Source: Streptomyces sp. NRRL F-5630
GTDB taxonomy: Bacteria; Actinomycetota; Actinomycetes; Streptomycetales; Streptomycetaceae
Assembly (NCBI RefSeq): GCF_000719475.1
Contig: NZ_JOGO01000025.1
Location: forward strand, 1-64,000
DNA: 64,000 nt
Reading direction: 5' to 3'
A model generated the notes under the pieces. It saw nothing but the letters and a program-made list of their open reading frames with translations, had not been told where the DNA came from and did no database searches. Of this stretch, positions 1 through 64,000 are shown piece by piece. Numbering within the stretch: position 1 is the first letter of the stretch; every line of letters starts with the position of its first letter. The position numbers and the translations under genes were made by a program.

Positions 1-69
1 CACCGCAGCCCCATCGCCTACGAGAACGCCTTCCGAACGACATCAACTACGCTGACGCAAGCCGCATAA
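1..69 (+). CDS. IS3-family transposase, C-terminal tail (cut by window edge)
   Basis: The window opens inside a reading frame that runs to TAA at 67-69. Its last 22 residues begin HRSPIAYENAF, which resembles the C-terminal end of the IS3-family OrfB integrase, where an RxHSxLGxxSPxxYE motif follows the last catalytic Glu. The catalytic DDE core would lie to the left of the window, so I cannot say whether the element is intact. It abuts two other transposase remnants, which marks this end as a transposition hot spot. The short length limits certainty. Confidence 0.55.
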   Translation, partial: HRSPIAYENAFRTTSTTLTQAA

Positions 70-150
70 CCCGTGTCCAGGAACCGGGGTCAAGGCCCGA
101 CGGGCTCTCGACGGGTGTCCTGGTCGATGGCAGCTTGGCTGGGGCCTGCA

Positions 151-345
151 GTGCGTGCAGGTCCCAGAAACGTCCAGGCGCTGAAGAAAGACTGTCAGGT
201 CTGGATCGCCGACTGGAACGACCAAGCCGTGGTCTTTTTCTGAACCGAAGACCGCCGACGAGGTATTCGAGGGCCTCGCCGGATATCTGGACCGAAGCAA
301 AGACTCAGCACACTGGACGACGTCCACAGCCGTGTCGGTGTGCTC
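151..345 (+). pseudogene. IS630-family transposase remnant (C-terminal, frameshifted)
   Basis: From 151 the translation reads RGPRNVQALKKD...WIADWND, and in the next frame from about 248 KTADEVFEGLAGYLDR. These match in order the C-terminal pattern of IS630/Tc1-type transposases of actinomycetes (RGVHRSVxALExDIxxWIxxWN...TKTADEIxxSLAxY). A TGA at 241 and a +1 frame change between the two blocks inactivate it. No N-terminal or DDE part is present, so this is a decayed fragment. Confidence 0.75.
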
Positions 346-543
346 TTGAACGGCCCGAGCAAGCGCTTGGAGGCGCTGTCCGGAACCTCACCAACGACGA
401 CATGCCCGACGCGCCGGTGGGGAGCGCGGGCCCACTGCGCCGCCGCGAGACGGCTGGCCCTCTTCCTTCCGTCCCCGTTGCGGTGAGGGGGCAGGCCGTC
501 GTCGACTCCAGGTGGGGACCATGCGGTCGAGACGCGTCGGGAG

Positions 544-1010
544 CGCCAACTGGCGCCGCTGCTCCGGGTATCCAAGTCCGCGGCCGACCGCATCATCGGC
601 CACCTCGGACCGGCGCTCGCGCTCCAGCAGCACAAGTGGTACCGCAAGGACACCGTGCTCATCGGCGCAGGCACCCCGGTCCCGGCCCGCGACCACCAGG
701 TGGCCGAGCAGTCCAAGCACTACCGGTACTCCACCGACGATCACATCGTCATCGACGCCGACCCCCGGCTCTCGCCGCCGTCGGGCGGTCACTGCCGAGC
801 CACCGCGACGATCGCGGGGGATGGGAACCGTCCGGCGCGAAGAACACCGTCGGCCGGACCACGGAGATGGTGGACAGCCGCTACCGCGCACCGGCCTGGT
901 CATCCCTCACCGCCGCGAACGCGGCCAGGCCGGTCTCCCGGACCGGAAAGAGGACCACAGCCGCTCGCGCCGCAAGGCCCGCGCGCGATGAGCGCGCCTT
1001 CGCCCGCGAT
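544..1010 (+). pseudogene. IS5-like DDE transposase remnant (frameshifted)
   Basis: From 544 one frame reads RQLAPLLRVSKSAADRI, then continues through a KDTVLI-type DDE strand and a YRYSTDDHIVIDAD block near 720-760. This is typical of the helix-turn-helix plus DDE transposases (IS5-like group) common in Streptomyces. After about 765 the homology jumps frames: a GNR / WEPSGAKNTVGRTT-like block near 825-870, then VIPHRRERGQAGLPD near 900-945, then a basic region followed by FAR near 1000. Several frameshifts show it is dead. Family and order of blocks are from memory of the family; the frame breaks are seen directly. Confidence 0.75.
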
Positions 1011-1179
1011 CTGGTCAGCCGTCGGCGGAACACTTTCGGCGTCTCTCTTGGGACCTCGGAGCGTCAAAGTCGGGCAGCGGGGGTCGTCCAGAACAGCTCC
1101 GCAGCGGTCGGGCCCGTTGCGGTCGCGTCCAACACACCTCCCCCGCATCGCGGAATGGAAGCCGCCACCAGTCTGGCCT

Positions 1180-1574
1180 TCACCCTCCTTTCGTCCTGCG
1201 GGGCGGGGTGAAGGCATACAGGTCGAGGATGGCGGGGCAGGGGGCGGTGCCGGGGCCGCCGGCCGTACCCAGGCGATGACGTCCTCGGTGGCGTCGGGGT
1301 CGTTGACGAGGCCGAGCCAGACCGGTCGGGCGCCTTCGGCGCGGGCGGTGGCGGAGGGCTGGACGACGATGACGTTGGCGTGTTCGCACACGTCGAGGCA
1401 GTCGGACACGCGGACCGGGACCTGCTCGGTCAGGCGCGCCAGCTGCCGGTCGTGGTCCACGCCGGTGATTTTCGGGGTTCCGCAGCAGCAGTCCCGGCAG
1501 ACGACGACGCGGCACGGTGCCGGTTCGGCGGAGGTGTGCTTCGTGCCGACCGCTTCAGTGCGCTGTCGGGGCAT
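1180..1574 (-). CDS. (2Fe-2S) ferredoxin-like protein, apparent frameshift near the C-terminus
   Basis: A small thioredoxin-like [2Fe-2S] ferredoxin. Cysteines lie in a CRDCCCG cluster near residue 26 and in a CLDVCEHANV motif near residue 60, the usual ligand layout of this family. It starts at ATG 1574, overlapping by 20 bases the ABC ATPase gene that ends at 1555, so it is the last gene of the importer operon. The family usually ends with a LDLYAFTP-type motif. Here that motif is present (near 1180-1240) but in another frame, so the gene needs a frame change in the G/C-rich run around 1225-1245. Read without it, the frame runs on to 900 with a nonsense tail. The shift may be a real mutation or a sequence error in a G tract. 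Its place behind a B12-regulated importer suggests a redox role in corrinoid handling, but that is inference. Confidence 0.6.
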
Positions 1575-2376
1575 CGCTCGTCACGCTCCTTTCCGGGGGA
1601 GATTCGTCCCGGGCGGCCGGGCGCAGGAAGCGGATCACGGGGTGGCCGGGTGCGTGGGTGACCTCGGTAGGGACGCCGTAGACCTGCTCGATGAGGGCGG
1701 GGGCGAGGACCTCGGTGGGGGTGCCCTCGGTGATCGCGCGGCCGTCGCGGAGCACGAGCAGGCGGTCGCAGTACATCGCGGCGAGGTTGAGGTCGTGCAG
1801 GGCGATCACGGTGGTGACCGGCAGACTCGCCACGAGTTCCAGCAGGTCGAGCTGGTGCTGGATGTCGAGGTGGTTGGTGGGTTCGTCGAGGAGGAGTTCG
1901 CGGGGGCGCTGGGCGAGGGCGCGGGCGATCTGGGCGCGCTGGCGTTCGCCGCCGGAGAGGGTGTGCCAGGACTGGCCGGCCCGGTCGGTCAGCCCGGTGC
2001 GCCGCAGGGCCTCGGTGACGGCTGCCGCGTCGGCGGCCGTCGGGGGTGTCCAGGCGCGGCGGTGCGGGATGCGGCCGAGGGCGACGACGTCCCGGACGGT
2101 CAGTTCGGTCTGGGTGTGGGCGTGCTGCTCCACGGTGGCGATACGGCGGGCGGTGGCGCGGCGGCCGAGGTCCGGGAGGGGACGGCCGTCCAGGCTCACG
2201 ACTCCGGCGCTGGGGGCGAGGGTCCCGGCCAGCAGCCTGAGCAGGGTGGACTTGCCGGAGCCGTTGGGGCCGAGCAGGCCGACGGTCTCGCCGGGGCGGA
2301 GGCTGAGGGTGACGTCGTCGACGACGACTTTGTCGCCGAGACGGCGTACGACGCGGTCTGCGCGCAGGCTGGTCAT
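1555..2376 (-). CDS. Cobalamin-type ABC transporter ATP-binding protein (BtuD/FecE family)
   Basis: A 273-residue ABC ATPase of the FecE/BtuD class that energises uptake of cobalamin or ferric siderophores. Walker A is GPNGSGKST at residues 36-44, the signature is LSGGERQR, and Walker B is LLLDEPTNHLD, followed by the H-loop ALHD. The start ATG overlaps the stop of the permease gene (ATGA, 2373-2376), which indicates translational coupling. Protein sequence alone cannot separate B12 from siderophore use. The cobalamin riboswitch ahead of the first gene of this operon makes B12 or another corrinoid the better call. Confidence 0.85.
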   Translation of the reverse strand: MTSLRADRVVRRLGDKVVVDDVTLSLRPGETVGLLGPNGSGKSTLLRLLAGTLAPSAGVVSLDGRPLPDLGRRATARRIATVEQHAHTQTELTVRDVVALGRIPHRRAWTPPTAADAAAVTEALRRTGLTDRAGQSWHTLSGGERQRAQIARALAQRPRELLLDEPTNHLDIQHQLDLLELVASLPVTTVIALHDLNLAAMYCDRLLVLRDGRAITEGTPTEVLAPALIEQVYGVPTEVTHAPGHPVIRFLRPAARDESPPERSVTSDAPTAH

Positions 2377-3386
2377 GCTCTTCCCCGTCCGCGGTAGAGG
2401 ACGAGGACGAACGCGGGCACGCCGATGAGGGACGTCACGACGCCCACCGGGACCTCCTGGGGGTCGAGGACGGTACGGGCGAGGGTGTCCACCCAGACCA
2501 GGAAGACGGCCCCGGCCAGCGCGGTGACCGGCAGCAGACGGGCGTGCCCGGAGCCGGTGAGGGCACGGGTGGCGTGCGGCAGGACCAGGCCGACGAAGCC
2601 GATCGCGCCCGCGCTGCTGACCAGGGCGGCGGTGAGCAGCGCGGTCGCGCAGAGCAGGACCAGACGGGTGCGGGCGACCCGGACCCCGAGTCCGGCGGCG
2701 GCTTCGTCGCCGAAGGCGAAGGCGTCGAGGGTGCGGGCGTGCCCGAGGCAGACGACGAGCACCGTCGCCAGGACCACGGCGCAGAGCAGCACCTGTCCCC
2801 AGTCGGCGCCGGCGAGCGAGCCGAGCAGCCAGAACAGCACCCCCCGGGTGGTCTCGGCGTCCGCGGAGGTGAGCACGACGAAGGAGGTCAGCGCGGAGAA
2901 CAACTGCATGGCCGCGACCCCGGACAGGACGACCCGGTCGGTGCCGGGGCCGAGGGTGTGGCTGAGCAGCAGCACCAGGGCGAAGGAGAACAGCGCGCCC
3001 AGGAAGGCACCGGCCGAGAGGGACACCGCTCCGCCGCCCACGCCGAGCACGACCACGGCGACCGCTCCGGTGGACGCGCCGGAGGAGACCCCGAGCACGA
3101 AGGGATCGGCGAGCGGGTTGCGCAGCAGCGACTGCATGACCGCGCCGCAGACGGCGAGTCCGGCACCGCAGACGGCGGCGAGCAGCGTGCGGGGCATACG
3201 CAGGTTCCAGACGATGCCGTCCCGCAAGGGCGCCAACGTGCTCTCGCCGAGGCCGAGGTGGGCCACGACGGAGGCCCAGACGTCGCCGGTGGAGATGTCG
3301 GCGGGGCCGATCGTCACGGCGACGGCGATCGACGCGAAGAGCGCGACCAGGCCGCCGCCCGTCAACAGCAAGGAGCGGAAGCTCAC
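2373..3386 (-). CDS. Cobalamin-type ABC transporter permease (FecCD/BtuC family)
   Basis: A polytopic membrane protein of 337 residues with the FecCD/BtuC pattern: an early RMPRTLLAAVCGAGLAVCGA segment, the RNPLADPFVLGVSSGAS motif, and a GAIGFVGLVLPHATR motif that lies next to the coupling helix contacting the ATPase. About nine to ten hydrophobic segments are visible, as in the family. I chose the GTG at 3386 because it overlaps the stop of the binding-protein gene (GTGA). A longer upstream frame exists but would run through that gene. It forms the transport channel together with the products of the flanking genes. Confidence 0.85.
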   Translation of the reverse strand: MSFRSLLLTGGGLVALFASIAVAVTIGPADISTGDVWASVVAHLGLGESTLAPLRDGIVWNLRMPRTLLAAVCGAGLAVCGAVMQSLLRNPLADPFVLGVSSGASTGAVAVVVLGVGGGAVSLSAGAFLGALFSFALVLLLSHTLGPGTDRVVLSGVAAMQLFSALTSFVVLTSADAETTRGVLFWLLGSLAGADWGQVLLCAVVLATVLVVCLGHARTLDAFAFGDEAAAGLGVRVARTRLVLLCATALLTAALVSSAGAIGFVGLVLPHATRALTGSGHARLLPVTALAGAVFLVWVDTLARTVLDPQEVPVGVVTSLIGVPAFVLVLYRGRGRA

Positions 3387-4432
3387 TTGGCGAACCCGAA
3401 GTCGCGCAGGCCGGCCGCGACCTTCTCGGTCCCCTCGATCGTGCGGAGGGACGGGTTCATCGCCTGCCCGCTCAGCAGGATGTAGCGCTTCTTCTTCACG
3501 GCGGTCAGGTTGCGGGTGGCGGGGTTGGTCTCCAGGAAGCGGATCTTGGCCGCCGCCGTCTCGGCGGTCTCCTGCTTGCGGGTCAGGTCGCCGATCACGA
3601 GGACGTCGGGGTCGCGGTCGGCGACGGTCTCCCAGTTGATCTGGGGCCATTCGTCGTGGGTGTCGGCGAAGGCGTTCTTCGCGCCGACCGCGCGGGTGAT
3701 GGCGCCAGGGGCGCCGCAGCAGCCGGCGAGGTAGGGCGACTGGGAGTTGGCGAACCAGTACATGAGGGAGACGTCCGAGGCGTGCAGTCCGGCGGTGGCC
3801 GTGCTCACCCGCTTCTGCAGCGAGGCGACGAGCTTCTCACCGCGCTTCTCGACGCCGAACGCACGGGCGAGGTCGCGTATTTCGCCGTAGACGGCGTCGA
3901 GGGTGAGCGGTTCGGCGCGCGATCCGTCGCCGCCGCTGTCGTTGTCCTTGCCCGCGCAGTCGGAGGGGGAGACATAGGTGGGCACGCCCAGCTTCTCGAA
4001 CTGCTCGCGCGTGGCGACCCCGCCTTTGCCCAGGGTGGAGACGAACGAGGCCGTGACGAAGTCGGGTTCGGCGTCCAGGACCTTCTCGAAGGACGGGTTG
4101 TTGTCGGCGAGACGCGGCACCGAGGCGTTGGCCTTCGCCAGGTCCTTCAGCACCGGATCGGTCCAGGTGGCCGTCCCGGCCATGCGGTCGGCGAGGCCGA
4201 GGGAGAGCAGGATCTCGGTGGTGCCCTGGTTGAGGGAGACGGCCCGCTTCGGGGCCGACGTCAGGGTGACCTTGTGGCCGCAGTTGTCGAGGGTCACCGG
4301 GTAACCAGCGGCCGAGGTCGCCTCCGGCTTCGCGTCACCCGCGTCGGAGGAGCCGCACGCGGTGAGCAGCAGGGCGGACGCGAGGAGCAGCGCCGGGGCA
4401 GGGAGGAGAGCGGGGGTGCGGAGCACGGGCAT
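3383..4432 (-). CDS. Cobalamin-type ABC transporter substrate-binding lipoprotein (BtuF/FecB family)
   Basis: A 349-residue periplasmic-binding-type lipoprotein. The N-terminus has a hydrophobic stretch ending in the lipobox LLTAC near residue 30. The mature part resembles the helical-backbone type III binding fold: a KRAVSLNQGTTEILLSLGLADRMAGT block, a PSFEKVLDAEPDFV block, and a C-terminal lobe with DPDVLVIGD. The start ATG 4432 gives a normal signal peptide; upstream in-frame sequence is the riboswitch region. It is first in an operon with permease, ATPase and ferredoxin-like genes. Many relatives are labelled siderophore-binding proteins; the riboswitch argues for corrinoid. Confidence 0.85.
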   Translation of the reverse strand: MPVLRTPALLPAPALLLASALLLTACGSSDAGDAKPEATSAAGYPVTLDNCGHKVTLTSAPKRAVSLNQGTTEILLSLGLADRMAGTATWTDPVLKDLAKANASVPRLADNNPSFEKVLDAEPDFVTASFVSTLGKGGVATREQFEKLGVPTYVSPSDCAGKDNDSGGDGSRAEPLTLDAVYGEIRDLARAFGVEKRGEKLVASLQKRVSTATAGLHASDVSLMYWFANSQSPYLAGCCGAPGAITRAVGAKNAFADTHDEWPQINWETVADRDPDVLVIGDLTRKQETAETAAAKIRFLETNPATRNLTAVKKKRYILLSGQAMNPSLRTIEGTEKVAAGLRDFGFAK

Positions 4433-4494
4433 GCCTCTGGAGTCGGGGCTCGTTCGCGGAGCCGGCCTACGGACGTCCTCCGCGCCGGAGCGCG

Positions 4495-4640
4495 GAGTGC
4501 CAGCAGGTCTTCGGACTCGGGTTCGTCCGGACGGGGCGCCTTCCCGGTCTCCCAGTGGCGTCGTGCCTCGCCCGTCCCCCTCACCGCTGCGCGTCAGCTC
4601 CGGATTCGCACCGGATTCCCTCACCACGGATATGGCTTGA
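4495..4640 (-). promoter_or_regulatory. Cobalamin (AdoCbl) riboswitch
   Basis: On the minus strand the leader of the binding-protein gene contains GGGAATCCGGTGCGAATCCG, then GCTGACGCGCAGCGGTGA, then CCACTGGGAGACCGGGAA, and finally the B12 box GAGTCCGAAGACCTGCTGGC at about 4518-4499. This is the conserved cobalamin aptamer core in the right order. It ends about 60 nt before the ATG at 4432. That interval holds a CCGCG-CTCCGG-CGCGG hairpin that may form the expression platform. High B12 should lower expression of the importer. I read the limits from the motifs, so the 5' edge is approximate. Confidence 0.92.
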
Positions 4641-4822
4641 CTGGCTTGCCGAGGCTATCAAGGTGGGGGAGGGGGCACGTCGTGTGCTCGGTCACGGGAT
4701 GCCCCGCGCCCCCTCATGGCGCGACTGCTTCTCCCCGTTCCGGTCTGGGCGAAGGGGATGCGGAAGCCAGCCGGCCGCCGAGGTGTCGGCCCGCCACACC
4801 CGGCGGCGTCGGCTCGCAGGGG

Positions 4823-5722
4823 TCAGGTGGGCGGGACGGGCCGCAGCCGGTAGGTGTCGCCGTGTGCGACGACGTGGCCGGCTGTGGGCGGGGCGAAGTG
4901 GGTGCCCAGGAGGAGGGTGTCCGTGTCGGCGAGGGAAGCGAGCACTTCACCACGGGTGGTCGCGGACTGCTCGGGGTCGATGTCCACGCAGGCGCCGAGG
5001 GCGGGATGGGCGAGTTGGACCGGGTGGTGCACGCAGTCACCGGTGATGAGCGCCGTCTCGCCCTGACTGCTCAGTTCGACCGCCACATGGCCGGGGGTGT
5101 GGCCGGGGGTGGGAACCAGGCGCAGGCTCGGGGTGATCCGCGCGCCCTCGGCCGGGACGTCGACGAGATCGAGCAGACCGGCCCGCTCGACCGGGATCAC
5201 CGAGTCGCGGAACATCTGGCGGCGCGCCTCCTCCATGTCGTACGAGGCCCAGAACTCCCTTTCGGCGCGTGCGGTGAGGTAGCGCGCCCCGGGGAACATG
5301 GGGACCCACTCGTCGTCCGCCTTCCGGGTGTTCCAGCCGACGTGGTCGGCGTGCAGGTGGGTGAGGACCACCAAGTCCACGGAATCGGGCGGGAATCCGG
5401 CGGCGGCCAGGCGCTCGGGGAAGTCGGTGCGCAGGTTGTGCCAGGCCGGGTTGGCGCGTTCCTTGCCGTTGCCGATACCGGTGTCGACGAGTACGCGCAG
5501 CCCGTCCACGGCGAACGCGAAGCTGTGGCTGTCGAGGTGGAGGATGCCGTCCTCGCCCGCGAAGTGGGGGCGCAGCCAGTCCTGTCCGGCCACCACCTGA
5601 GGAGTGGCGTCGGGCAGCAGCCAGGGCCCGGTCGAGGGCGGCAGCGGTGTTTCGTCGATGCGGTGGACGGTGATGCCGCCCACGGTCCAGGACGGGAGAG
5701 GGGGGTCCGAGGGGGTCCGCAT
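4823..5722 (-). CDS. Metallo-beta-lactamase-fold hydrolase
   Basis: A 299-residue MBL-fold enzyme. The metal-binding motif HLHADH is at residues 122-127, with further ligands in PTPGHTPGH and GDCVHHP and a final GTHF. It lacks a signal peptide, so it should be cytoplasmic. The family contains lactonases, thioesterases and amide or lactam ring-opening enzymes, and the substrate cannot be read from sequence. It lies 22 bases after the MFS transporter gene on the same strand and so is likely co-transcribed from the TetR-controlled promoter. A role in opening a ring or ester of the compound handled by the neighbouring amidase is inference. Confidence 0.85.
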   Translation of the reverse strand: MRTPSDPPLPSWTVGGITVHRIDETPLPPSTGPWLLPDATPQVVAGQDWLRPHFAGEDGILHLDSHSFAFAVDGLRVLVDTGIGNGKERANPAWHNLRTDFPERLAAAGFPPDSVDLVVLTHLHADHVGWNTRKADDEWVPMFPGARYLTARAEREFWASYDMEEARRQMFRDSVIPVERAGLLDLVDVPAEGARITPSLRLVPTPGHTPGHVAVELSSQGETALITGDCVHHPVQLAHPALGACVDIDPEQSATTRGEVLASLADTDTLLLGTHFAPPTAGHVVAHGDTYRLRPVPPT

Positions 5723-5744
5723 GATCTGTCGTTTCCTTCGCTGT

Positions 5745-7019
5745 TCAGGGGAGTGGCTGGTGGTGCGGCGTGCGGTGGGGCCTTGACCGGGTGCGTCGTG
5801 AGACGGAGAGCGCCGCGAGGGCCGCCGCGGCGAGGAGTGCGGCGGTGACGGCGTAGGCGTGCGAGGTGGCCCCGAGCCCGTAGTACCGGGTGGCGGCCCC
5901 CGCGGCGATGGCGGGCAGGCTCATGGAGAGGTAGCTCAGCACGTAGTAGGCGGCCAGCGTCGCGGCGCGGTGCCGCCCGTCGAGCGAGGCGAGGAGCATG
6001 CGCAGCACCCCTTGGGAGACGGCGCCGAAGGCCACTCCGGCCAGCGCGGCGCCGCCGTAGACGGCCGGCAGTCCGAGGCCGTGCAGGCCGCTCAGGGTCA
6101 GGGCCGCGGCGGGCAGGACGGAGAGGCATCCGCCGATCGCGGTGGGGAGGGGGTCGGTGCGGCGCACCACCCACACGGTGAGTGCGGCCGTGGCGCTGAG
6201 GGTGAAGAAGACCATGCCGAGGGCCGCCTGCGGGGCGTGGGGTGCCACCAGGCGTACGAGGGCCGGCCCGAGGGAGGAGTAGAAGCCGCCCAGTGCCCAG
6301 ACCGCGACGATCGCGGTGCCCGTGGTGAGCAGGGTGCGCCGCACAGCGGGCGGTACGCCGAGCCGCGGGCGCAGCGAACGGAGCGCGCCCGCCCGGCGGC
6401 CGACCGTCTCCGTGGTGAAGGGGACGGCGATCGCCTGGGCGGCGAACAGTGCTGCCAGCAGCGCGTAGACGGTGACCGTCGGGGCCGGGGCGAAGCGGGC
6501 GAGGAGGGTGGAGAGGAGAACGCCCGCCGCCATGCCGACGAGCGGGGCGATGGTGTTGGTCAGGGCGGACCGGCCGGGACGCCGCGGGTCTTCCAGGTCG
6601 AGGAGGGCCGCGCCCGCGGCGCTGGTGGCCACGCCGGTGGCCGCTCCTTGCAGGAGACGGGCCGCTGTCAGGGAGGCGACGCCGTCCGCTGAGGCGAGGA
6701 GGACCATGGCGACGGCCTGGACGCCGAGGGCGCCCGCCAGGACGGGACGCCGTCCCAGGCGGTCGGAGAGCGCTCCGGTGGTGAGAAGGGCCGACAGCAG
6801 CGCCAGGGCGTACGCGCTGAAGACCACCGTGACGGCGAGCGCGGAAAGGCCCCACTGGTCCTGGTAGAGGGGGTACAGCGGTGTCGGCGCACTGGACGCC
6901 GCCAGGAGGGCCACGAGTACGGACGCGTCCAGACCGAAAGAGGCGGCGCGGCTTTTCCCGCGTGCGCGACCGCCCCCGACAGGGCAGTGCGCGAGTGAGC
7001 CGGACACGGCGTCGGGCAT
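5745..7019 (-). CDS. MFS transporter
   Basis: A 424-residue major facilitator protein with about 12 membrane segments. The first loop carries the MFS signature GALSDRLGRRPVLAG, and a repeat-like segment follows TM6. I start it at ATG 7019 because GGAGGAG lies five bases upstream; an ATG 21 bases earlier lacks such a site. A TetR-type operator copy (7031-7055) sits directly upstream, so the gene should be repressed by the TetR protein at 9196. Direction of transport (uptake or efflux) is unknown. It forms an operon with the MBL-fold hydrolase and is divergent from the AtzG-amidase pair. Confidence 0.85.
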   Translation of the reverse strand: MPDAVSGSLAHCPVGGGRARGKSRAASFGLDASVLVALLAASSAPTPLYPLYQDQWGLSALAVTVVFSAYALALLSALLTTGALSDRLGRRPVLAGALGVQAVAMVLLASADGVASLTAARLLQGAATGVATSAAGAALLDLEDPRRPGRSALTNTIAPLVGMAAGVLLSTLLARFAPAPTVTVYALLAALFAAQAIAVPFTTETVGRRAGALRSLRPRLGVPPAVRRTLLTTGTAIVAVWALGGFYSSLGPALVRLVAPHAPQAALGMVFFTLSATAALTVWVVRRTDPLPTAIGGCLSVLPAAALTLSGLHGLGLPAVYGGAALAGVAFGAVSQGVLRMLLASLDGRHRAATLAAYYVLSYLSMSLPAIAAGAATRYYGLGATSHAYAVTAALLAAAALAALSVSRRTRSRPHRTPHHQPLP

Positions 7020-7030
7020 GAGACTCCTCC

Positions 7031-7055
7031 CTAAAAGCAATGCGTTTGCCTTAAG
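7031..7055. promoter_or_regulatory. TetR-type operator, copy 1
   Basis: Reads CTAAAAGCAA, 5 nt, then TTGCCTTAAG: an imperfect dyad of the form CTAAAnGCAA-N5-nTGCnTTAAG. Copies occur at 7079-7100 (inverted) and 9163-9187. It lies 12 bases upstream of the MFS start codon. Confidence 0.7.
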
Positions 7056-7078
7056 GGACGATAGGGCCTACGGTCGAG

Positions 7079-7100
7079 CTAAAGCAAACCAATAGCTTTT
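7079..7100. promoter_or_regulatory. TetR-type operator, copy 2
   Basis: Read on the minus strand it is AAAAGC-TATTG-GTTTGCTTTAG, which matches copy 1 at most positions in the opposite orientation. It lies 45 bases before the AtzG-like gene at 7145, so copies 1 and 2 flank the divergent promoters. Confidence 0.65.
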
Positions 7101-7144
7101 GGCCGGAGTGTTTCGTCGCTCCAGGCCCGACCAGGGGAGGATTC

Positions 7145-7405
7145 ATGTCCACCGCCGGACTCACACCGCCCGAGGCGGCCCGCTGGGCCGCCCGCGCCGG
7201 GCTTCCGCTGCCCGATGGCCGCCACTCCGTGGTGGCCGCCACCGCCGACCACATCCACTCCGTCGTCACGGTCCTGCGCGAGCTGGACTTCGGCGATACT
7301 CCGGCCGCCGGTGCGTTCCGCGTGGAACCGGCCGGTGTCTTCCGCGCGGAAGAGCTTGCCGGTGCCGACCGTGCGGGAGAGGAGGGGCGCGATGCAGCCG
7401 TATGA
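7145..7405 (+). CDS. AtzG-like (DUF4089/GatC-like) amidase partner protein
   Basis: An 86-residue protein preceded by GGGGAGG. Its sequence (GLPLPDGRHSVVAATADHIHSVVTVLRELDFGDTP...FRVEPAGVFRAEEL) resembles the small GatC-like AtzG proteins that bind AtzE amidases and complete the 1-carboxybiuret hydrolase complex. The stop overlaps the amidase start by 14 bases, which fits tight co-expression of a two-subunit enzyme. The match is by pattern and size only, and no catalytic residues are expected in this subunit. It probably stabilises the amidase and shapes its active-site entrance. Confidence 0.6.
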   Translation: MSTAGLTPPEAARWAARAGLPLPDGRHSVVAATADHIHSVVTVLRELDFGDTPAAGAFRVEPAGVFRAEELAGADRAGEEGRDAAV

Positions 7406-8783
7406 GTTGTCCCTCGCCGCCGCCGCGCAGGAGATCCGGGAGCGGCGGCTGTCCCCTGTCGAACTGGTCGACTCGGTCCTCGGCCGCATCGAGCAGGTGG
7501 AGCCGCACCTCGCGGCCTATGTCGCGGTTTCCGCTGACCAGGCCCGCCGGTCCGCCCGCGAGGCCGAGCGCGAGGCCGCACAGGGCTCCTGCCGAGGCCC
7601 CCTGCACGGAATCCCGGTGGGACTCAAGGACTTGATCGATGTCGCCGGTGAGCCCACCACGGCAAGCTCCAGGGCCCGGGCCGGTCACCGCGCGGCCTCC
7701 GACAGCACCGTCGCCGCGAGTCTGCGGGCGGCCGGCGCGGTCCTGGTCGGCAAGACGCACACCCACGAGTTCGCCTACGGGCTGACCACCCCGCAGACCC
7801 GCAACGCCTGGGATCGGGGCAGGGTCGCCGGTGGCTCCAGCGGCGGCTCCGCCGTCGCCGTCGCCGTCGGGGCGGCGACCTTCGCCCTCGGCACGGACAC
7901 CGGTGGATCGATCCGGGTGCCCGCCACCCTGAACGGCGTGGTCGGGCTCAAGCCGACGTACGGACTCGTGCCCCGTCACGGCGTCACGTCGCTGTCCTGG
8001 TCGCTCGACCACGTCGGCCCGATCACCCGCACCGTCGACGACGCGGCCCTGGTGCTGGCCGCCATCGCCGGGCACGACCCCCGCGACCCGGCCTCGGTGG
8101 CCGTCCCCGGCGTCGACTGCCGCCCGTCCCCCGACCCCGACCTGACCGGCGTGCGCGTCGGCGTCCCGCGCACCTACTACTTCGACCACGTCGACGCCAC
8201 GGTCGCGACCGCCGTCCACCGCGCCCTCGCGCAACTGGAGGCGCTCGGCGCCCGGCTCATCGATGTCGACATCCCGATGGCCCGCTACATCCAGGCCATC
8301 CAGTGGGGCCTGATGGTGCCGGAAGCCACCGCCTACCACGAGAGCACCCTGCGTACCGCTCCCGAGCTGTATCAGGCGGACGTCCGCATCCTCCTGGAGG
8401 CCGGTGAGCTGATGGGCGCGGGCGACTACCTGCGGGCGCAGCGCGCCCGGACGCTGATGCGCGACGCATGGGCCCGCGTCATGGAGAAGGTCGACGTGAT
8501 CGCCGCCCCCGCGGTGCCGATGTCCGCGGTCCCGTCGGGACAGGAGACCGTCACGTGGCCGGACGGCACGGTCGAGGCCGTCTCCGACGCCTACGTGCGC
8601 CTCTCCTCGCCGGCCAACATCACCGGTGTGCCCGCACTCTCCGTCCCGGTCGGGCAGGACGCGGAGGGTATGCCGATCGGTATGCAGTTGCTCGGGCGGC
8701 CCTTCGACGAGCGGACGCTGCTGCTGGTGGGCCACGCGTACGAGCGGACGCGGCCCGCCCGGTCGCTCGCCCCTCTCACCTGA
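7392..8783 (+). CDS. Amidase signature enzyme (AtzE/GatA-like)
   Basis: A 463-residue amidase-signature hydrolase. The Ser-cisSer-Lys triad is visible: Lys79 in GLKDLIDV, the GGSSGGS segment at 147-153, and the nucleophile Ser173 in GTDTGGSIRVPA. I chose ATG 7392, which overlaps the AtzG-like gene. With that partner, the best model is an AtzE-type amidase acting on a small amide, carbamoyl or ureido compound. GatA function is unlikely because there is no GatB or GatC. A GC-rich hairpin follows the stop at 8795-8824. Control is probably through the operators at 7031-7100. Confidence 0.85.
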   Translation: MQPYELSLAAAAQEIRERRLSPVELVDSVLGRIEQVEPHLAAYVAVSADQARRSAREAEREAAQGSCRGPLHGIPVGLKDLIDVAGEPTTASSRARAGHRAASDSTVAASLRAAGAVLVGKTHTHEFAYGLTTPQTRNAWDRGRVAGGSSGGSAVAVAVGAATFALGTDTGGSIRVPATLNGVVGLKPTYGLVPRHGVTSLSWSLDHVGPITRTVDDAALVLAAIAGHDPRDPASVAVPGVDCRPSPDPDLTGVRVGVPRTYYFDHVDATVATAVHRALAQLEALGARLIDVDIPMARYIQAIQWGLMVPEATAYHESTLRTAPELYQADVRILLEAGELMGAGDYLRAQRARTLMRDAWARVMEKVDVIAAPAVPMSAVPSGQETVTWPDGTVEAVSDAYVRLSSPANITGVPALSVPVGQDAEGMPIGMQLLGRPFDERTLLLVGHAYERTRPARSLAPLT

Positions 8784-8794
8784 GAACGGCGTAG

Positions 8795-8824
8795 GGGCCG
8801 GGCCGGAAAGCACCGGTCCGGCCC
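8795..8824 (+). terminator. Rho-independent-like hairpin after the amidase gene
   Basis: Inverted repeat GGGCCGGGCCGG / CCGGTCCGGCCC with a 6-nt loop, 11 bases after the amidase stop. There is no clear T tract, as is common in Streptomyces. Confidence 0.6.
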
Positions 8825-9162
8825 ACGCCACCGGGGCCGCCAGATGCTCGCGACGACGGGACCGCCGAGGACTCCGTCAGAGGCGTCGAGCAGGCGACCG
8901 CGAAGTGGTGCGGGCGACCCTCCGGGGCGCCGGGGGGCGCGGAAAGGCGAAACCGCAGCGGCCGAGCGAGTCCCCGGCCCGCGCGAAGACGTCCGGGCCC
9001 CACCGCGTGGGCGGCACGCTCCGTGCGGAGATGGGCGGGCGGGGTCGACAAGGCTGTGTCCGGAGTGGCCAGTCGACTTCAGCGTTCCGGGACACGTGAA
9101 AGGCCGCTTCTCGCGTCTTCGCCACGAGCATGGGGCGTCGATGGGCCCGGGTGGTGAGCCCG
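8825..9162. other. Intergenic region, nothing recognised
   Basis: About 340 bases between the amidase terminator and the TetR operator. Open frames here have no Shine-Dalgarno site and no recognisable motif. I see no transposase or RNA gene signature. Confidence 0.4.
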
Positions 9163-9187
9163 CTAAACGCAAGAACTGTGCTTTAAG
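9163..9187. promoter_or_regulatory. TetR-type operator, copy 3 (autoregulatory)
   Basis: CTAAACGCAA, 5 nt, then TGTGCTTTAAG. It aligns without gaps to copy 1 (same CTAAA, GCAA, TGC and TTAAG blocks). It ends 8 bases before the tetR start codon, so bound repressor would cover the promoter of its own gene. Confidence 0.7.
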
Positions 9188-9195
9188 CTGGTGCG

Positions 9196-9786
9196 ATGAG
9201 CAGCAAGCAGAGGGCCCGACCCGGCGGACGGAGCGCGCGCGTCCAGGCGTCGGTGCACGCCGCTGTACGGGAACTGCTGGAGGAAAGGGGTCGCGAGGCA
9301 CTGACCGTCCCACTGGTCGCCCAGCGCGCCGGAGTCACCCCGTCGACCGTCTACCGACGCTGGGGCAACCTCCAGGAACTGCTGTCGGACGTCGCGGTGG
9401 AGCGGCTGCGGCCCGACACCGAGCCGGAGGACCACGGCGACCTGCGGTCCGACCTCACCGCATGGGCCGAACAGTTCCTCGACGAGATGATGTCCGTCTC
9501 GGGCCGCGCCTACATCCGCGACGCCCTGCTCGGTGACCCGGACGGCAGCAACGCCGGTCAGTGCTCGGCCTACGCGGCGGAACAGCTCCGCGTCATCCTC
9601 GCCCGAGCGACCGACCGCGAGGAGAACGCTCCCGACGTCGAGACGGCCATGGACCACATCGTCGCCCCCATGATGTACCGCATCCTCTTCCGCCCGGCCG
9701 GGCTCGACGCCGCGTACGCCCGCCGGCTCGTGACCGAGCTTTTCGGCGCCGGGCTCGTCGGCGTACGCGGGGAGGGCGACCAGTGA
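9196..9786 (+). CDS. TetR/AcrR-family transcriptional repressor
   Basis: A 196-residue TetR-family protein. The N-terminal helix-turn-helix is seen in EALTVPLVAQRAGVTPSTVYRRWGN (residues 34-60 approximately), followed by an all-helical ligand domain. The start ATG lies 8 bases after operator copy 3, which points to autorepression and possibly a leaderless or short-leader transcript. The same operator occurs twice in the MFS/AtzG divergent region, so this protein is the likely local regulator of transporter, MBL hydrolase, AtzG-like protein and amidase. The inducer is unknown and is presumably the substrate of that pathway. Confidence 0.88.
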   Translation: MSSKQRARPGGRSARVQASVHAAVRELLEERGREALTVPLVAQRAGVTPSTVYRRWGNLQELLSDVAVERLRPDTEPEDHGDLRSDLTAWAEQFLDEMMSVSGRAYIRDALLGDPDGSNAGQCSAYAAEQLRVILARATDREENAPDVETAMDHIVAPMMYRILFRPAGLDAAYARRLVTELFGAGLVGVRGEGDQ

Positions 9787-9940
9787 CCCGACGACCGCCT
9801 TCGTCGCTCGCGGCAGTGTCCGAGCGGCCCCCGTCCCGAGGGTGCTGGTGCTCCGGGACTTGACCCGTGCTCCGTGAGACGGGCGGGGGCCCGGTCACGC
9901 CGAACCTGCTGGACTGGACAGAGGCGAGCGGTCGGACGCC

Positions 9941-10147
9941 GTGACCAGCTTCCTCCTGCCCTGGCTGCGCGCACGCGGTCACGCGGTCCTGGCGTCCCTG
10001 ATGGACGGCCACGACTACACCGACGATGTCGCCGACGACGACGTGACCTTCGGGCTCGACCGGATCCTGGACGGGATCGGCATGGTGGTCGCGGAGAAAC
10101 GTGCCCCGGAGCGAGCTGCGCGGGGACGCCGAGGAGCCCGAGAATGA
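9941..10147 (+). pseudogene. TetR C-terminal domain fragment
   Basis: A 68-codon frame reading FLLPWLRARGHAVLASLMDG followed by DDVTFGLDRILDGI. This resembles the end of TetR ligand-binding domains, where a (F)xxGLDRxLDGI helix is common. No helix-turn-helix region precedes it in frame, so it is best read as a decayed TetR gene. The rest of 9787-10493 holds nothing I can recognise. Confidence 0.4.
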
Positions 10148-10493
10148 GCGCTTCGGTGGCGAAAAGCGTCACCACCCGCCCCCGGGGGCAGCGGAAACGG
10201 TGAGGACCGGGCCGCGACGGGCGGTCAGCACGCTCCCGGTGGCCTGCGCCACCGTCGCGCACGTCACACGTCCAGTGCGCGCGTCGTCCGTGTCCGCCCG
10301 GTTCTGGTTGCCCCGGGTGCCCGTCCCGTCCTCCGCCTCGGAACGACCGGCAGGGCTCGCGTGGTCGCCTCCCCGGGCCGCCGCCGAACGGCCGCCCGAC
10401 GCCCTCGTGGTCGCGACCACCGATCGGCCCAGCCCGCTCCTGGAGGCTCCCCGCTTTCAGCCGGGCGCTCGTCGTGCGCCGCGAGTTGCCCGC

Positions 10494-11369
10494 TCAGAGC
10501 CGCACGTGCGTGAGGAAAGTGGTGCGGCTAGGGCAGGTGGTGTGGGGGAGGTAGAGGGCGTGGAGCGGCGCGTGGACGGGGGGTTCGAGGGCGAGGACCT
10601 GCGCTTTGCCGCCCGCCGCGGGGCCCGGTGGGGTGGTGACGAAGGCGAGGTGGCGGGTGCCGAGGACGGCGGTGATCGGGGGTGTGCCCTGGCGGGAGGT
10701 GCGCTCCGTCCTCGGTTCGAAACCGGCGTTGCGGCAGTGCTCGATGAGGAGGTCGGTGTAGCCGGAGCGGCCGGGGGACCCCCACACCAGGAAGGACTCG
10801 TGGGCGAGTTCGGGCAGCGCCACCGAGGCGCGGGTGGCCAGGGGGTGGTCGTGGGCGACGCCGATGTGCAGGCGCTGGTGGCCGAGGGTGGTGCGGGTCA
10901 GGCCGTGGGCGGGCGCCATTCCGCGGCACAGGCCGATGTCGAGGTCGCCGGCGAGTAGGGCGGCGGTCAGCTCCGAGGGGTAGCGCTGATGGATCTCGGG
11001 GGTGACGTCGGGCTGGGCTTCGGTCACCGGGGCGAGCAGGGTGACGAGTTCGTCGCCGGTGACGGCGGGGGTGTAGCCGATGCGGAGCGTCTGGGCCTCG
11101 CCGCGTCCGATCTGCCGGGCGCGGTGCAGGGCGGCGCGGGCCACGCCGTTGAGGACGCGGGCGTCGTCGATCAGGGCCGCTCCGGCGGGCAGCACGGTGA
11201 CGCCCGCGCTGCCACGCTCCAGCAGCGGAACACCGACCTCGCGTTCGAGGACCCGGATGGAGGTGGACAGGGCCTGCTGGGACAGGTGGAGCCGGGTGGC
11301 GGCGCGGGTGAGGCTGCCTTCCTCGGCGACGGCGATCAGGTGGTCGAGTTTGTTCAGGTCCAGGCGCAC
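10494..11369 (-). CDS. LysR-family transcriptional regulator
   Basis: A 291-residue LysR regulator. The N-terminal winged helix is clear: LDHLIAVAEEGSLTRAATRLHLSQQALSTSIRVLEREVGVPLLER, then the effector domain starts with LRIGYTP. I start it at GTG 11369, one base after the stop of the LtrA gene, because the preceding in-frame sequence lies inside that gene. The tandem arrangement behind ltrA implies co-transcription, although LysR genes are more often divergent from their target. It may instead act elsewhere. The effector is unknown. Confidence 0.85.
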   Translation of the reverse strand: MRLDLNKLDHLIAVAEEGSLTRAATRLHLSQQALSTSIRVLEREVGVPLLERGSAGVTVLPAGAALIDDARVLNGVARAALHRARQIGRGEAQTLRIGYTPAVTGDELVTLLAPVTEAQPDVTPEIHQRYPSELTAALLAGDLDIGLCRGMAPAHGLTRTTLGHQRLHIGVAHDHPLATRASVALPELAHESFLVWGSPGRSGYTDLLIEHCRNAGFEPRTERTSRQGTPPITAVLGTRHLAFVTTPPGPAAGGKAQVLALEPPVHAPLHALYLPHTTCPSRTTFLTHVRL

Positions 11370-11370
11370 C

Positions 11371-12570
11371 TCAACGCCCTCCGGCGCGGTGGCGGACGGT
11401 GAAGAGATTGGCCGCCAGCGTGGCGGACACCGCCAGGCCCATGCCCAGGACGGCGCCACCGATTCCCACGGTGGGCGCGCCGAAGCCCAGAGCCAGGACG
11501 ACGAGGGCGCCGACGGCCACCAGGAGAGCGTGCCCCACCGCTCCGGTGCGGGTGGCCCGGTGCAGCGCCCCCAGCGTCAGCAGCACGATCACCACGGGGA
11601 CGGCGACCGCCAGTCCGGCCCCCCGCGTGGAGAAGTGGCCGTGGTGTTCGGCGCCGTCCAGAGCCACCTCCAGACCCGCGCCGATCGCGGCCAGCGCGGC
11701 GAAGACCACGTAGTGGCCGTACCCCCAGACCAAGGCGGTGCGCAGTGTGGTCAGCCGGGCTTCGTTCCCCGTGAAGTAGATCCACCACAGGGCGAAGACG
11801 AGCAGCAGGCCGCCGATCGCGATCAGGAGAACCGGGGCGGAGACGCCGCGGTCGTCCACGGCCGAGCGGACGGCGGCGAGCGAGCCGAGGATCACCTCAC
11901 CCAGGACGATGATGGTGAAGAGGCTGTAGCGCTCGGCGATGTGCCCGGGGTGCCAGCTGGTGGCGCGGCCCCGGTACTCGGCCCACGCCGGTACCGCCAG
12001 TTCGGCCGCGACCAGTACGAGGAAGGTGGGCCAGGCCCAGGCGCCGGATGCCCAGAGGCGGGCGATCCAGCAGAGCTGCACCACGCTGATACCGGCGGCG
12101 TAGCGCAGTGCGCTGCCGCGGCCCTCGGGGTACTCCTTGGCGGCGCGCAGCCACTGGGCGACCATCGCGGCCCGCATCACCACGTAGCCGACCACCACCA
12201 CGGTGAAGTCGCCGTCCTCGAACACGGCGGTCACTCCCGATGCCAGTACGAGCACGCCGGCCATCTGGAGCAGGGTCAGCAGCCGGTAGGGCACATCGTC
12301 GGTGTCGTAGGCGGAGGCGAACCAGGAGAAGTTCATCCACGCCCACCAGATCGCGAAGAACACCGCCGCGTAGGCGGCCAGCCCGGAGCCGGGATGGTCT
12401 TCGGCGAGCGCGTGGTGAAGCCCGGACGCGGCCTGGGAGACGGCGACCACGAAGGTCAGGTCGAACAGCAGCTCCAGAGGCGTCGAGGCCCGGTGCCGCT
12501 CCCCGGGGTCCCGCCCGCGCATCACCCGCCGCAGCGGTCCGGTCGGGGTGGCCTCAGCCTGGCCGCTCAT
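11371..12570 (-). CDS. ltrA: Low temperature requirement protein A (LtrA) family membrane protein
   Basis: A 399-residue integral membrane protein. The LtrA opening is clear: STPLELLFDLTFVVAVSQAASGL near residues 29-51, then FFAIWWAWMNFSWFASAYDTDD and a central HIAERYSLFTIIVLGEVIL block. About 11 to 12 hydrophobic segments follow. LtrA was named from a Listeria cold-growth mutant; its biochemical role is not established. It is the first gene of a two-gene unit with the LysR regulator. A perfect 23-bp hairpin lies upstream and separates it from the NTF2/SDR unit. Confidence 0.88.
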   Translation of the reverse strand: MSGQAEATPTGPLRRVMRGRDPGERHRASTPLELLFDLTFVVAVSQAASGLHHALAEDHPGSGLAAYAAVFFAIWWAWMNFSWFASAYDTDDVPYRLLTLLQMAGVLVLASGVTAVFEDGDFTVVVVGYVVMRAAMVAQWLRAAKEYPEGRGSALRYAAGISVVQLCWIARLWASGAWAWPTFLVLVAAELAVPAWAEYRGRATSWHPGHIAERYSLFTIIVLGEVILGSLAAVRSAVDDRGVSAPVLLIAIGGLLLVFALWWIYFTGNEARLTTLRTALVWGYGHYVVFAALAAIGAGLEVALDGAEHHGHFSTRGAGLAVAVPVVIVLLTLGALHRATRTGAVGHALLVAVGALVVLALGFGAPTVGIGGAVLGMGLAVSATLAANLFTVRHRAGGR

Positions 12571-12731
12571 CGCGTCTTCCTTCCACGTTCACCCGGTGTC
12601 ACTGACCTGCCCATCCTGCTCGCCCGGCCGGGACGCCACGGGCACGGGTGCCCGAGCGGGCCCGTCCGCCCAGCCCACGAGCGACGGCCTGGGCGGCATG
12701 GGTCGTGTGCCGCGCGTGTTCCCCGGTACCG

Positions 12732-12785
12732 CCCGCAGGGCCCGCCCACCGGCCGCGAGCCGGGCCGGTGGGCGGGCCCTGCGGG
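12732..12785. terminator. Perfect 23-bp inverted repeat (strong terminator)
   Basis: Left arm 12732-12754 (CCCGCAGGGCCCGCCCACC then GGCC) and right arm 12763-12785 are exact reverse complements with an 8-nt loop. It lies 50 bases past the stop of the NTF2-like gene on the minus strand and probably ends the SDR/NTF2 transcript, isolating ltrA. Confidence 0.75.
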
Positions 12786-12834
12786 TGCTCCCACGGAAGC
12801 ACCCGTCCCCCGGACGGGGGGCGGGAAGGCCGCT

Positions 12835-13149
12835 TCAGGCCTGGCCGGTTTCGAAGTGGCTGACGCGCCCGTCGGTGACGGTGAAGGCCCACCGCGTGCG
12901 CATACCGCCCCAGGTGTCGTTGGTGTACATGGCCGTCAGGGTCCGGCCGTCGGCCGAGACGTCCTCGACGTCCATGCGCCCGTTCGAGGAGAAGATCTCG
13001 CGTTCCGCCCACGCGGCGAGGTCACGGGCGGTGCCGTCGTCGGACATGGTGGCGTCCTCGGTCAGCGCGGCGAAGAAGGCGTCCTTGTCACCGGCGTTGA
13101 CGGCGGCGACGAAGGCGGCCACCGCGGGGTCACTCGGATCTGTGGTCAT
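12835..13149 (-). CDS. NTF2-like (SnoaL-type) family protein
   Basis: A 104-residue protein of the SnoaL/NTF2-like cone fold: FVAAVNAGDKDAFFAALTEDATMSDDG is the usual opening helix and strand pair, followed by WAEREIF and FTVTDGRVSHFETG. Members are small isomerases, cyclases or ligand binders, and catalysis cannot be assigned here. ATG 13149 has GGAGAC upstream. It follows the SDR gene by 91 bases on the same strand, so the two are probably co-transcribed. Confidence 0.8.
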   Translation of the reverse strand: MTTDPSDPAVAAFVAAVNAGDKDAFFAALTEDATMSDDGTARDLAAWAEREIFSSNGRMDVEDVSADGRTLTAMYTNDTWGGMRTRWAFTVTDGRVSHFETGQA

Positions 13150-13240
13150 CACGGTCTCCTGGTGTTGCGCGCGAGGCGCCGTCGCGGGTGAACCCGGCCG
13201 TGCCGGGGCCCGGACGGGACGCCCCGCCGGAGGGCACAGG

Positions 13241-13990
13241 TCAGCGGGTGGTGTAGCCGCCGTTGGGGAACATCGTCTGACCGGTGAACCACCAGCCTTC
13301 GGTGGCCAGGAACCGGATGACCGGGACGATGTCCTCGATCTGGGTGAGCTGGTTGCCCAACGCCTGCGACTTGTGGAACTCCACCCGCTCCGGGGTCTCC
13401 TGACCGTAGAAGAACGGCGTGTCCATCGGCCCCGGAGCCACCATGTTGACGGAGATCCCGCGGTCCGCGAACTCCTTGGCCGCCGCCCGGGTGAAGTGCT
13501 CCAGCGGCGCCTTGCCACCCGCGTAGGTGGAGTAGCCGTCGGTGAAGGCGGCGAGCAGGGACGTGCCGATGCTGATGATCTTGCCGTGGTCGTTCAGGCG
13601 GCGACCGGCCTCCTGGATGAAGAAGTACGCCGCCTTGGCGTTGATGCCGAACATGCGGTCGTACTCTTCCTCGGTGGTCTCCAGGATCGGCTTGCGCAGC
13701 ACCATCCCGGTGGTGTTGACCGCGATGTCGGCGCCGCCGTAGGTGTCCACGGCCGTGTCGAAGAGCCGCCGTACGTCGGCGACCTTCGTCAGGTCGCCCT
13801 GGACGGAGACGGCCTGTCCTCCGGCGTCCTGGATCGCCTTGACCGTCTGCTCGGCGTCGTTCGCGGAGCTGTGGTAGTGCACGACCACCTTCGCTCCGGC
13901 CTCCGCGAACGTCCGGCTGAGCAGCCCGCCGAGGTTCTTCTCGCCGCCGCCGATGACGGCGACCTTGTCCCGCAGCGTGTTGTCCGTCAT
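13241..13990 (-). CDS. SDR-family NAD(P)-dependent oxidoreductase
   Basis: A 249-residue classical short-chain dehydrogenase/reductase. The catalytic triad is Ser144 (SIGTS), Tyr156 and Lys160 (YSTYAGGK), and the proline-glycine motif PGPMDTPFF follows. The dinucleotide motif is unusual: AVIGGGEKNLGG instead of TGxxxGxG, as in some SDR subfamilies. It is followed by the small NTF2-like gene. No regulator is adjacent. The substrate is not predictable. Confidence 0.87.
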   Translation of the reverse strand: MTDNTLRDKVAVIGGGEKNLGGLLSRTFAEAGAKVVVHYHSSANDAEQTVKAIQDAGGQAVSVQGDLTKVADVRRLFDTAVDTYGGADIAVNTTGMVLRKPILETTEEEYDRMFGINAKAAYFFIQEAGRRLNDHGKIISIGTSLLAAFTDGYSTYAGGKAPLEHFTRAAAKEFADRGISVNMVAPGPMDTPFFYGQETPERVEFHKSQALGNQLTQIEDIVPVIRFLATEGWWFTGQTMFPNGGYTTR

Positions 13991-14044
13991 GTCCGCACTC
14001 CCTCACGGCCTTGTCGGCCATCGACTGGATGACGTTCACGGACG

Positions 14045-14660
14045 AGCCTAGGCGGGCATTCCGGGCATCGGGTAACAGAAGTTTCGGGTCGCCCCACAAG
14101 CATCATCGGTACCCCGGCTCGGCGGGTTGGTGCGCCGGGGAGCGGCCGGCTCCCTGCTTCCTCCCCGTTCCTCCGCGGCGCCGCCGCAAGCGCTCCCGGA
14201 GCCCGCACGGCCGCCACCTGCGGAAACGCCCCCTCGACGCCGGTATCCGCAGGGTGCCAGCGACCGCCTCTCCCCGCAGGGCGCGCGGAGCGGGGCGGAC
14301 CGGGCCACTCTCGCCCGGGCGGACAGGTCAGGGCGGCTGTTCGTCTCGGGATCGGACCGGCCGTACGGGTTCACGTGGGGCCGGAACAAGCGGGGGAGGG
14401 GGCGCCGGACGGGTCGGTAAGGAGCGGGGGGCAGGGGCCGCTGGGCGGTGGGCCCCTTCTCGCCGCTCAAGACATTCTCCGCGCTCAGGACGTATCCCGA
14501 GGAGCGAGGCGGGGGCGCCAGCGCGCCCCGGAGCAGGTCCGAGGCGATCACGCACCCTCCCTGGGGCTCCTCGGGGGAGCCGTCGGTACGACGTGGAAGC
14601 GGCGTCGAGAGCACGGCAGGCCGTCCTGCGGAGCAGGGGCCGGAGGAGCCGGGGAGGCCG
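14045..14660. other. Intergenic region, no gene recognised
   Basis: About 600 bases between the SDR start and the palindrome at 14670. Frames on both strands are open because of GC content but have no Shine-Dalgarno site, no protein motif and no start matching a neighbour. I see nothing in it except several short GC hairpins. Confidence 0.4.
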
Positions 14661-14669
14661 CGACCCTCG

Positions 14670-14681
14670 GACAACGTTGTC
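14670..14681. promoter_or_regulatory. Palindromic operator GACAACGTTGTC (copy 1)
   Basis: A perfect 12-bp palindrome with an AACGTT core typical of LacI/GalR-family operators. It lies about 285 bases upstream of the GH76 gene. The surrounding CCCTCG and AGG are also shared with a second copy at 50281-50292, 36 kb away. Confidence 0.6.
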
Positions 14682-14964
14682 AGGTTGGAGGCGCGGTGAC
14701 CGTATCCCGCTCGTGCCCAACGGGGGAGGGGGCCCTACGTGAATTCTCGGTGCCCCGCGCGGGAAGCCGCCGCGCCCGCCCCCCCCGCCCGGGGGGGTGC
14801 GCGCGCCTGGCCGGGGCCGCCCCCCGGGTGCTCCCCGCCGGACAGCCGGTATTCGGACACTGCGACGCCAACTCATCTGACAGTAAAGCGGATTGGCGCC
14901 TTGACAGGTTGCCGGGCGGCCCGTTCCCTGGCCCTGGGACGTATCCGCGGGCGGGAGGGAAGGT

Positions 14965-16428
14965 GTGGCGAGGATGAGAAGGTCCGTACGCTCCGCGAGG
15001 GCGGGTCTGCTCGGGTGTCTGCTTGTCGCGGCCGCGCTGACCGTGCCGGCCACCGCCGCGCACGCGGCGGGGCAGGTGTGCGACAAGTTCTGCGACGGGC
15101 GCGACCCGGCCGCCGCGAACGGGGAGCGCACCCCCGTCAGCGCCACGCTCTACGGGAGGACGCTCACCCTTCACCTGTCCGACAACGATGTCATGGGCTG
15201 GGGCTCCCTGGAGAACGGCAGCCCCGGCGACCAGGTGTGGCTCGACCGCTCCTTCGACGGCGGACGGAGCTGGTCCTCGGGCAGCAAGCTCGGCGTGACC
15301 ACCGTCCCGGACGGCAGCAGGAGCTGGCGCACCCTCATGTACAACGTGGACGAGTGGAACACCGGCGCCATCGGCGCCCTGCGCGCCTGCGGCAAGGCCG
15401 GTGACCGCGCCGAGATCGCCTGCACCGGCTGGGCGCGCACGGACTGGAACGCCTGGAGCCGCAGCACGGCGGCGGCGACCGCGCTCATGGCCGGGTACGA
15501 CCGGGACGACGGGAAGTTCGCCGGCTGGTGGACCTCCGCGACCGCGCTCACCTCCGTCATCGACAACATCCGCGTCAGCGGCATGTCCAGCTACGAGTAC
15601 GCCATCTCCACCACCTGGGAGAAGCAACGCGGCGCCGAGGGCGGGGACTTCACCAACAGCTACCTGGACGACACCGGCTGGTGGGGCCTCGCCTGGGTCG
15701 CCGCCTACGACGTGACCCACGAGCAGCGCTACCTCGACACCGCTCGCAAGGACGCCGACCACATGGCCGCCTACTGGACCGGTACCTGCGGCGGAGGTGT
15801 CCAGTGGGCCACCGACAAGCCGTACAAGAACGCCATCACCAACGAGCTGTACCTCCACCTCAACGCGGCCCTGCACAACCGCATCGGCGGCGACACCACG
15901 TACCTGGAGCGCGCGCGGGCCGAGTGGTCCTGGTTCAAGGGGAGCGGCCTCATCAACTCCGGCCACACCATCAACGACGGCCTCGACGACTCCTGCGCCA
16001 ACAACGGCGACACGACGTGGACCTACAACCAGGGGGTCGTCCTCGCCGGGCTCGCCGAACTCCACCGCGCGACCGGCGACGCGAGCCTGCTCGACAGCGC
16101 CCGTACCCTCGCGGACGCCTCCACCTCCTCCGGCTACCTCAACCCGGGCGGCACCCTCCACGAGCCCTACGAGCCGGACGGCACCGGGTGCACCTCCGAC
16201 GGCGACTCCTTCAAGGGCGCCTACGCGCGCGGCCTCGGCATCCTCGACAAGGAGCTGCCCGACCACCCCTACCGCGCCTACCTCGACCGCCAGGCCGACA
16301 CCGCCTACGCCAAGGACCGCGACAGCTTCGACCAGTACGGGCCGCACTGGGCGGGCCCGTTGACCGGCACGGGCAACGGCTGCCAGCACAGCGCACTCGA
16401 CCTGCTGAACGCGGCGGAGGACGACTGA
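14965..16428 (+). CDS. Secreted GH76 alpha-1,6-mannanase
   Basis: A 487-residue secreted glycoside hydrolase. The first 35 residues form a signal peptide (RRSVRSARAGLLGCLLVAAA... ending AAHAA). The GH76 (alpha/alpha)6 fold is recognised by the catalytic Asp pair in NSYLDDTGWWGLAW (Asp235-Asp236), the TYNQGVVLAGLAELHRATGD helix pair and the DGDSFKGAYARGL segment. GH76 enzymes cleave alpha-1,6-mannan of yeast walls or actinobacterial mannans. An N-terminal region of about 110 residues before the catalytic domain is not assigned. It is monocistronic, with the GACAACGTTGTC palindrome upstream as a possible operator. Confidence 0.87.
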   Translation: MARMRRSVRSARAGLLGCLLVAAALTVPATAAHAAGQVCDKFCDGRDPAAANGERTPVSATLYGRTLTLHLSDNDVMGWGSLENGSPGDQVWLDRSFDGGRSWSSGSKLGVTTVPDGSRSWRTLMYNVDEWNTGAIGALRACGKAGDRAEIACTGWARTDWNAWSRSTAAATALMAGYDRDDGKFAGWWTSATALTSVIDNIRVSGMSSYEYAISTTWEKQRGAEGGDFTNSYLDDTGWWGLAWVAAYDVTHEQRYLDTARKDADHMAAYWTGTCGGGVQWATDKPYKNAITNELYLHLNAALHNRIGGDTTYLERARAEWSWFKGSGLINSGHTINDGLDDSCANNGDTTWTYNQGVVLAGLAELHRATGDASLLDSARTLADASTSSGYLNPGGTLHEPYEPDGTGCTSDGDSFKGAYARGLGILDKELPDHPYRAYLDRQADTAYAKDRDSFDQYGPHWAGPLTGTGNGCQHSALDLLNAAEDD

Positions 16429-16553
16429 GCCCCGCCCCACCGCGCGGGCCGCCCCGTGGTCCTGCCCCTACCCCCGGGGTCACGCCGCGCTCGCCCGTCG
16501 TGCGGAGGTGGTTCCGGCCGCGGCGCTGTGGCCGGTGCCCGGCGCGCGGGAGA

Positions 16554-18611
16554 ATGCGGACCGTGACTGATGACGACCCGAATCTGTGGCTGGAAGACAT
16601 CGAGGGCGAGGCCGCCCTCGCGTGGGTGGGGGAGAGGAACGCCGAGGCGGAGGCCGAGCTGGCGGGGGACCCCGGCTTCGCCGCGCTCGAAGGGCGCCTG
16701 CGCGAGGTGCTCGACGCGAGCGACCGCATCCCCTACACGACACGACGAGGTGACCAGCGGTACAACTTCTGGCGGGACGCCGACCACGTGCGCGGGATGT
16801 GGCGGCGCACCACCACCGAGGAGTACCGCGAGGACGCCCCCGCCTGGGAGGTCCTGCTCGACGTCGACGCGCTCGCCGAGGCCGAGGGCGTCGACTGGGT
16901 GTGGAGCGGTGCCGTCGTGCGCGAGCCGGACCGGGAGCGGGCGCTCGTGCGGTTGTCGCGCGGTGGCGGCGACGCGGTCGAAATACGCGAATTCGACCTC
17001 GCACGAAGGGAGTTCGTCGGCGACGGCTTCCATGTCGCCGAGGCCAAGACCCGCATCGGGTGGGTCGACGAGGACACCGTCCTCATCGGCACCGGGCTCG
17101 CCGGCGGCTCGCTGACCGACTCCGGGTACGCGCGCACGGTACGACGGTGGCGGCGTGGGACGCCGCTCGACGAGGCCACCGTCGTGTACGAGGCGGAGCG
17201 CGGCGACATCGTGGCCTTCGGGTGGCACGACCGCACGCCGGGCTTCGAGCGGGACTTCGTCGGGCGGGCGCTCGACTTCTTCACCAGTGAGCTGTACCTC
17301 CTCGCCCCCGGTGACAGGCTCGTCAAAGTGGACGTGCCCGACGACGCCGAGGCGTACGCGCACCGCGAGCACCTGCTCGTGACGCTCAGGAGCGACTGGT
17401 TCGGCCACCCGGCGGGCGCGCTCCTCGCCTTCGGCTTCGACGCCTTCCTCGCGGGCGACCGCACAGCGCGCGTCCTCTTCGCGCCGGACGCCCGCACGGC
17501 CCTCGTCGGGCAGGCGTGGACCCGCCACCACCTGCTCCTGACGACGATGCGCGACGTCAGCACCCGTGTCGAGGTGCTCACGCCGACGCCCGAAGGCCCC
17601 TGGAAGCGCGCGCCGCTCACCGCCGTGCCGCCGCTCTCCGACGCCGCCGTCATGAACACGGACCCCGACACCGACGACGCCTACGATCTCGACGTGGAGG
17701 GCTTCCTCCAGCCGTCCACGCTCTTCCGGGGCCGTATCGGCACCCCCGCCGAGGTCCTCAGGCGGGCCCCCGCCCGCTTCGACGCCGAAGGACTCTCGGT
17801 ACGGCAGTACTTCGCGACCTCGCGGGACGGCACGCGCGTGCCCTACTTCGTGACCGGCCCCGACCACGCGGAGCGCGGCCCCGGGCCGACGCTCCTGTAC
17901 GGCTACGGCGGCTTCGAGGTCTCCCTCACCCCGGCGTACGGGGCCGTGAGCGGCCGGGCGTGGCTGGAGCGCGGCGGCACGCGCGTCGTCGCGAATATCC
18001 GGGGCGGCGGCGAGTACGGGCCCGGCTGGCACCGCGCCGCGCTGAAGGCCGAACGGCCGCGCGCCTACGAGGACTTCGCCGCCGTCGCCGCCGACCTCGT
18101 CGCACGCGGCATCACCACCCCCGCCCTGCTCGGCGCGTGGGGCGGCAGCAACGGCGGCCTCCTCATGGGCGCGATGCTCACCCGGTACCCCGAACTCTTC
18201 GGCGCGGTGGTCGCCGAGATCCCGCTGCTCGACATGCTCCGCTACCACCGGCTCCTCGCGGGGGCCTCCTGGACGGCGGAGTACGGGGACCCGGAGGACG
18301 AGGCGGACCGCCCGCACCTGCGCGCGCTCTCCCCGTACCACCGCCTCACCGCGGACCGCGCCTACCCGCCCCTCCTCCTGCGCACGTCCACCCGCGACGA
18401 CCGCGTGCACCCGGGCCACGCCCGCAAGTTCGCCGCGCGGATGCGGGAACTCGGCCACTCCGTCCTGCTGTACGAGAGCCCGGGCGGCGGGCACGGCGGC
18501 GGGAGCGACAACGGGCAGGCCGCGTTCAACAGCGCGCTCGCGTACACCTTCCTGTGGCACCACCTGAACCCGCGGCGGTCCGGCGGATCGGCTCCTCCGG
18601 ACCACGAGTGA
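16554..18611 (+). CDS. Prolyl oligopeptidase family serine peptidase (S9A)
   Basis: A 685-residue cytoplasmic serine peptidase. The C-terminal alpha/beta-hydrolase domain has the nucleophile Ser532 in GGSNGG, Asp615 or 616 in STRDDRVHPGH and His647 in GGGHGGG. The preceding LLYGYGGFEVSLTP and NIRGGGEYGPGWH blocks are typical of S9A enzymes. The N-terminal half is the seven-bladed propeller. ATG 16554 and GTG 16563 are both possible starts. Length matches the family (about 690). No signal peptide is present. It is followed by a hairpin at 18617-18646. Confidence 0.88.
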   Translation: MRTVTDDDPNLWLEDIEGEAALAWVGERNAEAEAELAGDPGFAALEGRLREVLDASDRIPYTTRRGDQRYNFWRDADHVRGMWRRTTTEEYREDAPAWEVLLDVDALAEAEGVDWVWSGAVVREPDRERALVRLSRGGGDAVEIREFDLARREFVGDGFHVAEAKTRIGWVDEDTVLIGTGLAGGSLTDSGYARTVRRWRRGTPLDEATVVYEAERGDIVAFGWHDRTPGFERDFVGRALDFFTSELYLLAPGDRLVKVDVPDDAEAYAHREHLLVTLRSDWFGHPAGALLAFGFDAFLAGDRTARVLFAPDARTALVGQAWTRHHLLLTTMRDVSTRVEVLTPTPEGPWKRAPLTAVPPLSDAAVMNTDPDTDDAYDLDVEGFLQPSTLFRGRIGTPAEVLRRAPARFDAEGLSVRQYFATSRDGTRVPYFVTGPDHAERGPGPTLLYGYGGFEVSLTPAYGAVSGRAWLERGGTRVVANIRGGGEYGPGWHRAALKAERPRAYEDFAAVAADLVARGITTPALLGAWGGSNGGLLMGAMLTRYPELFGAVVAEIPLLDMLRYHRLLAGASWTAEYGDPEDEADRPHLRALSPYHRLTADRAYPPLLLRTSTRDDRVHPGHARKFAARMRELGHSVLLYESPGGGHGGGSDNGQAAFNSALAYTFLWHHLNPRRSGGSAPPDHE

Positions 18612-18616
18612 GCGCG

Positions 18617-18646
18617 GCCGGTCCGGGCCCCCGGGGACGGACCGGC
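18617..18646 (+). terminator. Hairpin after the prolyl oligopeptidase gene
   Basis: GCCGGTCCG / CGGACCGGC, perfect 9-bp stem with a 12-nt loop, starting 6 bases after the stop codon. Confidence 0.55.
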
Positions 18647-18777
18647 ACGCCCTCGAAGGTCCGCCGCCCCGGCCGCGTAGGTCGCGGAGGCGGAGGCGGT
18701 AGAGGAGGTGCGGGGCGCCGTCCAACCCGCCCGCCTGAATGGCGAGTTCGGCGGGCGGGGCGGAGGGGCGGGCCTCC

Positions 18778-18814
18778 GCGCCGGGACGGGTCCGCACGGG
18801 ACCCGTCCCGGCGC
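18778..18814 (-). terminator. Hairpin after the alpha-xylosidase gene
   Basis: A perfect 16-bp stem (GCGCCGGGACGGGTCC and its complement) around GCACG, 9 bases beyond the stop of the minus-strand gene at 18823. It ends the sugar operon and separates it from the convergent peptidase gene. Confidence 0.7.
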
Positions 18815-18822
18815 CAAGGTGT

Positions 18823-21153
18823 TCAGTCCTCCTCCGCCTCCACGAGCACCCGCGTCGTCCCTGCCGCGCAGCGCAGCGCGTCGTCGGCGGTCCGCGTGGC
18901 ACCGGCCGTCTCGGTCCGTACGCGATGGCCCGGCACTTCGACACGCCACGGCAGCGCGCTGTCCGTGGTGATCTCCAGTCCGTCCGGCGTGCGGTGGACC
19001 GTGAAGGTCGCGGCGGTGCCCGTGCCGTCCGGGCGGGGGATCGGGGTGACTGTCCCCGCGGGCCCCGGGTGGACCCGCAGGGTCACCTCGTCGTCCCAGT
19101 CCGAGACCGGTCCCTCCTCGTGCGCGGCGAGCGGCAGGGCGGAACCGGGGCGGGCCAGGAGCGGAAGGGTGTCCAGCGGGTGGTGCTCGCGGCGCCAGCC
19201 CGGTCCCGTGACCCGCTCGCCGGTCAGGAGGTGCGTCCAGGTGCCCTCGGGGACGTAGTACTCCACCAGGCCGTCCGCGTCGAGGACGGGCGCGACGAGG
19301 AGGTCGTCGCCGAGCATGTACTGCCGGTCCAGGGTGCGGCAGGCGGGATCGTCGGGGAACTCCAGGAGCATCGCCCGCATGACGGGGACGCCCTCCTCGT
19401 GCGCCTGGAGCGCCGCGCGGTAGAGGTACGGCATGAGACGGTGCTTGAGCCGCGTGTACGCGCGGGTCACGTCGACCGCCTCCGTGCCGTAGTCCCACGG
19501 CACCCGGTACGACGTCGAGCCGTGCAACCGGCTGTGCGAGGACAGCAGGCCGAACTGCACCCAGCGGGTGAAGAGTTCAGGTGAGGGCCTGCCCTCGAAG
19601 CCGCCGATGTCGTGACTCCAGAAGCCGAAGCCCGACAGGCCGAGCGAGAGACCGCCACGCAGCGACTCCGCCATGGCCTCGAACGTCGACTCGCAGTCCC
19701 CGCCCCAGTGGACGGGCAGGCGCTGGCCGCCCGTGGTCGCCGAACGGGCGAAGAGCACGGCCTCGTGCTCGCCGCGCTCCTCGCGCAGGAGGTCGAAGAC
19801 GGTCTCGTTGTAGAGCTGGGTGTACAGGTTGTGCGTCCGCGCCGGATCGCCGCCGTCGTGCCAGGCGACGCCCTCGGCCGGCACGCGCTCGCCGAAGTCC
19901 GTCTTGAAGCAGTCCACGCCCTGGTCGAGCAGCACCTTCAAGTGCCCCTGGTACCAGGCGCGTGCCTCGGGATTCGTGAAGTCCACGAGTCCCATCCCGG
20001 CCTGCCACTGGTCCCACTGCCACACGTCGCCGTCCGTCGTGCGCAGCAGGTAGCCGCGCTCCGCCCCCTCGGCGAAGAGCGGGGACTTCTGCGCGATGTA
20101 CGGGTTGATCCACACGCATATCCGCAGCCCGTGCCGCTCCTTGAGCCGCCGCAGCATCGCCTCGGGTTCGGGGAAGACCGCCGGGTCCCACGTGAAGTCG
20201 CACCACTGGTAGCCGCGCATCCAGAAGCAGTCGAAGTGGAAGACCGAGAGCGGGATGCCCCGCTCGGCCATGCCCTCCACGAAGCGGGTCACGGTCTCCT
20301 CGTCGTACGAGGTCGTGAACGACGTCGAGAGCCACAGCCCGAACGACCAGGCGGGCGGCAGCGCGGGACGCCCGGTGAGCGCCGTGTAGCGGCCGAGGGC
20401 CCGCTTGGGCGTGGGACCGGCGAGCACGAAGAACTCCAGGCTCTGGTCCTCGACACTGAACTGCGTCTGTCCCACCGCCTCCGAGCCGATCTCGTACGAG
20501 ACGAGCCCCGGGTGGTTGACGAAGACGCCGTAGCCCCTGCTGCTCAGGTGGAATGGGACGTTCTTGTACGCCTGTTCACTGCTCGTGCCGCCGTCCGCCT
20601 GCCACAGGTCCACGGTCTGGCCGTTGCGCGTGAAGGGGGTGAAGCGCTCGCCGAGCCCGTAGACCTGCTCGCCGACGCCGAGCGCGAGCCGGGCGAGCGT
20701 GAAGTGCCGGCCGTCCGCGTCCGTCGCGAAGCCGAGGCCGCGCGGGCCGAGCGAGGTGAGCGTCCTGCCCTCGTGGTCGAGGAACTCGATTCCCCACTCC
20801 GCTCCGGGAGCCGAGGAGAGCCGCGCGCTGAGGGGACCGGCGGCGAGGTGGGCGACGCCGTCCTCGTGGCACGTGCGGCCCGCCCCCGCGACCGGTTCGG
20901 CGAGGGCGAAGTCGGGGCCGCGGTGGCGGCGGCCCGCGTGGTGGGTCAGCCGCACCCCGATCACGCCCTCGGCGGGGGCCCACAACTCGACGGTCAGCAA
21001 AGGGCTGTTGAGCGTCGCGCCCCGCGTCGTCTCCCAGCGTACCGCCGCGTACGCGGTCAGCCGCTCGGGGCCCACCTCCACATCGGCGACGGTGGTGGCG
21101 TGCCGCAGGGTCACGCCGGGACGCAGCTGCCAGTAGCCATCGGTGAACTTCAT
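18823..21153 (-). CDS. GH31 alpha-xylosidase (YicI-like)
   Basis: A 776-residue GH31 enzyme. The nucleophile Asp419 lies in CFKTDFGERVP, the subtype seen in YicI-type alpha-xylosidases (KTDFGExIP) rather than the WxDMxE motif of alpha-glucosidases. The acid/base is Asp486 in HWGGDCEST. The N-terminal beta-sandwich and FHFDCFWMRGYQWCDFTWD block are also typical. No signal peptide is present, so it acts on imported oligosaccharides, releasing alpha-1,6-xylose. ATG 21153 overlaps the stop of the GH1 gene (ATGA). It is the last gene of the LacI-controlled sugar operon. Confidence 0.88.
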   Translation of the reverse strand: MKFTDGYWQLRPGVTLRHATTVADVEVGPERLTAYAAVRWETTRGATLNSPLLTVELWAPAEGVIGVRLTHHAGRRHRGPDFALAEPVAGAGRTCHEDGVAHLAAGPLSARLSSAPGAEWGIEFLDHEGRTLTSLGPRGLGFATDADGRHFTLARLALGVGEQVYGLGERFTPFTRNGQTVDLWQADGGTSSEQAYKNVPFHLSSRGYGVFVNHPGLVSYEIGSEAVGQTQFSVEDQSLEFFVLAGPTPKRALGRYTALTGRPALPPAWSFGLWLSTSFTTSYDEETVTRFVEGMAERGIPLSVFHFDCFWMRGYQWCDFTWDPAVFPEPEAMLRRLKERHGLRICVWINPYIAQKSPLFAEGAERGYLLRTTDGDVWQWDQWQAGMGLVDFTNPEARAWYQGHLKVLLDQGVDCFKTDFGERVPAEGVAWHDGGDPARTHNLYTQLYNETVFDLLREERGEHEAVLFARSATTGGQRLPVHWGGDCESTFEAMAESLRGGLSLGLSGFGFWSHDIGGFEGRPSPELFTRWVQFGLLSSHSRLHGSTSYRVPWDYGTEAVDVTRAYTRLKHRLMPYLYRAALQAHEEGVPVMRAMLLEFPDDPACRTLDRQYMLGDDLLVAPVLDADGLVEYYVPEGTWTHLLTGERVTGPGWRREHHPLDTLPLLARPGSALPLAAHEEGPVSDWDDEVTLRVHPGPAGTVTPIPRPDGTGTAATFTVHRTPDGLEITTDSALPWRVEVPGHRVRTETAGATRTADDALRCAAGTTRVLVEAEED

Positions 21154-22592
21154 GCGGGGCGCTCCTGGTCGGCCGGGGTGGCGGGGTTCGCGGGGGTGCT
21201 CATGGTGGTGGACCGGTGGTGGGCGAGCAGGCCCGCGTACCAGTGGTAGCTGTCCTTGGGCAGACGCTCGCCGCTCGCGTAGTCCACGCGGACGAGGCCG
21301 AAGCGCTGCTCGTAGCCGCGCGCCCACTCGAAGTTGTCGAGCAGCGACCAGGCGTAGTACGCGCGCACGTCCGCGCCCTCGGCGATCGCGTCCGCGAGCG
21401 CGGTCAGGTGCGTGTCGAGGTAGCGGACGCGGTCGGCGTCGTGGACCGCGCCGTCCGGCGCGACGGTGTCGGCCTCGGCCGAGCCGTTCTCGGTGATCCG
21501 GAGCGGCGGCAGCCCCGGGTGGCGCGCGGCCAGTTCGCGCAGCAGGGCGGGGAGCGCCTCGGGGACGACGGGCCAGCCCATCGTCGTGTGCCGGGTGCCG
21601 TACGGGTCCGTCTCCGCGACACCGATGTCGACGGCGGTGCGCAGGCGGGGCTCGCTCTCGTGGTGCGGGGCCGCGCGGACGGTGAGCGGGCGGTAGTAGT
21701 TGAGGCCGAGGAAGTCCAGCGGGGCGCCGATGACGCGGAGGTCGTCCTCGTGGCGGAGCCCGGCGAGGGCGTCGGCGAGCGGGCCCCAGGTCTCCTGCTC
21801 GCCCTCGGGGTAGTGCCCGGCGAAGAGCGGGTCCGTCCACACGTCGTTGTGCAGGGTGGTGGCGCGGCGCAGCGCGGCGAGGTCGTCGGGGTGCTCGCTC
21901 GCCGCCTCGATCCGGTCGAGGTTGAGGGTGATGCCGACCTCGCGCGCTCCGGCCGCGCGCAGCGCCTCGGTGCCGAGACCGTGGGCGAGGAGCAGGTGGT
22001 GGGCGGCGGCGAGCGCGCCGACGCCCTCGCGCGCTCCGGGGGCGTGGCGGCCCTCCGCGTAGCCGTTGAAGGCGGTGCAGTACGGCTCGTTGAGCGTGAT
22101 CCAGCTTCCGACGCGGTCCCCGAGCCGCTCGGCCACGACGGCCGTGTACGCGGCGAAGTGCTCGGCGGTCGCGCGCTCGCGCCAGCCGCCCCGGTCCTCC
22201 AGGGCTTGCGGGAGGTCCCAGTGGTAGAGCGTCGCGGTCGGCGAGATCCCGGCGGCGAGCAGCGCGTCCGTCAGCCGGTCGTAGAAGTCGAGGCCCTTCG
22301 CGTTGACGGCCCCCGTGCCCTGCGGCAGGACGCGGGGCCACGCGATCGAGAAGCGGTAGGCGTCGACGCCGAGCCCGGCGAGCAGCGCGATGTCCTCGGG
22401 CCAGCGGTGGTAGTGGTCGCAGGCGACGTCACCGGTCGCCCCGTCCTGGGTGCGGCCCGGGGTGTGGCTGAACGTGTCCCAGATCGAGGGGCCGCGCCCG
22501 TCCTCGTCGTGGGCGCCCTCGATCTGGTAGGCGGCGGTGGCGGCGCCGAAGCGGAAGCCGGGGGGGAAGACGGGGTAGGGGGTGGTGCTCAT
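21150..22592 (-). CDS. GH1 beta-glucosidase
   Basis: A 480-residue GH1 enzyme with the family opening FPPGFRFGAATAAYQIEGA, acid/base Glu169 in TLNEP and nucleophile Glu368 in ITENG, plus WSLLDNFEWARGY near the end. It is cytoplasmic. It would remove beta-linked glucose (or galactose) from oligosaccharides brought in by the adjacent ABC importer. In combination with the alpha-xylosidase it suggests xyloglucan-derived oligosaccharides. It lies 106 bases after the permease gene and is coupled to the GH31 gene. Confidence 0.9.
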   Translation of the reverse strand: MSTTPYPVFPPGFRFGAATAAYQIEGAHDEDGRGPSIWDTFSHTPGRTQDGATGDVACDHYHRWPEDIALLAGLGVDAYRFSIAWPRVLPQGTGAVNAKGLDFYDRLTDALLAAGISPTATLYHWDLPQALEDRGGWRERATAEHFAAYTAVVAERLGDRVGSWITLNEPYCTAFNGYAEGRHAPGAREGVGALAAAHHLLLAHGLGTEALRAAGAREVGITLNLDRIEAASEHPDDLAALRRATTLHNDVWTDPLFAGHYPEGEQETWGPLADALAGLRHEDDLRVIGAPLDFLGLNYYRPLTVRAAPHHESEPRLRTAVDIGVAETDPYGTRHTTMGWPVVPEALPALLRELAARHPGLPPLRITENGSAEADTVAPDGAVHDADRVRYLDTHLTALADAIAEGADVRAYYAWSLLDNFEWARGYEQRFGLVRVDYASGERLPKDSYHWYAGLLAHHRSTTMSTPANPATPADQERPA

Positions 22593-22698
22593 GCGTGCCT
22601 TTCGGGGCGGTGGGGGTGGCGGGGGCGTGGACGGCCGGCGGGTGCGGGCGGCGGGGCGGGACCCGGGCGCGGCTGACCCTTCCGGGGTCTGGGCGGGG

Positions 22699-23610
22699 TC
22701 ACTTCACCGAGCCGCCGGTGATCCCCGCCGCCACGTACTTCTGCGCGAGGACGAGGAGGACGGCGGCCGGTACGGCGGAGACGACGGCGGTCGCCATGAC
22801 CGCGCCCCAGTCGCTGACGTGGGCGCCGATGTACTCGTACATGCTCAGCGTGATGGGCTTGACGGCGTCCGTCGTATTGAGCGTGAGCGCGAACATGAAG
22901 TCGGACCAGGCGAAGAGGAAGGTGAACAGACCGGCCGTGATGAGGGCGTTGCGGCTCATGGGCAGGACGACGCGGACGAAGGCCGTGAAGCGGTTCGCGC
23001 CGTCGACCATCGCCGCCTCGACGACCTCGCGCGGCACCGAGACCATGAAGGAGCGCAGGAGCACGATCGAGAAGGGCAGGCCGAGCGAGGCGTCCGCGAG
23101 GATCAGGCCGGGGAGGGAGTTGGTGAGGCCGAGGTCCACATAGGCGCTGTAGAGGGCGTTCGCGATGACGATGCCGGGCACCATCTGCGTGATGAGCGTG
23201 CCGAAGACGACGGTGCGGGCGCCGCGCAGGCCGAGCTGGGCGAGCCCGTACGCGGCGGGCGCGGCCAGGGCGAGGCAGACGACGACGGCGCCGAGGGCGA
23301 CGAGGAGGCTCGTCACGAGCGAGTCGCCCTGACTGCTGAGCGCGCGGCTGAAGTTGCCCCAGCCGGGCGAGGTGGGCAGCCAGCTCGTCGAGGCGAGCCC
23401 CTCACCGGGCTGGAGGGCGATGTTGACCATCCAGTAGAGCGGGAAGAGCAGCACCACGAGGACGAGGAGCGCGACGACCGTGTTGCCCGCGCGGCGCAGG
23501 CGGCGGCTCGTGGGCTCGGCGGTGGTGAGGGGGCCGGGGGACTTCCGGGCACCGGCCGGGGCGGTCCGCGCGGCGGCGGGGACGCCCTGCGGAGTGGCGG
23601 GTGTGGTCAT
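22699..23610 (-). CDS. Sugar ABC transporter permease (MalG type)
   Basis: A 303-residue inner-membrane permease of the carbohydrate-uptake-1 class. Six membrane segments follow a 45-residue cytoplasmic N-terminus. The EAA coupling motif is EAAMVDGANRFTAFVRVVLPMS. The gene lies five bases after the MalF-type permease. No ATP-binding subunit is encoded in the operon, as is usual in Streptomyces, where the shared MsiK ATPase serves many sugar importers; that is inference here. Confidence 0.88.
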   Translation of the reverse strand: MTTPATPQGVPAAARTAPAGARKSPGPLTTAEPTSRRLRRAGNTVVALLVLVVLLFPLYWMVNIALQPGEGLASTSWLPTSPGWGNFSRALSSQGDSLVTSLLVALGAVVVCLALAAPAAYGLAQLGLRGARTVVFGTLITQMVPGIVIANALYSAYVDLGLTNSLPGLILADASLGLPFSIVLLRSFMVSVPREVVEAAMVDGANRFTAFVRVVLPMSRNALITAGLFTFLFAWSDFMFALTLNTTDAVKPITLSMYEYIGAHVSDWGAVMATAVVSAVPAAVLLVLAQKYVAAGITGGSVK

Positions 23611-23615
23611 GCGGC

Positions 23616-24575
23616 TCACTTCCCCTGTCCGAAGTCGGAACGGTTGGCGCGCAGGTAGAGGACGGCGAAGACGGCGCTCACCAGGATGAGGACGTTGCCG
23701 ACGACGGCTCCCTGCCCGAAGTCGAGTTGCTGGAAGGAGAGCTGGTACGTGACCGTGCCGAGGGTCTGCGTGGAGTCGGCCGGGCCGCCGCCGGTGAGGG
23801 CGAGGATCAGGTCGAGGATCTTGACCGTCGACATGAAACCGAGGACGAGGACGACGGTCACGACGGGCCGCAGCATCGGCAGCGTCACGGAGCGGAAGGT
23901 GCGCCAGGCGCCCGCGCCGTCGAGCGCGGCGGCCTCGTACAGCTCGCGCGGGATCTCCTGGAGCCCCCCGTAGAGGATCACCATGTTGAAGGGGATGCCG
24001 ACCCAGATGTTCACGAGGACGGCGGAGGTGAGCGCGACGCCGGGACTGCTGAGCCAGTGCACGGGCGAGTCGACGAGGTGCAAATTCGTCAGGAGGCTGT
24101 TGACGACGCCGGTGTCCTGGTCGAGGAGTTTGCGCCACACAACGGCCGAGACGACCATCGGGACGAGCCACGGCAGGAGGAGCAGGGCGCGGACGGGGCC
24201 CGCGAGGCGGAAGCGGCGCGAGAAGAAGACCGCGAGCGCCAGGCCGAGGACGAACTGCCCGAGGAGCGAGCCGAGGACGAAGAGGAGCGTGTGGCCGAGC
24301 GAGTCGGTGAAGAGCGGGTTGTCGAAGACCTTGCGCCAGTTGTCGAGGCCGTTGAACGGGGCCTCGCCGGTGAAGAAGGTGCGCGGCGTGTAGTGCTGGA
24401 AGCTCATCACGACGTTGCGGACGAGCGGGTAGCCGAAGAAGGCCAGCATGTAGAGCACGGCGGGGAGGACGAAGCACCAGCGCAGCAGGGCCGCGCGAGC
24501 GCCGCCCCGGTGGCTGGGGCCGTGCGGGGCGGGGGCCCGCGTGCTGGAGGTGCCGGGGGCTGCGGTCAGGGCCAT
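23616..24575 (-). CDS. Sugar ABC transporter permease (MalF type)
   Basis: A 319-residue permease with six membrane segments and the EAA motif EAAALDGAGAWRTFRSVTLPML. The TGGGPADSTQTL loop near residue 265 is typical of MalF-like sugar permeases (LTxGGPxxxT). It lies 7 bases after the binding-protein gene and 5 bases before the MalG-type gene, and with them forms a CUT1 oligosaccharide importer. Confidence 0.88.
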   Translation of the reverse strand: MALTAAPGTSSTRAPAPHGPSHRGGARAALLRWCFVLPAVLYMLAFFGYPLVRNVVMSFQHYTPRTFFTGEAPFNGLDNWRKVFDNPLFTDSLGHTLLFVLGSLLGQFVLGLALAVFFSRRFRLAGPVRALLLLPWLVPMVVSAVVWRKLLDQDTGVVNSLLTNLHLVDSPVHWLSSPGVALTSAVLVNIWVGIPFNMVILYGGLQEIPRELYEAAALDGAGAWRTFRSVTLPMLRPVVTVVLVLGFMSTVKILDLILALTGGGPADSTQTLGTVTYQLSFQQLDFGQGAVVGNVLILVSAVFAVLYLRANRSDFGQGK

Positions 24576-24582
24576 GGCGTGC

Positions 24583-25818
24583 TCACTTCCCCGACGTGGC
24601 CCGCGCCTGGGCCTGCTTGAGGGCGGCTGCCGGGCTGGACTTCCCGGTCAGTACGGACTGGAAGGCGCCGGAGAGCGCGTCCGAGACGACGGGCCAGGAG
24701 GCACCGACCCGGGCGGTGCGGGAGCGGGCGGTCGCCACCTCGTCGGCGAAGGCGGCGAGCTTCGGGTTCTGCTTCTTGTACCGCTCGGCGGCGGCGCGCA
24801 TCGTCGGCACGTTGTTGACGGACTCGCCCCAGGCGATCTGATTGCGCTCCTCGTTCAGGCAGTTGAGGATCTTGGCGGCGGTGCGCTGCCGGTCCGTGTG
24901 CCCGGTCTTCGGGAGGGTCATGACGGTGCCTCCGATGGGCGGCTGCGCGGACTGCCCCGCCTCGGGCACGGGTATCTGGGCGACCGCCCAGTTCAGGTCC
25001 TTGTGCGCGTCGAGCACGGGCACCTGCCAGGGGCCGTTGATCATCATGGCGGCCCGGCCCGCGAGGAACTGGTCGTTGACGTCCTGCTGGTTCCAGGTGA
25101 CGACGGCTCCTGAGGCGGACTTCGCGGTCACGAGGTCCTTCCAGAGCTGGAGCGCCGGGGCGCCCTCGCCGTCGTCGAGGTGGGCCTCGTTCCCGCCCGT
25201 GGTCCAGAAGAACGGCAGGAACTGGTAGACGCCGTCCGCGTCCGGGGTCGCGCTGAACGCCATGCCGTAGGTCTTGCCGCGGGTGAGCCGCTTCGCGGTC
25301 TCCTTCAGCTCGTCCCAGGTGCGGGGCGGCTCGACGCCGGCCTTCTCGAGGAGGTCCACGTTGTAGATCAGGGCGAGCGAGTTGACCGAGCGGGCGATGC
25401 CGTACTGCGTGCCCCGGAAGCTCCCCATCGTGACGGCCGACTTCGACAGCCCGTCCGTCGCGACCCCGGCCTCCCTCAGCGGCACCAGGCCGCCGGTGTC
25501 GGCGAACTGAGGCACCTCGGAACCGTCGAGTTCCAGGATGTCGGTGAGCGAGTGCGAGGAGGCCATGCGCAGCGCCTTGGAACTGACCTGGTCGGCGGGG
25601 ACGCTGGTCTGCTGGACCTTGACGCCGAGCGGCTTGGCGCAACGGTCGAAGAAGCGCTGGTTCTGGGAGTGCTCGTGGCTGTCGGTCGCGGAGTTGAGCA
25701 CGGTGAGGGTGTCGTCGTCCGGTCCGGTCGAGCATCCGGTGAGGGCGACAGTGGCGGCGAGCGCGGTCGCGAGGACCACGGCGGCGTCCCCCGGCCTGCT
25801 CCGGCGAAGGGGTGGCAT
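24583..25818 (-). CDS. Sugar ABC transporter substrate-binding lipoprotein
   Basis: A 411-residue extracellular solute-binding protein (family 1). The signal peptide ends with lipobox LTGC near residue 28. Mature-domain hallmarks are the TWDELKETAKRLT helix and the GRAAMMINGPWQVPVL strand. I take ATG 25818 because it gives the signal peptide; the upstream in-frame extension runs through both operators and is non-coding. It is the first structural gene of the operon and the main target of the LacI operators at 25886 and 25992. Confidence 0.88.
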   Translation of the reverse strand: MPPLRRSRPGDAAVVLATALAATVALTGCSTGPDDDTLTVLNSATDSHEHSQNQRFFDRCAKPLGVKVQQTSVPADQVSSKALRMASSHSLTDILELDGSEVPQFADTGGLVPLREAGVATDGLSKSAVTMGSFRGTQYGIARSVNSLALIYNVDLLEKAGVEPPRTWDELKETAKRLTRGKTYGMAFSATPDADGVYQFLPFFWTTGGNEAHLDDGEGAPALQLWKDLVTAKSASGAVVTWNQQDVNDQFLAGRAAMMINGPWQVPVLDAHKDLNWAVAQIPVPEAGQSAQPPIGGTVMTLPKTGHTDRQRTAAKILNCLNEERNQIAWGESVNNVPTMRAAAERYKKQNPKLAAFADEVATARSRTARVGASWPVVSDALSGAFQSVLTGKSSPAAALKQAQARATSGK

Positions 25819-25885
25819 GGTGGGCGGCTCCGTTCGGTCTACGGCGGTGTAGGGGCGGAGGGAGGGGTGTCGGCGGGATCGAGTT

Positions 25886-25901
25886 GTCGAATCGATTCGA
25901 C
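25886..25901. promoter_or_regulatory. LacI-type operator O1 (GTCGAATCGATTCGAC)
   Basis: A perfect 16-bp palindrome centred 75 bases upstream of the binding-protein start. The identical 16 bp recurs in the 22-bp palindrome at 25992-26013. A CG centre with symmetrical arms is typical of LacI-family sites. Confidence 0.8.
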
Positions 25902-25991
25902 TCTCGGGAAGGGAAGCGGGCTGGTGGTGCGGGCGGGGTGAGGTGGGGCGGCTCGTGGTGCGGTGTGCGCCGGGACGACCGGCACCTGTCG

Positions 25992-26013
25992 ATCGTCGAA
26001 TCGATTCGACGAT
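25992..26013. promoter_or_regulatory. LacI-type operator O2 (22-bp perfect palindrome)
   Basis: The O1 core flanked by ATC...GAT arms gives a perfect 22-bp palindrome. Centre-to-centre distance to O1 is 109 bp, about ten helical turns, which would allow looping by a LacI dimer of dimers. Confidence 0.8.
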
Positions 26014-26377
26014 GTGACGCGGCGATCGTAGGACGCGGAGGGTCTCCCGACAAGGGGTGGGACAGGTGCCTGTGGCCGGGTCGTGACCTGGCCGGTCTTT
26101 CTGGCGCCCGGGGCCGGGTGATCCACGGTCGCCGCCGAAGCCGTCGCCTGCCCGCCGCCGCGCCCGGTGGGGGGCGGGACGTGGGCGGTGCGGAGGGGGC
26201 TCCTTCTCGGGGCGGCGGAACGCCCGGCTCTTGACCCGACCGACGTGGGGAGGGAAGGCCGCTCCGCCGTCCCGCACCGGAGGCGGGCGCCCTGGCGGCG
26301 CGGGCGGAGGACACCGCCCGCGTTGGTCTCCGCCCGCGCCGCCCGCGTTGGTCTCCGCCTCCCCCCGCCGCGTTCGC
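26014..26377. other. Intergenic region between LacI gene and operators
   Basis: About 360 bases without a gene. It holds a direct repeat of 19 bp (GCCCGCGTTGGTCTCCGCC) at 26316-26334 and 26341-26359. Otherwise I see nothing beyond GC-rich sequence. Confidence 0.4.
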
Positions 26378-27391
26378 TCAGGCGTCCCGCGGGCCCCGGA
26401 GTTGGTCCGCCCCGCTCAGCCGGGGTGCCACCAGGAGGTGGGGTGCCGGTGTGACGCGGGGGAGGGACGTGGCGTCGGCGGCGAGATGGGTGACCTCGGT
26501 GGCCAGGGTGTGGACCGGGAGGTCGACGCGGGGGAGGCGGCGGGCGGTGGGGTCGTCGGGGAGGGAGCCGAGGACGAGGACGGTGAGGTCCTCGGGGGTG
26601 CGCAGGCCGAGAGCCGTGAGGGCGCTCAGGGCGTGGTCGGCGGAGGGGTGCTGGACGATGAGGGCGGTGGCGCGGCCGGGGCCCGTGCCGATGGTCTCGC
26701 GCAGCCGGTGGGCCAGACGCGGGGCGTCGTCCGGTGTCTCCAGGACCCGTACCGGCAGCCCCGTCTCCTTCGCCGCCGCCCGGCCGCCCGCCCGCCCGCG
26801 CAGGGCGTAGCTGCGGCGCGCGGCGTACTCGTGTCGCGTGGGGCCGAGGTAGACGAGGGCGCGGTGTCCCGCGGCGGCGAGGGAGCGGACCGCGAGGGCG
26901 GCGGCGGCCTCCCAGTCCAGATCTGTCCACGGCAGCGCGGTCTCGTCGGCGGGGCGGCCGATGAGCGCGGCGGGGAAGCCGAGTTCGCGGACGACGTCGA
27001 TGCGGCTGTCCTCCATGTCGACCGCCATGAGCACGGCCGCGTCCGCGAGCCCGCTGAGCGCGACGCGGCGCACGCCCTCCGCCTTGTCCTGCGAGGTGCT
27101 CAGGAGCAGGTCGTAGCCGAGCATGTTGGCCGCGTCGCTCACGTCGATCGCGAAGCGGCCGTCCACCGAGCGCTGGAGCCCCGCCGCGCGCGGCACGGCG
27201 AGCGCGATGACCCGTGTCCGCCCGGCACGCAGCGTTCGCGCCGAGGCGCGCGGGTGGTAGCCGAGCACGTCGATCGCCTCGCGCACGCGGGTCCTGGTCT
27301 CCTCGGAGATGGAGCGCGAGCCGCTCAGGACGTACGAGACGGTGCTCGGTGCCACCCCGGCGTACTGGGCCACATCCCTGATCGTTGCCAC
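26378..27391 (-). CDS. LacI-family transcriptional regulator
   Basis: A 337-residue LacI/GalR repressor. The DNA-binding head ATIRDVAQYAGVAPSTVSYV (residues 2-21) is textbook, followed by the hinge helix GYHPRASARTLR and a periplasmic-binding-like core. The GTG at 27391 is chosen because VATIRDVA is the family start. It lies upstream of and parallel to the sugar operon, and the twin palindromes sit between. It most likely represses binding protein, permeases, GH1 and GH31 until an oligosaccharide inducer appears. Confidence 0.9.
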   Translation of the reverse strand: MATIRDVAQYAGVAPSTVSYVLSGSRSISEETRTRVREAIDVLGYHPRASARTLRAGRTRVIALAVPRAAGLQRSVDGRFAIDVSDAANMLGYDLLLSTSQDKAEGVRRVALSGLADAAVLMAVDMEDSRIDVVRELGFPAALIGRPADETALPWTDLDWEAAAALAVRSLAAAGHRALVYLGPTRHEYAARRSYALRGRAGGRAAAKETGLPVRVLETPDDAPRLAHRLRETIGTGPGRATALIVQHPSADHALSALTALGLRTPEDLTVLVLGSLPDDPTARRLPRVDLPVHTLATEVTHLAADATSLPRVTPAPHLLVAPRLSGADQLRGPRDA

Positions 27392-27577
27392 CGTCGAACC
27401 TCCCCGCCACCTGCGCGAACGGCGCGAGTCATGGTAACCGCCGCGACGGAGCGCGATCAGTCCGCGCGGCCCCCCGCCCCCGCGCGCCCCTCGCCCCGGC
27501 CTCGTTTGCCTCCCCGGGCCCCGGGTACTCGCGCCGAACCCCGGCAACCGATCCATACGATCCATACAGGAGAATTC

Positions 27578-28885
27578 ATGAGCGAAACAGTAGAAACCCC
27601 TGCGAAGAAGCGACTCGACGTCTTCGTCGTCGGGCTCGACGACGACAACCTCGAAACACTCCGTGAGGTCCCCGGCGCCGACGGGCTGGCCTTCCATCCC
27701 CTCCTCTCGGTGGCCGAACTCCAGGAGGGCGAGATCGATTTCGACGGGCTGCTCGCCAAGGCGCGGGCCACGCTCGACGCGTTCGACGGGAGCGTGGACG
27801 CGGTCGTGGGGTACTGGGACTTCCCGGTGAGCGCGCTCGTGCCGCTGCTGTGCGCCGAGCGCGGCCTGCGGGCGACGAGTGTCGAGTCGATCGTGCGCTG
27901 CGAGCACAAGTACTGGAGCCGGCTCATCCAGCGCGAGGCCGCGCCGGAGGCCGTGCCCGGCTTCGGGCTCGTGGATCTCGACGAGACGGAGCCGCGCCCG
28001 CCCGAGGGCGTGTCCTTCCCGATGTGGCTCAAGCCCGTGAAGTCGTACTCGTCGGAACTGGCCTTCGGGGTCAAGGACGAGGCGGAGTTCCGCAAGGCCG
28101 TGGACGAGATACGGGCCGGGATCGGGCGCGTGGGAGGGCCGTTCACGCGGCTCATGGAGGGCATCGACCTGCCGCCGGAGATCGCCGAGGCGGGCGGAGC
28201 CGCGTGCCTCGCCGAGGAGACGCTGACCGGCGTGCAGTTCGCGGTCGAGGGCTACGTGCACGACGGCGAGGTCGTCGTCTACGGGGTGCTCGACTCGCAC
28301 ACGTACCCCAACAGCGCCTGCTTCCTGCGCCACCAGTACCCGGCGGACCTGCCCGAGGAGACGACGCGGCGCGTCGTGGACATCTCGCGGCGCGTCATGG
28401 AGCGGACCGGGCTCGACGCGGCGACGTTCAGCATCGAGTTCTTCTACGACCCCGAGACCGGCGACGTGAAGATCCTGGAGATCAACCCGCGCCACTCGCA
28501 GTCGCACGCCGAGATGTTCGCGCACGTCGACGGCGTCCCCAACCACCACCGGATGCTGAGTCTCGCGCTCGGCCGCGACCCGCGCGTGCGGCAGGGGCAC
28601 GGGCGGTACGAATACGGCGCGAAGTGGTACTACCGCCGGTTCCGCGACGGCGTCGTGCACCGCGTGCCGACCGCCGAGGAGATCGCGGAGATCGAGCGCG
28701 AGGTGCCGGGCGTCAAGGTGGTGATCGTTCCCGAGGAGGGCGTACGGCTCTCCGAGATGCCGGGCCAGGACAGCTACTCGGCCGAGCTCGCGCACCTGTA
28801 CGTCGGGGCCGACAGCGACAAGGAGCTGGAGGCCAAGTACGACCGCGCGGTGCGGGGGCTGCGCTTCGAGATCGAGGACGTCTGA
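27578..28885 (+). CDS. ATP-grasp domain protein (carboxylate-amine ligase-like)
   Basis: A 435-residue ATP-grasp enzyme, which forms a bond between a carboxylate and a nucleophile through an acyl-phosphate. Visible parts are an N-terminal pre-ATP-grasp domain with a WDFPVS strand, the nucleotide-binding Lys152 and Lys155 in WLKPVKSYSS, a long beta-hairpin, and the metal-binding EINPRHSQSH at 301-310. AGGAGA lies 7 bases before ATG 27578, just after a 9-bp tandem repeat (GATCCATAC twice). It is followed by a CocE-type hydrolase gene. The substrate (amino acid ligation, for instance) is not known. Confidence 0.82.
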   Translation: MSETVETPAKKRLDVFVVGLDDDNLETLREVPGADGLAFHPLLSVAELQEGEIDFDGLLAKARATLDAFDGSVDAVVGYWDFPVSALVPLLCAERGLRATSVESIVRCEHKYWSRLIQREAAPEAVPGFGLVDLDETEPRPPEGVSFPMWLKPVKSYSSELAFGVKDEAEFRKAVDEIRAGIGRVGGPFTRLMEGIDLPPEIAEAGGAACLAEETLTGVQFAVEGYVHDGEVVVYGVLDSHTYPNSACFLRHQYPADLPEETTRRVVDISRRVMERTGLDAATFSIEFFYDPETGDVKILEINPRHSQSHAEMFAHVDGVPNHHRMLSLALGRDPRVRQGHGRYEYGAKWYYRRFRDGVVHRVPTAEEIAEIEREVPGVKVVIVPEEGVRLSEMPGQDSYSAELAHLYVGADSDKELEAKYDRAVRGLRFEIEDV

Positions 28886-28886
28886 G

Positions 28887-28950
28887 GCGGCCCCGCCCCC
28901 GCGAGGAGACCGAAGAGGCGGTCCCGCCCCGCGAAGAGACCGAAGAGATC
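28887..28950 (+). repeat. Short imperfect direct repeat between the ligase and hydrolase genes
   Basis: The unit CCCGCGAGGAGACCGAAGAG recurs as CCCGCGAAGAGACCGAAGAG, followed by a partial GATCGAAGAGG. All lie between the ATP-grasp stop and the hydrolase start. The purine-rich units may act as extra ribosome-loading sites; that is speculation. Confidence 0.55.
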
Positions 28951-28976
28951 GAAGAGGCCCGTACCGGAAAGGACTT

Positions 28977-30998
28977 ATGCGTTACGTCAGCCAACTCCCG
29001 CACCCCGTGAAGGAAGAGGAGCACGTCCTCATCCCGATGCCGGACGGCGTCCGGCTCTCGGCGCACGTCTGGCGGCCCGTCTCGTCCGACACGGAGCCCG
29101 TGCCCGCCGTCCTGGAGGCGATCCCGTACCGCAAGAGGGACTTGAGCTCCGTACGCGACTCGATGCACCACCCCTACCTCGCCGGGCACGGCTACGCCTG
29201 CGTGCGGCTCGACCTGCGCGGTACGGGGGATTCGGAGGGCGTGCTCCTCGACGAGTACCTGGAGCAGGAGCAGCGCGACGCCGAGGAGGTGCTCGCCTGG
29301 CTCGCCGAGCAGCCGTGGTGCGACGGCGCGACGGGCATGATGGGCATCTCCTGGGGCGCCTTCGCCGCGCTCCAGACCGCCGCGCGCCGCCCGCCGAGCC
29401 TGCGGGCCGTCGTCCTCGCCTCCTTCACCGACGACCGCTACGACGACGACATGCACTACATGGGCGGCGCGATGCTCTCGGACAACCTCGCCGAGGCGGG
29501 CACGATGTTCGCCTACGCGACGTGCCCGCCCGACCCGGCGGTCGTGGGGGAGCGGTGGCGCGACATGTGGCACGAGCGCCTCGCGGCGAGCGGCCCGTGG
29601 GTCGTCGAGTGGCTGCGCCACCAGCGCCGCGACGCCTACTGGCGGCACGCCTCGGTGTGCGAGGACTACGGCGCCGTGCAGGTGCCCGTGCTCGCGTCGA
29701 GCGGCTGGGCCGACGGCTACTCGAACGCCGTCACCAGGCTCCTCGAAAACCTCGACGTGCCCCGCAAGGGCCTCATCGGGCCGTGGTCGCACAAGTTCCC
29801 GCACCTCGGCGAGCCGGGCCCGGCGATCGGCTACCTCCAGGAGGTGGTGCGCTGGTGGGACCACTGGCTCAAGGGCGAGGAGAACGGCGTCATGGACGGG
29901 CCGATGCTGAAGTCCTGGATGCAGGAGAGCGTCCCGCCGTCGACGGCGTACGAGCAGCGTCCGGGCCGCTGGGTCGGCGAGCCGAGCCTGCCGTCACCCC
30001 GGGTGGAACCGCGCACGCACCCGCTGACGGCGCACCGCATCGAGGAGCCGGGCGCTCCCGACGGGGCTCCCGGCGAGTGGCTCACCGTGTCCTCGCCGCT
30101 CTCGGTCGGCCAGTACGCGGGCAAATGGGCCTCGTACAACGCCCCGCCCGACCTCCCCTACGACCAGCGCGAGGAGGACGGCGGTTCGCTCGTCTTCGAC
30201 AGCGGCGTCCTCGCCGAGCGCCTGGAGATCCTGGGCGCGCCGACCGTCGAGCTGGAGTTCACCGTGGACCGGCCCGTCGCGCAGGTGGCGGCGCGGCTCT
30301 CGGACGTGGCCCCGGGCGGCGCGTCGACGCGGGTCTCGTACGGCGTCCTCAACCTCACTCACCGCGGGGGCGGCGATCCCGAGCCGCTGGAGCCCGGGCG
30401 CACCTACCGTGCCACGGTCCGGCTCAACGGCATCGCCCAGGCGTTCCCGGCGGGCCACCGCCTGCGCCTGTCCCTCTCCACCTCCTACTGGCCCCTCGCC
30501 TGGCCGCCGCCCGAGCCCGTCATGCTCGCGGTGAAGGCGCGCGCGAGCACCCTCACCCTCCCGGTGCGCCCGGTCCCGTCCCAGGACGAGGGCATCGCCT
30601 TCGGCGAGCCGGAGGCGGCACCGCCCCTCGCGACGGAACAGCGCGTCCCGCCCGAGCAGTCCTGGCGCGTCTCGCGCGACCTCGTCGACTACCACGCGAC
30701 GCTCGACATCGTGAAGGACAGCGGTACGACGCACTACACGGACATCGACCTCGACGTCGGGCGCCGGGCCGTCGAGCGCTACGACTGGACCGCCGACGAC
30801 TTCACCTCGCCGCGCGGCCACTCCGCCTGGACGATGAGCTTCTCGCGCGGCGACTGGGACACCCGCACCGAGACCACCACCACCCTCACGTGCGACGCGG
30901 AAAACTTCCACGTCCACGCGACGCTCGACGCCTACGAGGGCGGGGAGCGGGTGTTCTCGCGGAACTGGAAGGAGACGGTGCGGCGGGACCTGGTGTGA
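28977..30998 (+). CDS. CocE/NonD-family hydrolase (X-Pro dipeptidyl-peptidase-like)
   Basis: A 673-residue alpha/beta-hydrolase of the S15/CocE group. The nucleophile Ser125 is in GISWGA, the acid is Asp in SSGWADGYS, and the His is in GPWSHKF. A cap follows, then a C-terminal jelly-roll domain (VELEFTVDRPVAQVAARLSDVAPGG) typical of X-Pro dipeptidyl peptidases and cocaine esterase. It has no signal peptide. It follows the ATP-grasp gene by 91 bases with the same orientation, so they may make and trim, or make and release, the same amide or peptide. Confidence 0.85.
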   Translation: MRYVSQLPHPVKEEEHVLIPMPDGVRLSAHVWRPVSSDTEPVPAVLEAIPYRKRDLSSVRDSMHHPYLAGHGYACVRLDLRGTGDSEGVLLDEYLEQEQRDAEEVLAWLAEQPWCDGATGMMGISWGAFAALQTAARRPPSLRAVVLASFTDDRYDDDMHYMGGAMLSDNLAEAGTMFAYATCPPDPAVVGERWRDMWHERLAASGPWVVEWLRHQRRDAYWRHASVCEDYGAVQVPVLASSGWADGYSNAVTRLLENLDVPRKGLIGPWSHKFPHLGEPGPAIGYLQEVVRWWDHWLKGEENGVMDGPMLKSWMQESVPPSTAYEQRPGRWVGEPSLPSPRVEPRTHPLTAHRIEEPGAPDGAPGEWLTVSSPLSVGQYAGKWASYNAPPDLPYDQREEDGGSLVFDSGVLAERLEILGAPTVELEFTVDRPVAQVAARLSDVAPGGASTRVSYGVLNLTHRGGGDPEPLEPGRTYRATVRLNGIAQAFPAGHRLRLSLSTSYWPLAWPPPEPVMLAVKARASTLTLPVRPVPSQDEGIAFGEPEAAPPLATEQRVPPEQSWRVSRDLVDYHATLDIVKDSGTTHYTDIDLDVGRRAVERYDWTADDFTSPRGHSAWTMSFSRGDWDTRTETTTTLTCDAENFHVHATLDAYEGGERVFSRNWKETVRRDLV

Positions 30999-31020
30999 GG
31001 CGGAGGGCGCGACCCTCGGC

Positions 31021-31128
31021 CCACCCCGCCTGCCCCCGGCCCGGTCGGGGGCGGGCACGCGGGGCCTCCTCCGACCACCCCGCCTGCCCCCGGCCCGGTC
31101 GGGGGCGGGCACGCGGGGCCTCCTCCGA
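31021..31128. repeat. 54-bp perfect tandem duplication carrying a hairpin
   Basis: 31021-31074 and 31075-31128 are identical. Each unit contains GCCTGCCCCCG - 7 nt - CGGGGGCGGGC, an almost perfect 11-bp stem. The copies lie just after the hydrolase stop and so look like a doubled terminator. Confidence 0.85.
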
Positions 31129-31275
31129 CGTGCGGCGCGGCTCGTCGTCGGGACGAGCGGAAGCGAGCGGGGAGAGGTGCGCCACCTCTCCCCGGTATCT
31201 CCGCCGCGCGACTTCCGAGTGTTCTTCCTGCGAGGGGGTACCCACGGGCCCACCGCACACGAGGAGGAGACGCAG

Positions 31276-32433
31276 GTGGGACCGAGGGAAACGGGGCGCT
31301 GGGCCCGCGAGGAGACGGCGGCGGTCGTCGCGACCGTACGGACCGTGTTCCGGCAGCCGGGCCCGGAGCGTGACTCCGTCGTGCAGTCGCTCAAGGCGGC
31401 GGGCGCCGCGATCGCCGCCTGGGCGCTCGCCGGCTGGTGGCTGCAGGCCCCGATGGCGCTGCTCGCCCCCTGGACGGCGCTCGCGCTCGTCGACGTGACC
31501 GTCTACCGCTCGCTGCGCGCCGGACTCCAGCAACTCGCCGTCATCTTCATCGGCACCCTGACCGCTACCGCCGCGCTCGGTCTCACGGGCGACGACACGC
31601 TCGGCGCCATGGCACTCGCGCTGCCGCCCCTCCTCCTCATCGGCACCTACCGCCGCTTCGGAACGCAGGGGATCTACGGGGCGACGACCGCGCTCTTCGT
31701 CATCACCGCGACCACGGCGAGCGCAGGCGAGATCGGCCACCGCCTCCTGGAGACCGTCATCGGCGCCGTCATCGGCATCACCGTCAACGCCTTCGTGCTG
31801 CCGCCCGTGCACCTGCGCAACGCGGGCGACCAGCTCCTGCGGCTGCCCCGGGACACCGGACGACTCCTGCGCGACCTCGCGCAGGGCGTGGGGGGCGAGT
31901 GGGAGGCGGAGCAGGCACTGGCCTGGCACGACGCGTCGCGCCGCCTTGAGGAGACCCTGCGGTACGTGCGGGAGGCCAGGCGGAGCGGCGAGGAGAGCTC
32001 CCGGCTCAACCCGGGCCTGCGGCTGCGCCGCGCCCCGTCCGCCCAGCCGCCGGCCGCGCTCGACGCCCGCTGGGCCACCGTCATCGACCACCTGCGCGCG
32101 ATCACCCGCACCCTCGCGACCCTCGCCCAGGGCGACAACCCGCTGCGCTCCCCCGGCAACGACTTCTTCGCCGACTGGGCCCGCCTCGCCGAGACGCTCG
32201 CGGTGCTGTGCGAGCGGGAGTACGAGGCACTCGCGCGCCGGGAGCCGAGCGCGCCCTACCGCCTGGAGCAACGGGCGGTCCCGGAGGACGTCCGCGAGGC
32301 GTACGAGGCGCTGGACGCCTCCTTCCACGCGCTCTCGGGCACGGGGGCCGTCCCGGCCGGTGAACTGCTCGCCGAGACGTGGCAGGTGCTGCGGGCCCTG
32401 GTGAGCGACATGCCGCGGGAGGTCGGGAGGTGA
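31276..32433 (+). CDS. FUSC-family aromatic acid exporter-like membrane protein
   Basis: A 385-residue protein with four to six closely packed hydrophobic segments in residues 40-175 followed by a long charged helical C-terminal half. This is the FUSC/ArAE arrangement. The GTG at 31276 follows GAGGAGGAGA. The related AaeB-type exporters extrude aromatic carboxylates; half-length actinobacterial members are of unknown substrate. It lies 207 bases upstream of the acyl-CoA-dehydrogenase-like operon on the same strand and could export its product, which is inference. Confidence 0.75.
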   Translation: MGPRETGRWAREETAAVVATVRTVFRQPGPERDSVVQSLKAAGAAIAAWALAGWWLQAPMALLAPWTALALVDVTVYRSLRAGLQQLAVIFIGTLTATAALGLTGDDTLGAMALALPPLLLIGTYRRFGTQGIYGATTALFVITATTASAGEIGHRLLETVIGAVIGITVNAFVLPPVHLRNAGDQLLRLPRDTGRLLRDLAQGVGGEWEAEQALAWHDASRRLEETLRYVREARRSGEESSRLNPGLRLRRAPSAQPPAALDARWATVIDHLRAITRTLATLAQGDNPLRSPGNDFFADWARLAETLAVLCEREYEALARREPSAPYRLEQRAVPEDVREAYEALDASFHALSGTGAVPAGELLAETWQVLRALVSDMPREVGR

Positions 32434-32640
32434 GCGCGCGAGCCCTCGGCGGGGCCGCTCCGGGCGCCTTCGCGGCGCGCGACGGCGGGCGCGGAACGGC
32501 GCGGGGCCGCCGCCGCGTACCCGGGCGGGCACCTCCCGGGTGCGCGGGCGTCGTCTCGCCCGCCCCAGGTATGAAACGCCGCCGCAGGGGCACCCATGGT
32601 GTCCGGGCCCCGCACCGCCCCCCACCGACAGGACTTCTCC

Positions 32641-33843
32641 ATGACCCACCGTCCCCCGTCCGCTTTCGAGCCCCAGGAAGGCGATGGTGTCCTTCCGCCG
32701 GGTGACGCGGGCGCCCCCCAGCCGGGCGATTTCGGCGCCGCCTCCGCCCGCGCCGCGACCGCCGCCCGCTTCGCCGTCGCCGCGCGGCAGATCGAGGAGG
32801 GCAAGCTCCGCTTCCCGCTGCCCGGCAGCTGGGCGACCGGTCTGCGCTTCGCCGCGCTGCGCGGCGTCGCCGAGGAGGACCTCGCCGTGGCCCGCCTCGT
32901 CGAGGGCCACACCGACGCCCTCGCGATCCTCGCCGAGCTGGGCGGTCCCCCGCCCGCGCCCGGCCAGCGCTGGGGGGTGTGGGCGGCGGAACCGCCCGGC
33001 GAGGGAGTGCGGGCCCACCACGACGCGAGGGCGGACACCTGGACGCTCAGCGGCCTCAAGCAGTACGCCTCCGGGGCGCACTCGTGCACCCACGCCCTCG
33101 TCACCGCCCGCACCGAGGACGGGCCACGGCTTTTCGCGGTCCGCCTCGACCGCGGCACCACGCCCGAGGAGAGCGGCACGCCGGAGAAGCCCGGCACGTT
33201 CGACGAGCCGGGCACGCCCGGGGAGCCCGGCACTTTCGAGGAGAGCGGCGCGCGGTCGGACCTCCGCCCGGACACCGGCCCCGGCACGTACGAGCCCGTC
33301 CCCGGCACCTGGCCCGCGCTCGGCATGGCGGGCTCCGACACGCCCGACGTGCGCTTCGACGGCGCGCCCGCGCTCCCCGTCGGCGGGGTGGACGCCTATG
33401 TGCGCAGGCCCGGCTTCGCCCACGGCGGGGTCGGAGTGGCCGCGTGCTGGCTCGGCGGCGCCCACGCGGTGACGGGCGCGCTGCGCCGTGCCGCCGCGCG
33501 CCGGGGGAGCCCCTTCACCGACGCCCATCTCGGCGCGGTGGACGTCGAGTTGTACGCGGCCGGGCTCGTCCTGGAGCGCGCTGCCGCCGAGATCGACGCC
33601 GACCCGGAGGACGCGGCGGGCGGCGCCGAGCAGCGCGCCCTGCGCGTCCGCGCGCTCGTCGCCGCCTGCTGCGAACGCGTCCTCACCCACGTGGGCCGCG
33701 CGACCGGCGCGGGACCCCTGTGCCACGACGCCCGGCACGCCCGCGCCGTCGCCGACCTCACCGTCTACGTGCGCCAGCACCACGCCGAACGCGACCTCGC
33801 CGTCCTCGGCGCGCACGTCGCGGGCCGGGCGGAGGAAGCATGA
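32641..33843 (+). CDS. Acyl-CoA dehydrogenase-like flavoprotein with low-complexity insert
   Basis: A 400-residue protein resembling acyl-CoA dehydrogenases: an N-terminal helical region, a FAD/substrate beta-domain (VWAAEPP...WTLSGLKQYASGAHSCTHALVTAR) and a C-terminal four-helix region. It differs by a Pro/Gly/Thr/Glu-rich insert at about residues 176-222 with repeats such as GTPEKPGTFDEPGTPGEPG. I cannot identify the catalytic Glu base. It is the first of four overlapping genes (ATGA with the PIG-L gene). It probably oxidises an acyl or amine group in a glycoconjugate rather than acting in beta-oxidation. Confidence 0.72.
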   Translation: MTHRPPSAFEPQEGDGVLPPGDAGAPQPGDFGAASARAATAARFAVAARQIEEGKLRFPLPGSWATGLRFAALRGVAEEDLAVARLVEGHTDALAILAELGGPPPAPGQRWGVWAAEPPGEGVRAHHDARADTWTLSGLKQYASGAHSCTHALVTARTEDGPRLFAVRLDRGTTPEESGTPEKPGTFDEPGTPGEPGTFEESGARSDLRPDTGPGTYEPVPGTWPALGMAGSDTPDVRFDGAPALPVGGVDAYVRRPGFAHGGVGVAACWLGGAHAVTGALRRAAARRGSPFTDAHLGAVDVELYAAGLVLERAAAEIDADPEDAAGGAEQRALRVRALVAACCERVLTHVGRATGAGPLCHDARHARAVADLTVYVRQHHAERDLAVLGAHVAGRAEEA

Positions 33844-34583
33844 GCAGACCCGACCCCATCCAGGCTCCGGGCACCGACGAGGCACTGTGGCGGGCCTGGG
33901 AGGGGTGGGCGGAACTGCCGCAGGCCGTGCTGCCGCAAGGGCCCGTCGTGGTGGTCGCCGCGCACCCCGACGACGAGGTGCTCGGCGCGGGCGGCGCGCT
34001 CGCGATGCTCGCCGCCGCCGGGCGGCCGCTCACCGTCGTCACCGTCACCGACGGGGAGGGCTCGCACCCGCGCACCCGCGTGCTGCGGCCACCGGCCCTC
34101 GCCGCCCGCCGCGCGGGGGAACTGCGCGCGGCGCTCGCCCGGCTCGGCGCCTCGTCGGCCCGCACCGTCCGCCTGCGGGTGCCCGACACGGCCGTCGCCG
34201 CGCACGAGGAGGAGGTGCGCCGGGCGCTCGTCCCGCTCACGGAGGGCGCCGCGCTCGTCCTCGCGCCGTGGACCGGCGACGTCCACGCCGACCACGAGGC
34301 GACCGGCCGCGCCGCGCGCGCCGCCGCGCGCGAGACGGGCGCCCCCTCCGCCGCCTACCCGGTCTGGATGTGGCACTGGGCCCGCCCCGGCGATCCCCGC
34401 GTGCCCTGGCACCGCGCCAGGCGCCTGGACCTGCCCGCCGACGTCCGCGCGCGCAAGCGCGAGGCCGTGGCCTGCTTCCGGAGCCAGATCGCCCCGCTCG
34501 GCCCGGCCCCCGAGGACGCCGCGATCCTGCCGCCGGAGGAACTCGCCCATCACGTACGCGACTTCGAAGTGTGGTTCGCATGA
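33840..34583 (+). CDS. PIG-L family deacetylase
   Basis: A 247-residue zinc-dependent deacetylase of the PIG-L/MshB family. The metal motif AHPDDE is at residues 41-46, a second ligand region is DVHADHEATG, and a C-terminal RKREAVACFRSQI helix follows. The family removes acetyl from GlcNAc-containing compounds (mycothiol, GPI, bacillithiol precursors). It overlaps both neighbours by four bases. In this operon it likely unmasks an amine for the methyltransferase encoded next. Confidence 0.87.
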   Translation: MSRPDPIQAPGTDEALWRAWEGWAELPQAVLPQGPVVVVAAHPDDEVLGAGGALAMLAAAGRPLTVVTVTDGEGSHPRTRVLRPPALAARRAGELRAALARLGASSARTVRLRVPDTAVAAHEEEVRRALVPLTEGAALVLAPWTGDVHADHEATGRAARAAARETGAPSAAYPVWMWHWARPGDPRVPWHRARRLDLPADVRARKREAVACFRSQIAPLGPAPEDAAILPPEELAHHVRDFEVWFA

Positions 34584-35197
34584 GCACTCCCGCCGGTTAC
34601 TTCACCGCCATGTACGACGGCGCCGAGGACCCCTGGGGCCTGCGCAGCCGCTGGTACGAGGAGCGCAAGTACGCCCTCACGCTCGCGGCCCTGCCCCGGC
34701 CCCGTTTCCGCCGGGCCTTCGAACCGGGCTGCTCGGTGGGCGAGCTGACCCGGCGGCTCGCGGGCCGCTGCGAGCGGCTGCTCGCCACCGACCGCGTCCC
34801 GGAGGCCGTCGAGCGGGCCCGCGAGGCCACGCGAGGGCTCGACCACGTCGAGGTCGCCCGGCTCACCGTGCCCGAGGAGTGGCCGGAGGGCGCGTTCGAC
34901 CTCGTCGTCCTCTCCGAACTCCTCTACTACTTCGACGCCCCGGCCCTCGACCTCCTCCTGAGCCGCACGGTGGACTCCCTCACCCCCGGTGGCACCCTCG
35001 TCACCGTCCACTGGGACCACCCCGTGCCGGAACACCGCCTGACCGGGACGGAACTGACCGACCGCCTCGCCCGCGAGGAGGGGCTCGCCCTCCGGCTCGA
35101 CCACCGCGAGGAGGACTTCGTGCTCCAGACCTTCACCCGCCGGGTCCCGGGCGAGCCGCTGCCGCCGTCCCCCGCCGCGTACGAAGGACTCGTGTGA
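34580..35197 (+). CDS. NodS-like SAM-dependent methyltransferase
   Basis: A 205-residue class I methyltransferase. The SAM-binding motif I is FEPGCSVGELTRRLA, motif II is LLATDRVPEAVERARE, and motif IV is FDLVVLSELLYYF. The opening YFTAMYDGAEDPWGLRSRWYEERKYALTLAAL is the pattern of the NodS group, whose rhizobial member N-methylates the deacetylated glucosamine end of lipochitooligosaccharides. It starts at ATG 34580 in ATGA overlap with the deacetylase, a pairing that mirrors the deacetylate-then-methylate chemistry. Confidence 0.83.
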   Translation: MSTPAGYFTAMYDGAEDPWGLRSRWYEERKYALTLAALPRPRFRRAFEPGCSVGELTRRLAGRCERLLATDRVPEAVERAREATRGLDHVEVARLTVPEEWPEGAFDLVVLSELLYYFDAPALDLLLSRTVDSLTPGGTLVTVHWDHPVPEHRLTGTELTDRLAREEGLALRLDHREEDFVLQTFTRRVPGEPLPPSPAAYEGLV

Positions 35198-36111
35198 GCG
35201 TCCGGCCGCCGGAGGGCGGGCCGCCGGTGACCCCCGGGCGGTACGGGCCGCACGAAGCCCCCACCTCGCACGGCACCCCCGCGCCGCACGGAGCCCCCGT
35301 ACCGTACGGAACCCCCGCGCCGTGCCGAGGTGCCTCCCCGTACGCCCCCCGTGCCGCGCGCGACCTCGCGGCCCTCGCCGTCGTCGTCCCCGCCCACGAC
35401 GAGGAGGCGCTGCTCCCGCACGCCCTCGCCGCCCTGCGCCGCGCCGCCCGGCACCCGGCCCTGCCCGTCCGGGCGCGGGTGCGGGTCGTGGTCGTCGCCG
35501 ACGCCTGCGCCGACGCGACGGCGGAACTCGCCCACGCGGCCGGCGCCCATGTCGTCCGGATCGACGCCCGCAACCCGGGGCGGGCACGCGCCGCCGGGGC
35601 CGCCGCCGCGCTCGGCCTGTTCGGCGAGTCCCCGGCACGCGTGTGGCTCTCCTCGACCGACGCCGACAGCCGCGTCCCCGCGGACTGGCTCGCCAGGCAA
35701 TGGCGTTGGGGAGCGCGCGGCTGGGAGGCCGTCGTCGGCACCGTCCAGCCGCTGGGCGGTGATCCCGCCCTCGCCGGGCTGCTCCACCGCGAGGCGGTCC
35801 GGTACCGCGAGGCGGGAGGCGCGCGGCACCCGCACGTCCACGGCGCCAACCTCGGGGTACGCGCCGACGCCTACCTCGGCGTCGGCGGCTTCCCGCCGCT
35901 CGCGACGGGCGAGGACCACGCCCTCGTCCGCGCCCTGGAGGCGGGCGGCCACCGCGTCCTGCGCACCCGGCGCTCCCCCGTGGCCACCTCGGCCCGCCTG
36001 CGTCCGCGCGCGAGCGGCGGTTACGGCGCACGGCTGGCCCGGCTCGCCGCAGTGGAGGGCGCGAAGCCGCCGCGGGGAGCGGCGCCCGTACCGGGGGCGG
36101 AGCCCGCGTAG
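35194..36111 (+). CDS. Family 2 glycosyltransferase
   Basis: A 305-residue GT2 enzyme. The nucleotide-binding start is LAALAVVVPAHDEEALLPHAL, the DxD-type motif is SSTDADSRVP, and an acceptor-side HGANLGVRADAYLGVGGFPPL...GEDHAL block follows. The first 50 residues are a Pro/His/Gly-rich stretch with repeats (HGTPAPHGAPVPYGTPAP). GTG 35194 overlaps the methyltransferase stop (GTGA). No membrane segments are seen, so it is probably cytosolic. It ends 18 bases from the convergent decarboxylase gene. Confidence 0.83.
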   Translation: MSVRPPEGGPPVTPGRYGPHEAPTSHGTPAPHGAPVPYGTPAPCRGASPYAPRAARDLAALAVVVPAHDEEALLPHALAALRRAARHPALPVRARVRVVVVADACADATAELAHAAGAHVVRIDARNPGRARAAGAAAALGLFGESPARVWLSSTDADSRVPADWLARQWRWGARGWEAVVGTVQPLGGDPALAGLLHREAVRYREAGGARHPHVHGANLGVRADAYLGVGGFPPLATGEDHALVRALEAGGHRVLRTRRSPVATSARLRPRASGGYGARLARLAAVEGAKPPRGAAPVPGAEPA

Positions 36112-36129
36112 GCCGTACGGACGCGGTGG

Positions 36130-37605
36130 CTACTCCGCCACCACCCGTACCGTCCTCAGCGAGGTGTCCACCGCGTCCGGGAGGTTCATCCCCGCCGCGA
36201 TGCCCGTGCGCAGGTAGTGCGGGAGCGGCGCGGTGAGACGTTCGCCGGGGAGCGCCGCGGGGATGCCGGGCGGGTACGGCGTGAGCATCTCGGCGGTGAC
36301 GCGGCCCGCCGCCTCCGCCACGGGAACGTCCTCGACAGGACCGAAGTAGGCGTCCCTCGGCAGCATCACCTGTTCCAGGCGGAGTTGCTCCGGGGCCGGG
36401 ACGGCGACCTCCGGGCCGGAGCCGAGCGTCGGCGCCTCCGCGGCGAGGGCGCGCAGGGCGGTAAGGAGCGGCTGTGTCGTGGACGCGTCGTCGGCATGGG
36501 TGAGCTGCGTGCTGATACGGCGGTGGTCGGCCAGGTGCGCGTCGACTCCGTACCGTTCGCGCAGCCGGTCGGCGGCGCGGTAGCCGCTCGTGCCGAGCCC
36601 CGAGACGTCGATGACGACCGGGAGCGGGTCGAAGTCGTGGCCGAGCCCCGGGCCGCGGAAGTCGGCACGCCCGTGCACGTGCAGCCCGTCGATCGCGTCG
36701 ATCGCGGCCCGCACCTCCGCCGCCCTGTCGAGCGCCGCGCCCAGCAACGCCCTTCCGTGCAGCTTCATTTGACGGCGCCACCCGTCCATCCCCGCGTACA
36801 GCAGGACGGACGGGCTCGTCGTGCCGAGCAGATCGGCCCGCGAGGCGAGGACCGCCGGGTCGACGAGATCGCCGCCGAGGTGGAAGACGGAGCCCTGTTC
36901 GAGGCCGCTGCCCATCTTGTGGATGCTCGTCACGCACACGTCCGCGCCCGCGTCCATCGCCCAGCCGGGCAGGTCCGGGTGGAAGGGCAGGTGGGCGCCC
37001 CACGCCTCGTCCACGACGAGCGGCTTGCCACGCGCGTGGCAGATCTCCGCGAGCGCGCGCAGGTCCGCCGTCGCGCCGTACGGCGTCGGGCTCGTGACGA
37101 GCGCGCCCCTCGCGTCGGGGTGCGCGGCGAACGCGGCCTCGTACGCGGCGGGCGCGGGCGGGTGCGCGAGGTGACGCTCGCGGTCCCACTGCGGCTCGAC
37201 CCACACCGGCCGCACCACCGAGACGATGAGCCCCGAGACCACCGACTTGTGCGCGTCGCGTCCGATGAGGAGCTTCTCGTGCGGACCGGCGACGGACAGG
37301 ATCGCCGCCTTGACCGAGAGGGAACTCCCGCACGTGGAGAAGAACGTGTGCGCGGCGTGCACCGCGTCCGCCATCAGCGCCTCGGCCCGTTCCAGGACCC
37401 GCCCCCGGGTGCGCCGGTCGTCGAGCCCTCCCGAGGCGAGGACATCGCTGTGGAACACGGCGTCGCCGAGCAGCCGCCGCACCTCCGGGTCGGTGCCTCT
37501 GGCCTGCTTGTGCCCCGGTGGGGTGAAGGACAGCTCACCCCGCTGGTGGTACGCGGCCAGTGCTTCGAGGACGGGTGCCTGCCGGTGATCGGGTCGCTGG
37601 GACAT
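36130..37605 (-). CDS. Orn/Lys/Arg decarboxylase-family PLP enzyme
   Basis: A 491-residue fold-type I PLP enzyme of the short (wingless) arginine/lysine/ornithine decarboxylase group. The PLP Lys230 is in SIHKMGSG, the phosphate/ring contact STCGSS is at 90-95, and Asp199 in VVDEAWGAH binds the pyridine nitrogen. The C-terminal TPYPPGIP motif is characteristic. Product would be a diamine such as cadaverine or agmatine. It is monocistronic and convergent with the GT2 gene. The start is ATG 37605. Confidence 0.87.
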   Translation of the reverse strand: MSQRPDHRQAPVLEALAAYHQRGELSFTPPGHKQARGTDPEVRRLLGDAVFHSDVLASGGLDDRRTRGRVLERAEALMADAVHAAHTFFSTCGSSLSVKAAILSVAGPHEKLLIGRDAHKSVVSGLIVSVVRPVWVEPQWDRERHLAHPPAPAAYEAAFAAHPDARGALVTSPTPYGATADLRALAEICHARGKPLVVDEAWGAHLPFHPDLPGWAMDAGADVCVTSIHKMGSGLEQGSVFHLGGDLVDPAVLASRADLLGTTSPSVLLYAGMDGWRRQMKLHGRALLGAALDRAAEVRAAIDAIDGLHVHGRADFRGPGLGHDFDPLPVVIDVSGLGTSGYRAADRLRERYGVDAHLADHRRISTQLTHADDASTTQPLLTALRALAAEAPTLGSGPEVAVPAPEQLRLEQVMLPRDAYFGPVEDVPVAEAAGRVTAEMLTPYPPGIPAALPGERLTAPLPHYLRTGIAAGMNLPDAVDTSLRTVRVVAE

Positions 37606-37796
37606 GTGCCTCCTGTTCCCCGGGCCCGTCGCGGGGAAGCAGCCGATGAGCCGAGCGGCGGACAGGGCCGCCCCGCACGGTCCCCGGTTCGCCGGTACGT
37701 CCGCCGCGCCTTCCGGCGCGCCACCGCACGCGGCCCCCTCCCGCCCCCGAACCTGGGCGGGCCCCCGAGGAGCCGCCCGAGGAGAGGACGACCGCC

Positions 37797-38438
37797 ATGA
37801 CCCCGCCCCCAGCAGCACCCCACGGGCCCGAGGAGTCGCACACCCCCGGCCGCACGGACGCGGCCCCCGGCGACCCTGGCTCTTCGCGCCGCCCCGGCGC
37901 CTCCAGCGCCCCGGGCAGCTCCGGCACCCCCGGCCGCAGCGAGACCCGGGAGGAACGGGCCGACCGCAAGTGGGCCGACCTGCTCCAGGAGCTGCGCGTC
38001 GCGCAGACGGGCGTGCAGATCCTCTTCGGCTTCCTCCTCACCGTCGTCTTCCAGCAGCGGTTCCCCACGCTCTCGCACACCGACCGCACGATCTACGTCG
38101 TGACCGTCGTGCTCGGGGCCGCGACCACCGGCGCGCTCGTCGCCCCCGTCTCCTTCCACCGCCTGCTCTCCGGGCAACGACTCAAGCCGGAGATGGTCCG
38201 CTGGGCGGGGCGGCTCACGCTCGTGGGGCTCGTCCTGCTCCTCGCGACCATGGCCTCCTCGATGCTGCTCATCCTGCGGGTCGTCGTCTCGCCCCACGAC
38301 ACCGCGCTGTGGCTCGTCGCGGGGATCGCCGCGTGGTTCGCGCTGTGCTGGTTCGCCTTGCCCGCCTGGGCGCGGCACGTGGCGCGGCGCGAGCGGGGCG
38401 TCGCGAAAGGTGACGAGGATGGCGCTGAGGGGGAATGA
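37797..38438 (+). CDS. DUF6328 family membrane protein
   Basis: A 213-residue protein. The first 60 residues are Pro/Ser/Gly-rich and disordered. The rest reads WADLLQELRVAQTGVQILFGFLLTVVFQQRF then four membrane segments, the pattern I know from DUF6328 proteins of actinomycetes. Function is unknown. AGGAGAGGA lies upstream of ATG 37797. It is divergent from the decarboxylase gene. Confidence 0.72.
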   Translation: MTPPPAAPHGPEESHTPGRTDAAPGDPGSSRRPGASSAPGSSGTPGRSETREERADRKWADLLQELRVAQTGVQILFGFLLTVVFQQRFPTLSHTDRTIYVVTVVLGAATTGALVAPVSFHRLLSGQRLKPEMVRWAGRLTLVGLVLLLATMASSMLLILRVVVSPHDTALWLVAGIAAWFALCWFALPAWARHVARRERGVAKGDEDGAEGE

Positions 38439-38528
38439 GGCTCCCGTGGGGCGCCGCGAACGGCCCCCGCATCCTTTGCACACATCCCGTGCGCCGGGGC
38501 ACACTCCGAAGTGAGGTCAGGAGGTTTT

Positions 38529-39011
38529 GTGAGCTGTACCGACACGCCCGGCGCACCACCCGGGAGGACCGCGCCGCCGCCCGCCGCGCTCCTCGTCGCG
38601 CCCTTCGACGCGCTGGCCGACCCCGACAACGAGGCGGCCGCCGAGGCGGCCCTGCGCGAGGCCGTCGAACGCCGCCCGGCCCGGACCGTCGTGGTGCGGG
38701 TGCGGTCCCGTGTGGTGACCCCGCAGGCGCTGCGCATCCTGCTGCGCGCCGGGAACCGTACGGCGCCGGGCGGCGTGCTGCGCGTCGCCGCCGAGTACCC
38801 GGCCGCGCGGCGCGTCTTCCACCTCACGGGCTTCGTGCGCGCCCTGCACGTGGCCGCCACCGTGCCCGGCGCCGTACGGAGGGGGCGCGGCGGCCCCGTG
38901 GTACACCCGTCGCGAGCGCGGCCCCGGGTGCCCGCGCGGCGCCCACGGCGCCCGCCCGCCCCGGCCTCGGCACCACTGACCGGCCCGCCCCGAACGTTCC
39001 TCCCGCACTGA
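38529..39011 (+). CDS. STAS-like domain protein with basic tail
   Basis: A 160-residue protein. Residues 20-105 (ALLVAPFDALADPDNEAAAEAALREAV...RTVVVRVRSRVVTPQALRILLRAG...VLRVAAEYPAARRVFHLTGFVRALHV) have the alternating strand-helix pattern of STAS domains, with FHLTGF like the last helix of anti-sigma-factor antagonists. The phosphorylatable Ser is not obvious. The last 50 residues are Pro/Arg-rich. GTG 38529 is chosen because CAGGAGG lies just upstream. Confidence 0.55.
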   Translation: MSCTDTPGAPPGRTAPPPAALLVAPFDALADPDNEAAAEAALREAVERRPARTVVVRVRSRVVTPQALRILLRAGNRTAPGGVLRVAAEYPAARRVFHLTGFVRALHVAATVPGAVRRGRGGPVVHPSRARPRVPARRPRRPPAPASAPLTGPPRTFLPH

Positions 39012-39045
39012 CCGTCCTGCCCCGTCCCCCCGCCTTGGAGGCCCC

Positions 39046-39720
39046 GTGAACACGCCCGCCGCAGTCTTCGACGTGGACGGCACCCTCGTCGACACCAACC
39101 ACCTCCACGCCGTCTGCTGGTGGGAGGCGCTGCGCCAGGCCGGGCACCGGGTGCCGTTCACCGCGATCCTCAGGGCGATCGGGCTCGGCTCGGCCGACCT
39201 CCTCACGCACGTGCTCGGCGAGGACCACGACCGGGACGGCGACGCGGACATCAGCGCCGGGCACAAGGCGCTCTACGGCACGTACTACGACCGTCTCGCG
39301 CCCTTCGACCGCGCCGCCGACCTCCTGCGTCAACTCCACGTCGAAGGCTGGCCGGTCGTCCTCGCGACCTCGGCGGGCGGCCCCGAACTCGCCGCCCTGC
39401 GCGCCGCGATCGACGCGGACGACGCGATCGACGCGACCTCGAGCGCCGACGACGTGGCGGCGGGCAAACCGGCCCCCGACCCCGTGCTCCACGCCCTCGA
39501 ACAGGTCGACGCGGACCCGGCGGGTTCCGTCTTCGTCGGCGACTCGGTGTGGGACATGCGCGCGGCGGCGTCCGCGGGGCTTCACCCCATCGGGGTCCTC
39601 AGCGGCGGGGTGCCCCGCGCGGACCTCGTCGCGGCGGGCGCGCGCGAGGTGTACGAGGACGTCGCCGAGCTCTTCGCGAAGCTCGGCGACAGCGCGTTCG
39701 GGCGGCGCGCGGCGGCCTGA
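39046..39720 (+). CDS. HAD-superfamily phosphatase
   Basis: A 224-residue HAD hydrolase. Motif I is FDVDGTLVDTN (nucleophile near residue 9), motif II is LATSAGG, motif III Lys is in GKPAPDPV, and motif IV is FVGDSVWDM. The cap helices after motif I are those of beta-phosphoglucomutase/phosphoglycolate-phosphatase-like enzymes. It starts with GTG 39046 and ends at a strong bidirectional hairpin. The substrate is unknown. Confidence 0.85.
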   Translation: MNTPAAVFDVDGTLVDTNHLHAVCWWEALRQAGHRVPFTAILRAIGLGSADLLTHVLGEDHDRDGDADISAGHKALYGTYYDRLAPFDRAADLLRQLHVEGWPVVLATSAGGPELAALRAAIDADDAIDATSSADDVAAGKPAPDPVLHALEQVDADPAGSVFVGDSVWDMRAAASAGLHPIGVLSGGVPRADLVAAGAREVYEDVAELFAKLGDSAFGRRAAA

Positions 39721-39723
39721 CCC

Positions 39724-39757
39724 CCGGGCGGGCGCGCTTGCCCGCGCGCCCGCCCGG
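39724..39757. terminator. Bidirectional terminator between HAD and cupin genes
   Basis: A perfect 14-bp stem (CCGGGCGGGCGCGC and its complement) with loop TTGCCC, between two convergent stop codons at 39720 and 39778. Confidence 0.75.
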
Positions 39758-39777
39758 TGCCCGGCGTGCGGGGCGGC

Positions 39778-40404
39778 CTACTCCGGTGTCGCGGGGAGCG
39801 CGTACAGGCCGGGCAGGTTGACGACGACCGCCTCCTGCGTGCTGCGCGCGATGACAACGACGGCCTCCCCCTCGGGATCGGGGTTCTCCTCGCGGTGGGG
39901 CACGTAGGGCGGCACGAAGACGTAGTCGCCGGGGGAGGTGCGCAGCCGCACCTCCTCCGGGGCCGCGCCGGAGTCGTCGAGGAACACGAACTCCGGGTGC
40001 CCGGACACCACGTAGATCGCGGTCTCCGAGGCGCCGTGGTGGTGGTCGGAACTCGCGGTCGAGGGGGCCACGTGCGTCTGGCCCATCCACAGCTTCTCGG
40101 AGCCGACGGCCCTGCCGCTCACCGCCGCGAACCGCCGCATCCCCCCGGTCTGCGCGGTGTCACCGTCGAGCGCGTCGGCGCGGATGTGGTGCAGCCGGGT
40201 GCGCAACGGGGCGACGGGGCCCGGCGGTCGCTCGTGCAGATGCGGGTGGAAGCCCTCGCCCGCGACCGTCTCGCCGGAGCTGGCCCCGCCCGCGATGGTC
40301 CCGCCCGGGCTCGTCCCGCCCGGGCTCGTCTCGCACGGGGTGGTCCCGCCCCGTGGTGTCTCGCCGGAAAAGGTCTCGCCGGGGCTGGTCGGCTGCTCGC
40401 TCAT
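39778..40404 (-). CDS. Cupin-domain protein with Gly/Thr-rich N-terminal repeats
   Basis: A 208-residue protein. Residues 1-50 are degenerate SPGGT / SGET-like repeats. Residues 95-200 form a cupin: HVAPSTASSDHHHGASETAIYVVSG is motif 1 with His ligands and Glu, and GDYVFVPPYVPHREEN is motif 2. Such cupins are seen as metal-dependent dioxygenases or sensors. The promoter (TTGACA, 18 bp, TAGCTT) lies only 7 bases from the ATG, which suggests a leaderless mRNA, and it overlaps the presumed Rrf2 operator. It is divergent from the Rrf2 gene. Confidence 0.8.
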   Translation of the reverse strand: MSEQPTSPGETFSGETPRGGTTPCETSPGGTSPGGTIAGGASSGETVAGEGFHPHLHERPPGPVAPLRTRLHHIRADALDGDTAQTGGMRRFAAVSGRAVGSEKLWMGQTHVAPSTASSDHHHGASETAIYVVSGHPEFVFLDDSGAAPEEVRLRTSPGDYVFVPPYVPHREENPDPEGEAVVVIARSTQEAVVVNLPGLYALPATPE

Positions 40405-40411
40405 GGCCCGG

Positions 40412-40454
40412 AAGCTAGAGCCGCGCGAGAAAGGATGTCAAGAGGTGTCCAATG
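40412..40454 (-). promoter_or_regulatory. Cupin promoter with Rrf2-type operator
   Basis: On the minus strand: CATTGGACACCTCTTGACA (40454-40436) carries the -35 TTGACA. After an 18-bp spacer comes TAGCTT (40417-40412), 7 bases before ATG 40404. The core AGGTGTCCAWTG recurs at the leader-peptide promoter at 41845-41857. Confidence 0.65.
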
Positions 40455-40542
40455 CTGTTCACCTGCGGCAACAATCGCCAGCAGGGCGGAATGGCCGTCC
40501 CGTCCGGGACCGGTAGGCATCGCGGCCGTGCATGATGGGGTC

Positions 40543-40998
40543 ATGCATATCTCCGCGAAGGCGGACTACGCCGCGCGAGCCCTCGTCGAACTCGCCTCCC
40601 ACCCCGAACACCCGCTGACCTGCGAGGCGATGGCCTCCTCGCAGGGCATCCCGTTCCGCTTCCTCAAGTCGGTCGTCGCGGAGTTGCGCCGGGCCGGGCT
40701 CGTCCGCAGCCAGCGCGGCTGCGAGGGCGGCTACTGGCTCGGCAGACCCGCCGAGGAGATAAGCCTCCTCGACGTGGTGCGCGCCGTGGACGGGGAGGTC
40801 CTGACCGTGCGCGGCGCCGCGCCCGCCCACCTCGCCTACCCGGGACCCGCCGCCGGTCTCCCCGGACTGTGGCGCACGCTGGAGGAGCGGACCCGCGACC
40901 TCCTCGGCGGCGTGAGCCTCGCCTCGCTCGCCGCCGGGGCACCGCGGGAGCGCCCCCTCGCCGCCGTCCCCGGGCTCGCGGAGGGGAGCACCGTGTGA
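40543..40998 (+). CDS. Rrf2-family transcriptional regulator
   Basis: A 151-residue Rrf2/BadM regulator. MHISAKADYAARALVELA starts the winged helix, and IPFRFLKSVVAELRRAGLVRSQRGCEGGYWLGRPAEEISLLDVVRAVDG is the recognition helix and wing. The three-Cys [Fe-S] cluster motif of IscR/NsrR is absent (Cys only in TCEAM and RGCEGG), so it is closer to CymR-type regulators of sulfur metabolism. Neighbouring genes fit that role. The same operator-like core lies before the cupin and before the leader peptide of the ABC operon, so those are likely targets. Confidence 0.85.
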   Translation: MHISAKADYAARALVELASHPEHPLTCEAMASSQGIPFRFLKSVVAELRRAGLVRSQRGCEGGYWLGRPAEEISLLDVVRAVDGEVLTVRGAAPAHLAYPGPAAGLPGLWRTLEERTRDLLGGVSLASLAAGAPRERPLAAVPGLAEGSTV

Positions 40999-41699
40999 AC
41001 GCCGCCCCGCCCCCACAGGTCGAAGTCACCGAGTACACCGACCCGTTGTGCCCCTGGGCCTGGGGCGCGGCGCCGCTCTTCGCCCGGCTGCGCACCGCCT
41101 GGAGCGGCGGGGCGCGCTGGCGACGGGTGTACGCGATCCTCTTCGACGAGGACGAGGAGCCCGCCCCGGACCCGGCGGCGGAGACCGCCTGGTACGCGCG
41201 GTACGTGGCCGAGGTGTGCGCGGTCACGGGCGCCTCGCACGCGCCCCGCCTCGCCCGGGTCGCGGCCACCTCCTGGCCCGCCTCCCGCGTCGCGAAGGCC
41301 GCCGAACGGCAGGGCCCGGACGTCGCGGAGGAGGTGCTGCGCCGCCTGCGCGCCTCGATGTTCGTACGGGGCGAGCCGGCCGACACCCTGCCTCTCGCCC
41401 TCGCGGCGGCGCGGGACGCGCCGGGCCTGGACGCCGCGCGGCTCGCCTCCGACGCGGCCTCGGCGGCCGTGCGCGCCGCGGTCGCCGCCGACCGCGCGGA
41501 GGCGCGCCGTCCCGTGGCGGCGGCCTTCGCGGTCGCGGACGGCGGGCCGCACCCGGGCCGCCCGAAGGAGACCCCGGCGGGGGAGTGGCGCTACGCGCTC
41601 CCGACCCTGCGCCTGCGCGGGCCGGGCGGCGACGTGCTCGTCCCCGGCTGGCGGCCGGAGGAGGCGTACGAGACGGCCCTGCGGACCGTACGAGGCTGA
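40995..41699 (+). CDS. DsbA-family thioredoxin-fold protein
   Basis: A 234-residue cytoplasmic DsbA/HCCA-isomerase-like protein. VEVTEYTDPLCPWAWGAAPLFARL is the start of the thioredoxin fold with a single Cys (CPWAWG, not CxxC). An all-helical insertion follows, then GEWRYALPTLRL. Related FrnE-like proteins are thiol or glutathione-type transferases and isomerases. GTG 40995 overlaps the Rrf2 stop, so both are made from one mRNA. A thiol-handling role fits the sulfur theme of the locus. Confidence 0.75.
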   Translation: MNAAPPPQVEVTEYTDPLCPWAWGAAPLFARLRTAWSGGARWRRVYAILFDEDEEPAPDPAAETAWYARYVAEVCAVTGASHAPRLARVAATSWPASRVAKAAERQGPDVAEEVLRRLRASMFVRGEPADTLPLALAAARDAPGLDAARLASDAASAAVRAAVAADRAEARRPVAAAFAVADGGPHPGRPKETPAGEWRYALPTLRLRGPGGDVLVPGWRPEEAYETALRTVRG

Positions 41700-41836
41700 C
41701 CGCACCGGAACAACGGGGAGTGCCCTCAGTGCGCGCCCCCGACCGGCCTGCCCCTCGCCCGCGCGCCGCCGGTCCTCCCGCTCTCCGCCGCCCACCCGTG
41801 AGCCGCCCGAACTCCCGGCCCCGTCCCGCCCGATGA

Positions 41837-41884
41837 GACACCTCAAGGTGTCCATTGACAGCCCGGGCGCGGCGCCCGCAGGAT
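41837..41884 (+). promoter_or_regulatory. Promoter and Rrf2-type operator of the organosulfur operon
   Basis: The palindrome GACACCT-CA-AGGTGTC (41837-41852) is followed by CATTGACA, which contains the -35 TTGACA (41855-41860). After an 18-bp spacer comes CAGGAT (41879-41884). The leader-peptide ATG lies 8 bases downstream, so transcription should start at or next to the A of the ATG. The core matches the cupin promoter. Confidence 0.7.
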
Positions 41885-41891
41885 GTGGGGC

Positions 41892-41966
41892 ATGCACACG
41901 ACTCACCCCGGTGTGGTGTGCCGCTACGTGGACCTGCGGCGCACTTCCAGCGCCCTCTGTCGCTGA
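41892..41966 (+). CDS. 24-residue putative leader peptide (sulfur-responsive type)
   Basis: ATG 41892 to TGA 41964-41966. It ends VDLRRTSSALCR and has two Cys (positions 10 and 23). This (H/Y)VDLxRxxSALC ending is the pattern of the short putative leader peptides found before cysteine, sulfate and sulfonate genes in actinomycetes. No Shine-Dalgarno site precedes it, and the promoter -10 is 8 bases upstream, so it is probably translated from a leaderless mRNA. It lies 235 bases before the binding-protein gene of the ABC importer. Ribosome behaviour at the Cys codons could couple cysteine supply to operon expression. That mechanism is inference from polycysteine attenuators in mycobacteria. Confidence 0.78.
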   Translation: MHTTHPGVVCRYVDLRRTSSALCR

Positions 41967-42201
41967 TCCACCCCGCCTTCCCGGCCCGGCGGCTCTCCCC
42001 GTGCCGCCCCGTGCTCCGGTCGCTCCCCAGCGGAGCCCGCCCTCCCTTCACTTCTCCGCCCGGCCCCACCGTGCCCGGACGGCCCCGTCCCGTGCGCCGG
42101 TGCCGTCGTCCGCCCGCACGGCGGTGAGCGCCGCGCGGCGACGCCCCGCCCCGTAGCGCGTACCCCCGTGCGCCCTGCCGGGCCGTCACAGAGAGACCGC
42201 C

Positions 42202-43767
42202 ATGCCTGGACGCCCCCTGCCCTCCGCCCCGGCCCCCCGCGCCCGCCGCCTGCCCCGTACCGCCACCGCCCTCGGTACCGCGCTCGCCGCCCTGCTCGTC
42301 CCCGCGCTGAGCGCCTGCGGGAGTGCGGACTCCGGCGCGAGCGGCACGGCGGCGACACTCAAGTGGGCCACCTCCTACTTCCCCGCGCACTGGGACCCCG
42401 TGGTCTCCGGGAGTGGTGCGCAGTTCCGTGAACTCGCCCTCACCTACGCCTCGTTGACCAAGGTGGACGAGAAGGGGAACGCCGTCCCCGACCTCGCGAA
42501 GAGCTGGGAGTACAACGCCAAGGGCGACGAGGTGACCTTCCACCTGCGCCCGGGGCTGAAGTTCAGCGACGGCGAACCGGTCGACGCGCGTGCCGTCAAG
42601 GCCGCGATCGAGCGCGCCAAGAAACAGAAGAACTCCGCCCTCTTCGGCGATCTCACCTCGATCAGGTCCGTCACCGCGCGCGGGCTCGACGCCGTGGTCC
42701 ACCTCACCCAGGTGGATCACCAGATACCGCAGCTCCTCGGCGAGCGCGTCCTCCAGATCGCGAGTCCGAAGGCCGCGGCGGACCCGGCGAAGCTCGACCA
42801 GCACCCCGTCGGCGCGGGCCCCTTCCTCGTCAAGCAGCTCATCCCCGGCACCAAGGCCGTCCTCGCGAGGAACCCGGACTACTGGGACGCGAAGCACATC
42901 CACATCGACACCGTCGAACTCGTCTCCGCGCCCGACCCCGCCACCGTCGTCTCCGGACTGCGCACCGGCGTCTACAACTTCGCCGACATCGAACCGAGCC
43001 AGGCCAAGGCCGCCGAGCAGGCCGGGCTCGACGTCTTCGTCCAGCCCGGCTTCAACGCCTCGAACATCAGCCTCAACATCAACAAGGCGCCGTTCAAGGA
43101 CCCGAAGGTCGTCGACGCGATCCGCTACGCCGTGGACCGCCAGGAGTTCGTGGACAAGCTCACCTTCGGCTACGGCGAGACCACCGACCAGCCCTTCCCC
43201 CGCGGGTACGTGGCCTACGACCCCGCCTCCGCGAACGCCTGGCCGTACGACCCGGCGAAGGCGAGAAAGCTCCTCCGCCAGGCCGGTCACCGGGCCGGGA
43301 AGCTCACGCTCGACCTCGTCATCCCCACCGAGGACCCGCAGGCCGAGATCGTGCAGTCGCAGCTCGCCAAGGTCGGCATCACGGTCCGCATCAAGATCGA
43401 CAAGAACTGGGCGACGCCGTTCTTCGCCAAGGACCTCGCCTTCTCCCTCTACAGCACCACGGGCCGCGACTCCGCCCTCCAGACCCTCACCGCCCACTTC
43501 GGCCCGAACGGTCCGCTCAACCTCAGCGGCCCCTACGAGCCGGAGGGCTTCGAGAAGGCCGCGGCGAAGGTCCGCGAGACCCCCATCGACGCGCCCGGCT
43601 ACCCCGAGGTGCTGCGCGCCGCGACCCGCGCGGGGCTGGAGAGCCGCGCGCTCGTCTTCACCTACTCCGCGCCCAACCTCCTCGCCAAGAGCCCCACCGT
43701 CTCCGCCCTCCCGAAGAACCCGGCCCACCTCAACTGGACCGGCGTCACCATCGGCACCGCCAAGTGA
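42202..43767 (+). CDS. ABC transporter substrate-binding lipoprotein (peptide/nickel class, family 5)
   Basis: A 521-residue family 5 solute-binding protein. The signal peptide ends in lipobox LSAC near residue 39. Hallmarks are LAKSWEYNAKGDEVTFHLRPGLKFSDGEPVDARAVKAAIERAK and NPDYWDAKHIHIDTVEL, then SLNINKAPFKDPKVVDAIRYAVDRQEFV. The family binds peptides, nickel chelates, opines, glutathione and other organic molecules. The operon context (leader peptide, Rrf2, flavin monooxygenase) argues for an organosulfur compound. It is the first gene of a five-subunit importer. Confidence 0.87.
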   Translation: MPGRPLPSAPAPRARRLPRTATALGTALAALLVPALSACGSADSGASGTAATLKWATSYFPAHWDPVVSGSGAQFRELALTYASLTKVDEKGNAVPDLAKSWEYNAKGDEVTFHLRPGLKFSDGEPVDARAVKAAIERAKKQKNSALFGDLTSIRSVTARGLDAVVHLTQVDHQIPQLLGERVLQIASPKAAADPAKLDQHPVGAGPFLVKQLIPGTKAVLARNPDYWDAKHIHIDTVELVSAPDPATVVSGLRTGVYNFADIEPSQAKAAEQAGLDVFVQPGFNASNISLNINKAPFKDPKVVDAIRYAVDRQEFVDKLTFGYGETTDQPFPRGYVAYDPASANAWPYDPAKARKLLRQAGHRAGKLTLDLVIPTEDPQAEIVQSQLAKVGITVRIKIDKNWATPFFAKDLAFSLYSTTGRDSALQTLTAHFGPNGPLNLSGPYEPEGFEKAAAKVRETPIDAPGYPEVLRAATRAGLESRALVFTYSAPNLLAKSPTVSALPKNPAHLNWTGVTIGTAK

Positions 43768-43795
43768 ACCCCTACCACCCGGAGAGGAGGACCCG

Positions 43796-44842
43796 TTGAC
43801 CGCCCTCACCGCACCGCCCCCGCCCACCGGCCCCCCGGGCGCCGCTCCCGGCATCCCGACCGGCGCCCCCCGGCCCCGCCGTCGCGCGGGCCGCCCCCTC
43901 GCCGTACTCGCCCGCACCGTCGCCGTCTTCGTCCCGGTCTTCCTCGTCGCCACCTTCGTCACCTTCGCGCTGCGCGCGCTCAGCGGCCTCAGCCCCGCCC
44001 GCCTCCAACTCGGCGAGCAGGCGAGCCCCGAGGCGATCGCCCGCGTCGAGGCGCAGTGGGGACTCGACCGGCCCTTCCTCGTCCAGTACGCCGACTGGTT
44101 CGGCGACGTCCTCCACGGGCAGCTCGGCACGAGCTGGACCAACGGCACGAGCGTCTCGACCCTCATCGGCCTCGGACTCGGCGTGAGCCTCTCGGTCGCC
44201 GGGCTCGCCCTCCTCATCGGCGTCGTCGTGGGCCTCGCCCTCGGCACCCTCGCCGCCCTGCGGCGCGGCGGACCGCTCGACCGGGCCGTCACCGGCTTCG
44301 TCACCGTCATCTCGGTCATGCCCGCCTTCGTCGTCGGCATCGTCCTCGTCACGGTCCTCGCCGTCGGCCTCGGCCTCTTCCCCTCCGCCGGCTACGTACC
44401 GCCCGCACAGGGACTCGGCCCCTGGCTCGCCCACATCACGCTCCCGGCCCTCGCGCTGAGCTGCGACGTCATCGCCGACGTGGCCCGCCAGCTGCGCGGC
44501 GGCCTCGTCGCCGCGTACCGCGAGAACTACGTGCTCGGCGCGGTCGTCCGCGGCCTGAGCCCCCGCCGGATCTTCTTCCGCCACGTCCTGCGCAACGGCG
44601 TCGGGCCCGCCCTCGCCACCCTCGGCCTCAAGTTCCCCGCCCTCGTGGGTGCCTCCGTCGTCACCGAGTGGATCTTCGGCCTCCAGGGCTTCGGCCGCTT
44701 CGCCAACGACTCCGCGCAGGCGGGCGACGTCCCCGCCGTCCAGGGCGTCCTCGTCGTCTCGATCGTCCTCGTCGTCGGCTTCAACCTGCTCGTCAACCTC
44801 GTGCTCGGCCGTCTCGTCCCTGCCGCCGGACGGGGGGTGTGA
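43796..44842 (+). CDS. ABC transporter permease (DppB type)
   Basis: A 348-residue permease with six membrane segments and a large extracellular loop after TM1 (WGLDRPFLVQYADWFGDVLHGQLGTSW), typical of DppB/OppB. The EAA-like motif is NYVLGAVVRGLSPRRIFFRHVLRNGVGPAL. TTG 43796 is chosen as start because GAGAGGAGG lies five bases before it and no other start fits. It ends in GTGA overlap with the next permease. Confidence 0.86.
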   Translation: MTALTAPPPPTGPPGAAPGIPTGAPRPRRRAGRPLAVLARTVAVFVPVFLVATFVTFALRALSGLSPARLQLGEQASPEAIARVEAQWGLDRPFLVQYADWFGDVLHGQLGTSWTNGTSVSTLIGLGLGVSLSVAGLALLIGVVVGLALGTLAALRRGGPLDRAVTGFVTVISVMPAFVVGIVLVTVLAVGLGLFPSAGYVPPAQGLGPWLAHITLPALALSCDVIADVARQLRGGLVAAYRENYVLGAVVRGLSPRRIFFRHVLRNGVGPALATLGLKFPALVGASVVTEWIFGLQGFGRFANDSAQAGDVPAVQGVLVVSIVLVVGFNLLVNLVLGRLVPAAGRGV

Positions 44843-45708
44843 CCGTGGTACGCCGCCTGCTCCGCCTCCGTACCGGCCGCCTGGCCCTCACCCTCCTCGC
44901 CGTGGTCGCCCTCCTCGCCGTCCTCGGCCCCGTACTCGCCCCGCGCGACCCGCTCGCGACGAGCCCGGACGTGCTCGCCGGCCTCTCCGGCGCGCACCCG
45001 CTCGGCACCGACAACCTCGGCCGCGACGTGCTCAGCCGCCTCCTCGACGGCTCCCGGGTCAGCGTCGTCGGCGCCCTGGAGGTCGCGCTCACCGCGCTCG
45101 TCGTCGGCGCCGTGCCGGGGCTGCTCTCGGTCCACCTCGGCCGCGCCTTCGAGTGGCTCACGCTGCGCCTCGCCGACACACTCGTCGCGCTGCCCTTCCT
45201 GCTCTTCGCCGTCGCCGTCATCGCCCTGCTCGGCAACGGCCTCACGCAGGCGATGCTCGTCACCGGCGTCCTCGTCTCGCCGCTCTTCTACCGCGTCGCC
45301 CGCGCCGCCACCCTCGGCATCGCCCGCTCCCCGTACGTCGAGGCCGCCCAGCTCGCGGGCGCCTCCACCGGCTGGATCGTGCGCCGCCACGTCCTCGCCA
45401 AGGCGCTCCCGCCGCTCGCCGTCGCCCTCGCGCAGACGGTCGGCACGGGCTTCGTCATCGTCTCCAGCCTCACCTTCCTCGGCATCGGCGTCGAACCCCC
45501 GCAGCCCACCTGGGGCGGCCTCCTCGCCACCGACCTCGGCTTCCTCGCCCAGCGCCCCTGGGCGCCCCTCGTACCGGCCCTCCTCATCACCCTCACCGTG
45601 TGGGCCTGCAACCTCCTCGCCGACGCCGCACGCGACGTCTCCGGCGCCCCCGCCCCCGAAGCGCCCCGCCCCCGTGGCGCCAAAGCCCCCGCAGGAGGAA
45701 TGCCTTGA
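44839..45708 (+). CDS. ABC transporter permease (DppC type)
   Basis: A 289-residue permease. The DppC marker HPLGTDNLGRDVLSRLLDGSRVSV follows TM1, and the coupling region SPYVEAAQLAGASTGWIVRRHVLAKALPPL is clear. TFLGIGVEPPQPTWGGLL is the usual C-terminal loop. GTG 44839 overlaps the upstream stop. It forms the heterodimeric channel with the DppB-type protein. Confidence 0.87.
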   Translation: MTVVRRLLRLRTGRLALTLLAVVALLAVLGPVLAPRDPLATSPDVLAGLSGAHPLGTDNLGRDVLSRLLDGSRVSVVGALEVALTALVVGAVPGLLSVHLGRAFEWLTLRLADTLVALPFLLFAVAVIALLGNGLTQAMLVTGVLVSPLFYRVARAATLGIARSPYVEAAQLAGASTGWIVRRHVLAKALPPLAVALAQTVGTGFVIVSSLTFLGIGVEPPQPTWGGLLATDLGFLAQRPWAPLVPALLITLTVWACNLLADAARDVSGAPAPEAPRPRGAKAPAGGMP

Positions 45709-46577
45709 GCGCCCCGTCCCCCTCCCTGGCCCCCACGGCGCCCCGCACGCCGCCCGCCCCGCCCGTGCTCGCGCTCCACGACGTGCGCGTCGGGCGGCCC
45801 GGCGGCGACGACCTCGTCCACGGGGTGAGCCTCGCCCTCGCGCCCGGGGCGACCCTCGGCGTCGTCGGCGAGTCCGGCAGCGGCAAGACCCTCACCTGCC
45901 GCGCGGCCCTCGGCGTCCTGCCCGCGCCCCTCGCCCTCACCGGTGGACGCGTCGAGATCGACGGGACCGACACCGCGCGCCTCACCCCGCGCGCGTGGAC
46001 CGCGCTGCGCGGCTCCACGCTCGGCGCGGTCTTCCAGGACCCCGCCTCTTACCTCAACCCCTCCCTCACCGTGGGCAGTCAGCTCACCGAGGTGCTGCGC
46101 GTCAAGAAGGGCCTCGGCCGCCGCGCCGCCCGCGAGCGCGCCACCGAACTCCTCGCCCAGGTCCACCTGCGCGAGCCCGCCCGGGTGCGCTCCCAGTACC
46201 CCCACGAGCTGTCCGGCGGGATGCTCCAGCGCGTCCTGATCGCCCTCGCGCTCGCCGCGGGGCCCCGGGTGCTGATCGCCGACGAGGCGACGACCGCGCT
46301 CGACGTCACCGTGCAGGCCGAGATCCTCGACCTCCTCGCCGACCTCCGCGAGGAGACAGGGCTCGCCCTCCTCGTCGTCTCGCACGACCTCGCCGTCGTC
46401 GCCCAGGTCTGCGCGGAGGTACTCGTCATGCGCGACGGCGAAGTCGTCGAACAGGGCCCCACCGCCGAGGTGCTGCACCACCCCCGCCACCCGTACACCC
46501 GCCTCCTCGTCGAGGAGCACGAGCAGTACGGACTCGACAAGTTCCTGAGCGACGAGACCTCCCGGGAGGACGCGTGA
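45705..46577 (+). CDS. ABC transporter ATP-binding protein (DppD type)
   Basis: A 290-residue ATPase. Walker A is GESGSGKT, the Q-loop is FQDPASYLNPSLTVGSQL, the signature is LSGGMLQR and Walker B is VLIADEATTALD. The ending HHPRHPYTRLLVEEHEQYG is typical of DppD/OppD, which pair with DppF. TTG 45705 (TTGA overlap with the upstream stop) follows AGGAGGA at a good distance. Confidence 0.88.
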   Translation: MSAPSPSLAPTAPRTPPAPPVLALHDVRVGRPGGDDLVHGVSLALAPGATLGVVGESGSGKTLTCRAALGVLPAPLALTGGRVEIDGTDTARLTPRAWTALRGSTLGAVFQDPASYLNPSLTVGSQLTEVLRVKKGLGRRAARERATELLAQVHLREPARVRSQYPHELSGGMLQRVLIALALAAGPRVLIADEATTALDVTVQAEILDLLADLREETGLALLVVSHDLAVVAQVCAEVLVMRDGEVVEQGPTAEVLHHPRHPYTRLLVEEHEQYGLDKFLSDETSREDA

Positions 46578-47401
46578 GCGCCGAACCCGTCCTGCGCCTG
46601 CGCGGACTCGACGTCCACTACGGCCGCGGGCGCGCCCGCCGTGCCGCGCTGCGCGGCGTCGATCTCACTCTCGCGCCCGGCGAGACGGTCGGCCTCATCG
46701 GCGAGACGGGCTCCGGCAAGTCCACCCTCGCCCGCACCGTCCTCGGCCTCGTCCGCCCCACATCCGGCGCCCTCTCCGTCGCGGGCGAGGACGTCACCGC
46801 CCACGGCCCCCGCCAGTGGCGCGCGCTGCGCCGGCGCGGCCTCGTCTCGTACGTCTTCCAGGACCCCCTGCGCAGCCTGGACCCCGACCTGACCCTCGGC
46901 GACTCGCTCGCCGAACCCCTGCTCCTCCAGGGCCTCCCGGGCAAGGAAGCGGCGGCGAGAGCACGGGAGTTCGCGCCCCGCGTGCACCTCGACCCGGACC
47001 TGCTCGACCGGCTGCCCGGCGAGGTGTCCGGAGGACAGCGCCAGCGCGCCGTCCTCGCCCGCGCCCTCGTGACCGGGCCACGCCTCGTCCTCCTGGACGA
47101 ACCCGTGAGCGCACTCGACGCCGCGCACCGCGTGAAGATCCTCGGCATCCTCAAGGACCTGCGCGCGCAAGGCGTCGCGCTCCTCTTCATCTCGCACGAC
47201 CTCGGCTCCGTGGCCGGCGTCGCCGACCGCGTCGCCGTCCTCCACCGCGGCTCGCTCGTCGAGGACGGGCCCGCCCGCGAGGTCGTCACCCGGCCCCGGC
47301 ACCCGTACACCAAGCTGCTGCTCGCCTCCGCGCCCACCCTGCGCGGCGCGGGCGGCGACCGCGCGACCCGCGCCCGCCTGCGCGCGGCCCTCACCCCCTG
47401 A
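46574..47401 (+). CDS. ABC transporter ATP-binding protein (DppF type)
   Basis: A 275-residue ATPase. Walker A is GETGSGKST, the Q-loop is FQDPLRSLDPDLTLGDSLAEPL, the signature is VSGGQRQR and Walker B is LVLLDEPVSALD, followed by FISHDLGSV. GTG 46574 overlaps the stop of the DppD-type gene. It completes a full importer with its own two ATPases, unlike the sugar system at 22.7-25.8 kb. Confidence 0.88.
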   Translation: MSAEPVLRLRGLDVHYGRGRARRAALRGVDLTLAPGETVGLIGETGSGKSTLARTVLGLVRPTSGALSVAGEDVTAHGPRQWRALRRRGLVSYVFQDPLRSLDPDLTLGDSLAEPLLLQGLPGKEAAARAREFAPRVHLDPDLLDRLPGEVSGGQRQRAVLARALVTGPRLVLLDEPVSALDAAHRVKILGILKDLRAQGVALLFISHDLGSVAGVADRVAVLHRGSLVEDGPAREVVTRPRHPYTKLLLASAPTLRGAGGDRATRARLRAALTP

Positions 47402-47444
47402 CCCGAGCGCTCCCGAAGTCCCGCCCCGCACCGAGGAGTTCCCC

Positions 47445-48782
47445 ATGACCACCGCCCCCCGCCGCCTCCACCTCGCCCTGCACCCCTACGGCGTCGGCGG
47501 CCCCGGCCAGCACGGCCTGTGGAAGGACCCGCGCGTCGCCAAGAACGCCAGTATCGACATCGGCTACTACATACGTCAGGCCCAGGCGGCCGAACACGCC
47601 CTCTTCGACGCCCTGTTCATCGTGGACAGCCAGTTCATCAACGCGAGCTACCCCGCCCACTACCTCAACCGCCTCGAACCCCTCACGCTCCTCTCCGCCG
47701 TCGCCACGCACACCTCCCGCGTCGGTCTCGTCGGCACCGCGAGCAGCACCTACAACTCGCCCTTCAACCTCGCCCGCCGCTTCGCCTCCCTCGACCACAT
47801 CAGCGGCGGACGCGCCGGCTGGAACGTCGTCACGAGCTTCGACACCGGCACCTCCCGCAACTTCGGCCTCGACGAACACCTCGACTACGCGACCCGCTAC
47901 GGCCGGGCCCGCGAGTTCGTCGAGGTCGCCCGCGGGCTGTGGGACTCCTACGAGGACGACGCCTTCCCCGCCGACGTCGCACGCGGCGTCTTCCTCGACC
48001 CCGCCAAGCTCCACACGCTCGACCACGAGGGCGAGCACTTCAGGATCGCCGGGCCGCTCAACCTCTCGCGCTCCCCGCAGGGCCAGCCCGTCATCTTCCA
48101 GGCAGGCGTCTCCGAGGAGGGCCGCGACCTCGCCGCCCGCGTCGCCGAGGGCATCTACGCGCCCGGCGGCACCCTCGTCCAGGCCCAGGAGTACTACGCC
48201 GACATCAAGCACCGCACCGCTGCCTACGGCCGCGACCCCGAGCACATCAAGATCTTCATCCACGGTTCGCCCGTCGTCGCCGCCACCGACGAGGCGGCCC
48301 GCCGCCGGGAGCGCGAGATCCACGAGGAGGACAAGGACCTCGGCCGCAGCCTCGGCCTCCTCGGCCGCTCCTTCGGCGCGCACGACTTCTCGCGCTACGA
48401 CCTCGACGCGCCCTTCCCCGACGTGGCCCACCTCGCCGAGAAGGGCGGACGCACCACCGCCGCGAAGATCATCGAGCGCGCCCGCACGGAGAACCTCACC
48501 CTCCGCCAGGTCGCCGAGGGCCTCAACGCCTACAAGGAGGGCCCCTTCACCGGCGCCCCCGAGACCGTCGCGGACGCCCTCCAGCACTGGTTCGAGGCCG
48601 GGGCCCTCGACGGCGTCAACCTCGCCTTCCGGACCGAGGAGGAACTGGACCTCTTCGTCGACGGCGTCGTCCCGCTCCTCCAGAAGCGCGGCCTCTTCCG
48701 CACCGCCTACGAGGCCGAGACCCTGCGCGGACACCTCGGCCTCCCCGTCCCCGACAACCGCTACACCGCCGCCCGCGGCTGA
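47445..48782 (+). CDS. NtaA/SnaA/DszA-family flavin-dependent monooxygenase
   Basis: A 445-residue luciferase-like monooxygenase of the FMNH2-dependent two-component class. Typical blocks are RLEPLTLLSAVATHTSRVGLVGTASSTYNSPFNLARRFASLDHISGGRAGWNVVTSF, then HEGEHFRIAGPLNLSRSPQGQPVIFQAG, and the length fits DszA/NtaA. These enzymes oxidise sulfones, nitrilotriacetate or alkyl sulfur compounds with O2 and reduced FMN. The reductase encoded at 49574 would supply FMNH2. GAGGAG precedes ATG 47445. It lies 43 bases after the ABC genes, and probably acts on the imported compound. Confidence 0.87.
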   Translation: MTTAPRRLHLALHPYGVGGPGQHGLWKDPRVAKNASIDIGYYIRQAQAAEHALFDALFIVDSQFINASYPAHYLNRLEPLTLLSAVATHTSRVGLVGTASSTYNSPFNLARRFASLDHISGGRAGWNVVTSFDTGTSRNFGLDEHLDYATRYGRAREFVEVARGLWDSYEDDAFPADVARGVFLDPAKLHTLDHEGEHFRIAGPLNLSRSPQGQPVIFQAGVSEEGRDLAARVAEGIYAPGGTLVQAQEYYADIKHRTAAYGRDPEHIKIFIHGSPVVAATDEAARRREREIHEEDKDLGRSLGLLGRSFGAHDFSRYDLDAPFPDVAHLAEKGGRTTAAKIIERARTENLTLRQVAEGLNAYKEGPFTGAPETVADALQHWFEAGALDGVNLAFRTEEELDLFVDGVVPLLQKRGLFRTAYEAETLRGHLGLPVPDNRYTAARG

Positions 48783-48804
48783 CCACCCCCACGGGAGTAC
48801 GCAC

Positions 48805-49542
48805 ATGAGTGACCCGCTCGACTTCCACGCCCCCGATGGCCTGCTCACGCGGGGCACCGTCCTCGTCGTCCCGGGCCGGGGCGAGACACCGGAGACGTAC
48901 ACGCGCCTGGGCACGAGGCTCGCCTTCGACGCCTACCGTGTCCGCGTCATCGAGGCGCCCGCCACGCTCACCTCCGCGCACCTCGCCGCCGCCCTCGCGG
49001 AGACCGCCCCCGGCGACGCCACCCCCGCCGCCCCCGTCGTCCTGCTCGGCGCCGACGCGGGCGCGGCGGCGCTCGCGGCCCTGTACGCCCACGGGGACGC
49101 CCCCGCTGCGGATGCCCTGATCCTCGCCGGGCTCCCCGGCCCCGCCCCGGTCCGGGCCGAGGCGGCGACCTGGGACGACGAACTCGGCGTCCGCACGGCC
49201 TGCCCCACGCACCGGGGCCGGCTCACCGAGGACGCCGGGGTGCGGCGCGGCGCACTCGCCGAACCCGTACCGTCCGCGCTCCTCGCCGCCGCCCACGCGG
49301 CCCGTCCCCCCGTCCCGACCCTCCTCCTGAGCGGTGAGCAGGACCCCCTCGCCGACCACGCCGCGCTCGCCGCGTTCGCGAAGTCCCTGGACCGTGCGCG
49401 CCTCGCCCTCGTGCGCGGTGCGCACCACGACGTTCTCAACGACCTCCAGCACCGCTCCGTGGCCGCCGAAGTCGTCGGCTTCCTGGAGACCCTGCGTGAA
49501 CAGCTCGTTCCGCGTGTCGCCGTGCGCTCCAGCACGTGGTGA
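48805..49542 (+). CDS. Alpha/beta-hydrolase with Asp in the nucleophile position
   Basis: A 245-residue alpha/beta-hydrolase-like protein. TVLVVPGRGETPETY carries the oxyanion-hole loop. The nucleophile elbow reads LLGADAGAAAL, with Asp84 in place of the usual Ser (GxSxG). The acid is in LLSGEQDPLAD and the His is in RGAHHDVLND. An Asp nucleophile is known in haloalkane dehalogenases and epoxide hydrolases, so it may be active by a covalent ester route, or it may be inactive. It lies between the monooxygenase and the FMN reductase genes and may process the oxidised product. Confidence 0.72.
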   Translation: MSDPLDFHAPDGLLTRGTVLVVPGRGETPETYTRLGTRLAFDAYRVRVIEAPATLTSAHLAAALAETAPGDATPAAPVVLLGADAGAAALAALYAHGDAPAADALILAGLPGPAPVRAEAATWDDELGVRTACPTHRGRLTEDAGVRRGALAEPVPSALLAAAHAARPPVPTLLLSGEQDPLADHAALAAFAKSLDRARLALVRGAHHDVLNDLQHRSVAAEVVGFLETLREQLVPRVAVRSSTW

Positions 49543-49573
49543 CCCGCGCGTCCTCTCTACGGAAGGCACCGTC

Positions 49574-50131
49574 ATGGCCCGTATCCTCTCCGTCTCCGGC
49601 AGCCCCTCCGCCACGTCCCGCACGGCCCGACTCCTGCGCCACCTGGACGCACGGTTGCGGGCACAGGGCCACGAGGTGACAGCCCTGGACGTCCGTACCC
49701 TGCCCGCCGGTCCGCTTCTGGCGGCGGAGTTCGGGCATCCGGACATCGTCCGGGCCACGCGCGCCTTCGCCGAGGCGGACGGTGTCGTGATCGGCACGCC
49801 CGTCTACAAGGCCGCGTACTCGGGCCTGTTGAAGACCCTCCTGGACGTGCTGCCGCAGTACGCGCTGGCGGGGAAGACGGTCCTCCCCCTCGCCACGGGC
49901 GGTTCCACAGCCCATGTCCTGGCCCTCGACTACGCGTTGCGTCCCGTCCTCACCTCGATGGGCGCGGCCCACGTCGTCCCCGGCTGGTTCGTCGTCGACA
50001 AGGAGCTTTCGGTCGACCCGGAGGGCACCCTGACGATCGCGCCCGGCACGGCGGAGGCGCTCACCCAGGTCACGGACACCTTCGCTCGCGCCCTGCACAC
50101 GGCGTTCCCCGCGCCGGTCCCAGTGGGCTGA
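49574..50131 (+). CDS. NAD(P)H-dependent FMN reductase (SsuE-like)
   Basis: A 185-residue flavodoxin-fold reductase. ARILSVSGSPSATSRTARLL is the phosphate-binding loop, and GVVIGTPVYKAAYSGLLKTLLDVLPQYALAGKTVLPLATGGS is characteristic of SsuE/MsuE-type reductases. It gives FMNH2 to the monooxygenase at 47445. It is the last gene of the operon, followed by a strong hairpin. Leucine codons are more often CTG here than in the upstream genes. Confidence 0.86.
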   Translation: MARILSVSGSPSATSRTARLLRHLDARLRAQGHEVTALDVRTLPAGPLLAAEFGHPDIVRATRAFAEADGVVIGTPVYKAAYSGLLKTLLDVLPQYALAGKTVLPLATGGSTAHVLALDYALRPVLTSMGAAHVVPGWFVVDKELSVDPEGTLTIAPGTAEALTQVTDTFARALHTAFPAPVPVG

Positions 50132-50145
50132 GCACTCGCGGACGA

Positions 50146-50174
50146 CGGCCCGCCCGGGAACCCTGGGCGGGCCG
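50146..50174 (+). terminator. Terminator of the organosulfur operon
   Basis: CGGCCCGCCC / GGGCGGGCCG, a perfect 10-bp stem with a 9-nt loop, 15 bases after the FMN reductase stop. Confidence 0.65.
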
Positions 50175-50280
50175 GCCCCTGCGGTAACCGGAGACAGCCC
50201 GCTTTTTGGCTTGTTGGGAGCCTGTACAGCCGCGTCCCGAACGCCCACGCTGAACTGCGCCGTACCTGACGACCCCCTCG

Positions 50281-50292
50281 GACAACGTTGTC
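50281..50292. promoter_or_regulatory. Palindromic operator GACAACGTTGTC (copy 2)
   Basis: The same palindrome as at 14670-14681, again preceded by CCCTCG and followed by AGG (21 identical bases). It lies 79 bases before the secreted protease gene. Confidence 0.65.
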
Positions 50293-50370
50293 AGGCCGGT
50301 GACTCCGCCGCTCGCCGCAGCAGACGGGTGGCGGCCCCCGCAGTCACGCAGGCGAGAAGGGAACAACCGA

Positions 50371-51375
50371 ATGAGAGCGAGAGCAGGCGGTATCGCCGCA
50401 CTGGTCCTGGGAGCGGCCCTCTGGTCCGCCGCCCCGGTGAGCGCCGCCCCCACCGAGGGCGCGCACCGCACGACGATCACCGCTTCCGAGCGCGCGACGG
50501 CGCTGCGGTTCTGGACGGACGCCCGCGTGCGGTCCGCGCGGGACCTCGACGCCCCGGCGGCGGCCTCCGCCCCGTCCGCCGCTCCCGGCGCCGCCGGAGG
50601 GCAGGCCGCCCCGGGGAGCGGCGAGGAGGTCCGGGTGGCGCCCCTGCCCGCCCCGCGTTCCGCCGCGCAGGCCCCCGCCCTCGCGGCATCGGACCCCGCC
50701 CCGTGGACCGGTGGCGGCCTCATCTCCACGACGGCCGGGAAGGTCTTCTTCCAGAACGCGGGCGGCGGCACCTTCGCCTGCTCGGCGACCGTCGCCAACG
50801 CGGACAACAAGTCGCTCGTCCTCACGGCCGGTCACTGCGTCGTGGACGCGGGCACGGGCGAGGTCTACCGCAACTGGGTCTTCATCCCCGGCTACGCGAA
50901 CGGCAACCGCCCCTACGGCACCTTCACCGCCTCGTCCCTCTTCCACCTCGACCAGTACGTGTCGACGGCGGGGAACGCCAACTACGACCTCGCCTTCGCG
51001 CGCCTCGCCCCGCTGAACGGCCGCAGTCTCGCCGACACGGTCGGCGCGCAGGGCATCGCCTTCAACTCGGCGACGGGCCGCGAGGTCCACTCCTTCGGTT
51101 ACGGCGGCTCGGCGGCCGAGGGCAACGGCGAACGGCTCAACCACTGCGCGGGCGTCGAGTACCGGGACACGGGCCGCGAGGGCTCCACGATGTGGGGCAT
51201 CGACTGTGTGCAGAACGGTGGTTCGAGCGGCGGCGGCTTCCTCGCCGACTTCGACGCCGGTTCCGGCGGGGGCTACCTCGTCGGCAACATCAGCGTGAGC
51301 GCGGGTAGCAGCGAGTACCACCCCGTGCTCGGCAACGAGGCCCTGGACCTGTACCGCCGGGCCGGAGCCGTCTGA
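50371..51375 (+). CDS. Secreted trypsin-like serine protease (S1/V8-like)
   Basis: A 334-residue secreted protease. The signal peptide spans about residues 1-26 (ending VSAAP). A Pro/Ala-rich propeptide of about 85 residues follows. The triad is His155 in LTAGHC, Asp206 in NYDLAFA and Ser286 in GGSSGGG. Cys pairs near 137/156 and 258/279 could form disulfides. Relatives cleave after acidic or small residues; specificity is not clear here. The gene is monocistronic, with the shared palindrome upstream and a hairpin at 51384-51433. Confidence 0.87.
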   Translation: MRARAGGIAALVLGAALWSAAPVSAAPTEGAHRTTITASERATALRFWTDARVRSARDLDAPAAASAPSAAPGAAGGQAAPGSGEEVRVAPLPAPRSAAQAPALAASDPAPWTGGGLISTTAGKVFFQNAGGGTFACSATVANADNKSLVLTAGHCVVDAGTGEVYRNWVFIPGYANGNRPYGTFTASSLFHLDQYVSTAGNANYDLAFARLAPLNGRSLADTVGAQGIAFNSATGREVHSFGYGGSAAEGNGERLNHCAGVEYRDTGREGSTMWGIDCVQNGGSSGGGFLADFDAGSGGGYLVGNISVSAGSSEYHPVLGNEALDLYRRAGAV

Positions 51376-51383
51376 CCCCTCAC

Positions 51384-51433
51384 GGGACCACCGGCCGCGC
51401 TTCGCGTCGTTCCGCGGGCCCGGCCGGTGTCCC
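51384..51433 (+). terminator. Hairpin after the secreted protease gene
   Basis: GGGACCACCGGCCG pairs with CGGCCGGTGTCCC (one bulged base) around a 23-nt loop that itself is GC-rich. It starts 8 bases after the stop. Confidence 0.5.
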
Positions 51434-51638
51434 GCGACGAGGGGTGCCCCTCCGCTCCGGCTTCCGCGCTCCCGCGCCTCGCGTCCGCGCGGGACCGACG
51501 GCACCTCGCGGCGGGGGTCTCGCGCGCCGCGAGGACGTCGCAGCCCCCAGGTGGGGGCTGTGGCGTGACGGGGCCCGTACGGAGGGTTTCCGCCCGCTTC
51601 GGCCGGGCGTCGCCGCGTGCGCCGCCCCCGTACCGCGC

Positions 51639-52223
51639 TCACAGGCCCGGCGCCCCCCACACCGGGAACCACCGGCTCAGGTCCTCCTCCACCCGCAGGT
51701 CCGTGCCGAGGGCCGCGCGGACCTCCAGCTCCAGCTGGTTGTCCCGTTTCTCCCGCTCTCCCGGGAGCGGCGCGAAGGGGTAGAAGCTGCCCCGCTTGTA
51801 GAGGTAGACGAGGCCCAGCGAGCGGCCGTGCTCGTCCTGGAAGGCGAGGAGCGAGCACAGGAGCTGGGGGCCGAAACCGCCCTCCTCCAGCAGCGTGTTC
51901 ACCGCGTGCAGGTCCGTGACGAGGCCGCTCAGCTCCTCCGGCGGCTGGGTGGAGAGCAGCCACGTGTACCCGTACGGGTCGCGGCTGAACTCGACGGGGA
52001 CGCCGCCCCGCTCCGTGTCCGCGTCGAGCAGCGCCCGTACGTCGTCCCGTACCCGCGCGAAGGAGGCCCCCTCGGCCGCGGCGAAGCACACCGAGCCGCG
52101 TCCCGTCGGCCGGAAACCGGTCGCCGCCTGGAGCGTGAGCGCCGCCGAGGGGACGGCGAAGAGCTGGTCGAGATCGGGGCGGACCGGCTTCGAGCGGCCG
52201 AGCAGCGCGTCGAGGAAACCCAC
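51639..52223 (-). CDS. pspAB: PspA-associated protein PspAB
   Basis: A 194-residue protein opening MGFLDALLGRSKPVRPDLDQLF, which I recognise as the PspAB family, found with PspA/HtpX-type membrane-stress genes in actinobacteria. The middle region (EFSRDPYGYTWLLST) and the C-terminal FYPFAPLPGEREKRDNQLELEV are also conserved. Its biochemical role is not established. It is transcribed after htpX, 34 bases apart on the minus strand, which supports a shared role in envelope stress. Confidence 0.83.
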   Translation of the reverse strand: MGFLDALLGRSKPVRPDLDQLFAVPSAALTLQAATGFRPTGRGSVCFAAAEGASFARVRDDVRALLDADTERGGVPVEFSRDPYGYTWLLSTQPPEELSGLVTDLHAVNTLLEEGGFGPQLLCSLLAFQDEHGRSLGLVYLYKRGSFYPFAPLPGEREKRDNQLELEVRAALGTDLRVEEDLSRWFPVWGAPGL

Positions 52224-52257
52224 GCGACCTCCAGTCGGGAACGGTGGCGGGCGGCGG

Positions 52258-53166
52258 TCAGCGGGAGAGCTGGGCCGAGATGCGGGAGAGCTGGTCCAGG
52301 CGCTGCTGGAGCGTCGGGTGCGAGGAGAGCAGACGGCTGAGGCTCTCCTTCGAGGAGAAGGCCGGTACGAAGAAGAAAGCGTTGTACGGCTCCGCCTGGC
52401 GCAGGTCCCGTGTCGGGATGCGGGACATCTGCCCGCTCACCTTCGTCAGCGCCGAGGCGAGCGCCGAAGGCCGCCCGGTGAGAAGCGCCGCCGCGCGGTC
52501 GGCGGACAGCTCGCGGTACCGCGACAGAAGGCGGGTGAGGAGGAAGCCGATCGTGTAGACGGCGGCGCTGACCAGCGGGATCAGGAGCAGGGCCACGCCC
52601 ACGGGGTCGTTCCTGTTCCCGCCGCGGGTGAGGCCGCTCCACAGGGCCATCCGGGTGATGAGCCCGGCGAGCACGCCGAGGAAGGAGGCGATCGTCATGA
52701 CGAAGACGTCACGGTGCGCCACGTGCGACATCTCGTGCGCGAGCACGCCCTCCCGTTCCTCCGGTTCCAGGCGCCTGAGCAGCCCCGTCGTCACGCACAC
52801 GAGCGCCGAGCGTTCGTTGCGCCCGGTCGCGAAGGCGTTGGGGACGTCGCTGTCCGCGATCGCGACGCGTGGTTTGCGCAGATCGGCCAGGGCGCAGATC
52901 CGGTCGACGACTCCGTGCAGTTCCGGGGCCTGCTCCGGGCTCACTTCGCGCGCGCCCATGCCGAAGGCGGCGATGCGGTCGCTGAACCAGAACTGTGCGA
53001 CGAAGAGCGCGCCCACCGCGATCAGGATGATCGGCCAGGCCCCGTGCAGCACCGCGAGCAGGACGCCCACGAGGACGACGTAGAGCAGACCGATGAGGAA
53101 CATCGTGATCACCATGCGGACGGTGAGCCCCTGATCGGGTGCGTAGCGTGAACGACTGCGGGCCAT
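52258..53166 (-). CDS. htpX: Membrane zinc metalloprotease HtpX
   Basis: A 302-residue M48B protease. Two N-terminal membrane segments (residues 17-60), the zinc motif HEMSH at 144-148 and a third ligand Glu in SRYRELSADRAA, with two more membrane segments between. It degrades damaged membrane proteins on the cytosolic face. It is followed by pspAB, an arrangement seen in other actinomycetes. Confidence 0.9.
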   Translation of the reverse strand: MARSRSRYAPDQGLTVRMVITMFLIGLLYVVLVGVLLAVLHGAWPIILIAVGALFVAQFWFSDRIAAFGMGAREVSPEQAPELHGVVDRICALADLRKPRVAIADSDVPNAFATGRNERSALVCVTTGLLRRLEPEEREGVLAHEMSHVAHRDVFVMTIASFLGVLAGLITRMALWSGLTRGGNRNDPVGVALLLIPLVSAAVYTIGFLLTRLLSRYRELSADRAAALLTGRPSALASALTKVSGQMSRIPTRDLRQAEPYNAFFFVPAFSSKESLSRLLSSHPTLQQRLDQLSRISAQLSR

Positions 53167-53376
53167 TCCCGCCTCCCCTCATTGCCTTCCACCGGCGTGG
53201 CTGCCGCTGTCCTGCCGCCGCCTCCGGCTACCTCTTACTCCATAGTGCCCTTTTCTGTGTCGAATGGGCGTAAACGGATGTGCGAAAAGAGTGTCCGCCG
53301 CCGCGCATGCCGCGGCCCCGGCACCCTCCGGGGAGGAGTGCCGGGGCCGCGCACGGGGCCGGGCCGGGGCCCTGGA

Positions 53377-53610
53377 CTAGCGGGCCGCCACGAAGCCCAG
53401 CTCGCCGTTGGTGTACGAGCCGTCGAGGTGACCCTGCGTGATGCCGTACGGGCCACCGATGTTCAGGTAGTCGCCGTTGAGGTGCGCGTGGGTGTACTCG
53501 GCTTCGCCGCCCACGAAGGACGGGCCCTCGTGGGCGGAGGCCAGGCTCGCGCCACCCAGGACGGTGGCGGCGGCGAGAGCGGTGGCGGCGAAGGCGGTGC
53601 GAAGGCGCAT
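53377..53610 (-). CDS. Small secreted protein of unknown function
   Basis: A 77-residue protein with a clear signal peptide (MRLRTAFAATALAAATVLGG, cleavage after ASA near 26). The mature part of about 50 residues is rich in Gly, His, Tyr and Asn (HAHLNGDYLNIGGPYGITQGHLDGSYTNGELGF) and has no Cys. It is not a chaplin or rodlin by motif. GAGGAG lies 5 to 6 bases before ATG 53610. The spacing of GxYxN elements suggests a small beta-structure. I do not recognise the family. Confidence 0.65.
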   Translation of the reverse strand: MRLRTAFAATALAAATVLGGASLASAHEGPSFVGGEAEYTHAHLNGDYLNIGGPYGITQGHLDGSYTNGELGFVAAR

Positions 53611-53958
53611 GCAAACTCCTCGGTGAGTCGGGTTGTTCGCAGCCAGACTTACCCTGATGAATCGTCATAACCCCACCCGCAACTCCGATTCCATCGAATG
53701 GGTCAACGCCCGAACTGTTGACAGGCGCATCACGCGATTGAAAACTTTTCGTGCGGGAACGCAGCAGGGTGACGGTTCACTCGGAAACCCCGCAAGTCCA
53801 CTGCAAAAAGACGGCGTCCAGTCGCGCTCGGTGGTGAGTTCCGGCGCGTCGGCGCGGGGGTTCCCGCGCGTTCACCCCGTCTTCGGCCCGTCGTCACCGC
53901 GGGGCCGCCTCCGCGTGCGTGGATGCTTCCGTCCACCCCGCCCGCACCGGGAGCCCTC
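53611..53958. other. Intergenic region upstream of the small secreted and ParB-like genes
   Basis: The stretch 53640-53760 is much lower in GC than its surroundings, and TTGACA at 53718-53723 could be a -35 element for the rightward gene. I could not fix a -10 element. No other gene is supported. Confidence 0.35.
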
Positions 53959-55299
53959 GTGTCCACCGTCACCCCGCTTCGTCCCCTCCGGGCCGCCCGC
54001 CGTCTCGGCGCGAGCCTCGCCGCCACCGCCGCGCTCCTCGCCGCCGCGCCGCAGGCGGGCGCCGCGACGCCGACGCCCGCCGCGCGCCCCGGCGACCTCC
54101 TCGCCGTCCGCCTCGACCAGTTGCACCCCACCCAGCCGTCCGTCGGCAAGGACCAGATCTTCTACAAGCTCGGCCGGTACGGGAGCCCGAAGGACGAGCA
54201 GGCCGGGGACGTCAACAAGCGCTTCGACGACTGGTGCGAGACCAACGGCCAGGGCGGGGCGAAGAAGGTCCCCCCGGGTGCGAGGCTCGCCGATCCCGCG
54301 AGCTTCACGTGCGCGATCCCGCTCGGCCAGGAGACCGACGAGAGCCGTGCCGCGATGAAGACCGCCGTCGTCGGGCCCGGCGGGCGCCTCTACCTCACGG
54401 ACGGCCACCACAGCCTGACCTCCTTCTGGGAGGCGGCGGACGGCGGTCCCGGGACCTCCCTCAGGCTGCGCGTCCAGGCCGACTTCAGCGACCTGAGCCA
54501 GAGCGCCTTCTGGGACGAGATGCGCGCCCGCCACTGGGTCTGGCTGCGCGACGAGCACGGCGCCCCCGTCACCACGGACCAACTCCCCACCCGCCTCGGC
54601 CTCTCCCGCTTCCACGACGACCCCTACCGCTCCCTCGTCTACTTCACGCGCGACCTCGGCTACACCGCGCCGGAGGACGCCGCCGAGTACCTGGAGTTCC
54701 TGTGGGGCGACTGGCTGCGCGAGCGGCTCGACCTCGGCGCCTACGACCTCGACGACCCGGCCTCCTACCTCCAGGCGGTGCGTGACGCCTCCGAGTTGAT
54801 GGTCGCCGCCGACCCCGACGAGGTCATCGCGGACGGCCGCACGGCCGCCGAACTCGGTCGCCTCGACGAGTGGAACGACGGGAAGAAGCCCGGGAAGGGC
54901 GAGTTCGGCAAGCTCTCGCAGCCGCTCACCGCCGAGAAGCCCGGCAAGCTCGCCTTCGCGCTCGCCTACCGCTCCCGCGTCGTCGCCCCGTCCCGCTGCA
55001 CCACCACGCTGCGCGGCCCCCGCACGGGCCCCCTCGTCGTCGCCTCCGGCGTCACCTGCCTCGACAACACCCGCCAGACCGGACCCGTCGTCGTGCGCGC
55101 CGGAGCCTCGCTCGTCGCGCTCGGTGCCGAAGTCACCGGCCCGGTACAGGCGGTGGGCGCGCGGGACGTGTACCTGTGCGGCACGACGGTCGACGGGCCG
55201 CTCTCCGTGACCGGATCGCGGCTTCGCACCGAGGGCCCCGGCTGCTCGGCCAACTCCTTCGGCGGGCCCGTCCAGTTGGTGGCGAACACGCGGGGCTGA
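53959..55299 (+). CDS. Secreted ParB/Srx-like domain protein
   Basis: A 446-residue protein with a signal peptide (RRLGASLAATAALLAAAPQAGA). The first mature block DLLAVRLDQLHPTQPSVGKDQIFYKLGRY, followed by LYLTDGHHSLTSFWEA, resembles ParB/sulfiredoxin-type proteins of the secreted ParB-like group, where the DGHH motif replaces the cytosolic DGHHR motif. The last 90 residues have two Cys pairs and a beta-rich sequence. Cytosolic ParB function is excluded by export. Catalysis (nucleotidase or phosphotransfer) is possible but not shown. The start could also be ATG 53923; GTG 53959 gives a normal signal peptide. Confidence 0.68.
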   Translation: MSTVTPLRPLRAARRLGASLAATAALLAAAPQAGAATPTPAARPGDLLAVRLDQLHPTQPSVGKDQIFYKLGRYGSPKDEQAGDVNKRFDDWCETNGQGGAKKVPPGARLADPASFTCAIPLGQETDESRAAMKTAVVGPGGRLYLTDGHHSLTSFWEAADGGPGTSLRLRVQADFSDLSQSAFWDEMRARHWVWLRDEHGAPVTTDQLPTRLGLSRFHDDPYRSLVYFTRDLGYTAPEDAAEYLEFLWGDWLRERLDLGAYDLDDPASYLQAVRDASELMVAADPDEVIADGRTAAELGRLDEWNDGKKPGKGEFGKLSQPLTAEKPGKLAFALAYRSRVVAPSRCTTTLRGPRTGPLVVASGVTCLDNTRQTGPVVVRAGASLVALGAEVTGPVQAVGARDVYLCGTTVDGPLSVTGSRLRTEGPGCSANSFGGPVQLVANTRG

Positions 55300-55394
55300 C
55301 TTGCCCCGTACCGCCGCAATCCTCCCTGTTGCTCCTTCAACAGACGGACGACGGGCGGGGGTTGGCGGGCCGCGCGCGTAAAGAATCCGTAGCA

Positions 55395-55408
55395 AAGGTT
55401 CGTACCTT
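55395..55408. promoter_or_regulatory. Inverted repeat AAGGT-N4-ACCTT upstream of the GH64 gene
   Basis: AAGGTTCGTACCTT is a perfect 5-bp dyad with a 4-nt spacer in an AT-richer patch, about 187 bases before the GH64 start. It could be an operator; no second copy is seen near. Confidence 0.35.
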
Positions 55409-55594
55409 CGCATTGACATCGCGCGCGGCCCGGCCGAACCTCGAAGGCAGCGCAGGTCCCCTCGCACCCCACCGGCCCCCCACGGGCCGCGCGGCGGGAC
55501 CGTGCCTGTCCGGGTGGCCCCACGCCCCCGGCGGCGTGGCCGCGCACCTGGCGGGCGGCCCGTCGTGTCCCCCACCCGCCAGGGAGGTGCCGTC

Positions 55595-56599
55595 ATGCCC
55601 GCAGCAGCCCGTACCCGTACCCCCGGCACTCCGCCGGCCTCCCGTGCTCCGCGTCGCGGCGCGGGACGCCCGCTCGCCGCGGGGGCCGCGCTCCTCGCCG
55701 CCGCCTTCTGCGGCCTCGCGACCGCCCCGCAGGCGGGCGCCGCTCCCGCACCCGCCCCCGTCGCCGCGCCGGGCGAGGCCCCGCCCGACTCCTTCTGGGG
55801 CGACACCTCCGCCATCCCCGCGCCGAACAACGTGGTCACGGTCGCGGTCCTCAACCGCACCAACGGCCAGTACCCCGACGACGAGGTCTACTGGAGCTTC
55901 AACGGCGAGACCCACTCCATCGCCGAACAGCCCTACGTCGACATGCCGGCGAACTCGGCGGGTCGCATGTACTTCTACCTCGGCTCGCCCGACAGCAAGT
56001 ACCAGGACTTCATCGAGTTCACCGTCGGCGACAACGTCTTCAACGGCAACACGACCCGCGTCGACGCCTTCGGCCTCAAGCTTGCGATGCGCCTGCACGC
56101 CGCGGACGGCTACGACGTCCAGGTCGGCGAGGACTACGACACCTTCCAGCAGTCCCGCGAGGAGACCTTCCAGGAGTTCAAGAACGAGGTCCCCGCCGAG
56201 TTCAAGGGTCTCGCCGACGACCCCACCCGCATCCCGGCCCCCGGCAACTCGCCCGACTTCCGCGAGGGCGGCAAGTACGCGGACTACTTCACCGCCTACG
56301 CCCAGTCGCAGGGCGTCAACGCGTCCACCTCGGAGATCACCGGCTGCGCCGGTGTGCTCGCCAACGAGGCGGGCAAGTGCTCGGCGCTCAACCGCCACGT
56401 CGCCCAGCTCCCCGAGGACCAGTGGTCCTCGCCGGACCTCTACTACAAGGACAGCCCGGCGAACTACTACGCCAAGTTCTGGCACGACCACGGCATCAAC
56501 AACCTCGCCTACGGCTTCCCGTACGACGACTTCGCGGGCCAGTCGTCCTTCGTCTCGCACCAGGACCCGCAGTGGCTCGCGGTGGCCGTGGGCTGGTGA
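55595..56599 (+). CDS. Secreted GH64 endo-1,3-beta-glucanase
   Basis: A 334-residue secreted protein. The signal peptide ends near residue 49 (PQAGA). The mature part matches the GH64 laminaripentaose-producing glucanase pattern: NNVVTVAVLNRTNGQYPDDEVYWSF, RMYFYLGSPDSKYQDFIEFTV and NTTRVDAFGLKLAMRLHAADGYDVQVGEDYDTF, the last containing the Glu/Asp expected for catalysis. It should release oligosaccharides from fungal beta-1,3-glucan. AGGGAGG precedes ATG 55595. It ends at a strong hairpin facing the convergent sigma factor gene. Confidence 0.85.
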   Translation: MPAAARTRTPGTPPASRAPRRGAGRPLAAGAALLAAAFCGLATAPQAGAAPAPAPVAAPGEAPPDSFWGDTSAIPAPNNVVTVAVLNRTNGQYPDDEVYWSFNGETHSIAEQPYVDMPANSAGRMYFYLGSPDSKYQDFIEFTVGDNVFNGNTTRVDAFGLKLAMRLHAADGYDVQVGEDYDTFQQSREETFQEFKNEVPAEFKGLADDPTRIPAPGNSPDFREGGKYADYFTAYAQSQGVNASTSEITGCAGVLANEAGKCSALNRHVAQLPEDQWSSPDLYYKDSPANYYAKFWHDHGINNLAYGFPYDDFAGQSSFVSHQDPQWLAVAVGW

Positions 56600-56752
56600 C
56601 CTCCCGGCCGGGGCGGTGACGCCCCCCGGGCGGAATGTCCCCTGGGTGGTGACGTTCCGCCCGTGCGGGTGAGAGGCGGCGCCGGTGGCGTCCGGGGTGG
56701 TGGCATTCCGCTTCGGGCACCGGGCCGCCGGGTCCCCGCACGGCGAGACGTG

Positions 56753-56797
56753 CCACAGGGCCCGTACGAAGATCTCCTCTTCGTACGGGCCCTGTGG
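56753..56797. terminator. Perfect 20-bp stem between GH64 and sigma factor genes
   Basis: 56753-56772 (CCACAGGGCCCGTACGAAGA) and 56778-56797 are exact complements with a 5-nt loop TCTCC. Convergent genes on both sides make this a bidirectional terminator. Confidence 0.8.
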
Positions 56798-56905
56798 ACA
56801 ATGCGGCGGTCTCCTGTGGCCGGGCCGGACGTCGCGGGCCCGACCCCCGCGCGCGGCGCACCGGCCTCGTGCCCTGACCTCGGCCCGGGACCTCGGGCTC
56901 CGGCC

Positions 56906-57790
56906 TCAGCCCTCCGACAGCAACCCGTCCCGCAGCTTCCCCAGCGTCCGGCTCAGCAGCCGTGAGACGTGCATCTGCGACACACCCAGCTCTGCCCCGA
57001 TCTGCGCCTGGGTCAGCTCCTGGCCGAAGCGCAGTTCGAGCAGGTACCTCTCGCGATCGTCGAGCGTGCCGAGGAGCGGGCGCAGTGCCGTGAAGTTCTC
57101 CACCAGCTCCATCGCCGGGTCCCAGTCGCCCAGGAAGTCGGCGTAGGTCGTCGCGGTCTTCTGGTCGGGCTTGCCGCTCGTGGTGGTGTCGGCGGGCAGG
57201 TCGAGCGAGTCGGACATGTAGCCGTTCGCCGCGATGAGCCCGTCGATGACCTCCTCCTCGCTGATCTTCAGTTCCGCGGCCAGCTCCTTGACCCCCGGGT
57301 CGCGGTCCAGCTCGACCGCGAGCCGCTCCTTGGCCCGCGCGAGGTCGACGCGCAGCTCCTGGAGACGGCGGGGCACGTGCACCGCCCAAGTGCTGTCGCG
57401 GAAGTACCGCTTGATCTCACCGACGATGTACGGGATCGCGAAGGAGGTGAACTCGGCCTCGCGCGTCAGGTCGAAGCGGTCGATGGCCTTGATGAGGCCG
57501 ATCGTGCCGACCTGGAGGATGTCCTCCATGTCGCCGTTGCCGCGGTTGCGGAAGCGGCGCGCGGCGAAGCGCACGAGGGACTGGTTCATCTCGATGAGCG
57601 TGTTGCGCGCGTACTGGTAGGCGTGCGTCCCCTCTTCGAGGACGGCGAGCTGGTCGAAGAAGAGCCGCGAGAGTTCGCGGGCGTCCTGCGGGGCGATCTT
57701 GCCCGCATCCTCTATCCAGGGCAGTCCGGCGGCGTCCGCCTCGGCCGCCGCCGGGCCGGACGTGCCCGCGCTGTGCGTGGAGATCGTCAC
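56906..57790 (-). CDS. RNA polymerase sigma factor, SigB/SigF/SigG family
   Basis: A 294-residue group 3 sigma factor. Region 2 reads NTLIEMNQSLVRFAARRFRNRG...DILQVGTIGLIKAIDRFDLTREAEFTSFAIPYIVGEIKRYFRD, region 3 follows with VPRRLQELRVDLARAKERL, and region 4 is LDDRERYLLELRFGQELTQAQIGAELGVSQMHVSRLLSRTL. This is the stress/sporulation SigB/F/G class. GTG 57790 has AAAGGTG upstream; GTG 57799 is an alternative. No anti-sigma gene is adjacent. The frame is open far upstream but has no coding character there. Confidence 0.88.
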   Translation of the reverse strand: MTISTHSAGTSGPAAAEADAAGLPWIEDAGKIAPQDARELSRLFFDQLAVLEEGTHAYQYARNTLIEMNQSLVRFAARRFRNRGNGDMEDILQVGTIGLIKAIDRFDLTREAEFTSFAIPYIVGEIKRYFRDSTWAVHVPRRLQELRVDLARAKERLAVELDRDPGVKELAAELKISEEEVIDGLIAANGYMSDSLDLPADTTTSGKPDQKTATTYADFLGDWDPAMELVENFTALRPLLGTLDDRERYLLELRFGQELTQAQIGAELGVSQMHVSRLLSRTLGKLRDGLLSEG

Positions 57791-57799
57791 GAGTAGCAC

Positions 57800-58313
57800 C
57801 TTTGCAGTCGGTTGCGGTCGAAGAACCTCGACATGGCCCCGCCTGCCCCGGCCCACCGAGGTCACACACGACGAAACGCGACGATCGGGAAACGGCCCGA
57901 AATCGTCAGGAGAAGAGGGGCCCGGAGCCCCGGAATACCGGCCTCGTCGGCACCGAAGATCCTCTTCGGAAATCGGTTTCCCGCCGCTGACCTGCGTACT
58001 CGGCAGTCCTCTCGCGATTTCTCGCGGGGAATGAGGAAAGACACGAGGGGTTGCGAAAAAAGCCGTGCATATTCGTTGCGGGCGCGGGAATTCGGGAACA
58101 AGGAGTTGTATAAGCAGTCCGGCCACGGGCCCCGCCGCGCCGTGCCGCCCTGGTTGTTGGGTACGGTTTCCCCGGGCACCCCCAGGGTGCCGACGTACCG
58201 TCAGGCGTGACGCCGGGGGCCGCGGGCGGGTGTGTCGCTGGTCCGCCGAACGAGTGAGGCGGGCGAGAATGAACGAATGCAGACAATCGTACGAGCCCGG
58301 ACGGGGTGGGGCA
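57800..58313. other. Divergent regulatory region between sigma factor and SepF paralogue
   Basis: About 500 bases. GC is clearly lower at 57990-58115 (for example ATTTCTCGCGGGGAATGAGG and GAAAAAAGCCGTGCATATTC), as expected for promoters. I see no gene here and could not match a defined sigma recognition sequence. Confidence 0.4.
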
Positions 58314-58709
58314 GTGAACAGCCACGACGTCACTGATGAGCAGTGGGAAGGGCTCGCCCAGGTCGTACCGCTGCGCAGCAGCGACGCCTGGCCGTCCTGG
58401 CCGGGACACAGCGCGCTCCCGGACGCGGAGGCCGCCTCGCGCCGGCGCTTCGTCGTCCTGCGCGTGAACGTCTTCGCGGACGCGCGGGAGGTCGCGGAGA
58501 CGCTGATGGCGCAGATCCCCGTCCTGCTCGACCTCAGCGGCGCCGAGAGCGAGACCGCTAAGCGCGTACTGGACTTCAGCAGCGGCGTGGTCTTCGGCCT
58601 GGGCAGCGGTATGCACCGCGTCGACCGCAACGTCTTCCTGCTCGCGCCTCCCGGCACCGAGGTGCAGAGCCTGGTGGAGGGCGTGCGGGGCACCGGCACG
58701 ATCGGCTGA
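58314..58709 (+). CDS. sepF: SepF-family cell division protein (paralogue)
   Basis: A 131-residue SepF-like protein. The core RRRFVVLRVNVFADAREVAETLMAQIPVLLDLSGAESETAKRVLDFSSGVVFGLGSGMHRVDRNVFLLAP is the SepF domain that binds FtsZ. The N-terminal lipid-binding helix of main SepF is absent; instead it starts VNSHDVTDEQWEGLAQVVPL, as in extra SepF copies of Streptomyces. GTG 58314 is chosen from that pattern; ATG 58269 in frame is also possible. It stands alone, outside the dcw cluster, divergent from a sigma factor gene. Confidence 0.82.
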   Translation: MNSHDVTDEQWEGLAQVVPLRSSDAWPSWPGHSALPDAEAASRRRFVVLRVNVFADAREVAETLMAQIPVLLDLSGAESETAKRVLDFSSGVVFGLGSGMHRVDRNVFLLAPPGTEVQSLVEGVRGTGTIG

Positions 58710-59166
58710 GGCCGCCGTCCGACAGGGACGGGGCGTACGAGGGGGAAGCCTCCGGCGAAACGGTTCTTCCACGGGACGCCGTCCGCGATGACGAGCCGCG
58801 CCGTTCCGCCCCGCCCGGCGGCTGTACGCGGGGCGCGCACCGTCCGGAGCTTGCGCACCGCGCGCAGCACAGAGCGGGCGAACCCCATGCAGCAACGCTC
58901 CTCGCTCGTCAACCGTACGTAGCACGAAGGCAACCGCCGCGCGCGGGTGTCCGTGTCCCGCACAGCGGGCCCGTACCGCCGGGGGACGGGGGCCATGCGC
59001 TGAGGGGAAAGGCTCGTGTGCCCTTCGGCCGGGCGAGGGCGTCGGGCGCGTGGCGGCCGGGGTTTCGCCCGGTGGGGTGGGGGGCCTTTTCCGCGCGTCC
59101 CCCGATGGTGGGAAGCCGCCCGGGGCGAAACGGTTCGTCGCGGAGTCTCCCGCCTATCTTCCGCAC
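58710..59166. other. Intergenic region with a repeated GAAGCC...CGAAACGGTTC motif
   Basis: No gene is supported. CGAAACGGTTC occurs at 58755-58765 and 59126-59136, each preceded by GAAGCC 4 to 8 bases earlier. The second copy lies about 30 bases before the ATPase gene. Confidence 0.4.
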
Positions 59167-60474
59167 ATGCCTCCCACCTCAGGTCCCGGTCCCGCCGCGC
59201 AGGACACCGAGACATCCCCCGCCGCCCCGCCCGGCACGCACGATCCGCAAGCGCCGACCGCCGCGCGCGTGCCCGGTCAGGCGGGCCGTGCCGACCGGGG
59301 CGCGGACACCACACCCCGGCCGCACCTGACCGAACTCCGGCTCTCCGCCTACGCCGGGCACCGCGCCGCCGTCCTGCGCCTCGGCCCCGTCACCCTCCTC
59401 ACCGGGCCGAGCGGCGGCGGCAAGTCGACCGCGCTCGCCGCCTGCGCGGCCCTCGCCGCGCTCGGCAACGGCTCTTCGCTCGCCGAGGCGTTCCCCGAAC
59501 CGCACGCCGCTGTCCCCGAGACCGCGCGCCCGGACCCGCAGCGGCGACGCGGCTTCCGCATCGGCTGCGTCTCCGACGGCCCCGCCGGACCCGTACGCCT
59601 CGACCTCGCGGTGCAGGCGGAGCCCGAACTGCGCGTCGTGGGCGAACGCCTCAGCGGCGACGGCGTCGTCTACCTCGAAACCGCCCTGCGTGATCCCGCC
59701 CGCCGCACCGTGCAGGCCGCCTGGCACACGGCGGGCAACTCCGCCGTCACCCGCGCCCCGCTTCCCGACGACCTCCTCGGCACCACGCTCCTGCCGCTGC
59801 GCGTCGCGGGCCGTACGAAGGAGCAACGAAACGTTCTCGCGGCGGCCGAGCAGACCGTCCTCGCCCTGCGCAGCCTCTTCCCGTGCACCGCCGATCCCAC
59901 GGCCATGCGCCCGCCCGCCTTTGGCGGTGGCGGCCTGCTGCGCCGCGACTGCGCCAACCTCGCAGAGGTGCTGCACCGCGCGGCGCGCGAGTGCCGTACG
60001 CGGTACGGGCTCCTGGAGGCGGCGGTGCGGGAGGGCTGCGCGGGCCCTGTCGAGGGCCTCACGACCGAGCTGATGCCCGGCGGCGGCGTCGCGGCGCGAC
60101 TGCTGCGTCCCGAGGGCCCCGGCACCCCGCTGTCGCGCCTCGGTGACGGCGAACTGCGGTACCTGGCCATGGCCTTGGTGCTTTTCACCGGGCCCGGCGT
60201 GCTCGACGTGGACCCGGCGAGCGAGGTGCCCGGCGCGCTTCAGACGCTCACCGTCCTCGCGGACGACTTCGACCGCCACCTCGACGAACACCAGGTCGCC
60301 CTGCTCCTGGACCTGGCGGCGCGGATGGCCGCACGCGGCCACATCCGCCTCCTCGGCGCGCTCTCCCGTCCGCCCGCACCGGCGGAGGGCTCGCCAGGCG
60401 GGCCGCGAGGAGCGTTCCCCGGCGTGCGGCTCGTGGAAGTGGGCCGGACAGGACGTGGTACACCGGAGCAGTGA
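59167..60474 (+). CDS. AAA/ABC-type ATPase (AAA_21-like)
   Basis: A 435-residue protein. The first 55 residues are Pro/Ala-rich. LTELRLSAYAGHRAAVLRLGPVTLLTGPSGGGKSTALAACAALAALG gives the N-terminal strand and Walker A (GPSGGGKST). The C-terminal part has SRLGDGELRYLAMAL, which resembles an ABC signature, and a changed Walker B (LTVLADDFDRHL). This is the OLD/RecF-like AAA_21 layout used in some DNA-related and defence ATPases. GTGA overlap with the MazG-like gene implies joint function. Confidence 0.72.
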   Translation: MPPTSGPGPAAQDTETSPAAPPGTHDPQAPTAARVPGQAGRADRGADTTPRPHLTELRLSAYAGHRAAVLRLGPVTLLTGPSGGGKSTALAACAALAALGNGSSLAEAFPEPHAAVPETARPDPQRRRGFRIGCVSDGPAGPVRLDLAVQAEPELRVVGERLSGDGVVYLETALRDPARRTVQAAWHTAGNSAVTRAPLPDDLLGTTLLPLRVAGRTKEQRNVLAAAEQTVLALRSLFPCTADPTAMRPPAFGGGGLLRRDCANLAEVLHRAARECRTRYGLLEAAVREGCAGPVEGLTTELMPGGGVAARLLRPEGPGTPLSRLGDGELRYLAMALVLFTGPGVLDVDPASEVPGALQTLTVLADDFDRHLDEHQVALLLDLAARMAARGHIRLLGALSRPPAPAEGSPGGPRGAFPGVRLVEVGRTGRGTPEQ

Positions 60475-60842
60475 CGAGTCAGACACCCCCGCCCGGGGCA
60501 CCGGAAGCCGCTTGGGACACCGCCCTCCAGGAGTTGCGCGAGCGCCTCGGCGCCTTCGCCGCCGCCCGCGACTGGGAGCAGTACCACACCCCGAAGAACC
60601 TCGCGGCGGCGCTCAGCGTCGAGACCTCGGAACTCCTGGAGATCTTCCAGTGGCTGACCCCCGAGCAGTCGGCGGCCGTCCTGGACGACCCCGCGACGGG
60701 CTTCCGCGTCCACGACGAAGTCGCTGACGTCCTCGCCTACCTCCTCCAGTTCTGTGACGTCCTGGGCATCGATCCGGTGCGGGCGCTGCACGCGAAGATC
60801 GACAGGAACGAGCAGAGGTTTCCCGTGGGAGAGAGCGGCTGA
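60471..60842 (+). CDS. MazG-like nucleotide pyrophosphohydrolase
   Basis: A 123-residue all-alpha NTP pyrophosphohydrolase (MazG/RS21-C6 type). WEQYHTPKNLAAALSVETSELLEIFQW carries the ExxE helix, and HDEVADVLAYLLQFCDVLGID carries the second ExxD metal-binding motif. The final KIDRNEQRFP is typical. It would remove diphosphate from dNTPs or modified nucleotides. GTG 60471 overlaps the ATPase stop. Confidence 0.85.
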   Translation: MTSQTPPPGAPEAAWDTALQELRERLGAFAAARDWEQYHTPKNLAAALSVETSELLEIFQWLTPEQSAAVLDDPATGFRVHDEVADVLAYLLQFCDVLGIDPVRALHAKIDRNEQRFPVGESG

Positions 60843-60990
60843 AACGAAAATCTCGTCACTCTTCGGAGTGAGCCGTTGTGCGACTTCCTCCAAGTTATCC
60901 ACAGATTCGCCGTGATGGCTTCCTGTGCCTCCCTCCCTCCAGCACGCTGAGTAGTGAACCGGCAAGGGATGGACGGCGGGGGACGGAACG

Positions 60991-61488
60991 ATGGACGCGA
61001 CACGGCTCGTGGTGGTGACGGCGGCGGCGCTCGGCGCGGCACGCACGGAGACGGAGGTGGTACGGGAGGCATGGCAGGCCGGGGCGCTGGCCCGCGCGGT
61101 CGGGGGCGTCCTCGCGGCGACGGGCCCGCCGGCCCAGCGCGCCGGGGCCCGCGGGCTCCAGGAGACCGGTGACACCGGAGCTCCGCCCTGCCTCCGACCC
61201 CGCGCGGACCGCCTCACCTCGGTCGCCGACCCGCCGCGTGCGCTCGACGCCCTGGACACGCTCCTCGGGGAGGCGGTCCACGCCCTGATCCCCCTCGCCG
61301 CCGCGGCGGCGGAGAGCGGCACGTACGCGGACTGCATGGAAACGATCGAGGCGCTGAGCAACTGCCGGGACGCGGTGGGCATCCTGCGGGCGCTGTGGGC
61401 GGAGGCGACGGAAGAAGCCGCGCGGGAAAACCGGTCGACAGCGGGAGCGGTGATCCGGGACGCTGCGCGCGATGACGAGAATCAATGA
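60991..61488 (+). CDS. DUF6099 family protein
   Basis: A 165-residue helical protein opening MDATRLVVVTAAALGAARTETEVVREAWQAGALARAVGG, as in DUF6099 proteins of Streptomyces. No catalytic motif is seen. It overlaps the next gene by 17 bases. Function is unknown. Confidence 0.65.
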   Translation: MDATRLVVVTAAALGAARTETEVVREAWQAGALARAVGGVLAATGPPAQRAGARGLQETGDTGAPPCLRPRADRLTSVADPPRALDALDTLLGEAVHALIPLAAAAAESGTYADCMETIEALSNCRDAVGILRALWAEATEEAARENRSTAGAVIRDAARDDENQ

Positions 61489-61978
61489 CACACCACCCGC
61501 GTGGGACGACCGCACCCAGCTCACCACTTTCCTCGACTACGCGCGCGACACCGCCCGCGCAAAGTGCGAGGGCGTCTCCCCGGAGCACGCCCGCACGGCA
61601 CTCCTGCCAGGCTCGCCGCTGATGACGATGAGCGGGCTGATCAACCACCTGCGGTGGGTCGAGTACTACTGGTTCCAGGTGGTCTTCCTCGGCGAGGAGG
61701 ACGAGGGGCCCTGGACCGACGAGGACCCCGACCGCGAAATGCGCACAGCCGTCGACTTCCCGCTCCCGCGACTGCTCGGCGCGTACGCGGACCAGAGCGC
61801 CCGCTACCGCGAACTGGTCGCGGGCAGCCCACTGGACAAGCGCGCCCAGCGCCCCGTGCGCGACGGCCTCCATGTGGACCTGCGTTGGATCCTCCTGCAC
61901 CTCACCGAGGAGACGGCCCGCCATAACGGCCACTTGGACATCCTGCGCGAACTGCTGGACGGGACGAAGGGGGCGTAA
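61472..61978 (+). CDS. DinB-superfamily protein (DUF664-like)
   Basis: A 168-residue four-helix DinB-like protein. The metal His residues are in INHLRWVEYYW and HLTEETARHNGHLDILRELLDG, as in DUF664 members related to thiol-dependent transferases (mycothiol S-transferase type). ATG 61472 lies inside the end of the DUF6099 gene. It could act as a metal-dependent mycothiol or other thiol transferase, which is inference. Confidence 0.8.
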   Translation: MTRINDTPPAWDDRTQLTTFLDYARDTARAKCEGVSPEHARTALLPGSPLMTMSGLINHLRWVEYYWFQVVFLGEEDEGPWTDEDPDREMRTAVDFPLPRLLGAYADQSARYRELVAGSPLDKRAQRPVRDGLHVDLRWILLHLTEETARHNGHLDILRELLDGTKGA

Positions 61979-62360
61979 GGGCGGGCGGCCCTGCACACGG
62001 CACTGCGGCGTGCGGGGCGCGTCCTCGGAGAGGGGGGCCGGGCGAGGCGGCAGGTGGGACGGGGCGCCGGGCGCACGACCTCGCGGCCGACCCTCGGCCG
62101 CCCGGTCCGGCTGCGGGGGCGGCGGCGTGGCAACGTCTGTGGTGGGGGGTGAGGGGGCGGTCCTCCGATGGGGGAGAGGTCCGGTCCGCACGCAGGGCAG
62201 CATTCCGGCCGGGGCCATCTTGGCGCCAGGCCGGCTGCTCTTCGGGCTGTCGTCGGTCGCCGCATAGGGTGCTGTCGCGCGGGCGTGCCCGTGCTTCGCG
62301 CCGAAAGGTCTCGGGCACCCCCGGTCTCGTCTCCGCACGCCGCACCACCAGGAGGAACCG
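61979..62360. other. Intergenic region, nothing recognised
   Basis: About 380 bases after the DinB-like gene. The only signal is AGGAGG directly before GTG 62361. Confidence 0.4.
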
Positions 62361-62750
62361 GTGTCGTACCCGCGGCCGCTCACCCCTGAGCAGCGGCTCT
62401 CCAACGCGAAGGAGTTGCTGGGCCTCCCGCGGATTGTCGCGATCTGCGGCTCCACCCGCTTCATGACCGAGATGAACGAGGCCGACCTGCGGGAGACCGC
62501 GGCCGGAAGGATCGTCGTCAAACCGGGCTGCGACATGAAGTCGCCGCACGCACTCTGGTCCGATCCCGTCGAGGCCGAGGCGCTGAAGGCCCGACTCGAC
62601 GCCCTGCACCGGGCGAAGATCCGCCTCGCCGACGAGGTACTCGTGGTCGGCGACTACATCGGGGACAGCACCCGGGCCGAGATCGCCTACGCGCGGTCGC
62701 TGGGCAAGCCCGTGCGGTTCACGCACCCCCAAGTGGACCCTGACGCCTGA
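62361..62750 (+). CDS. Nucleoside 2-deoxyribosyltransferase-like protein
   Basis: A 129-residue protein: RIVAICGSTRFMTEMNEADL is the phosphate-loop-like start, KPGCDMKSPHALW follows, and LADEVLVVGDYIGDSTRAEIAYARSLGKPV holds the conserved Asp/Glu pair of the NDT/SLOG-like superfamily. Phage-type relatives of this size are common; catalysis would be N-glycosidic cleavage of a nucleotide. GTG 62361 follows AGGAGG. It may link to the nucleotide theme of the MazG-like gene. Confidence 0.72.
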   Translation: MSYPRPLTPEQRLSNAKELLGLPRIVAICGSTRFMTEMNEADLRETAAGRIVVKPGCDMKSPHALWSDPVEAEALKARLDALHRAKIRLADEVLVVGDYIGDSTRAEIAYARSLGKPVRFTHPQVDPDA

Positions 62751-62925
62751 TCGCTCGCATCCTCCGAGGGGGAGCCGCCGTCGCGCCATGCCGGGCGGCC
62801 TCGCTCCGGGCCGTGCCGGTGTGCGGGCCCTCGGTCCGGGGAGTCACGTTGCCCGCCCGCCGAGGGGTGAACGCTTCGGAGTGTGGGGAAGGGCAGGGCA
62901 TGTCGTCGGTTCTCGGAGTCCGGGG

Positions 62926-63801
62926 GTGGTCGCGTTGCGGTGGAGGGGGTCGCGGGTGGCTCTTGTGGTCGGTGTGCTCGTGGTCGGTGCTGCCTGCGGG
63001 AGTCCGGAGGGGGACGCTGGGGACGCGGAGGCTCTGCGGGAGCGGGCACGGCGGGTCGGGGCGGCCTGGGAAGGTTCCGAGGCGGCGGCCTCTTGGCGTG
63101 CGGGCTACCACCCGGTCAGCGGTGCGGTGCGCCCGCCGCGCGGGGGATGGCACGGCGGGGACGACCAACGTGCCTATGAGAAGGGAGCGTTCGTGGTGCG
63201 GGGGAAGCTGCCCCGTACCGGCGCGAAGAAGGCCCGGGTCGCGTGGGCGGGGCAGGCGCCGGTCGTCCGGCCGCTCGTGGCGGCCCGGGACGCGTACGCG
63301 GCGATGGCCTTCGGTCCTCACGGCGGCGGGAGGCCGCACCTCACCGTGACGGGGGCGCGGCTGGGCACGATGACGGTCGCGACCCCGCGCGGCCCGGCCG
63401 CGGTCCCGGCCTGGCTCTTCGCCCTGGACGGCTACGACACCCCGCTCCGGCGGGCCGCCGCGACCCCCTCGCCCGCTCCCCGTTCCCCGATCGCCCCCAC
63501 CCGCTCCGTACCCGGCCAGCGGGTGGACCGGCTCACCGGGGTCGGCGCGGACGGGCGGGCGGTCACCGTGCTCGCCTCACACGGGGCCTGCGACGACGGC
63601 CCGCGCGTGGCGGTCCTGGAGACGCGGGACGGCGTCGTGCTGTCCGGCTCCGTGGCGAAGGCGCGGCACACCGGCCTGTGCACGAAGCAGTCGAAGCTCA
63701 CCCCGGTCCGCGTACGGCTCAAGCGGCCCCTGGACGGCCGGGTCGTGCTCGACGCGCTCACCGGCGCGCCGGTCCCGTACAAGGAGACTGCTGCGGGCTG
63801 A
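62926..63801 (+). CDS. Putative lipoprotein of unknown function
   Basis: A 291-residue exported protein. GTG 62926 gives VVALRWRGSRVALVVGVLVVGAACGS with lipobox VGAAC near residue 24. An earlier ATG at 62788 would add 46 residues before the signal and is less likely. The mature region shows beta-rich sequence, a Pro/Ala linker near residue 185, and two Cys (HGACDD and TGLCTK) near the end that could pair. I do not recognise the family. Confidence 0.68.
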   Translation: MVALRWRGSRVALVVGVLVVGAACGSPEGDAGDAEALRERARRVGAAWEGSEAAASWRAGYHPVSGAVRPPRGGWHGGDDQRAYEKGAFVVRGKLPRTGAKKARVAWAGQAPVVRPLVAARDAYAAMAFGPHGGGRPHLTVTGARLGTMTVATPRGPAAVPAWLFALDGYDTPLRRAAATPSPAPRSPIAPTRSVPGQRVDRLTGVGADGRAVTVLASHGACDDGPRVAVLETRDGVVLSGSVAKARHTGLCTKQSKLTPVRVRLKRPLDGRVVLDALTGAPVPYKETAAG

Positions 63802-63893
63802 GCCCCTATCGGGGGGCGCCCCCGGAGCCGGACCGTCGCGTGAGGCCGAGGCCGATCCGGTCGTACACGGACGTCAGCGGTTTACGGACACCG

Positions 63894-63931
63894 CGGTCGT
63901 GAGTCGGTGATCACGGTCGCGAGTCGGTGAT
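63894..63931. repeat. 18-bp direct repeat near the right edge
   Basis: CGGTCGTGAGTCGGTGAT at 63894-63911 and CGGTCGCGAGTCGGTGAT at 63914-63931 differ at one base and have a 20-bp period, about two helical turns. They lie 93 bases after the lipoprotein stop. The rest to 64000 shows nothing else. Confidence 0.6.
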
Positions 63932-64000
63932 TCCCCGGCCCCGCCCCGGAGAAGGACGGCCGGGTGCCCCGGGCACCTCCCTTCGGCGCGCGGGGATTTT

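Follow-up and report, generated by a model that had tools for sequence, protein, structure and literature searches.

Streptomyces sp. NRRL F-5630 carries a four-gene cassette whose probable product is a small sugar compound with an amino group that has been unmasked, methylated and perhaps also oxidised. The cassette lies within a 64,000-nucleotide stretch of contig NZ_JOGO01000025.1 (hereafter the window) and comprises, all on the forward strand, gene A (32641..33843), encoding a flavoprotein of the acyl-CoA dehydrogenase (ACAD) fold that is probably a flavin monooxygenase and possibly an N-oxygenase; gene P (33840..34583), encoding a PIG-L (CE14-type) de-N-acetylase with an intact HPDDE motif; gene M (34580..35197), encoding a NodS-like SAM methyltransferase; and gene G (35194..36111), encoding a GT2 glycosyltransferase. 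The reading frames confirm that these genes are coupled, as had been predicted, by overlaps of ATGA (A-P), ATGA (P-M) and GTGA (M-G); a scan for promoters and terminators found nothing. To a fuller reading, in which G, P or a CE4 deacetylase, M and A together build a small modified-amino-sugar glycoconjugate for use in a stress or desiccation programme, we assign roughly even chances.

The original prediction proposed a genome-neighbourhood search for the four families together, and this search found the set to be conserved elsewhere, including in distant phyla, so that the refuting outcome named with the prediction did not occur. All four genes stand together at 71 of 80 loci, which are the best 80 of at least 573 confirmed relatives of M and so lean to close kin; at four others the contig end cuts the locus, and at five M is alone. 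Among these best 80, the gene order is APMG at 65 loci, GAPM at five and AMPG at one, and neighbouring genes still overlap by 4 nt at 59 of 72 A-P, 71 of 74 P-M and 63 of 67 M-G junctions. The P gene is present at 75 of the same best 80 loci (directly before M at 74), whereas the six PIG-L matches in the 7.06 Mb of the window's genome give a chance of only about 0.2% that one would fall within about 1 kb of M; the grouping is therefore not due to chance. Within the genus Streptomyces the cassette was found in 25 of 199 genomes, where no conserved wider neighbourhood was found, ORF calling being noisy in high-GC DNA. Plasmid records extend the distribution to Pseudomonadota, Deinococcota and Cyanobacteriota, giving four phyla in all. 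The 19 plasmid loci include six with APMG, seven with APM, one with A-P apart from M and two with A and M; at L038 and L039, M is present without A and P nearby. The cassette is a self-contained, accessory and often plasmid-borne unit. For the analysis of neighbours described below, 18 annotated plasmid loci were hand-picked, rather than randomly sampled, from match lists of 162 and 30 records, leaving out L046 (a fusion protein with no cassette) as well as L162 (from Nostoc) and L176, which carry no annotation.

De-N-acetylation is likely the step shared by the whole family, because the PIG-L enzyme is swapped for a NodB-fold one in some of its members. P scores 92.5 bits with the PIG-L model (PF02585; cut-off 28.2), and its HPDDE motif recurs in 98 of 98 relatives, which places it among the PIG-L de-N-acetylases. 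Rubrobacter-type genomes lack PIG-L and have, beside A, an intact deacetylase of the NodB fold (CE4) instead: within 1.5-kb flanks, CE4 adjoins A at 17 of 18 loci without P, compared with none of 12 loci with P, and the TFDDG and HxxxH motifs are present in 17 of 17 of these CE4 proteins. A Sulfitobacter protein is a fusion of GT2 (131.9 bits), NodS (84.6 bits) and CE4 (108.7 bits). M itself scores 51.6 bits with the Pfam NodS family (PF05401; cut-off 24), and in a tree NodS and cassette-type M share one side of a branch (93/80) that separates them from 24 other methyltransferases, the 35 rows labelled as cassette including three incomplete ones (L038, L039 and L098). G matches Glycos_transf_2 at 38.7 bits (cut-off 23.3), has a TDAD (DxD-type) motif and a low-confidence N-terminal extension, and falls outside the arsenosugar/mftF-like glycosyltransferases (TIGR04283; 41.1 bits, cut-off 182). 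The deacetylase exchange, the fusion and the tree of M uphold the earlier proposal that deacetylase, NodS-like methyltransferase and GT2 form one pathway; the exchange and the fusion, together with the conservation of the cassette, also support, at the level of sequence, a Nod-like chemistry of these three enzymes.

The assignment of A, by contrast, had to be revised. The earlier suggestion that an acyl-CoA-dehydrogenase-like protein replaces an acyltransferase is rejected, since the best matches of A by profile and Foldseek are monooxygenases and it lacks the dehydrogenase Glu. The only Pfam match of A is Acyl-CoA_dh_M, at 21.5 bits and under the cut-off of 33.3. In a PDB profile search with A, rows 1-9 are monooxygenases (5gj7/5z8t being counted by the title of 5z8t), as are all of rows 1-15 in Foldseek; identity to A in the monooxygenase rows is 13-20%, and structural scores (VIA-align) tie between monooxygenases and ACADs. 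With the window's A alone, or its G alone, as query, no solved relative was found. The Glu of the EGT/EGS segment is the catalytic residue of acyl-CoA dehydrogenases and is kept by the six ordinary ACADs aligned (of seven; L174, with no alignable frame, was left out), whereas all 51 A proteins compared have Gln at the corresponding position. His90, considered as a monooxygenase hallmark of A, was discarded since ordinary ACADs have it too. The window's A also contains a low-complexity insert of about 43 residues, absent from the eight other A proteins in alignment A1. A is probably an ACAD-fold flavin monooxygenase, its likeness to DszC and to the amino-sugar N-oxygenase KijD3 (background in the available text of PMC11134501 and PMC11177257) being slightly above that to acyl-CoA dehydrogenase. 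That A is nevertheless a true acyl-CoA or acyl-ACP dehydrogenase, the product being a glycolipid or an acylated glycoside whose acyl chain is desaturated, would agree with its fold, with the Pfam ACAD domains of the D. radiodurans member and with the name acyl-CoA dehydrogenase given to A in the annotated plasmid records examined; this is unlikely in view of the invariant Gln, the monooxygenases at the top of both rankings and the fact that none of the four genes encodes an acyl-CoA ligase or an acyltransferase.

Outside the conserved core, a gene for a FUSC/ArAE-type membrane protein (31177..32433, forward strand, start uncertain) lies upstream of A. Its product scores 28.5 bits with ArAE_1 (cut-off 22) and 22.2 bits with FUSC_2, under the cut-off of about 25.6-25.8. 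This protein had been proposed as a possible exporter, in favour of which FUSC genes recur near 11 of 80 loci (the best 80 of at least 573), compared with 1.2 expected from the seven matches in the window's genome, shared ancestry not being removed; their positions and strands vary, so that the gene is a recurrent but minority neighbour, and an export role is weakly suggested.

A link to catalase and trehalose genes had not been anticipated. A catalase gene is present in the stretch around seven of the 18 annotated plasmid loci (L038 being counted for a 'catalase family protein') and in none of the control stretches, 250 kb in total, from five of the same plasmids. PRC-barrel and CsbD genes are among the other recurring neighbours; one control stretch also holds a PRC-barrel gene. 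In Comamonas the cassette, with junctions that overlap except where 2 nt separate A from P, is located between otsA and otsB, and in Acinetobacter both of these genes lie one gene from the cassette on the opposite strand. According to the available text of PMC5660220, A. baumannii ACICU_02432-02435 are down 31- to 62-fold in two colistin-dependent mutants, and otsA, otsB and catalase fall together with them. Because genomic neighbours and these published expression data connect the cassette with catalase and trehalose genes, we consider a stress metabolite more likely than a signal. The Comamonas and Acinetobacter arrangements and the co-expression with otsAB could also mean that the cassette modifies trehalose itself, yielding a compatible solute such as an amino- or N-methylamino-trehalose; we regard this as improbable, given that trehalose genes occur at just two of the 18 annotated plasmid loci and that a shared stress regulon explains the co-regulation equally well.

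Pairs of a glycosyltransferase and a PIG-L enzyme are known from MshA/MshB and BshA/BshB, where glycosyl transfer is followed by PIG-L deacetylation, as in the model of the cassette. A thiol-cofactor-like pathway of the mycothiol or bacillithiol type, starting with GlcNAc transfer, would accord with the matches of P to the BshB1, BshB2 and MshB equivalog models; these, however, are far under the cut-offs (47.7/182.5, 40/195.25 and 29.1/224.35 bits), G is a GT2 enzyme, the four genes include a methyltransferase and a flavoprotein instead of a cysteine ligase, and a methylated amine would not be couplable to cysteine, all of which makes such a pathway very unlikely.

In the nodB-nodC-nodS loci of Rhizobium phaseoli (L166) and Sinorhizobium americanum (L168), genes for deacetylation, GT2-type synthesis and NodS-family methylation likewise stand side by side, and the CE4 deacetylase is common to Nod genes and Rubrobacter-type cassettes. 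Of the parallel originally drawn to the NodB, NodS and NodC steps, the chemistry is supported and Nod membership is not. In the window's operon and at most loci examined PIG-L takes the place of NodB, CE4 being confined to the Rubrobacter-type relatives; no NodA-type acyltransferase was found by Pfam or NCBIfam among the four genes and two neighbours; flavoprotein A is added; and M scores 68.5 bits with the NodS equivalog NF041650, under the cut-off of 300. A NodC-like G is not supported either, as the protein has no membrane span by hydropathy, appearing soluble, and is structurally closest to generic GT-A enzymes. Despite the kinship of M with NodS and the CE4 enzymes of Rubrobacter-type loci, these differences, the proximity of stress genes and the many cassette hosts that are not known symbionts make a true Nod-factor-like lipochitooligosaccharide signal extremely unlikely.

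For the modified-amino-sugar glycoconjugate that we favour, the following order of steps is the one we infer. G would move an N-acetylated amino sugar to an acceptor; P, or the NodB-fold CE4 enzyme in Rubrobacter-type genomes, would then take off the acetyl group; M would add a methyl to the freed amine, as NodS does; and A, as an oxygenase that depends on flavin and not a dehydrogenase, would oxidise the product, perhaps on its nitrogen. This compound would serve, alongside catalase and trehalose, in a programme against stress or desiccation and would not be a symbiotic signal. A more specific version, tentative and rather doubtful, is an undescribed stress glycoside whose glucosamine-type nitrogen is deacetylated, N-methylated and N-oxygenated by a KijD3-like flavoenzyme to a hydroxylamine, nitrone or N-oxide. 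Such a glycoside might protect the cell by trapping radicals, and the mobile cassette that makes it would use a PIG-L or a NodB-fold deacetylase interchangeably.

No description or name of the pathway was found in the literature searched, subscription journals being mostly outside it; the available text of PMC9020721 and PMC6240043 lists the same four annotated families, in the same order, as neighbours of a BLUF photoreceptor gene in Acinetobacter and does not discuss what they do. With an unnamed pathway present in 25 of 199 Streptomyces genomes and in four phyla, its metabolite has perhaps never been sought. Since de-N-acetylation is likely shared by the PIG-L and NodB-fold versions, candidate substrates can be tested in vitro, and the association with genes for catalase and trehalose suggests the conditions under which to look for the product, namely stationary phase, oxidative stress and drying.

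The original prediction placed four overlapping genes at positions 32641-36111 of the window, and direct reading of the frames confirmed them on the plus strand, with the junctions ATGA, ATGA and GTGA. The first, A (32641-33843, +), encodes a flavoprotein of the acyl-CoA dehydrogenase (ACAD) fold that matches Pfam Acyl-CoA_dh_M at 21.5 bits, under the cut-off; P is a clear PIG-L deacetylase by Pfam, M scores above the Pfam NodS cut-off (51.6 bits), and G is a GT2 glycosyltransferase by Pfam and NCBIfam. Two low-complexity segments, a ~43-residue insert in A (33160-33288; repeated GTxxExxGTP-type units), missing in the eight other A proteins aligned with it, and an N-terminal extension of G (35194-35345), have low confidence in the predicted models. 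An ArAE/FUSC-type membrane protein gene lies 207 nt upstream of A, and an Orn/Lys/Arg decarboxylase gene is located downstream of the cassette on the opposite strand. A pattern scan at the cassette found no sigma-70-like promoter or intrinsic terminator, a result of little weight at 73.5% GC. Elsewhere in the window, 39046-39720 encodes a HAD-family hydrolase, relatives of which were seen at six of 80 cassette loci. The region 26378-30998 may be a small cluster in its own right: an ATP-grasp protein gene comes first and an S15/PepX-type hydrolase gene next, and a LacI-type regulator is encoded upstream on the opposite strand.

With M as bait, the loci of the best 80 of at least 573 confirmed relatives were read with profiles for all four proteins. 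The order A-P-M-G was found in 65 and G-A-P-M in five (Rhodococcus, Gordonia); one locus, written A-M-P-G, contains the same genes in a suspect order, some frames being badly placed, and four are cut by contig ends (two A-P-M and two P-M-G; L063, L075, L065, L091). The remaining five, all from Streptomyces (L098, L106, L111, L112, L119), have a cassette-type M alone, none of the other three genes being present in the ~16.6 kb fetched. The 4-nt overlaps are preserved at 59/72 A-P, 71/74 P-M and 63/67 M-G junctions of these 80 loci. In a search of 296 Actinomycetota genomes with A as bait, the best 30 loci score 168-428 bits; below them, two genes were matched piecewise (G234, G048), beyond which no A match exceeded 96.4 bits among the rows listed. 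Within the genus, A occurs at E <= 1e-40 in 25 of 199 genomes, and the cassette is therefore accessory. Among 19 selected plasmid loci, six are A-P-M-G, seven A-P-M, one M-G and two M only; M is separate from A-P in one (D. radiodurans), and A and M lack an adjacent P in two (Cupriavidus, Rubrobacter). Hosts include Acinetobacter, Pandoraea, Comamonas, Roseomonas, Sphingobium, Novosphingobium, Sphingomonas, Bradyrhizobium, Limimaricola, Sulfitobacter, Deinococcus, Kitasatospora and Nostoc, with G on the opposite strand in Deinococcus and Nostoc. The Sphingobium and Novosphingobium cassettes (L047:3114-9400, L159:3057-9412) are preceded by three extra glycosyltransferase genes in the same direction and, before these, a catalase gene.

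In Rubrobacter indicoceani, no PIG-L protein is annotated within 8 kb, and a polysaccharide deacetylase of the NodB fold (CE4; PF01522, 92 bits) directly precedes A. Within 1.5-kb flanks, P is absent from 18 of the 30 A-bait loci, and CE4 adjoins A in 17 of these (the exception is L158); P is present in the other 12, none of which has CE4. TFDDG and HxxxH are preserved in all 17 CE4 proteins and RPP in 14, and HPDDE in 98/98 P proteins examined, of which 74 match a strict second motif. Because two unrelated deacetylase folds fill the same slot, the sequences argue for N-acetyl removal as the step common to the loci. Sixteen of the 17 CE4 loci come from a single family (f21; since the R. indicoceani gene is present in its locus L130, we take it to be Rubrobacteraceae) and the other is from f12, so independent PIG-L/CE4 swaps are few. 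A 1026-residue protein of Sulfitobacter indolifex (L046:4369-7449) fuses GT2, NodS-like methyltransferase and CE4 domains, which argues that the three activities can contribute to a single product; its gene is found near sulfotransferase and polysaccharide-biosynthesis-type genes.

The Nod-like chemistry originally predicted stands insofar as the cassette resembles the core steps of Nod synthesis in how it works, but tests of Nod membership failed. M scores 68.5 against the NCBIfam NodS equivalog cut-off of 300. For M, the METHYLTRANSFERASE, the cassette profile matches the unnamed methyltransferase 4isc at 212 bits and NodS 3ofj at 114 bits, with phosphoethanolamine N-methyltransferases behind both (<=72 bits). 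In a tree that also took in 24 other methyltransferases from the order, a branch supported at 93/80, just short of the starred level, sets NodS, cassette-type M and the fusion domain from Sulfitobacter together on one side; NodS forms a long, separate branch. Amine methylation is the best guess for M. Hydropathy shows no membrane span in G, and its TDAD motif is invariant across 40 aligned rows; its structural matches are generic GT-A, and the protein by itself points to no particular donor or acceptor.

The proposal of an ACAD-like protein in place of the acyltransferase was not upheld, as A has a monooxygenase-type profile and Gln in place of the dehydrogenase Glu. The window sequence alone found no solved relative; in the search with a 51-sequence A profile, rows 1-9 are the flavin monooxygenases DszC, 5gj7/5z8t (almost identical chains, whose titles read putative ACAD and flavin-containing monooxygenase), MsuC, KijD3 and TdsC, and the first ACAD is the tenth row. 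Foldseek with the predicted model (mean pLDDT 86.9) gave a similar order (KijD3 at ranks 4 and 10, DnmZ at 13 and 14, first ACAD at 16) with E-values close together, and VIA-align of the model gave a tie between ACADs and monooxygenases. In two alignments, the EGT/EGS Glu of six ordinary actinobacterial ACADs, the dehydrogenase base, falls opposite an invariant Gln in the cassette A proteins (51/51); the column beside it also lacks Glu in these 51. An invariant His proved undiagnostic and was dropped. A may N-oxidise an amine, which would fit a pathway that has just freed one; of the readings compatible with the evidence, this N-oxygenase one goes furthest. A relative of the Rubrobacter Pyr_redox_2 flavoprotein, a possible electron donor, adjoins M at all CE4 loci but one (16/17), the stretch from that one, L140, ending too early. 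Two Deinococcus A proteins (L040:1193-3532, L163:4899-7247) have ~780 residues, of which an additional N-terminal region makes up ~400; by eye it resembles a TIM-barrel glycosidase, and in L040 this region has no Pfam match at 1e-3.

Of 18 annotated plasmid loci, which were not a random sample, seven (L038, L041, L042, L047, L159, L161, L177) have a catalase gene in the fetched stretch and two have trehalose genes; neither kind of gene is present in five control stretches of 50 kb, each taken from a different one of these plasmids. In Acinetobacter, the trehalose genes are on the opposite strand, separated from the cassette by one gene, and Comamonas has otsA-A-P-M-G-otsB, with overlaps at every junction but A-P, where the gap is 2 nt. 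Ferritin-like, Dps, Ku, LigD, Hsp20, PRC-barrel and CsbD neighbours were also seen, without control comparison; no such stress-gene neighbours stood out at the Streptomyces loci. According to one study, A. baumannii ACICU_02432-02435 form one operon (glycosyltransferase, methyltransferase, LmbE, ACAD-related) and are among 33 genes more than tenfold down in two colistin-dependent mutants, together with otsA, otsB, a ferredoxin and catalase (PMC5660220). Their assignment as cassette orthologues rests on their annotation and order and on A and M matches in other A. baumannii records. The cassette is real, widespread and biosynthetic, and no name was found for it; its most likely product is a small amino-sugar glycoside, modified at nitrogen, that would protect against stress.
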